DNA of 21,335 bases, taken from an uncultured Actinomycetes bacterium. GTDB taxonomy: Bacteria > Actinomycetota > Actinomycetes > Nanopelagicales > Nanopelagicaceae. The position numbers were made by a program, and so were the translations under genes. Position 1 is the stretch's first letter; every line of letters starts with the position of its first letter. The stretch lies in the NCBI GenBank assembly GCA_903852955.1, contig CAINSH010000014.1, positions 1 to 21,335 on the forward strand, given 5' to 3'. Below are positions 1 through 21,335 of the stretch, piece by piece. Under the pieces are notes generated by a model, which was given only the letters and a program-made list of their open reading frames with translations, was not told the origin of the DNA and ran no database searches.

Positions 1-195
1 ATCCATAGACTGACCGTCACAAACGCTAAGAAAGTGCGAGTGGATGTCGGTGGTCCAATTGTTGGTGGCGCTCGAATCTCAACAAAATTGAAGGCTGGCT
101 TACCATCTGGAAGGTATCTAGTTTCTTACAGGATTGTTTCGGAGGACGGTCATCCTGTGTCGGGTAGCTACTCATTTACATATAAACCCAAGTGA
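1..195 (+). CDS. CopC-like copper-binding protein, C-terminal fragment
   Basis: Frame 1 is open from the window edge to a TGA at 193-195 and gives 64 residues; the start lies outside the window. The fragment ends in a stretch reading Y-R-I-V-S-E-D-G-H-P-V-S-G-S-Y-S-F-T, which is the hallmark C-terminal strand region of the CopC/YobA/PcoC family of extracytoplasmic copper-binding beta-barrel proteins (consensus WRVVSxDGHPVxGxxxF). CopC proteins bind Cu(I) or Cu(II) and often sit beside CopD membrane proteins. No membrane segment follows the domain, so this fragment ends right after the barrel. The copper ligands near the N-terminus cannot be seen. A role in supplying copper to the CODH encoded 6 kb away is possible but not supported by anything except proximity. 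Confidence 0.75.
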   Translation: MHRLTVTNAKKVRVDVGGPIVGGARISTKLKAGLPSGRYLVSYRIVSEDGHPVSGSYSFTYKPK

Positions 196-203
196 GTATT
201 AAC

Positions 204-216
204 AAGCCTCCGGCTT
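204..216 (+). terminator. Possible weak hairpin after the copC-like gene
   Basis: AAGCC (204-208), a TCC loop and GGCTT (212-216) form a 5-bp hairpin nine bases after the stop. A second small stem, TAGAG (218-222) with CTCTA (231-235), follows. Neither is followed by a T-run, so this would be a poor intrinsic terminator. Confidence 0.25.
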
Positions 217-243
217 ATAGAGTGAGCCTTCTCTAGCCTAATG

Positions 244-272
244 TTGCATTAATACTACATAGCATATATGCT
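244..272 (+). promoter_or_regulatory. Putative promoter of the XRE regulator gene
   Basis: TTGCAT (244-249) and TATGCT (267-272) are separated by 17 bases, the ideal spacing for a housekeeping sigma factor promoter. Transcription would begin about 279-280, on the ATG at 280, giving a leaderless mRNA. There is no Shine-Dalgarno sequence before that ATG, which agrees. The -10 box lies inside a 16-bp palindrome. Confidence 0.4.
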
Positions 273-274
273 AT
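259..274. promoter_or_regulatory. 16-bp perfect palindrome, candidate operator of the XRE regulator
   Basis: ATAGCATATATGCTAT (259-274) is a perfect inverted repeat without spacer. It covers the proposed -10 box and lies just upstream of the gene for a small helix-turn-helix protein. Binding there would block RNA polymerase, so autorepression is the natural reading. The palindrome is AT-rich, so chance cannot be ruled out. Confidence 0.4.
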
Positions 275-279
275 TTCCT

Positions 280-513
280 ATGAGTCGCAATCCTGAAGAG
301 CCGGTATATAACCGCATCGAAGAAGCACGTGCCGCCTTAGGGCTATCTAGACAGGATCTTGCTGATAAAGCTGGCGTGCACTACCAAACCATTGGTTACT
401 TAGAGCGTGAAGAATATAGCCCCTCACTTGTTCTGGCAATCCGTATAGCTAAGTCACTAAATCAAGAAGTATCAGATCTGTTTTCACTCTCCCCATTCAA
501 GAAAGGAAAGTAA
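280..513 (+). CDS. XRE/Cro-type helix-turn-helix regulator
   Basis: A 77-residue protein made almost entirely of one XRE/Cro helix-turn-helix domain: the stretch L-G-L-S-R-Q-D-L-A-D-K-A-G-V-H-Y-Q-T-I-G-Y-L-E-R holds the HTH, followed by the helices ending N-Q-E-V-S-D-L-F that are typical of the YozG/YgzD-like short regulators. It probably binds DNA as a dimer. I chose the ATG at 280 because a promoter-like pair places the transcript start on it; the in-frame ATG at 268 (four more residues) lies inside the putative operator palindrome. The next gene begins 2 bases after the stop, so the two are co-transcribed. This regulator-plus-membrane-protein pairing is common in bacteria, and the regulated signal is generally unknown. 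Confidence 0.85.
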   Translation: MSRNPEEPVYNRIEEARAALGLSRQDLADKAGVHYQTIGYLEREEYSPSLVLAIRIAKSLNQEVSDLFSLSPFKKGK

Positions 514-515
514 GG

Positions 516-1061
516 ATGTCGAAGAAGAACAAGTTTTATTGGTTTGAGGGCGTTACTGAAAAAGGAGTGAAATCTTTACTAACCGACGAGAATTCAAAAT
601 ACGGCTGGCTTCGACCTCAGCGAAATCGCAGAGTTCTAGTTGCCCTGATGGTCATGGGCCTAATTGCAGTGGCAATGGGTAGTTACTGGCCAACTTTGAA
701 AACCAATATGAACTTAACTGATGGTACTTCAGTAGTTATCTATAGCGTGACAGCGATATTTGTAATCTTTGCTGTTCTTGGTGGCTACTCGCTCTTGCGT
801 ATCAGCGTGAGGTCTATTGCAGATGCACCAGATGAGCTACTAGATGAGCGCCAAATAAAGGTTCGCAATACTTCGATTCGATTTGCCTACTATGCAATGG
901 GCTATGTAGTCCTAGGACTTTTATCGTTAATGTTTTTCGGTCCAGAATTAAAGATGTTTCAACCAGAAGGTAATGATGGAAGCTATCTAATGATTGCCAC
1001 CTTGTTTGCTTATGCCTCAATGCCTTCCATGGTTATGGCTTGGCGGGAACGGGATATCTGA
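516..1061 (+). CDS. Four-helix membrane protein paired with the XRE regulator
   Basis: A 181-residue integral membrane protein with hydrophobic segments at about residues 40-58, 73-93, 121-142 and 156-175. Between helices 2 and 3 lies D-E-R-Q (110-113) in the context D-E-L-L-D-E-R-Q-I-K-V-R-N-T, which resembles the conserved cytoplasmic loop of DUF2178/DUF3796-like membrane proteins that are usually encoded beside a short XRE regulator. The start has a Shine-Dalgarno sequence (AAGGAAAG, about 503-510), in contrast to the leaderless-looking regulator gene before it. Function is unknown; a membrane stress or signal-sensing role is a guess. The family assignment rests on pattern recognition only. 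Confidence 0.7.
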   Translation: MSKKNKFYWFEGVTEKGVKSLLTDENSKYGWLRPQRNRRVLVALMVMGLIAVAMGSYWPTLKTNMNLTDGTSVVIYSVTAIFVIFAVLGGYSLLRISVRSIADAPDELLDERQIKVRNTSIRFAYYAMGYVVLGLLSLMFFGPELKMFQPEGNDGSYLMIATLFAYASMPSMVMAWRERDI

Positions 1062-1119
1062 TCCGGCTAGTAGGGCGGCTCTTCTTTATTTTCCCAAACA
1101 AATAACTTAAGATTTGAGA

Positions 1120-1629
1120 ATGACAATCGCTTTAGATCGACTCTTGCGCCACATGGCTTGGGCAAATCAAAAAACTTTGGCCCACCTACAAACAATTCCA
1201 GAGGATGGCCTTAAAGCATTTGCTACAAATCCTGAGTGGTTTGTTGCAGAAATTATCCACCACATAGTTGATTCTGCCGATCACTATGCATTTCGCATTA
1301 GTGGGATTCCTGCGTTGACCAATCCAGGTGAGCCTTGCATCGATGATGTAAAACAAATCTCAGATTTATCGCGGTTAAAAGAACAAGCTGCAAACGTGGA
1401 TAGCGCTCTGCTTGAGTGTGTGAAATTAGATGACATTCAAATCGAATATGAAAATTACGAAGGCAAAATGGTGAAAAGGTGGCGATCCACAATTCTTTCG
1501 CAGGCTATCCATCACGCCACTGAGCATCGGGCTCAGATTGCTTCAGCCCTAGAAGCTAAGGGATTCAAGCCGGTAGACCTTGATGAACTAGATCTATGGG
1601 CTTTTGAGATTGAAACCGAATCTAAGTAA
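1120..1629 (+). CDS. DinB-like four-helix-bundle protein
   Basis: A 169-residue soluble protein. The N-terminal helix (L-L-R-H-M-A-W-A-N-Q-K-T-L), a His-rich second helix (H-H-I-V-D-S-A-D-H-Y) and a C-terminal helix with I-H-H-A-T-E-H-R-A-Q-I match the layout of DinB/YfiT-type proteins, in which three histidines bind a divalent metal. Members include thiol-dependent transferases and many uncharacterised proteins, so the substrate cannot be stated. I placed the start at the ATG at 1120; a TTG at 1114 would add two residues, and neither has a clear ribosome binding site. It stands alone, with 58 bases before and 61 after, and shows no link to the Moco genes downstream. Confidence 0.75.
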   Translation: MTIALDRLLRHMAWANQKTLAHLQTIPEDGLKAFATNPEWFVAEIIHHIVDSADHYAFRISGIPALTNPGEPCIDDVKQISDLSRLKEQAANVDSALLECVKLDDIQIEYENYEGKMVKRWRSTILSQAIHHATEHRAQIASALEAKGFKPVDLDELDLWAFEIETESK

Positions 1630-1678
1630 ATAGCGGCCTAGGCGAATATCCCGACTCTCGAAATTCTTCATCTACCTC

Positions 1679-1684
1679 TACAAT
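1679..1684 (+). promoter_or_regulatory. -10 box for a leaderless transcript of the first XdhC-family gene
   Basis: TACAAT (5 of 6 matches to TATAAT) is followed by six bases and then the ATG at 1691. No Shine-Dalgarno sequence is present. No convincing -35 box lies 16 to 18 bases upstream. Confidence 0.4.
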
Positions 1685-1690
1685 CGCGGG

Positions 1691-2599
1691 ATGTACGAAA
1701 TCGCATTAAGCGTTAACGCTTGTGTAGGCAGCAATACACGCGCCGATGTTGCATGGTTGGTTTCTTCAACTGAATCAATTGTTCCTATGAGCTTTGATGC
1801 AATTGCAATCACCCCTGGTGGCGGCAAAATTGGAAATCTTGTTAATTCGGCTTTTGATGGCCCGCTCATCGAACAAGCAACTCGCAAACTTCCAGCAGGT
1901 CGCATAATTACCCGAGTTGTAACCGATTTTGAATCAGTAATGTCTAATTTACCTGCAGGGACGACTTTAAAATTTGCTGTTTTACCATCTGATGCAATTG
2001 AAAATGGAATCTGGCAATCATTTTTAGATCGAGAATCAATTGCAATTGTCTGTCATCTCAATGGCGATGAAATTGTTAGGTCTGAATACTTTACTTCAGT
2101 CACAATAATTGCCGCAGACCCAGAGATTGCAGAAGAATTTAGCAAGAATAAATCTATGACCTTAGATCTAGGCGATCGCATTGTGACTATTTATCATCCA
2201 GTTACAAAGTTAGTAATCGCAGGAGCCGGACCAATTGCTGATGCACTTGAAAAGGCTGCACGTGGTCTGGGATGGAATGTTTCAGTCGATCCTCGTCCTT
2301 CAATATTTTCAGGACTCACTGCAACTTTGTCACCAATGGATTGTGCAGTAATTATGGGACACGAAGTGGAGAGTTCAAGTAACTGTCTTAAATACGCACT
2401 TGAAAGCAAGGCTGGATATATCGGCGCACTGGGCTCGAAAAAAATGCAAGAAAATCGTGAAGATTGGCTCAATTATCGTGACATTACAGATATTTCACGG
2501 GTGCATGGGCCTGCTGGTTTTGATATCGGCGCGACTACTCCTGATGAAATAGCAATCTCAATCTTGGCCGAAGCCATTGCAACCTTGAAGGGCGTTTAA
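1691..2599 (+). CDS. Divergent XdhC/CoxI-family Moco maturation protein
   Basis: A 302-residue protein. The C-terminal half is a clear XdhC Rossmann domain: L-V-I-A-G-A-G-P-I-A-D-A-L (nucleotide-binding loop), G-Y-I-G-A-L-G-S-K-K, and the family signature G-P-A-G-F-D-I-G-A-T-T-P-D-E-I-A-I-S-I-L-A-E. XdhC proteins bind the finished cofactor, help its sulfuration and deliver it to xanthine dehydrogenase or CODH-type apoenzymes. The N-terminal domain is divergent: where relatives read G-S-x-S-G-G-C-V-E, this protein reads G-K-I-G-N-L-V-N-S-A-F-D-G-P-L, without the cysteine. It is therefore unlikely to do exactly the same chemistry as the other two XdhC-family proteins in this window. It is followed within 7 bases by a small membrane ORF and then moeA, forming a probable three-gene operon. 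Confidence 0.8.
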   Translation: MYEIALSVNACVGSNTRADVAWLVSSTESIVPMSFDAIAITPGGGKIGNLVNSAFDGPLIEQATRKLPAGRIITRVVTDFESVMSNLPAGTTLKFAVLPSDAIENGIWQSFLDRESIAIVCHLNGDEIVRSEYFTSVTIIAADPEIAEEFSKNKSMTLDLGDRIVTIYHPVTKLVIAGAGPIADALEKAARGLGWNVSVDPRPSIFSGLTATLSPMDCAVIMGHEVESSSNCLKYALESKAGYIGALGSKKMQENREDWLNYRDITDISRVHGPAGFDIGATTPDEIAISILAEAIATLKGV

Positions 2600-2606
2600 A
2601 TCCATA

Positions 2607-2765
2607 ATGAATATGTATCACACCGTTTCAGATCGCCTAGAAATGAATATTATGTGGATAGTCATGAGCGTGATGTTTGTATTTGATATAGCAATGATTT
2701 ATTACCATGTAATCATGCATGAGCGAGTAAAAAATCTCGAAGCGCAGTTAAAGAACAAGGACTAA
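2607..2765 (+). CDS. 52-residue single-pass membrane protein upstream of moeA
   Basis: An open frame from ATG 2607 to TAA 2763-2765 encodes 52 residues. It has a polar N-terminus, one hydrophobic helix (about residues 14-38, rich in Met, Ile and Val: I-M-W-I-V-M-S-V-M-F-V-F-D-I-A-M-I) and a charged C-terminal helix (H-E-R-V-K-N-L-E-A-Q-L-K-N-K-D), the normal form of a small single-pass protein with a cytoplasmic coil. It fills the space between the XdhC-family gene and moeA; the moeA ribosome binding site lies over its stop codon, which points to translational coupling. Its own ribosome site is weak (GAAGGG at 2586-2591, 15 bases away); an in-frame ATG at 2613 is an alternative. No homologue is recognised. 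Confidence 0.55.
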   Translation: MNMYHTVSDRLEMNIMWIVMSVMFVFDIAMIYYHVIMHERVKNLEAQLKNKD

Positions 2766-2770
2766 AACTC

Positions 2771-3934
2771 GTGCGCGAAGGTTCGTGGGATCAGGCTTGT
2801 GCACTTGCGTCGCAGAGTTTTATGCCTCTGCATTCGCAAACAGTCTCGCTTGCGGATTCAATAGATAGGTATCTTTCCCAGGACGTTCTATCACTTTGTG
2901 ATTTACCGGCTTTTGAAACATCTGCAATGGATGGTTGGGCCGTTTCGGGTGATGGTCCATGGAAACTTATCGGTGAGGTGGCTACAGGTAAGACTTCTGC
3001 AGAAGTACTTCACTACGGACAATGTCTAGCTATTGCTACTGGCGGTGTAATCCCAGCTGGAACAACTTCTGTCATTCCGTGGGAGAGCGCTGTAGAAAAA
3101 GATGGTCAGGTTTCTGGAGAAATTGACCTTGGAGCAAATATTCGGCCCGCAGGCATGGAGAGCAAGAAAGATGATGTACTGGCAAAAGCTGGAACGCGAG
3201 TTTCCCCACCTATGGCCGGACTTTTTGCCGCAGCAGGACATGACGCCATCAATGTCATCGCCCAACCTCGTGTAGCAATATTTTTCTTAGGCGATGAACT
3301 TATTCACTCTGGAATCCCAGTAGGCGGTGCGATTCGTGATGCACTTGGACCTCAATTACCAGCAGTTCTAAGGAAAATGGGCTGCACAATTTCTTCGTTT
3401 CAATTTGTCAAAGATGATCTCTCTGTTCTTAATTCTGAAATTGCAAAAACGTTGGACTCTGTTGACCTGGTTATCACTACAGGTGGCACTGCCGATGGAC
3501 CAAGAGATTTCGTTAAACCGGCGCTTAAGAATCTGGATGCGGAAATGATTATTGATTGCGTCAAAGTGCGCCCTGGCTATCATGTTCTTCTTGCTCGTGT
3601 TTCACATCAGGCACGAGAAATCGCGTTTCTTGCACTTCCCGGAAATCCACAGTCCGCACTTGCCGCCCTCTATTCATTTGGAAATCCACTTATTAAATCT
3701 TTTCTCGGGGCTTCACAAGATCAGTTGGCAGAAGTTGAAATTACTACCGCGCTTACAACACCTGAAGGATTCTCGCGTTTAGTACCAGGCACTATCAACG
3801 CAAAAGAATTCACACCTACTGCTTATTTAGGTTCAGCTATGTTGCGTGGTGTTGCACATGCTCAAGGTTTTGCATTGATTAGTCCGGGTGTAAATCAAGC
3901 AGGTTCGACCGCGCATTGGATTGCATTTAACTAA
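2771..3934 (+). CDS. moeA: MoeA, molybdopterin molybdotransferase
   Basis: A 387-residue protein of normal MoeA length. MoeA inserts molybdate into adenylylated molybdopterin in the cytoplasm, releasing AMP. Visible family marks are T-S-A-M-D-G-W-A-V (50-58, usually SAMDGYAV), L-G-D-E-L-I-H-S-G (usually TGDEL), T-T-G-G-T-A-D-G-P-R-D-F-V (236-248, usually TSGGVSVGxxDFV) and L-P-G-N-P-Q-S-A (289-296). The C-terminal domain IV is present. The GTG start at 2771 is preceded by AAGGA (2757-2761) at good spacing. The substitution of the usual VSVGD-type loop by TADGP is mild divergence. Its stop overlaps the convergent xdhC-family gene by 8 bases. Confidence 0.92.
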   Translation: MREGSWDQACALASQSFMPLHSQTVSLADSIDRYLSQDVLSLCDLPAFETSAMDGWAVSGDGPWKLIGEVATGKTSAEVLHYGQCLAIATGGVIPAGTTSVIPWESAVEKDGQVSGEIDLGANIRPAGMESKKDDVLAKAGTRVSPPMAGLFAAAGHDAINVIAQPRVAIFFLGDELIHSGIPVGGAIRDALGPQLPAVLRKMGCTISSFQFVKDDLSVLNSEIAKTLDSVDLVITTGGTADGPRDFVKPALKNLDAEMIIDCVKVRPGYHVLLARVSHQAREIAFLALPGNPQSALAALYSFGNPLIKSFLGASQDQLAEVEITTALTTPEGFSRLVPGTINAKEFTPTAYLGSAMLRGVAHAQGFALISPGVNQAGSTAHWIAFN

Positions 3935-5063
3935 TAACTGGCGCCGGTTCATCTTCGCTGGCAAGGGATGATTTGTGAATTGCTTGATTACCCTTTGTAA
4001 GTGGCTGATTTGTCCCACCCACTTGATTCGAGATAATTTCAGCGGCAATTGAAATTGCAGTCTCTTCTGGTGTTCGCCCACCAAGATCTAAACCAATCGG
4101 AGATTTGAGCTTTGCAAGTTCTGCATCAGTCATTCCAATTTCTTTAAGTCGCAAGAGTCGGTCTTCATGGGTTCGCCTGCTACCCATGGCACCCACATAC
4201 CCCGCGTTTGTGCGAAGTGCGATTTCTAGCACGGGCACATCAAATTTAGGATCGTGAGTAAGCACGCAAATTACGGTGCTCTCATCAACTTCAATCGTTG
4301 GCAGAAAGCGGTGAGGCCAATCAATAATGACTTCATCTGCATCTGGGAAACGGCGCTTAGTGGCAAAGAGTGCCCGAGCGTCGCAAACTATGACGTAATA
4401 GCCCATAAATTTACCGATACGGGCAACTGCAGCAGCAAAATCAATAGCTCCGAAAATAATCATTCGAGGAGCTGGTGCGAATGATTCGACGAATACGGAA
4501 ACATCATCCATCCGGTTTTCACCATGTGGGCCAAGCTTTAATACCTTGGTAGTTCCGTGCATCAATAGCGCACGGGCACCTTCAATTGCAGCATGGTCTA
4601 ACTCTGAGTTGCCAAGGCTGCCTTTTGCCGCATTTTTTGTAAGAACAATTCGCGCACCGATGCCAGATTCTGCATGCACAAGAGTTGCAACACCAACTGC
4701 CTCTTTATCTTCAATCTTTGCTGCAATGTCAGCAAAGTCAGAGAATGTATTTTGATCTACATATTGAATATATAGCTCGATGGTTCCGCCACAAGTAAGT
4801 CCAACTGCGAAGGCATTGTCATCGCTAACGCCATATGTAACCGTTTGCGAAACCTTAGTTTTAAGAACTTCCAAAGAAACTTCATGGATTGCGCCTTCAA
4901 CACAACCACCTGAAACGCTTCCGATAACTTCGCCCGACTCTAGAACTGCCATTGCTGCGCCGACAGGACGAGGCGCAGAACTCCAAGTGCGAGTCACTGT
5001 GGCGAGTGCAAAAGGTTTATTTGAGTTAAAAGAAGGCAAAACCTCTTGAATGATTTCGCGCAT
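3927..5063 (-). CDS. XdhC/CoxF-family Moco maturation factor (canonical copy)
   Basis: A 378-residue protein with both XdhC domains intact. The N-terminal domain has A-L-A-T-V-T-R-T-W-S-S-A-P-R-P-V-G-A and G-S-V-S-G-G-C-V-E-G-A, including the conserved cysteine. The C-terminal Rossmann domain shows M-I-I-F-G-A-I-D-F-A-A-A-V-A (usually FGAGHVA), then G-Y-V-G-A-M-G-S-R-R and P-I-G-L-D-L-G-G-R-T-P-E-E-T-A-I-S-I-A-A-E. Such proteins hold and sulfurate the molybdenum cofactor before insertion into CODH or xanthine dehydrogenase. The frame stays open 20 codons further upstream, into mocA, but I chose the ATG at 5063-5061 because a TATACT box ends 7 bases before it on this strand. About 30 polar C-terminal residues extend past the domain. 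Confidence 0.85.
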   Translation of the reverse strand: MREIIQEVLPSFNSNKPFALATVTRTWSSAPRPVGAAMAVLESGEVIGSVSGGCVEGAIHEVSLEVLKTKVSQTVTYGVSDDNAFAVGLTCGGTIELYIQYVDQNTFSDFADIAAKIEDKEAVGVATLVHAESGIGARIVLTKNAAKGSLGNSELDHAAIEGARALLMHGTTKVLKLGPHGENRMDDVSVFVESFAPAPRMIIFGAIDFAAAVARIGKFMGYYVIVCDARALFATKRRFPDADEVIIDWPHRFLPTIEVDESTVICVLTHDPKFDVPVLEIALRTNAGYVGAMGSRRTHEDRLLRLKEIGMTDAELAKLKSPIGLDLGGRTPEETAISIAAEIISNQVGGTNQPLTKGNQAIHKSSLASEDEPAPVIS

Positions 5064-5079
5064 GACGTAAAGTATAGCG
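5064..5079. promoter_or_regulatory. Divergent overlapping promoters for xdhC-family gene and mocA
   Basis: Only 16 bases separate the two divergent ATGs. On the minus strand TATACT (5076-5071) is followed by 7 bases and the ATG at 5063. On the plus strand TAAAGT (5068-5073) is followed by 6 bases and the ATG at 5080. The two boxes share 5071-5073, so both transcripts would be leaderless and polymerases could not occupy both sites at once. Confidence 0.5.
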
Positions 5080-5640
5080 ATGCAAGTTGGAATTATCTTG
5101 GCGGCCGGATCTGGTTCACGCATGGGCGCACCAAAGGCAACCCTAGAAATTGACGGCGAACGTTTAATCGACAGAGCCGTATCGCTCTTTCATGGCGCAG
5201 GCATTAAAGATGTATGTGTAGTTCTTGGTGCATGGCAAGGATTAGTTCCAGATGCCGAAGTACTGATTAATCCTGATTGGGAAACCGGAATGGGTAGTTC
5301 ACTTCGAGTGGGACTTGATTATGTGGAAAAGCGTTCAGAGTTCACCGAAGCAATCATTACTTTGGTAGATCTGCCTGGGCTGACATCTGCGGCAATTCGC
5401 GCCGTTGCCGATTCTGCCCATGAGATTGTCATGGCAACTTTTAATTCAAAGCCAGGACACCCAGTTAAATTCGCCCGAAAATATTGGAAAGAGATTGCCC
5501 AAAGCGCCGATGGGGATGCAGGCGCCCGTAACTTTCTCAAAGGGCGAGACGATGTCACTAAAATTGCCCTCGAAAATCTTGCTATTGGAAAAGATATCGA
5601 TACCCCCGAAGATTTGGCCGGGTATTTAGGTCAAATTTAG
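5080..5640 (+). CDS. mocA: MocA-like molybdenum cofactor cytidylyltransferase
   Basis: A 186-residue nucleotidyltransferase. The N-terminal signature L-A-A-G-S-G-S-R-M-G-A-P-K (7-19) is of the MocA (CTP-using) rather than the MobA type (LAGGxxxRMG). Other marks are G-M-G-S-S-L-R-V-G-L (70-79), the metal-binding V-D-L-P-G-L (96-101), G-H-P (126-128), D-G-D-A-G-A-R (144-150) and D-I-D-T-P-E-D-L (172-179), all usual for this family. It would attach CMP to Mo-molybdopterin to give the cytosine dinucleotide cofactor used by CODH, which fits its position just before the cox operon. The ATG at 5080 starts immediately before the catalytic loop, leaving no room for a later start. Nucleotide specificity is inferred from the motif. 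Confidence 0.85.
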   Translation: MQVGIILAAGSGSRMGAPKATLEIDGERLIDRAVSLFHGAGIKDVCVVLGAWQGLVPDAEVLINPDWETGMGSSLRVGLDYVEKRSEFTEAIITLVDLPGLTSAAIRAVADSAHEIVMATFNSKPGHPVKFARKYWKEIAQSADGDAGARNFLKGRDDVTKIALENLAIGKDIDTPEDLAGYLGQI

Positions 5641-5766
5641 CTGGAATATTGAGGGTATAGCGGAGCTATAGCAGTTCAAACCGCCGTGGGTTTTAAATGC
5701 AAATCCCTTGCTGGTGCAAGGTTCGGGTGTTAAATTTCTCACCACTGCCGAGGAAGAGGAAGATCC
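5641..5766 (+). promoter_or_regulatory. Leader region of the cox operon with two small hairpins
   Basis: The 126 bases between mocA and the first cox-operon gene are long for this compact window. They hold TATAGC-GGA-GCTATA (5656-5670), which can form a 6-bp hairpin and also contains two TATAGC boxes, and CCTTGC-TGGT-GCAAGG (5706-5721), a perfect 6-bp stem with a 4-base loop. GGGTTT (5689-5694) could also pair with AAATCCC (5701-5707) with a bulge, which would compete with the second hairpin. A strong ribosome site (GAGGAAGAGGAAG) ends the region. I could not match it to a known riboswitch class. The promoter is not clear. Confidence 0.35.
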
Positions 5767-6000
5767 ATGTCTGTTGAATCAACTGGAAGCGAACGTGGAA
5801 CTCCACGTTTATTTGCACTCATCGAGAACTCACCAAAGACTGGTGACAGTCCAACTATTTGGGCTTGGCCACAAATTACAGAATTTTTAAAAGTTGCTAG
5901 TCAACCAGTGCAAGGTCCATGGCCTGCGCATCAAGAAGCACGACCAAATCCAGATGCAGATTCAATGCCAGTTGCAGTAAAAGACAATAAGAGCAAGTAA
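5767..6000 (+). CDS. 77-residue protein at the head of the cox operon, unknown
   Basis: A soluble, 77-residue protein with a good ribosome binding site (GAGGAAGAGGAAG before the ATG). It has no cysteine, no signal peptide and no membrane helix. The middle carries a Trp-rich motif I-W-A-W-P-Q-I-T-E-F-L-K, followed by a Pro-rich segment (Q-P-V-Q-G-P-W-P-A-H-Q-E) and a charged, probably disordered C-terminus. It ends 28 bases before coxM and is clearly in the same transcription unit. I do not recognise a family. Its first position in the operon suggests a CODH-related role, such as a small subunit, assembly partner or regulator, but this is inference from location only. Confidence 0.7.
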   Translation: MSVESTGSERGTPRLFALIENSPKTGDSPTIWAWPQITEFLKVASQPVQGPWPAHQEARPNPDADSMPVAVKDNKSK

Positions 6001-6028
6001 CCGAAAACTCACTCAGGAGAAATAAAAT

Positions 6029-6898
6029 ATGTATCCATCACGTTTTAAATATGAATCTCCGAAAACTCTTGAAGAGGCGATCAAGCTTCTCGACGCTGGC
6101 AAAGGTGAAGCAAAAGTGCTTGCAGGTGGACAAAGCCTTGTCCCGATGCTCAAACTTCGATTTGCTTTCCCAGATCAGATAGTTGATATCAATAACATTC
6201 CTGGACTTGATTACATTCGCTTCGATGCAGATGGATCACTTCACATCGGTGCACTTGTTCGTCACGAACATTTAGAAAAATCAGTTGAAATTTCAAAACG
6301 TCAACCAACTATTGCCGCAGCTGCGCCACTTGTTGCTGACCCAATTGTTCGCACCCGCGGAACTTTCGTAGGTTCTGTTTGTCACGCGGATCCGCAAGGA
6401 GACTGGGCGGCAACAATGATTGCGCTTAATGGTCATCTTGTTGTGCAAGGTCCAAAGGGCAAGCGCAATATTGCCATGAAGGATTTCGTACTTGGACCTT
6501 ATGCGACAACGCTTAACTACAACGAGATTGCAATCGAAGCAGTTATTCCAGCCCCTAAGGGAGTTGCACGTGGTGGCTACCTCAAGCTCGAACGTCGCGT
6601 TGGTGACTTCGCCACTGCATCTGTAGCTGTTGCACTCGATATGAACGGTGACACAGTGCTCGGTGCAGGGTTTGCACTTGCAGGTGTTGGCGGAAAAACA
6701 ATCGATGCAAACGATGCAGCATCAGCGTTAGTAGGTCAGAAGTTAACTGAAGCAACAATCGCCAAAGCTGCAGCGCTAGTTGCAGCAAAGGCTGAGCCTC
6801 GTACAGACCATCGTGGTTCTGCAGAATACAAACGCCACATCGTTGAAACTTTTGTTAAGAGAATCCTTACCGCAAACTCCACACAGAAAGTAGCCTAA
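6029..6898 (+). CDS. coxM: CoxM, FAD-binding medium subunit of carbon monoxide dehydrogenase
   Basis: A 289-residue protein of normal CoxM length. It carries FAD and passes electrons from the iron-sulfur subunit towards the quinone pool. FAD-binding marks are V-L-A-G-G-Q-S-L-V-P-M-L-K-L-R (30-44) for the pyrophosphate and the second loop T-R-G-T-F-V-G-S-V-C-H-A-D-P-Q-G-D (109-125). The C-terminal CO-dehydrogenase flavoprotein domain includes E-Y-K-R-H-I-V-E. The gene order M-S-L is that of form I CODH operons. The start has AGGAGA about 10 bases upstream. Related xanthine dehydrogenase FAD subunits look similar; the CODH assignment comes from coxL next door. Confidence 0.95.
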   Translation: MYPSRFKYESPKTLEEAIKLLDAGKGEAKVLAGGQSLVPMLKLRFAFPDQIVDINNIPGLDYIRFDADGSLHIGALVRHEHLEKSVEISKRQPTIAAAAPLVADPIVRTRGTFVGSVCHADPQGDWAATMIALNGHLVVQGPKGKRNIAMKDFVLGPYATTLNYNEIAIEAVIPAPKGVARGGYLKLERRVGDFATASVAVALDMNGDTVLGAGFALAGVGGKTIDANDAASALVGQKLTEATIAKAAALVAAKAEPRTDHRGSAEYKRHIVETFVKRILTANSTQKVA

Positions 6899-6901
6899 AA
6901 A

Positions 6902-7429
6902 ATGTCGAGCCTTTACGAAGAAATCCAAGCTGCACCATCAAGTGATATTCCGGTTCGTCGCGTTACAGTAAATGTGAACGGAGAAGATCGCACTGCAGAT
7001 GTTGAACCACGACTTTTGCTTGCACACTTGCTACGACAAGCATTTAAACTAACTGGAACTCACACTGGTTGCGATACAACTAACTGTGGTGCTTGCACAA
7101 TCCTTTTTGATGGCCGTCCAATTAAGAGTTGCACGATGCTTGCGGTTCAGGCAGATGGTCACAAAGTTCAAACTGTTGAAGGCCTTGCATCTGCAAGCGA
7201 ACTTCATCCGCTACAAGAAGGCTTCAAGCAAGAGCATGCTCTTCAATGTGGTTTCTGTACTCCAGGAATGATGATGGCAGCGAAGGCCCTTCTAGAAGAG
7301 AATCTGAATCCAACTGAAGATGAAGTTCGTTGGGCGCTATCTGGAAATCTTTGCCGTTGTACCGGTTACCAAAATATTGTTAAGGCAGTTCTCTGGGCTG
7401 CTGAAAAAATGCGCGCGGAACTTAACTAG
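6902..7429 (+). CDS. coxS: CoxS, iron-sulfur small subunit of carbon monoxide dehydrogenase
   Basis: A 175-residue ferredoxin-like protein that moves electrons from the Mo-Cu site to FAD. All eight cysteines for two [2Fe-2S] clusters are present: C57, C62, C65 and C77 in [10 protein letters not shown] (plant-type ferredoxin cluster), and C116, C119, C151 and C153 in Q-C-G-F-C-T-P-G-M and N-L-C-R-C-T-G-Y (the four-helix cluster domain). An N-terminal extension of about 18 residues precedes the first strand. The start lies 3 bases after the coxM stop without a clear Shine-Dalgarno sequence, so translation is probably coupled. Confidence 0.96.
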
Positions 7430-7447
7430 GTCGGGGAGCGGAGAGTT

Positions 7448-9829
7448 ATGAAACTAGACGAAGTCAAAATTGGTGGAATGGGCGCAAGCCGTCGCCGAGT
7501 TGAAGATAACCGTTTTATCCGTGGCAAAGGTAACTATGTAGACGATGTTGTTCTTCCAGGAATGCTTCACATGGAGATCTTGCGTAGCCCACTAGCTCAT
7601 GCACGTATTAAGTCAATTGATACAAGCGCAGCATGGGATATGCCAGGAGTTCGACTTGTTCTTACCGGCGAGATGCTTGCAGCTCGTAACCTTGCATGGA
7701 TGCCAACACTTTCTTATGACACTCAAGCAGTTCTTGCTACAGACAAGGTGCGCTTTCAGGGCCAAGAAGTTTGTGCAGTTATTGCAGATGATCCATACAT
7801 CGCAAAAGATGCGTGTGGAAAAATCGTTGTGGAGTACGAAGTATTGCCTCCAATTGTTAACCCAGTCCAGGCAGCAGCTGCCGACGCAGTTCAGATCCGC
7901 GACGATAAGGCTGGCCAAGTTGGAAATAAAGTATTCGACTGGGAAATTGGCGATAAATCCCGAACCGATAAAGCATTTGAAGATGCAGATGTAGTTTCAA
8001 AAATCGAACTTCACTATCCACGTACACATCCATCACCAATGGAAACATGTGGATCTATTGCAGATTACGATCGCGCAACAGGCAAACTAACTGTCTACAT
8101 GACTTCACAAGCACCACACATTGTGCGTGCAGCTGTTGCGATGGTGGCTGAACTTCCTGAGCAAAACATTCGTATCATCACACCAGATATTGGTGGCGGA
8201 TTTGGTAATAAGGTGCCAATTTATCCAGGATATGTAATTGCAATTCTTGGTTCAATTTTGACTGAAAAGCCGGTCAAGTGGATTGAAGACAAGACCGGCA
8301 ACTTAACTTCTACTGGTTTTGGTCGCGATGTGTACCTTAAGGGCGAGATGGCGATGCGCAAGGATGGAAAAATCCTTGGTGTCCGCATGAACACAATCTC
8401 AGATCACGGTGCATTCTTCGCAGATGCTCAACCAAGTAAGTTCAAAATTGGTCTGATGCACTCTGCATTTGCTGCATATGACATTCCAACAGCACATATG
8501 TTTGCAACTGGTTACTACACAAATAAAGCACCTGGTGGAGTTGCATACCGTTGTTCATTCCGTGTTACTGAAGCCATGTTCTTCCAAGAGCGTATGGTTC
8601 AGGCAGCAGCAGATGATCTTGGTATGGATCAAGCAGAGTTTCGCCGTATTAACTTCGTTAAGGATGAACAACATCCTCACCGCACAGCATTTGGTTTCTT
8701 AACTGACTCAGGTCAGTACGAGAAGTGCCTTGATATCGGATTAGAAGCAATTGGCTACAAGAATTTTGCTGCCGAAAAGGCTGAAGCGGCAAAGCGCGGA
8801 CGTCTTCTTGGTATCGGAATTTCAACGATGACTGAACCTTTGGGCGCTGGAAACAGCCGTGAGTACGACATTTTGGGTATCAAGATGTTTGACTCTGCCG
8901 AACTTCGCATCCATATGTCAGGTAAAGCTCTTTTGCGTACTGGTTCTCGCGGACAAGGTACTGGGCACGAGACAACATGGGCACAGATTGTCGCTCACGA
9001 ACTCGGAATTCCTGCTGATGACATTCTTGTTGAAGAAGGAGATACAGATACTGCGCCATTTGGTATGGGTACCTATGCATCTCGTTCTACACCAGTAGCT
9101 GGTGCAGCGATTGCAATGGTTGCTCGTAAAGTTCGCGCGAAAGCTCGAAAGCTAGCCGCCCACCTTCTTGAAGTTTCTGAAGAAGATATTGAGTGGGAGT
9201 TAGGTCGCTTCTATGTTCGTGGAAATCAAGAACGTGGCGTGACAATTCAAGATTGCGCGATGGCTGCATACAGCAATATGCCAGATGGCATGGAGCCAGG
9301 TCTGGAAAATGTCGCTTACTACGATCCTCCCAACCTAACTTGGCCGTTTGCTTGCTACATCGCCAAAATTGAAATTGATCCAGAGACAGGTGTTTGGGAT
9401 GTATTGCAGTTCGTTGCAGTCGATGACTGTGGTGTTCGTATCAACCCAATGATCGTTGAAGGACAGATCATGGGTGGTCTCACCGAAGCGTATGCAATGG
9501 CGAACATGCAGTATCAAACCTACGATGAAGAAGGAAACATCATCGGCGGTAACTACATGGACTTCTTGCTTCCAACTGCATGGGAAACTCCAGGGTTTGA
9601 GCTGTACGAAGTAGTTACACCTTGCCCACACCATCCAATTGGTGCAAAGGGCGTGGGTGAATGTGCAACTGTTGGTGGACCAGCAGCGTTTGTTAACGCT
9701 GTCATGGATGCTCTTAAAGATAAGGGTGTTCGTAACATCGATATGCCGTTAATGCCTAACCGTGTTTACGAAGCACTAACTACAGGTAAAGATGTTTACG
9801 GTATGCCTCCAGTACGGAGCGGCAACTAA
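7448..9829 (+). CDS. coxL: CoxL, form I catalytic large subunit of carbon monoxide dehydrogenase
   Basis: A 793-residue molybdenum hydroxylase subunit that oxidises CO with water to CO2, two protons and two electrons. The diagnostic form I motif A-Y-R-C-S-F-R is at residues 366-372; C369 is the expected copper ligand of the Mo-S-Cu centre. Further marks are the form I-like N-terminus S-R-R-R-V-E-D-N-R-F-I-R-G-K-G-N-Y, the glycine-rich cofactor loop I-G-G-G-F-G-N-K, and A-K-G-V-G-E-C near the end with the catalytic Glu at 738. Form II homologues carry AYRGAGR instead, so this is not a generic aldehyde or xanthine dehydrogenase. A strong ribosome site (GGGGAGCGGAGAG) precedes the ATG. Confidence 0.97.
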   Translation: MKLDEVKIGGMGASRRRVEDNRFIRGKGNYVDDVVLPGMLHMEILRSPLAHARIKSIDTSAAWDMPGVRLVLTGEMLAARNLAWMPTLSYDTQAVLATDKVRFQGQEVCAVIADDPYIAKDACGKIVVEYEVLPPIVNPVQAAAADAVQIRDDKAGQVGNKVFDWEIGDKSRTDKAFEDADVVSKIELHYPRTHPSPMETCGSIADYDRATGKLTVYMTSQAPHIVRAAVAMVAELPEQNIRIITPDIGGGFGNKVPIYPGYVIAILGSILTEKPVKWIEDKTGNLTSTGFGRDVYLKGEMAMRKDGKILGVRMNTISDHGAFFADAQPSKFKIGLMHSAFAAYDIPTAHMFATGYYTNKAPGGVAYRCSFRVTEAMFFQERMVQAAADDLGMDQAEFRRINFVKDEQHPHRTAFGFLTDSGQYEKCLDIGLEAIGYKNFAAEKAEAAKRGRLLGIGISTMTEPLGAGNSREYDILGIKMFDSAELRIHMSGKALLRTGSRGQGTGHETTWAQIVAHELGIPADDILVEEGDTDTAPFGMGTYASRSTPVAGAAIAMVARKVRAKARKLAAHLLEVSEEDIEWELGRFYVRGNQERGVTIQDCAMAAYSNMPDGMEPGLENVAYYDPPNLTWPFACYIAKIEIDPETGVWDVLQFVAVDDCGVRINPMIVEGQIMGGLTEAYAMANMQYQTYDEEGNIIGGNYMDFLLPTAWETPGFELYEVVTPCPHHPIGAKGVGECATVGGPAAFVNAVMDALKDKGVRNIDMPLMPNRVYEALTTGKDVYGMPPVRSGN

Positions 9830-9833
9830 GTAC

Positions 9834-10796
9834 ATGTCATTTAATCCAGTGGAAGGCATGGGCGTTATGGAACGCGCAGTCGAACTCACAAATAGCGGTG
9901 AATCATTTGTGATGGCGACTGTCGTGTGGCGCCAAGGCCCTTCTTCAGGACAAAGCGGATCACGAGCAATCATTACTTCTGATGGAAAACTTCACGGATG
10001 GATTGGCGGAGCATGTGCCGAGCCAGTTCTTATCCGTGAAGCTAAAAAAGTAATGGATTCAGGAAAAGCACAGTTAATTTGGCTGGGTCAAGAAGTTGAC
10101 TTCAAAGGAATGCATGTTCCTGATGGCGTCATTACTGTTCCAATGGCGTGCCAAAGCGAGGGAGCTCTTCAAATTTATGTTGAGCCAGTTCAATCTTCAC
10201 CGCAGGTGATGATTGTGGGGCGCTCGCCAATGGCCGTAACTCTCAAGCAATTAATCGATGTCCTTAATTGGCGTGTGCAGATAGTTGATTTTGCCGATTT
10301 CACTAAGAGCATGGTCAATTCATCAACTGTTGTCATCGTTGCAACGCAGGGTCATGGTGATGAAGAAGCAACCGAGATTGCACTACCTGCCGCGCCTGCA
10401 TATCTTGGCGTCGTGGCATCACGCAAACGTGGAGCTGCAGTGCTTTCATATCTAGAAGATCGTGGTTTTTCTAAAACTCAGATTGATACGGTTAATCTGC
10501 CAGCAGGTTTAGATCTTGGACACACAACTCACCGTGAAATGGCAGTGTCAATTCTGGCGCAGTTAGTTCAACTTCGTGCCGCTGGATCTTTGACACAGAA
10601 AGCAACACCACATTTGCTTCAGATGGTTCAAGCAACAGAAGTAATCGACTTGGTCTGTGGAATGACAGTAACTGCTGAAAAATCTAATCGTCCCTTTGAA
10701 TTTGAAGGAACGGTTTATTACTTCTGTGCGCCAGGGTGTCGTACAGCGTTTGAAAAAGATCCAACCTCATTTATCAACCAGGAGGCAAAATGCTAA
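9834..10796 (+). CDS. XdhC/CoxF-family protein fused to a C-terminal YHS metal-binding domain
   Basis: A 320-residue protein. Its N-terminal XdhC domain keeps the motif A-T-V-V-W-R-Q-G-P-S-S-G-Q-S-G-S-R and W-I-G-G-A-C-A-E with the conserved cysteine. A Rossmann domain follows (M-I-V-G-R-S-P-M-A with a degenerate Gly loop; A-Y-L-G-V-V-A-S-R-K-R; P-A-G-L-D-L-G-H-T-T-H-R-E-M-A-V-S-I-L). From about residue 270 a YHS domain is appended: D-L-V-C-G-M (C275) and Y-Y-F-C-A-P-G-C (C298, C302). YHS domains bind metals and occur in copper ATPases. In this place it could help copper or cofactor delivery to CODH. I chose the ATG at 9834, 4 bases after the coxL stop; later in-frame ATGs lie at 9858 and 9867. 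The stop overlaps coxG by 7 bases. Confidence 0.85.
   Translation: MSFNPVEGMGVMERAVELTNSGESFVMATVVWRQGPSSGQSGSRAIITSDGKLHGWIGGACAEPVLIREAKKVMDSGKAQLIWLGQEVDFKGMHVPDGVITVPMACQSEGALQIYVEPVQSSPQVMIVGRSPMAVTLKQLIDVLNWRVQIVDFADFTKSMVNSSTVVIVATQGHGDEEATEIALPAAPAYLGVVASRKRGAAVLSYLEDRGFSKTQIDTVNLPAGLDLGHTTHREMAVSILAQLVQLRAAGSLTQKATPHLLQMVQATEVIDLVCGMTVTAEKSNRPFEFEGTVYYFCAPGCRTAFEKDPTSFINQEAKC
10780..10785 (+). promoter_or_regulatory. Strong Shine-Dalgarno sequence of coxG
   Basis: AGGAGG lies inside the end of the XdhC-YHS gene, 4 bases before the coxG ATG, with the two coding frames overlapping by 7 bases. This suggests coupled translation with high output for coxG. Confidence 0.6.
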
Positions 10797-11377
10797 TCTC
10801 GCAGACGATAGTCGTTGATCAACCGATCGATGATGTATGGAAATTCTTTGATGATATTCCACAACTAGCAGCATGTATTCCTGGTGCTGATCTCACCGAC
10901 AAACTTGGAACAGACCACTACGGTGGAGATGTAATCATCTCTGCAGGTCCAGTTAAACTTGAATTTGCGGGACAGGCAAAAGTAGCCAACCGCGATAATG
11001 CGAAGAAGACTATTACTCTGGATGCATCTGGCTCAGATAAGAAAGGCCGCGGAGAAGCGCAAGCAATTCTCGTTGCAGCACTCAACCCAGTTGCTGGCGG
11101 AACTTCAGTCAAAATTTCACTTGATCTCACCGTTTCCGGTGCCGCTGCTCAATTCGGACGAGGCCTTATCGCCGATGTAACAGCAGTTTTGGTTAACCAG
11201 ACAGCCGGCAGCATGCAAGCACGTATGAAGGCAATCGAGATGGGTCTTGACCCAAATACTGTCGGTGGTCCAAAAGCTGCAAGCGGTGTTGCAATTGCAA
11301 TGACAGTTGTAAAGAAGTCAGCGACAAGAATTTTTGCGCGCTTCTTCCTTCCATATCAACCAGTAGCACGTCGATAA
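10790..11377 (+). CDS. coxG: CoxG, SRPBCC-fold CODH membrane-association protein
   Basis: A 195-residue protein of the CoxG branch of the SRPBCC (START-like) superfamily. The signature W-K-F-F-D-D-I-P-Q-L-A-A-C-I-P-G-A-D-L near the N-terminus is typical, as is G-P-V-K-L-E-F-A-G-Q-A and the helix that follows A-A-Q-F-G-R-G-L-I. CoxG is needed for membrane attachment of CODH in Oligotropha, and work on mycobacterial CODH links it to delivery of menaquinone. The C-terminus has a basic and aromatic tail (I-F-A-R-F-F-L-P-Y-Q-P-V-A-R-R) that could touch the membrane. The last 50 residues are less conserved in the family. It is followed by five small membrane-protein genes. Confidence 0.92.
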   Translation: MLISQTIVVDQPIDDVWKFFDDIPQLAACIPGADLTDKLGTDHYGGDVIISAGPVKLEFAGQAKVANRDNAKKTITLDASGSDKKGRGEAQAILVAALNPVAGGTSVKISLDLTVSGAAAQFGRGLIADVTAVLVNQTAGSMQARMKAIEMGLDPNTVGGPKAASGVAIAMTVVKKSATRIFARFFLPYQPVARR

Positions 11378-11393
11378 CGAGAAAGGAAAACTA

Positions 11394-11648
11394 ATGAGTC
11401 TTTGGGGAATCGGTAATCTGGTTCTGTTAGTTGTCATCGTTCCAGTTCTCGTCGCTCTGCTAAATGCAGTCCTCGGGCCGCTAGAGCGCATTCGCGGAGC
11501 AGCAGATGATGCACTCGGTGGAGGAGTCGCTTTGATCGGCGAACTTAACACCACACCAGATTTACTAGCTAAAACAGATAACGTAATTAAGGAAGTGGCT
11601 AACGGAGCAGTTCGTTACGCCGGTCCAGTTTCTAAGTTGCTGGGATAG
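11394..11648 (+). CDS. Small single-helix membrane protein 1 of 5 after coxG
   Basis: An 84-residue protein. A hydrophobic helix spans about residues 6-27 (L-V-L-L-V-V-I-V-P-V-L-V-A-L-L), followed by a helical soluble part with G-G-G-V-A-L-I-G-E-L-N-T-T-P-D-L-L-A-K-T-D-N. The start has AGAAAGGA upstream. The second half resembles those of its neighbours: GGVA(L/V)I is shared with protein 2, and NT...(D/E)L(L/I)xxT...G with protein 4. It is probably anchored by its N-terminus, with the remainder on one face of the membrane. No known family is recognised. Position suggests a role in anchoring CODH or in quinone access together with CoxG, which is inference. Confidence 0.8.
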   Translation: MSLWGIGNLVLLVVIVPVLVALLNAVLGPLERIRGAADDALGGGVALIGELNTTPDLLAKTDNVIKEVANGAVRYAGPVSKLLG

Positions 11649-11657
11649 GGGAGTCAG

Positions 11658-11885
11658 ATGCCACAACAAGCAGTATTTACTTTAATTTTAGCCACACTCA
11701 TTATTGCTGCCGCAGCACTTGGGTTAACTCGCGTGATTCTTCATCTGCGCTCAGTTGCTAAATCACTGGCTGCACTCGAAGGCGGAGTAGCGGTAATCGT
11801 TGCAAAGACTGCAACAGTTCCAACAGTTGTCTCATCAGTAAACGCCAGCCTCAAGCCAGTGCGTGACTTCGCGGAATCGATCTAG
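11658..11885 (+). CDS. Small single-helix membrane protein 2 of 5 after coxG
   Basis: A 75-residue protein, the shortest of the set. A membrane helix spans about residues 5-28 (V-F-T-L-I-L-A-T-L-I-I-A-A-A-A-L-G-L-T), then a short basic turn (L-H-L-R-S-V-A-K-S-L) and an amphipathic stretch with E-G-G-V-A-V-I-V-A-K-T. GGGGAG lies just before the ATG as ribosome binding site. It starts 9 bases after protein 1. Apart from the similarity to its neighbours I recognise no family. Confidence 0.8.
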   Translation: MPQQAVFTLILATLIIAAAALGLTRVILHLRSVAKSLAALEGGVAVIVAKTATVPTVVSSVNASLKPVRDFAESI

Positions 11886-11895
11886 GGGAGCGATC

Positions 11896-12150
11896 ATGGA
11901 CTTTACTAATCACACCGGTTGGCTCATCGGCTACGTCATTGCAACAGTTGTTGTACTTGTCGTTGTTGCCCTTGTAGTTCCAATCTTGCTACTTGCTCAC
12001 AAAATTGGTGGACAAGCACAGCGCATCAATGCAGGACTTGAAAGCGCAGTTGTTAATACAGCTGGTCTTAAGGGATTAAAGGTCACAATTGCATCGGCTA
12101 CTGCGATTGTTGCTGGTCTTAACCGTGGCCGTACGAAGTTGGGAGGCTAA
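11896..12150 (+). CDS. Small single-helix membrane protein 3 of 5 after coxG
   Basis: An 84-residue protein starting at the ATG at 11896, preceded by GGGGAG at 11885-11890; the frame is open 11 codons further upstream but that stretch overlaps gene 2 and lacks a ribosome site. A long hydrophobic helix covers about residues 9-34. The soluble part I-N-A-G-L-E-S-A-V-V-N-T-A aligns without gaps with I-R-E-T-L-T-A-A-K-A-N-T-A of protein 4, and both then continue with Thr/Ala-rich helices ending A-x-x-A-G-L or A-E-G-L. This pair is the clearest sign that the five genes arose by duplication. Function unknown. Confidence 0.8.
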   Translation: MDFTNHTGWLIGYVIATVVVLVVVALVVPILLLAHKIGGQAQRINAGLESAVVNTAGLKGLKVTIASATAIVAGLNRGRTKLGG

Positions 12151-12154
12151 GGCG

Positions 12155-12430
12155 ATGGATTCAAATACTCACTCACTCTGGGTACTAGCAAATATCTTGG
12201 GTGCAGTTGTAGTCGTAGCAGTTGCTGCGCTTCTGACAATCTTGGTATTGCTAGTTCGAGTTATTGATAAGCGAGTTGCACAGATTCGCGAAACTCTTAC
12301 AGCTGCAAAAGCTAACACCGCAAACACGGAGTTGATCAATCAGACAGCTGCTGCAGTTGATGCAGTCTTGGCTGAAGGTCTAGAACACCATTTATTCCTC
12401 GGTCGTGTATTGGAAAAGGTGCGCTCATGA
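12155..12430 (+). CDS. Small single-helix membrane protein 4 of 5 after coxG
   Basis: A 91-residue protein starting at ATG 12155 (GGGAGG at 12141-12146). The membrane helix is at about residues 8-34. A helical domain follows with V-I-D-K-R-V-A-Q-I-R-E-T-L and N-T-E-L-I-N-Q-T-A-A-A-V-D-A-V-L-A-E-G-L-E-H-H. The His pair H78-H79 lies in an otherwise regular helix and could bind a metal, though nothing proves it. Its stop overlaps the start of gene 5 in an ATGA (12427-12430), showing translational coupling. No known family is recognised. Confidence 0.8.
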   Translation: MDSNTHSLWVLANILGAVVVVAVAALLTILVLLVRVIDKRVAQIRETLTAAKANTANTELINQTAAAVDAVLAEGLEHHLFLGRVLEKVRS

Positions 12431-12789
12431 GTACTCTTCAACTCTTCTCAGTTATAGATATCGCAGCTCTTATTGCAGGTCTTGCAATCTATCTATTTAT
12501 CGTTGGACGCCAATTAGCTGCAGTAGCAGTAAAACTTGAAGAAGCGGCCGACCTTGTTTGGGAGATCAAGCGCGATGCTGACGCAATCGAGCCAGGTCTT
12601 GGGCGCATTAATAGAACTGGCGGCGTAGTCGCGGGTGCTCTTCCACTTTTGTATGGCTTTGCAGAAGCAATTGTTGTTGGTGCAACTTATGTAGCAGAAC
12701 CAGCAAATGCTGAACCTAAGCCAAATTTCCCAGCAATGGGAACAAGGCGCTCGCGTCTATTTGATGGTGTTGGCGTAAAGATCGATTAG
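12427..12789 (+). CDS. Small membrane protein 5 of 5 after coxG, with C-terminal extension
   Basis: A 120-residue protein, the longest of the set. The N-terminal helix is at about residues 8-27 (V-I-D-I-A-A-L-I-A-G-L-A-I-Y-L-F-I-V). A charged helix follows (V-K-L-E-E-A-A-D-L-V-W-E-I-K-R-D-A-D), then a second, weaker hydrophobic stretch at about 66-89 (G-G-V-V-A-G-A-L-P-L-L-Y-G-F-A-E-A-I-V-V-G-A) that may be a second membrane or re-entrant segment, and a Pro-rich basic tail. The operon ends here, 3 bases before the convergent GIY-YIG-like gene. The middle part keeps the I...L..I..(T)G pattern of the other four only loosely. Confidence 0.8.
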   Translation: MSTLQLFSVIDIAALIAGLAIYLFIVGRQLAAVAVKLEEAADLVWEIKRDADAIEPGLGRINRTGGVVAGALPLLYGFAEAIVVGATYVAEPANAEPKPNFPAMGTRRSRLFDGVGVKID

Positions 12790-12792
12790 TTT

Positions 12793-13236
12793 TTACTGAG
12801 CGCGATTATTTGGATCGCGACCAGTGGTCAATGGGTCGGTGAATGCATTCGAGTATTCACCGATCCATTCATCTTTCCAGGCTTGATCGTATTTCTCGAG
12901 ATTGCAACTTGGTTCATAAACCGCCATCAATTCATGTGCAATCATTTCGCGGTGACGCTCGGTGCCACCTGGAATATCAAACCAACAAATCTGTAAATTA
13001 AATTTATTACCAGATCGCGCAACCCACAATGCAGAACGAGGATGCTTCAACGGAAAACCTTCAGCACTTAAATCGGGGCTGTGGCCTACATAGATGATTG
13101 AAAACTCTTGTGGCTTATTTTCAGGATCATTAAGACACATCACCGCATATACGGCCGCCACTTTGGGGGCAGTCCAGCCAGCAAGGGCGCGTGGACCTTC
13201 GAAGGGATAACCAGCAAGTGAGCCGAGGCGAATCAT
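12793..13236 (-). CDS. GIY-YIG-like domain protein, function unknown
   Basis: A 147-residue protein. A-A-V-Y-A-V-M-C followed after about 15 residues by S-I-I-Y-V-G-H-S-P-D-L matches the paired strands that give the GIY-YIG nuclease superfamily its name, and further on E-R-H-R-E-M-I-A-H-E-L-M-A-V-Y-E-P-S-C-N has the conserved Glu and terminal Pro-x-x-Asn of that fold. The Arg normally in the first helix is less clear (H-P-R-S-A-L-W is a candidate), so nuclease activity is doubtful. The start overlaps the previous stop (TAATG at 13234-13238), so it is the last gene of the coxDE operon. Why a nuclease-like fold would travel with CODH maturation genes is not known. Confidence 0.6.
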   Translation of the reverse strand: MIRLGSLAGYPFEGPRALAGWTAPKVAAVYAVMCLNDPENKPQEFSIIYVGHSPDLSAEGFPLKHPRSALWVARSGNKFNLQICWFDIPGGTERHREMIAHELMAVYEPSCNLEKYDQAWKDEWIGEYSNAFTDPLTTGRDPNNRAQ

Positions 13237-13523
13237 TACTCGATTCCGTCTTCCCAGTCATCATCTTCAGACATTGTCTCTGCCTTTATGATTTCAAATA
13301 GTGGAAGTTTTGCAGTTCTAACCGCCTCATTGAAAATCACGAGAGCTGCATCGACAGCGATATCAGAGCTTGGTGCTTCAACAATAATTTGCGCGCCGTA
13401 ACCATTTGTGCCGGCACCTGATGCAAATCCGCTATGAACCGCAACAGCGTCGGCAAGCTCGACCACTTCTTCGAGAGTAATTTCACGATCGCCTTCGGCA
13501 AAGATTGAAACGCTGAACTTCAT
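13236..13523 (-). CDS. 95-residue protein of the coxDE operon, unknown
   Basis: A soluble 95-residue protein with alternating strands and helices: M-K-F-S-V-S-I-F-A-E-G-D, a helix T-L-E-E-V-V-E-L-A-D-A-V-A, a Gly-rich turn G-F-A-S-G-A-G-T-N-G-Y-G-A-Q-I-I-V-E-A, then a helix A-A-L-V-I-F-N-E-A-V-R-T-A and an acidic C-terminus E-D-D-D-W-E-D. This looks like a small ferredoxin-like alpha-beta fold. There are no cysteines. AAGGAT, directly overlapping the coxE stop, is a good ribosome site. I do not recognise a named family; its close spacing in the operon implies a common function or at least shared expression with coxDE. Confidence 0.7.
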   Translation of the reverse strand: MKFSVSIFAEGDREITLEEVVELADAVAVHSGFASGAGTNGYGAQIIVEAPSSDIAVDAALVIFNEAVRTAKLPLFEIIKAETMSEDDDWEDGIE

Positions 13524-13534
13524 AATCGTGATCC

Positions 13535-14665
13535 TTATCTAATTGATACGAGTTTGCGGCTGAATTCTTCCAGACTCTTAAGGTTATGTCCTGACACAAT
13601 TTCATCAATAAATGGCTCTGCAATGATCATTCCCATTGATGTGGGCACATATCTGTCTGTGTCACCTCTGTGAGGGTTCATCCAAACAACTCTATGGGCA
13701 ATGCGCGATAGCGCTTCCATAGATTTTGCCAAAGTTTCTGGATCGCCTCTATCGAGTCCATCTGAGCAGATAACAACTATTGAACCGCGACCTACGCGAC
13801 CACGACCCCATTTTTTTAAGAATGTGTTAACGGCATCGCCAATGCGAGTTCCACCTTCCCAATCCATTGCTTCAGCGCCAGCTAGCTCCATTGCTTGATC
13901 AGGATTTCGCCGCGAGAGCGAACGAGTTACACGTGTAAGTCGAGTTCCAAAGCAGAAGACTTCCACTTTTTGATTTGCACTTCGCGCAGAGTATGCAAGT
14001 TGTAATAAATTTCTGGAGTAGTCAGCCATAGATCCTGAAATATCAAGGATAAAAACTATTGGGCGCAACTTCTCTTTTTTCTTCGTATAGAAAATCTCTC
14101 GATTCTCACCCAGTGCACGCATGTTCTCGCGAACAATCTTTCGCATATTCAATTTCTTACCTTTGCGTGTTGCAACTAAACGTCTAGTTTTGCGAATGGG
14201 TGGATTAAGTCGGATGTTGGACATCATCTTGCGAAGTGCTGCCAGCTCTTTTGGGGTGCACTCGTTGAAGGCTTTATTTCGAAAAATTTCATGGCTTGCT
14301 GCCATAAATCCCATTTTGGTGTCATCGTTGGAATCGCCCTGTTCAGTTCTTTCATTTTCAGGGATTTCGATTGTGGATGTTGTGCTTACTTGCGCACGAA
14401 ACTTCTTCTTAGCTTCGCTAACTTCATCATCCCAATTGTCAAAGAAGAATCTCTGAAAGATTTCGTTGTAGACCGGGATATTTTCCTTGCGGCGCACTAA
14501 ACAAGTTCTACCGCCCCAGTAGACATCCATGACATTAGTTGCATCTAAGACTGATACTGCATTGCAAAAGGTAATAACGTCATCAGAACCGATGAGCATC
14601 CCATGCAATCGAAGTTCTTGAGCAAATTCAACAAAGAGTTCGTCAAAACCCTCAGAGAGAGGCAT
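13535..14665 (-). CDS. coxE: CoxE, VWA-domain CODH maturation protein
   Basis: A 376-residue protein with a C-terminal von Willebrand A domain. The metal-ion-dependent adhesion site is intact: F-I-L-D-I-S-G-S-M (D208, S210, S212), W-E-G-G-T-R-I-G (Thr site) and I-C-S-D-G-L-D-R-G-D-P. The N-terminal half is the CoxE-specific region (L-F-V-E-F-A-Q-E-L-R-L-H-G), and a Lys/Arg-rich linker lies between. With CoxD it forms a MoxR-VWA pair that remodels apo-CODH so that sulfur and copper can enter the Mo site. The ATG at 14665 overlaps coxD by 14 bases; one at 14698 would add 11 residues. Neither start has a clear ribosome site. Confidence 0.9.
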   Translation of the reverse strand: MPLSEGFDELFVEFAQELRLHGMLIGSDDVITFCNAVSVLDATNVMDVYWGGRTCLVRRKENIPVYNEIFQRFFFDNWDDEVSEAKKKFRAQVSTTSTIEIPENERTEQGDSNDDTKMGFMAASHEIFRNKAFNECTPKELAALRKMMSNIRLNPPIRKTRRLVATRKGKKLNMRKIVRENMRALGENREIFYTKKKEKLRPIVFILDISGSMADYSRNLLQLAYSARSANQKVEVFCFGTRLTRVTRSLSRRNPDQAMELAGAEAMDWEGGTRIGDAVNTFLKKWGRGRVGRGSIVVICSDGLDRGDPETLAKSMEALSRIAHRVVWMNPHRGDTDRYVPTSMGMIIAEPFIDEIVSGHNLKSLEEFSRKLVSIR

Positions 14666-15539
14666 CAGAGACAATTTCTGCAAGGTTGCCAGAAACATAT
14701 TCGAGATCGTCGCGACCCTTAATAACTGCGCCTAATGTTTCGGCTGCATTTACTTCGGTGAGATTATTTGCACCGATTGCTCCAAGAGATTGAACCCAAT
14801 CGATAGTTTCGGCAACTCCAGGAGATTTTTCAAGATCCATCGCACGGAGTTTATTTACGCTACCGACTACTTTCGAAGCTAATTGCTCTGAGACACCTGG
14901 GACTCGAGATTTAACAATTTCAATCTCTTGCTCTGTTTCAGGGAAGCCAATCCAGTTGTAGAGACAGCGGCGCTTAAGTGCATCATGTAATTCACGAGTA
15001 CGGTTTGAAGTTAAAATTACTATTGGACGAGAAGTTGCAGCGATTGTGCCGATTTCTGGAATTGTTATTTGGAAATCGGAGAGAAGTTCAAGAAGAAATG
15101 CTTCAAATTCGTCATCTGCGCGATCAACTTCATCAATGAGCAATACGCATTGGTCGCCCGCTTTTATAGCCTGAAGCAGCGGACGTTCGATAAGAAATTT
15201 AGACCCAAAGAGATCATCGACGGATTTATCAGAAACTTCGTTGCCAGACATTGCGCGGATTTGAAGCATCTGGCGCGCATAATCCCATTCATACAAGGCT
15301 TGATTGGTATCGATACCTTCGTAACATTGCAAACGAATTAAAGAGCGTCCCAGAAGTTGCGAAATACTTTTTGCCAGTTCGGTCTTTCCAACACCGACTT
15401 CACCCTCAAGGAGAATCGGGCGACCAAGTTTCATGGAAATCAGGAGAGATGTTGCGAGTCCGCGGTTAGCGACATAACCGATAGAGCGAAGCTCTGATAT
15501 TAATTCGTCAACGGTCAGTGAATCGAAAGATGAAATCAT
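14652..15539 (-). CDS. coxD: CoxD, MoxR-type AAA+ ATPase for CODH maturation
   Basis: A 295-residue AAA+ ATPase of the MoxR family. Walker A is G-E-V-G-V-G-K-T (46-53), Walker B L-L-I-D-E-V-D-R-A-D (133-142), sensor 1 L-T-S-N-R (N179), and arginine finger candidates are in A-L-K-R-R-C (190-191). CoxD acts as an ATP-driven unfoldase or remodeller for the functionalisation of the Mo-S-Cu centre, working with the CoxE VWA protein encoded next. It follows the 84-residue unknown gene by 23 bases and overlaps coxE. In many form I operons coxDE lie downstream of coxMSL on the same strand; here they are on the opposite strand and converge on the operon. Confidence 0.92.
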   Translation of the reverse strand: MISSFDSLTVDELISELRSIGYVANRGLATSLLISMKLGRPILLEGEVGVGKTELAKSISQLLGRSLIRLQCYEGIDTNQALYEWDYARQMLQIRAMSGNEVSDKSVDDLFGSKFLIERPLLQAIKAGDQCVLLIDEVDRADDEFEAFLLELLSDFQITIPEIGTIAATSRPIVILTSNRTRELHDALKRRCLYNWIGFPETEQEIEIVKSRVPGVSEQLASKVVGSVNKLRAMDLEKSPGVAETIDWVQSLGAIGANNLTEVNAAETLGAVIKGRDDLEYVSGNLAEIVSDASL

Positions 15540-15562
15540 AAATTAAAGCTCTAACCGTTGAG

Positions 15563-15817
15563 TTATTTGATCTTGTTTTCAGCGACTAATTCGCCGATAG
15601 ATGCGGCGCCGAGTTTGCCATCGCGAATAAGAGTCTCACGCCAAGCTACTGCAAGAGTCTTTCCTTCTTCTTGGATAAATCCTTCGAAGGTAACTTCTTT
15701 CATATTGCGACAAGCCTTATTTGGGTTGCATTCTTCATCAAGCTCTTCCATCGTTTCGCCCTGGGCTTGCCAGATTGAACTAAGTGCTTGACGTGCTAGA
15801 TCGCTCTCAACTGACAT
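15563..15817 (-). CDS. 84-residue acidic protein at the head of the coxDE operon, unknown
   Basis: A soluble 84-residue protein, probably helical at the N-terminus (L-A-R-Q-A-L-S-S-I-W-Q-A-Q-G-E-T-M-E-E-L-D-E-E), with two cysteines in E-E-C-N-P-N-K-A-C-R-N (C30, C36) and then G-F-I-Q-E-E-G-K-T-L-A-V-A-W-R-E-T. A very strong ribosome site (GGGGAGGG, about 15822-15829) stands before the ATG. The gene is divergent from moaC and only 23 bases before coxD, so it begins the accessory operon. The C-x5-C spacing might hold a metal or disulfide, but there is no direct evidence. No family recognised. Confidence 0.65.
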   Translation of the reverse strand: MSVESDLARQALSSIWQAQGETMEELDEECNPNKACRNMKEVTFEGFIQEEGKTLAVAWRETLIRDGKLGAASIGELVAENKIK

Positions 15818-15892
15818 GGCGGCCCTCCCCGTTAAATGTGAGCTGAAGCATATCAGTCACCAAAATTGGTGCTACTTGAACGGGCATCCGAT

Positions 15893-15898
15893 TAAGAT
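15893..15898 (+). promoter_or_regulatory. -10 box for a leaderless moaC transcript
   Basis: TAAGAT (4 of 6 matches) ends six bases before the moaC ATG at 15905, and no Shine-Dalgarno sequence is present. The 87-base gap with the divergent 84-residue gene must carry both promoters. Confidence 0.35.
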
Positions 15899-15904
15899 TG
15901 GCCC

Positions 15905-16378
15905 ATGACCGAGAAACTGACGCACATCAACGACCATGGTGAAGCTCACATGGTAGATGTCTCAGATCGCGCAGAAACTACTCGTACTGCAACGGCTTCG
16001 GGGAAGGTATTGCTCACCAAGGAAGTTCTTGCGCTAATTGCATCAGGGTCAACTCCTAAAGGCGACGTCCTTGCGACGGCGCGAATTGCAGGAATTATGG
16101 GCGCTAAAAAGACTTCAGAATTAATTCCGCTGTGCCATCCCATCGCGATTTCCAGCGTTAATGTTGAAATCAAGGTTGTTGAAGACGGAGTTTCTATAAT
16201 CTCGACAGTAAAGATTGCAGACCGAACTGGGGTTGAGATGGAAGCCCTCACCGCAGTATCGATCGCCGCATTGACAATTATTGATATGGTCAAAGCACTT
16301 GATCCGGGTGCAACAATAATTAACGTTCGAGTTGAAGAAAAAGATGGCGGTAGAAACGGTCATTGGAAACGTACATGA
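15905..16378 (+). CDS. moaC: MoaC, cyclic pyranopterin monophosphate synthase
   Basis: A 157-residue protein of normal length. MoaC converts the 3',8-cyclo-GTP product of MoaA to cyclic pyranopterin monophosphate. Family marks are the start H-M-V-D-V-S-D-R-A-E-T-T-R-T-A, L-I-P-L-C-H-P-I (H78), and G-V-E-M-E-A-L-T-A-V-S-I-A-A-L-T-I-I-D-M-V-K-A with the catalytic D127 and K130 (E. coli D128 and K131). First gene of moaC-moaB-moaE-moaA; its TGA shares bases with the moaB ATG (ATGA, 16375-16378). Confidence 0.97.
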   Translation: MTEKLTHINDHGEAHMVDVSDRAETTRTATASGKVLLTKEVLALIASGSTPKGDVLATARIAGIMGAKKTSELIPLCHPIAISSVNVEIKVVEDGVSIISTVKIADRTGVEMEALTAVSIAALTIIDMVKALDPGATIINVRVEEKDGGRNGHWKRT

Positions 16379-16860
16379 AACGCGCGGTAATCATCACCGC
16401 CAGTAATCGTGCATTTAACGGTGTCTATGAAGATCGTTCAGGCCAAATTCTTTTGCAAGGGTTGGTAGAGCTTGGATATGACATTAATGAAGTTAAAATT
16501 CTTCCAGATGATCAAGCAAAGATTTCAGAGGCGATTGAATTGTCAATCAAAGATGAAATCGATCTCATTGTCACCACTGGTGGCACAGGCGTTTCACCAT
16601 TTGATGTCACACCAGAGGCCACCGCTCCGCTGGTAGAAAAAACTATGCCTGGCATTCTTGAAGCTCTACGTGCATATTCTCGCGACAAGGTTGCGACCAC
16701 CGATCTTTCTCGCGGAGTAGCTGGAGTGACTAAGAAATCTCTGATCATTAATCTTCCTGGTTCACCAGGCGGAGCTAAAGATGGTCTTGTCATTATTGAA
16801 AGACTTGCATCCCACATCCACGATCAATTGGCCGGACATGATCACAGCCCTAGTAACTGA
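16375..16860 (+). CDS. moaB: MoaB/MogA-family molybdopterin adenylyltransferase
   Basis: A 161-residue protein that activates molybdopterin by adenylation before MoeA adds molybdate. The signature [18 protein letters not shown] is complete, as are I-I-T-A-S-N-R (N-terminal strand; usually TVSDR) and [10 protein letters not shown] near the C-terminus. Actinobacterial copies are generally called MoaB or Mog; only one is in this window, so it is likely to serve as MogA. I chose the ATG at 16375 that overlaps the moaC stop; an upstream in-frame ATG at 16363 would extend into moaC by four residues. Confidence 0.93.
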
Positions 16861-17251
16861 TCAGCCGATTTCAATACAGCGCCTTTCGGAATCTGTTAAG
16901 ACCGAGCAGGCTGGTGCTGTCGCAAGTTTTTGTGGTGATGTCCGAAATAATGACGCCGACAAGGTTGTTGCCTCACTTACCTATGAAATCCATCCTTCGG
17001 CTCAAAAAACCATAGAGGAAATCACACAGCGCATAGCGGCCAAGCATGATGTTTTGGGAGTGGCCGTGGCGCATCGATATGGCCCAATACCGATTGGCGA
17101 GACCGCTTTCGCGGTTGTAGTGTCGGCAGTTCATCGCGGCCCAGCTTTTGCTGCATGCGAACAAATAGTCACGGTAGTCAAAGCCGAGCTTCCGATTTGG
17201 AAGTTTCAAACCTTTGCAGATGGAACCTCAGAATGGGTGAATAGCGCATGA
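16838..17251 (+). CDS. moaE: MoaE, molybdopterin synthase catalytic subunit
   Basis: A 137-residue protein. MoaE, with thiocarboxylated MoaD, adds two sulfurs to cyclic pyranopterin monophosphate. It shows G-A-V-A-S-F-C-G-D-V-R-N (usually GAVVTFVGxVRN), A-H-R-Y-G-P-I-P-I-G-E, V-H-R-G-P-A-F-A-A-C and the active-site lysines K115 and K122 in V-K-A-E-L-P-I-W-K (E. coli K119 and K126), ending D-G-T-S-E-W-V. The ATG at 16838 lies inside moaB, overlapping by 23 bases; the frame is open further upstream but the extra residues have no family counterpart. No moaD lies in the window, so its partner must be encoded elsewhere. Confidence 0.94.
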   Translation: MITALVTDQPISIQRLSESVKTEQAGAVASFCGDVRNNDADKVVASLTYEIHPSAQKTIEEITQRIAAKHDVLGVAVAHRYGPIPIGETAFAVVVSAVHRGPAFAACEQIVTVVKAELPIWKFQTFADGTSEWVNSA

Positions 17252-18246
17252 CACAGTTGATAGACACTTTTGGTCGTGGCCATCGTGATCTTCGCGTTTC
17301 ACTTACTGATCGCTGCAACCTACGTTGCACATATTGCATGCCGCATGACTTTGCCGCATGGTTGCCTTCTGCAGATCTTCTGACAACTGATGAGCTAATC
17401 GAAATAATTGAGGTTGCAGTTTCACAAGGCATAGATGAAATTCGCCTCACAGGTGGCGAGCCAATGCTTCGCCCAGATATTGTTGAAATTGTTTCTCGAA
17501 TTTCTTCAATTAAAAACGCTCCAAAATTATCAATGACCACTAATGGTCTAGCACTGGCCAAACTTGCTAAGCCACTTGTTGATGCGGGTCTTCGCCGTAT
17601 CAATATCAGCCTTGATACATTAGATAAAGATGTATTTAAGAAGATGACTCACCGTGATCGAATTGAAGATGTATTTGCCGGTATTGCAGCCGCCAAAGAA
17701 GCCGGTCTATTACCTGTAAAAATTAACACCGTTTTACTTCGCGGCGTAAATGATTCTGAAGCGGTTTCACTTTTGAAGTGGGCATTAGCCGAGGACCTTA
17801 ACCTGCGTTTCATTGAACAAATGCCCTTAGATGCTGGCGGAATTTGGAAGCGCGATCAACTTATTACTGCAGATGAAATTTTTGCCCAACTTTCAGAGCA
17901 CTATGAATTAACTCCCGTTGAATATCGTGGCTCAGCGCCGGCTGAGGAATTTCTTATTAATGGCGGACCTGCAACTGTCGGAATAATTGGAAGTGTAAGC
18001 CGTCCATTCTGTGGTGCTTGCGATCGCATTCGTATTACATCTGATGGTCAACTTCGATCATGTTTATTCTCGATGACCGAAACTGATTTGCGTTCAATCT
18101 TGCGTTCTGATTTAAGCCCAGAAGCCAAGAATGAAGCACTAGTTTCTATGTTCCATTCAACAGTTAAGGCCAAGCTTCCAGGCCATGGAATTAATGATCC
18201 GAGCTTTATCCAACCTTCACGTCCAATGTCTGCCATCGGCGGATAG
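17248..18246 (+). CDS. moaA: MoaA, radical SAM GTP 3',8-cyclase
   Basis: A 332-residue enzyme of normal length. It uses S-adenosylmethionine to start Moco synthesis from GTP. The radical SAM cluster is C23-x3-C27-x2-C30 (D-R-C-N-L-R-C-T-Y-C-M), the glycine motif L-T-G-G-E-P is at 67-72, and the second [4Fe-4S] cluster uses C255, C258 and C272 (P-F-C-G-A-C-D-R and R-S-C). The C-terminal Gly-Gly (S-A-I-G-G) needed for activity is intact. The ATG overlaps the moaE stop (ATGA at 17248-17251). Confidence 0.97.
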   Translation: MTQLIDTFGRGHRDLRVSLTDRCNLRCTYCMPHDFAAWLPSADLLTTDELIEIIEVAVSQGIDEIRLTGGEPMLRPDIVEIVSRISSIKNAPKLSMTTNGLALAKLAKPLVDAGLRRINISLDTLDKDVFKKMTHRDRIEDVFAGIAAAKEAGLLPVKINTVLLRGVNDSEAVSLLKWALAEDLNLRFIEQMPLDAGGIWKRDQLITADEIFAQLSEHYELTPVEYRGSAPAEEFLINGGPATVGIIGSVSRPFCGACDRIRITSDGQLRSCLFSMTETDLRSILRSDLSPEAKNEALVSMFHSTVKAKLPGHGINDPSFIQPSRPMSAIGG

Positions 18247-18256
18247 GCTCTTTCTC

Positions 18257-19291
18257 ATGACTACAGTCCTACTTACAGGTGCTAGCGGATATATTGGCAA
18301 ACACATTGCCCTCGAACTTCTCAATCAGGGATACACCGTTCGAGCATCGGTTCGAAGCCTTTCTAAATCTGCCGAAGTAATTAATGCAGTCACTCCACAT
18401 CTGTTGGATGCCTCCAAACTAGATACGCGGTTAACTTTCATTGAATTAGATCTTGAAATAGACGCCGGGTGGGATTCAGCGCTCAATGGAATTGACGTTC
18501 TGATGCACACCGCTTCACCATTTCCAATTGCATCACCTAAAGATGAAAATGATCTAATTCGTCCAGCGGTAGAAGGAACCTTAAGAGCCCTCAATGCAGC
18601 ACATGCAGCTGGAGTTAAGCGAGTAATCCTTACTTCTTCAAATGCTGCCGTTTATGGCTGCGAACTTCCAGCAGGCAAGAAAGAGTATGACGAGACATTG
18701 TGGACTGACGTCAATCATCCGATAGGTCGCGGCGCGTACACAAAATCAAAGACTCTTGCAGAAAGAGCAGCATGGGAATTTATTAAAAACCAAGCACCTG
18801 AAATCGAGCTAACAACAATAAATCCAGTTTTAGTTACTGGCGCCCCACTAGATAATAACTTTGGGTCTTCAATTTCAGTTGTGGAACGTATCTTGAAGGG
18901 CAAAGATCCAATGCTTCCTGACCTAATGTTCTCAATTGTTGATGTTCGAGACGTTGCAAAAATGCACGTTGCATCAATTAAGAACGATGCTACAAAGGGT
19001 GAAAGAATTCTTGCCGCATCTGAAACGATTTCTTTCGTAGGTATTGCTAAAATCTTAAAATCCATCTACCCATCGAGCAAGGTTAAAACCATGCAAGCGC
19101 CAACCGCGCTTGTACGACTACTTTCTCTCTTTGACGGTGAAATTAAGTCTGTTCTACCAATGCTAGGAAAGCCAATGATCACAAGCGGGGAAAAAGCTAA
19201 GCAGCTCTTTGGGATGAGTTTTATTCCAGTAGAAGTTTCACTTCGAGAGTCAGCTGATTACTTAGTGAAAAATGGTTTCATTAAAGCTTAA
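18257..19291 (+). CDS. NAD(P)-dependent extended SDR reductase/epimerase
   Basis: A 344-residue protein of the extended short-chain dehydrogenase type, closest in pattern to dihydroflavonol-4-reductase and cinnamoyl-CoA reductase-like enzymes. The N-terminal nucleotide loop is T-G-A-S-G-Y-I-G (7-14), followed by R-A-S-V-R-S-L-S-K-S, which suggests NADP. L-T-S-S-N-A-A-V-Y (Ser 127-128) and Y161-T-K-S-K165 make up the catalytic triad. The substrate is unknown. I chose the ATG at 18257, directly before the first beta strand; the frame is open 24 codons further back but this overlaps moaA. There is no obvious link to Moco; it simply follows moaA by 10 bases. Confidence 0.85.
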   Translation: MTTVLLTGASGYIGKHIALELLNQGYTVRASVRSLSKSAEVINAVTPHLLDASKLDTRLTFIELDLEIDAGWDSALNGIDVLMHTASPFPIASPKDENDLIRPAVEGTLRALNAAHAAGVKRVILTSSNAAVYGCELPAGKKEYDETLWTDVNHPIGRGAYTKSKTLAERAAWEFIKNQAPEIELTTINPVLVTGAPLDNNFGSSISVVERILKGKDPMLPDLMFSIVDVRDVAKMHVASIKNDATKGERILAASETISFVGIAKILKSIYPSSKVKTMQAPTALVRLLSLFDGEIKSVLPMLGKPMITSGEKAKQLFGMSFIPVEVSLRESADYLVKNGFIKA

Positions 19292-19292
19292 T

Positions 19293-19643
19293 TCAGCGCT
19301 GTATTTGCAAGTAGGTAGTAATCACAGCAATGATGAATATGCCAAGTGCTGCACCAAAATCAGCTGGACCATGCTTCTTTTTAAAATGTGTCAATAAAGC
19401 GCCTGCGAAATAGAGCGCTAAACAGATTGCAGATAAAACACCAAGTGCCGGGATCCAGATTCCAACAATGATTCCCAAGCCGCCAGCGATTTCAAGGTAG
19501 GCAAGTACCGGGATCTGATGTGGTTTAACGCCAACTGAAGCCATAGCCGTCATAACGTCAGGTACTTTCTTCAACTTTGATACTGCAGAACCAATCGCGG
19601 CAAATGCTAGAAGTGCGCCAAAAATATCTAGAGCTATTTTCAT
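19293..19643 (-). CDS. DoxX-like membrane protein
   Basis: A 116-residue protein with four hydrophobic helices (about residues 3-20, 46-64, 66-85 and 95-112). S-A-V-S-K-L near the N-terminus, Y-L-E-I-A-G-G-L-G-I-I-V-G in helix 2 and the overall length match the DoxX-like (DoxX_2) family, small quinone- or redox-related membrane proteins of generally unknown role. The ATG directly follows the stop of the marR-family gene on the same strand, so the two form an operon, probably controlled by that regulator. It ends one base from the convergent reductase gene. Confidence 0.8.
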   Translation of the reverse strand: MKIALDIFGALLAFAAIGSAVSKLKKVPDVMTAMASVGVKPHQIPVLAYLEIAGGLGIIVGIWIPALGVLSAICLALYFAGALLTHFKKKHGPADFGAALGIFIIAVITTYLQIQR

Positions 19644-20126
19644 TTAGTGAACTACTTTCTTATTGAGTGGATGGCTTTCTCTCATGTGGGCAGAGATTGC
19701 CTCTGAGATTTCGATCAGTGCTTCTTTTTGCTTACTAGTTAGAACTTGGCTAAAACAGTGGTTAATTTCCAAAGACTGCAGCGGAACGGCTTTTTCCGCG
19801 ATTTTTCGCCCCTTTGAAGTAATGCTGACATCAAAGCAACGAGCATCAGAATCACTCTGTGTTTTCTTAACTAAACCGGCCTCTTGCATTCGAGTAATCT
19901 GATGAGACATCCTGCTTATTTCCCAGCCCAGCCCAAGGGCGAGTCGATTTAAATTAACTGAATCTGCAGGTAGTTCAGAAAGAGCGGTAAGGACTACATA
20001 TTCTGCGCCAGTAATCCCTGAATGCGCAGTTACTTGACGTCCAAGGTGAGGCAAAAGCCGTGAACCAATTTTATGAAATGCCCGCCACGCTTTTGAATCT
20101 AATTCCTTCATACCTTGCTGGGCCAT
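19644..20126 (-). CDS. MarR-family transcriptional regulator
   Basis: A 160-residue winged-helix regulator. The order of helices, the recognition region L-N-R-L-A-L-G-L-G-W-E-I-S-R-M-S-H-Q-I-T-R-M-Q-E-A-G-L-V and the wing S-D-S-D-A-R-C-F-D-V-S-I-T-S-K-G-R match MarR proteins, which bind as dimers to short palindromes and respond to small ligands or oxidants. The single cysteine C97 in the wing region (D-A-R-C-F-D) sits where other members have Arg-rich D-R-R; it could be redox sensitive, but this is a guess. A candidate operator lies directly upstream at 20144-20165. It is followed by the doxX-like gene. Confidence 0.9.
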   Translation of the reverse strand: MAQQGMKELDSKAWRAFHKIGSRLLPHLGRQVTAHSGITGAEYVVLTALSELPADSVNLNRLALGLGWEISRMSHQITRMQEAGLVKKTQSDSDARCFDVSITSKGRKIAEKAVPLQSLEINHCFSQVLTSKQKEALIEISEAISAHMRESHPLNKKVVH

Positions 20127-20134
20127 ATCCGGAC

Positions 20135-20140
20135 AGTATC
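20135..20140 (-). promoter_or_regulatory. -10 box of the marR-family gene
   Basis: On the minus strand TGT-GATACT (extended -10 TGn plus a 4-of-6 hexamer) ends 8 bases before the ATG at 20126. The operator-like palindrome begins 4 bases further upstream. Confidence 0.35.
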
Positions 20141-20143
20141 ACA

Positions 20144-20165
20144 ATTAGTTGACATATCAAGTAAT
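20144..20165. promoter_or_regulatory. 22-bp imperfect palindrome, candidate MarR operator
   Basis: ATTAGTTGACATATCAAGTAAT has 9 of its 11 base pairs symmetric... more exactly, half-site positions 5 and 10 break the symmetry. The core TTGAcatATCAA is the kind of site MarR-family dimers bind. It lies between the divergent marR-family gene and the TMEM165-like gene, next to the marR -10 box. Confidence 0.45.
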
Positions 20166-20201
20166 ATGCCTCCAGCTGGAGCCAGCCTCTAATTCTTTTG
20201 G

Positions 20202-20207
20202 CATACT
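20202..20207 (+). promoter_or_regulatory. Extended -10 box for the TMEM165-like gene
   Basis: TGG-CATACT provides a TGn extension and a 4-of-6 hexamer, ending 6 bases before the ATG at 20214. There is no Shine-Dalgarno sequence, so the transcript is probably leaderless. Confidence 0.4.
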
Positions 20208-20213
20208 GGCCCA

Positions 20214-20789
20214 ATGATCAGCACAATATTTCTATCAACTGGAGTCGTTGCCCTTGCCGAAATGGGCGATAAAACTCAGTTACTCGCTTTTTTATTGGCG
20301 GCACGGTTTAAGAAACCCGTCCCAATTATCCTAGGAATATTTGCTGCCACAGTTGTTAACCATGGATTTGCCGGGGCATTGGGTGCATGGATTACAACAG
20401 TGATCACCCCAACAGCGCTTAGCTGGATTCTAGGTATTTCATTTATCGCTATGGCTATCTGGACCTTGATTCCTGATGAGATTGAAGAAGAGGAAAGTTC
20501 AATTGCAGGCCGATTTGGAGTATTTGGCGCAACAACAATAACTTTCTTCTTAGCCGAGATGGGGGATAAGACCCAAATTGCAACCGTTGCATTGGCAGCA
20601 CACTACTCAAATATTTTATTTGTAGTCATGGGCACAACACTTGGAATGTTAATTGCCGATGTTCCTGCGGTGTTTATTGGAAATAAATTCGCAGAAAAAG
20701 TTTCCATGAAACTAGTTCATGGCATAGCTGCGGCAGTATTTGCCTTGCTGGGGGTTATTACACTTCTAAATGTGACGGTATTTGCTTAG
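20214..20789 (+). CDS. TMEM165/GDT1 (UPF0016) family cation transporter
   Basis: A 191-residue membrane protein with six hydrophobic helices in two inverted repeats. Each repeat opens with the family signature E-x-G-D-K-T-Q: E16-M-G-D-K-T-Q22 and E115-M-G-D-K-T-Q121. Between them is an acidic loop (D-E-I-E-E-E-E-S-S) at 88-96. Bacterial members export manganese (MneA/Mnx type) or exchange calcium or manganese for protons at the membrane. The start has an extended -10 box 6 bases before it. The gene diverges from marR and could share its operator. It ends 4 bases inside the convergent DUF1761-like gene. Confidence 0.92.
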   Translation: MISTIFLSTGVVALAEMGDKTQLLAFLLAARFKKPVPIILGIFAATVVNHGFAGALGAWITTVITPTALSWILGISFIAMAIWTLIPDEIEEEESSIAGRFGVFGATTITFFLAEMGDKTQIATVALAAHYSNILFVVMGTTLGMLIADVPAVFIGNKFAEKVSMKLVHGIAAAVFALLGVITLLNVTVFA

Positions 20790-21214
20790 TTAAACCAAGC
20801 AATAATCGCACCTGCGATTGTCAGATTGATTGCATCATTTGAAGTTTCAATGATCCACACTTTGAAGTTCTCGCCTCCAAATAGGCGGTGGCTCAAAGAT
20901 GCGAACATTGCAATACCTACGCCAAGGGCAAAACCAACGCCTGCGCCGTCGAGAATTCCAAAATCTGGTTGGAGTTTCTGAAGTGAAGTGAGAATTACTC
21001 CAAGAGTCAGTGTTTGAACAAGGACACCTACGATGGTGCCACCAAATAAAACGGCGGGCTTATTTTGCTGCGAATTAAGTTGGCCTGAAGCTATTCCACG
21101 GGCTTTCATCCAAACTGGGTAAAAAGTCTTTGGCCCAAACCAGATTCCACCGCTTGCAAAAGAAACAATGAAGGCTACGAGTACACCGATGAAGTTCAAT
21201 CCTGAAAATGTCAT
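20786..21214 (-). CDS. DUF1761-like membrane protein
   Basis: A 142-residue protein with four hydrophobic helices (about residues 6-24, 54-78, 88-106 and 122-140). The N-terminal region G-G-I-W-F-G-P-K-T-F-Y-P-V-W-M-K matches the conserved loop of the DUF1761 family (W/Y-F-x-x-x-F-G-x-x-W), a group of small bacterial membrane proteins of unknown function. The start at 21214 has no strong ribosome site (ATG after T-T-T-T-C-C-A-A on this strand). It converges on the transporter gene, overlapping it at the stops. Confidence 0.75.
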   Translation of the reverse strand: MTFSGLNFIGVLVAFIVSFASGGIWFGPKTFYPVWMKARGIASGQLNSQQNKPAVLFGGTIVGVLVQTLTLGVILTSLQKLQPDFGILDGAGVGFALGVGIAMFASLSHRLFGGENFKVWIIETSNDAINLTIAGAIIAWFN

Positions 21215-21249
21215 TGGAAAATTTTACAGGCGACAAGAAAGAATTTTGG

Positions 21250-21255
21250 TATTGT
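21250..21255 (+). promoter_or_regulatory. Extended -10 box before the last gene
   Basis: TGG-TATTGT has a TGn extension and a 4-of-6 hexamer and ends 6 bases before the ATG at 21262. The spacing equals that of the other leaderless starts in the window. Confidence 0.35.
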
Positions 21256-21261
21256 TTTAGC

Positions 21262-21335
21262 ATGCGTTTCTTAATATCAGTTATTGATTCCACCACACGT
21301 TCGCCGCATACGCCTGAGGAAATTCAAGCCATTGA
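21262..21335 (+). CDS. YciI-like (YCII-related) protein, N-terminal fragment
   Basis: The frame opens with M-R-F-L-I-S-V-I-D-S-T-T-R-S-P-H-T-P-E-E-I-Q-A-I and runs off the window end. A short hydrophobic first strand followed by T-P-E-E-(I/M)-x-A-(I/M) is the usual beginning of YCII-related/DGPF-domain proteins, small ferredoxin-like-fold proteins of largely unknown function. With 24 visible residues this remains tentative. The conserved Asp-His pair of the family, if any, lies outside. Confidence 0.5.
   Translation, partial: MRFLISVIDSTTRSPHTPEEIQAI

Follow-up and report, generated by a model that had tools for sequence, protein, structure and literature searches.

Five small genes that follow coxG in the operon of a form I CODH encode five conserved types of protein, each with a predicted N-terminal membrane helix, that fall into two homologous groups and are shared with [NiFe] hydrogenase loci. 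The genes, here called P1 to P5, lie in a 21,335-nucleotide stretch of DNA from an uncultured actinobacterium (the window). With a probability of roughly 0.6, we propose that P1-P5 form the CODH branch of a membrane module of five proteins that group 1l-type hydrogenases use too, and that the module would dock CODH at the membrane and give it access to menaquinone. A first-pass annotation made from the letters of the window had described five consecutive single-helix proteins tied to coxG; the five-gene set was confirmed to be real.

The window and its five small genes

The coordinates of the CODH genes and of P1-P5 are given in Table 1. The gaps from coxG through P1, P2, and P3 to P4 are 16, 9, 10, and 4 nt, and P4 and P5 overlap. 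A strong ribosome site had been claimed for every gene. P1-P4 do have good sites (AAAGGA, GGGGAG, GGGGAG, and GGAGG, respectively), but P5, which overlaps P4, has a weaker one (AAAAGG). For P3, the conserved start at 11896 was used; the GTG at 11863 called by the ORF tool is not that conserved start.

Four ORFs at 15905-18246 resemble moaC, mog/moaB, moaE, and moaA, judged from translations alone, and a MobA-like gene (5080-5640) and three XdhC-like genes are also present. With these genes, the window reads like a compact molybdenum-enzyme island. The YHS fusion on the XdhC/CoxI-type factor perhaps concerns metal handling for the Mo-Cu site.

Searches of P1-P5 against Pfam and NCBIfam gave sub-threshold matches only. 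DUF948 (PF06103) had no match up to E 1 among the window proteins; among relatives, it matched 4 of 14 P5-type sequences and 1 of 14 P4-type sequences weakly (best E 0.0015). CoxG, encoded immediately 5' of the five in the same operon, matched Pfam COXG and, weakly, a polyketide-cyclase/lipid-transport family, and its Pfam matches gave no sign of a relation to P1-P5.

Table 1. Genes of the CODH locus in the window, in order of position
Feature	Position	Strand	Length	Remarks
coxM, FAD subunit	6029..6898	+		
coxS, [2Fe-2S] subunit	6902..7429	+		
coxL, form I	7448..9829	+		AYRCSFR loop motif; TIGR02416 1095.6 bits (cut-off 991.15)
XdhC/CoxI-type maturation factor	9792..10796	+		C-terminal YHS domain
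coxG	10790..11377	+		Pfam COXG, E 1.1e-16
P1	11394..11648	+	84 aa	predicted N-out single helix; group {P1, P3, P4}
P2	11658..11885	+	75 aa	predicted N-out single helix; group {P2, P5}
P3	11896..12150	+	84 aa	predicted N-out single helix; group {P1, P3, P4}
P4	12155..12430	+	91 aa	conserved C-terminal EGLEHHLFL motif
P5	12427..12789	+	120 aa	overlaps P4 by ATGA
CoxE-like VWA protein (CODH maturation)	13535..14698	-		convergent neighbor
AAA ATPase beside CoxE	14652..15539	-		AAA domains found; CoxD/MoxR name inferred

Conservation beside coxG

The five genes are under strong purifying selection. Of 15 comparisons that paired the window with three relatives, 13 gave a dN/dS ratio of 0.016-0.086; dS was undefined in the other 2 and exceeded 1 in several. 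The best 80 of 211 matching loci served as the conservation set, 9 of them cut by contig ends, and the order coxG-P1-P2-P3-P4-P5 was intact in every locus with coxG on the contig (71/71). Nearly all of the 80 are titled as actinobacteria, including Acidimicrobiales, Ilumatobacteraceae, Ca. Nanopelagicales, and Ca. Planktophila, so this gene-neighborhood survey finds the set conserved beside coxG across Actinomycetota. Among 201 genomes of the order, P5 was found in 15, and the identical 15 have a form I-type coxL (13 above the TIGR02416 cut-off and two contig fragments); the other 186 were without P5. Five genomes beyond the 15 have weaker TIGR02416 matches and likewise no P5. The tie to coxG that had been read from the window thus extends to its relatives.

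The P5 profile retrieved 4490 proteins at E≤1e-3 among 8000 candidates scored, and a precomputed Pfam domain was present in none of the 120 matches listed. Five of these relatives (P0061, P0066, P0075, P0098, and P0107) are annotated as "predicted GNAT superfamily acetyltransferase," a name against which their length and sequence speak. Three environmental bins titled Streptomyces griseus or Bifidobacterium breve (L028, L039, and L064) have P1-P5 clusters of the freshwater-actinobacterial type, and their titles look mislabeled.

Kinship among the five proteins

Profile comparison with hhalign separated the five into two homologous groups, {P1, P3, P4} and {P2, P5}. With CODH-type sequences alone, P3-P4 was the only strong pair (97.7% probability over 80 columns); P1-P3, P1-P4, and P2-P5 reached 80, 68, and 27%, respectively. 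When distant loci were added, the probabilities were 97.6-98.4% for P3-P4, 95.4-97.2% for P1-P4, 94.0-95.7% for P1-P3, and 98.2-98.8% for P2-P5, with reversed-profile controls at 13% or below. Pairs between the groups ranged from 1 to 84%, and kinship is not claimed for them. The common origin that the first-pass annotation had proposed for P3 with P4 and for P1 with P4 was borne out, the latter with distant sequences included. Its link between P1 and P2, drawn from a shared GGVA(L/V)I motif, was not (10-47%), and we dropped that pair as evidence. Independently, the P4 profile, run on whole genomes, also retrieved neighboring P3 or P1 genes (e.g., G000:C14:11896-12111, E 2.1e-7).

The combined profiles used every third CODH sequence, with the first residue written as M, and were built without L162, L223, and the longer protein at L129:2992; the over-long P5 of L141 and L144 was trimmed. 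At four loci, the gene adjoining the hydrogenase large-subunit gene scored higher as P5 than as P2 and was reassigned to P2 by position. P2-P5 still reached 98.2% without these four rows, which the non-CODH profiles keep.

Predicted topology and structure

Each of P1-P5 has one strong N-terminal hydrophobic window, with type means of 2.5-3.4 on the Kyte-Doolittle scale over 64-75 CODH-type relatives. A second window was low in P1-P4 (means 0.9-1.1, maximum 1.56) and borderline in P5 (mean 1.54, maximum 1.85), so P5 may have a second segment that re-enters the membrane or lies along it. With one strong window each, the five are not CoxB, CoxC, CoxH, or CoxK, which the first-pass annotation had set apart as multi-pass proteins, a description that we take from it. 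Lysine and arginine prevailed C-terminal to the helix in 64/64 P1, 65/65 P2, 69/69 P3, 67/67 P4, and 74/75 P5 rows of CODH type. Under the positive-inside rule, this predicts an N-out orientation with the long helices in the cytoplasm.

AF2 predicted one continuous helix for P4 (residues 3-90, pLDDT 82.7) and two for P5 (2-61 and 67-86, plus a tail of low confidence; pLDDT 66.6); single-chain pTM was low for both models (0.30 and 0.38), each an isolated helical chain. The amphipathic moment after the membrane helix was clear for P5 and P1 (0 and 6 of 500 shuffles as high) and weak for P2 (22/500), with no excess for P3 (184) or P4 (86). Against the PDB, the P5 profile matched coiled-coil barrels of designed origin (best E 1.5e-18) as well as natural coiled coils, among them a viral polymerase cofactor (1.7e-6) and a chemotaxis receptor (4.6e-6); we read these matches as coiled-coil composition and rejected them as kinship. 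The P3 and P4 profiles matched nothing in the PDB below E 0.02, and the entries listed for all three profiles are designed coiled coils and natural chains of coiled-coil or helical form. By these searches, P3-P5 appear to be without a solved relative beyond the coiled-coil-like matches.

The same five types in hydrogenase loci

Profiles built from CODH loci only and from non-CODH loci agreed type to type at 97.9-99.4%, with reversed controls at 6% or below. This agreement is partly by design because the non-CODH members were typed by best score, and the non-CODH profiles mix loci with all five genes between the small-subunit (SSU) and large-subunit (LSU) genes, other hydrogenase loci, and three loci with no enzyme nearby (L138, L145, and L147). 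That assignment has no bearing on the gene order (P3-P4-P5, P1-P2) that the loci share. In L169, L171, L174, L175, and L278, all five types lie between the SSU and LSU genes in the order P3-P4-P5-P1-P2, P3 of the window being the homologue of the first of these five. A slot between SSU and LSU genes is usual for enzyme parts and unusual for maturation factors.

One large and one small subunit from the carrying loci had their best PDB match in 5AA5, an actinobacterial hydrogenase (E 6.5e-99 and 2.9e-109, respectively), and matched Huc far more weakly. In a set of 73 large-subunit rows, the module, scored as at least two types within 9 kb, was confined to one side of a deep branch (21/36 rows). 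It was found in 0/37 classic group 1h-type rows within the stretches fetched, and on this count classic group 1h hydrogenases were rejected as carriers. Fifteen of the 36 rows in the carrying clade had no set nearby. L164, L170, and L179 are cut by contig ends, L184 and L185 repeat the large subunits of L146 and L132, and the contigs of L167, L168, and L177 hold a set 16, 41, and 42 kb away; the remaining setless rows stand against a constant link. Five loci (L165, L176, and L180-L182) have adjacent SSU-LSU genes with P4-like and P5-like genes, two of the five types detected, and appear to fit the description of group 1m given below; group 1l and 1m labels were assigned here by gene order alone.

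A Tat-like motif was found in 0/32 hydrogenase small subunits, one of which has no upstream sequence to judge. A clade A large subunit had no match at E≤1e-20 in the genome of the window (1.36 Mb, approximately 80% complete). At L223 (G311:C13, 8239-15687), hydrogenase similarity runs across several frames, which suggests decay or misassembly, and the SSU and P3-P4-P5 look intact.

A census of 396 genomes of the phylum placed P5 at 30 sites in 27 genomes: 9 beside cox genes, 15 beside [NiFe] hydrogenase genes, and 6 beside neither (hand count over the stretch fetched). The P4 profile, built from both kinds of locus, found 46 loci in 37 of the 396 genomes, of which 14 lie beside CODH, 25 beside [NiFe] hydrogenase, and 7 beside neither within approximately 8 kb or the stretch fetched (hand tally). 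Three of these seven have a large-subunit gene on the same contig, 16, 41, and 42 kb away. The P4 census leans toward kin of CODH and hydrogenase loci because 13 of the 14 sequences in its profile came from such loci. CbiA-, HypF-, and CoxE-type neighbors were also considered as constant partners and rejected, since they are not constant across loci.

CODH clades with and without the set

In the CoxL tree (80 rows; our trees are quick, with SH-aLRT support only and long-branch warnings), a clade of 22 rows has the set downstream of coxG (SH-aLRT 100); it includes one row with the set split in two and one contig fragment. A second clade of 5 rows (SH-aLRT 100) carries the set in all 5, upstream of coxM and in the hydrogenase order. 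Within it, L264 has all five types 8.2 kb from coxL, L249 has coxG directly before the set, and in L252 and L255 the few ORFs scanned ahead of the set are not CoxG. The set was present in 0/47 other form I rows in the stretch fetched, many of these loci being covered for approximately 7-8 kb on each side or to a contig end, and in 0/6 form II-like rows (L244, L248, L253, and L270-L272). One row, L155, was left unlabeled because its contig ends; the genome carries the set elsewhere, on the contig of L129.

Because two arrangements occur in two CODH clades and the module recurs in hydrogenases, repeated transfer of a ready-made module is the simplest reading, and losses are also possible. Since most form I CODH rows and 37/37 group 1h-type rows show no set in the stretch fetched, it seems dispensable in general.

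Some loci are divided or extended. One genome (G359; L162 and L131) has P1- and P2-like genes near CODH genes and P3-P4-P5 on another contig, where they adjoin a DUF255/thioredoxin-like protein and a penicillin amidase; the module can therefore divide between P2 and P3. Longer ORFs with weak P3 and P5 profile matches stand behind a divergent CODH-linked set (L128:4358-6427 and L129:2752-4865), and the one that was fully read combines an N-terminal helix with repetitive sequence of coiled-coil-like character.

Likeness to known systems

Group 1l [NiFe] hydrogenases have five short membrane-helix proteins, HylTM1-5, encoded between SSU and LSU, and group 1m clusters have two small single-helix proteins of 82-92 aa (PMC9561532, the former citing its reference 24). 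P1-P5 are likewise five short proteins, each with a predicted transmembrane helix, and their homologues of the same type occur in loci with the published SSU-five-LSU arrangement. In the window, however, the five follow coxG and are ordered P1 to P5, unlike the hydrogenase order. The HylTM numbering was not matched to P1-P5 by name. Among the literature matches listed, the word HylTM occurred in PMC9561532 alone. Among the papers listed, in a library with few subscription papers and no preprints, no title or abstract opening linked such proteins to CODH, so they may have been described elsewhere before. The first-pass annotation had named an unmistakable match to some known but unrelated system as grounds against its model. 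That objection half applies: the system matched has a name, but we know of no function for HylTM1-5.

HucM of the group 2a hydrogenase Huc is one protein that, as a tetramer, forms a helical stalk carrying menaquinone to the enzyme (PMC10017518). P1-P5, with their predicted long helices, may likewise form a helical membrane scaffold for a soluble gas-oxidizing enzyme, but they are five types, whereas HucM is a single protein. Searched to E 1, the P3, P4, and P5 profiles did not list a chain of Huc among their PDB matches (for P5, the best 60 of 72), in a copy that holds Huc entries and perhaps the HucM chain itself. The comparison with HucM had been made from the window; it is stronger than that reading could know, the homologues lying inside hydrogenase clusters. 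By analogy, a membrane collar like HucM remains the best model.

Discussion

CODH is a cytoplasmic enzyme, and access to the quinone pool is a requirement for it and for these hydrogenases alike. We propose that each of the five would span the membrane a single time, N-terminus outward, and continue into a long cytoplasmic helix; that the five different types would assemble into one hetero-oligomeric helical stalk or collar; and that this stalk would dock CODH (CoxMSL with CoxG), by itself a soluble enzyme, at the membrane. It would also give CODH and CoxG a path to menaquinone, by which electrons from CO could pass to the respiratory chain. The quinone-binding protein of CODH is reported to be CoxG (PMC13240472), and from this we infer that the five would be a mount for CODH and CoxG together. 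CoxG has also been proposed to reach the quinone pool alone (PMC13240472, citing Kropp et al. 2025), which argues against a need for the module. The setless form I CODH rows, the group 1h-type rows, the setless rows of the carrying hydrogenase clade, and the enzyme-less P4 loci also count against the model, as do the lack of an amphipathic excess in P3 and P4 and the low pTM of the single-chain models.

A broader version is that one transferable five-part stalk serves two unrelated scavengers of atmospheric gas, Mo-Cu CODH and group 1l/1m-type [NiFe] hydrogenases, has been swapped between them more than once, and acts as a quinone-loading conduit in place of the cytochrome b anchor that classical respiratory enzymes have. 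We hold this version tentatively, at slightly less than even odds.

Alternatively, the module could be an assembly platform, keeping the apo-enzyme at the membrane while it matures with CoxE- or Hyp-type factors and having no place in the finished enzyme. Many sets have CoxE-like VWA genes close by (L132, L143, L146, L148-L150, L152, and L153), and so does the window. However, such genes also occur at module-free CODH loci (L157-L161), and the five loci with the module between structural hydrogenase genes have it where maturation factors are unusual. We therefore regard this explanation as unlikely, although it fares best among the alternatives.

Slightly less likely again is a role in trace-gas users that is unrelated to quinone access, such as clustering of enzymes at the membrane, passage of gas or ions, or coupling to an antiporter. 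The seven P4 loci away from both enzymes would suit such a role, one of them beside Mrp-type antiporter genes, but 39 of the 46 P4 loci in the hand tally adjoin CODH or [NiFe] genes, as found with a profile built mostly from such loci. At the antiporter locus (L276:6570-8299), P1-, P3-, P4-, and P5-like genes directly precede the Mrp-type Na+/H+ antiporter genes; the antiporter is possibly a third partner of the module or the match a divergent one by chance.

The five could instead be electron carriers, for example with haem b between helices held by conserved histidines of P4 and P2. In CODH-type rows, the His-His of P4 is present in 68/68 and a histidine just behind the membrane helix of P2 in 65/65. 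In the mixed set, however, these fall to 43/53 for P4 and 22/31 for P2, and no cysteine column reaches 70% in any of the five types, so nothing points to an Fe-S cluster or c-haem. The lack of conserved cysteine and the narrower spread of the histidines favor a structural or quinone-handling role, and electron carriage is improbable. Lastly, a chance cluster of unrelated small hydrophobic ORFs might be suspected, since short low-complexity helices are easily over-aligned and no Pfam match exceeded its cut-off, but it is already refuted by the purifying selection, the constant gene order, the high-probability matches against low reversed controls, and the negative control loci.

How high-affinity scavengers of CO and H2 deliver their electrons to the membrane is a question that is still open and has global relevance. 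Because the same five types sit with CODH, the module is not tied to hydrogenase chemistry, and it most likely belongs to what the two enzymes share, namely, reaching the respiratory membrane. The module was already known by name; its link to CODH was unexpected and gives the interpretation of P1-P5 as a membrane collar a testable base. Hypothetical proteins that had stood unexplained, including those of freshwater actinobacteria, thereby become a testable part with two independent enzyme partners. Taken together, homology and linkage suggest that two unrelated gas-scavenging enzymes share an interchangeable mount in the membrane.
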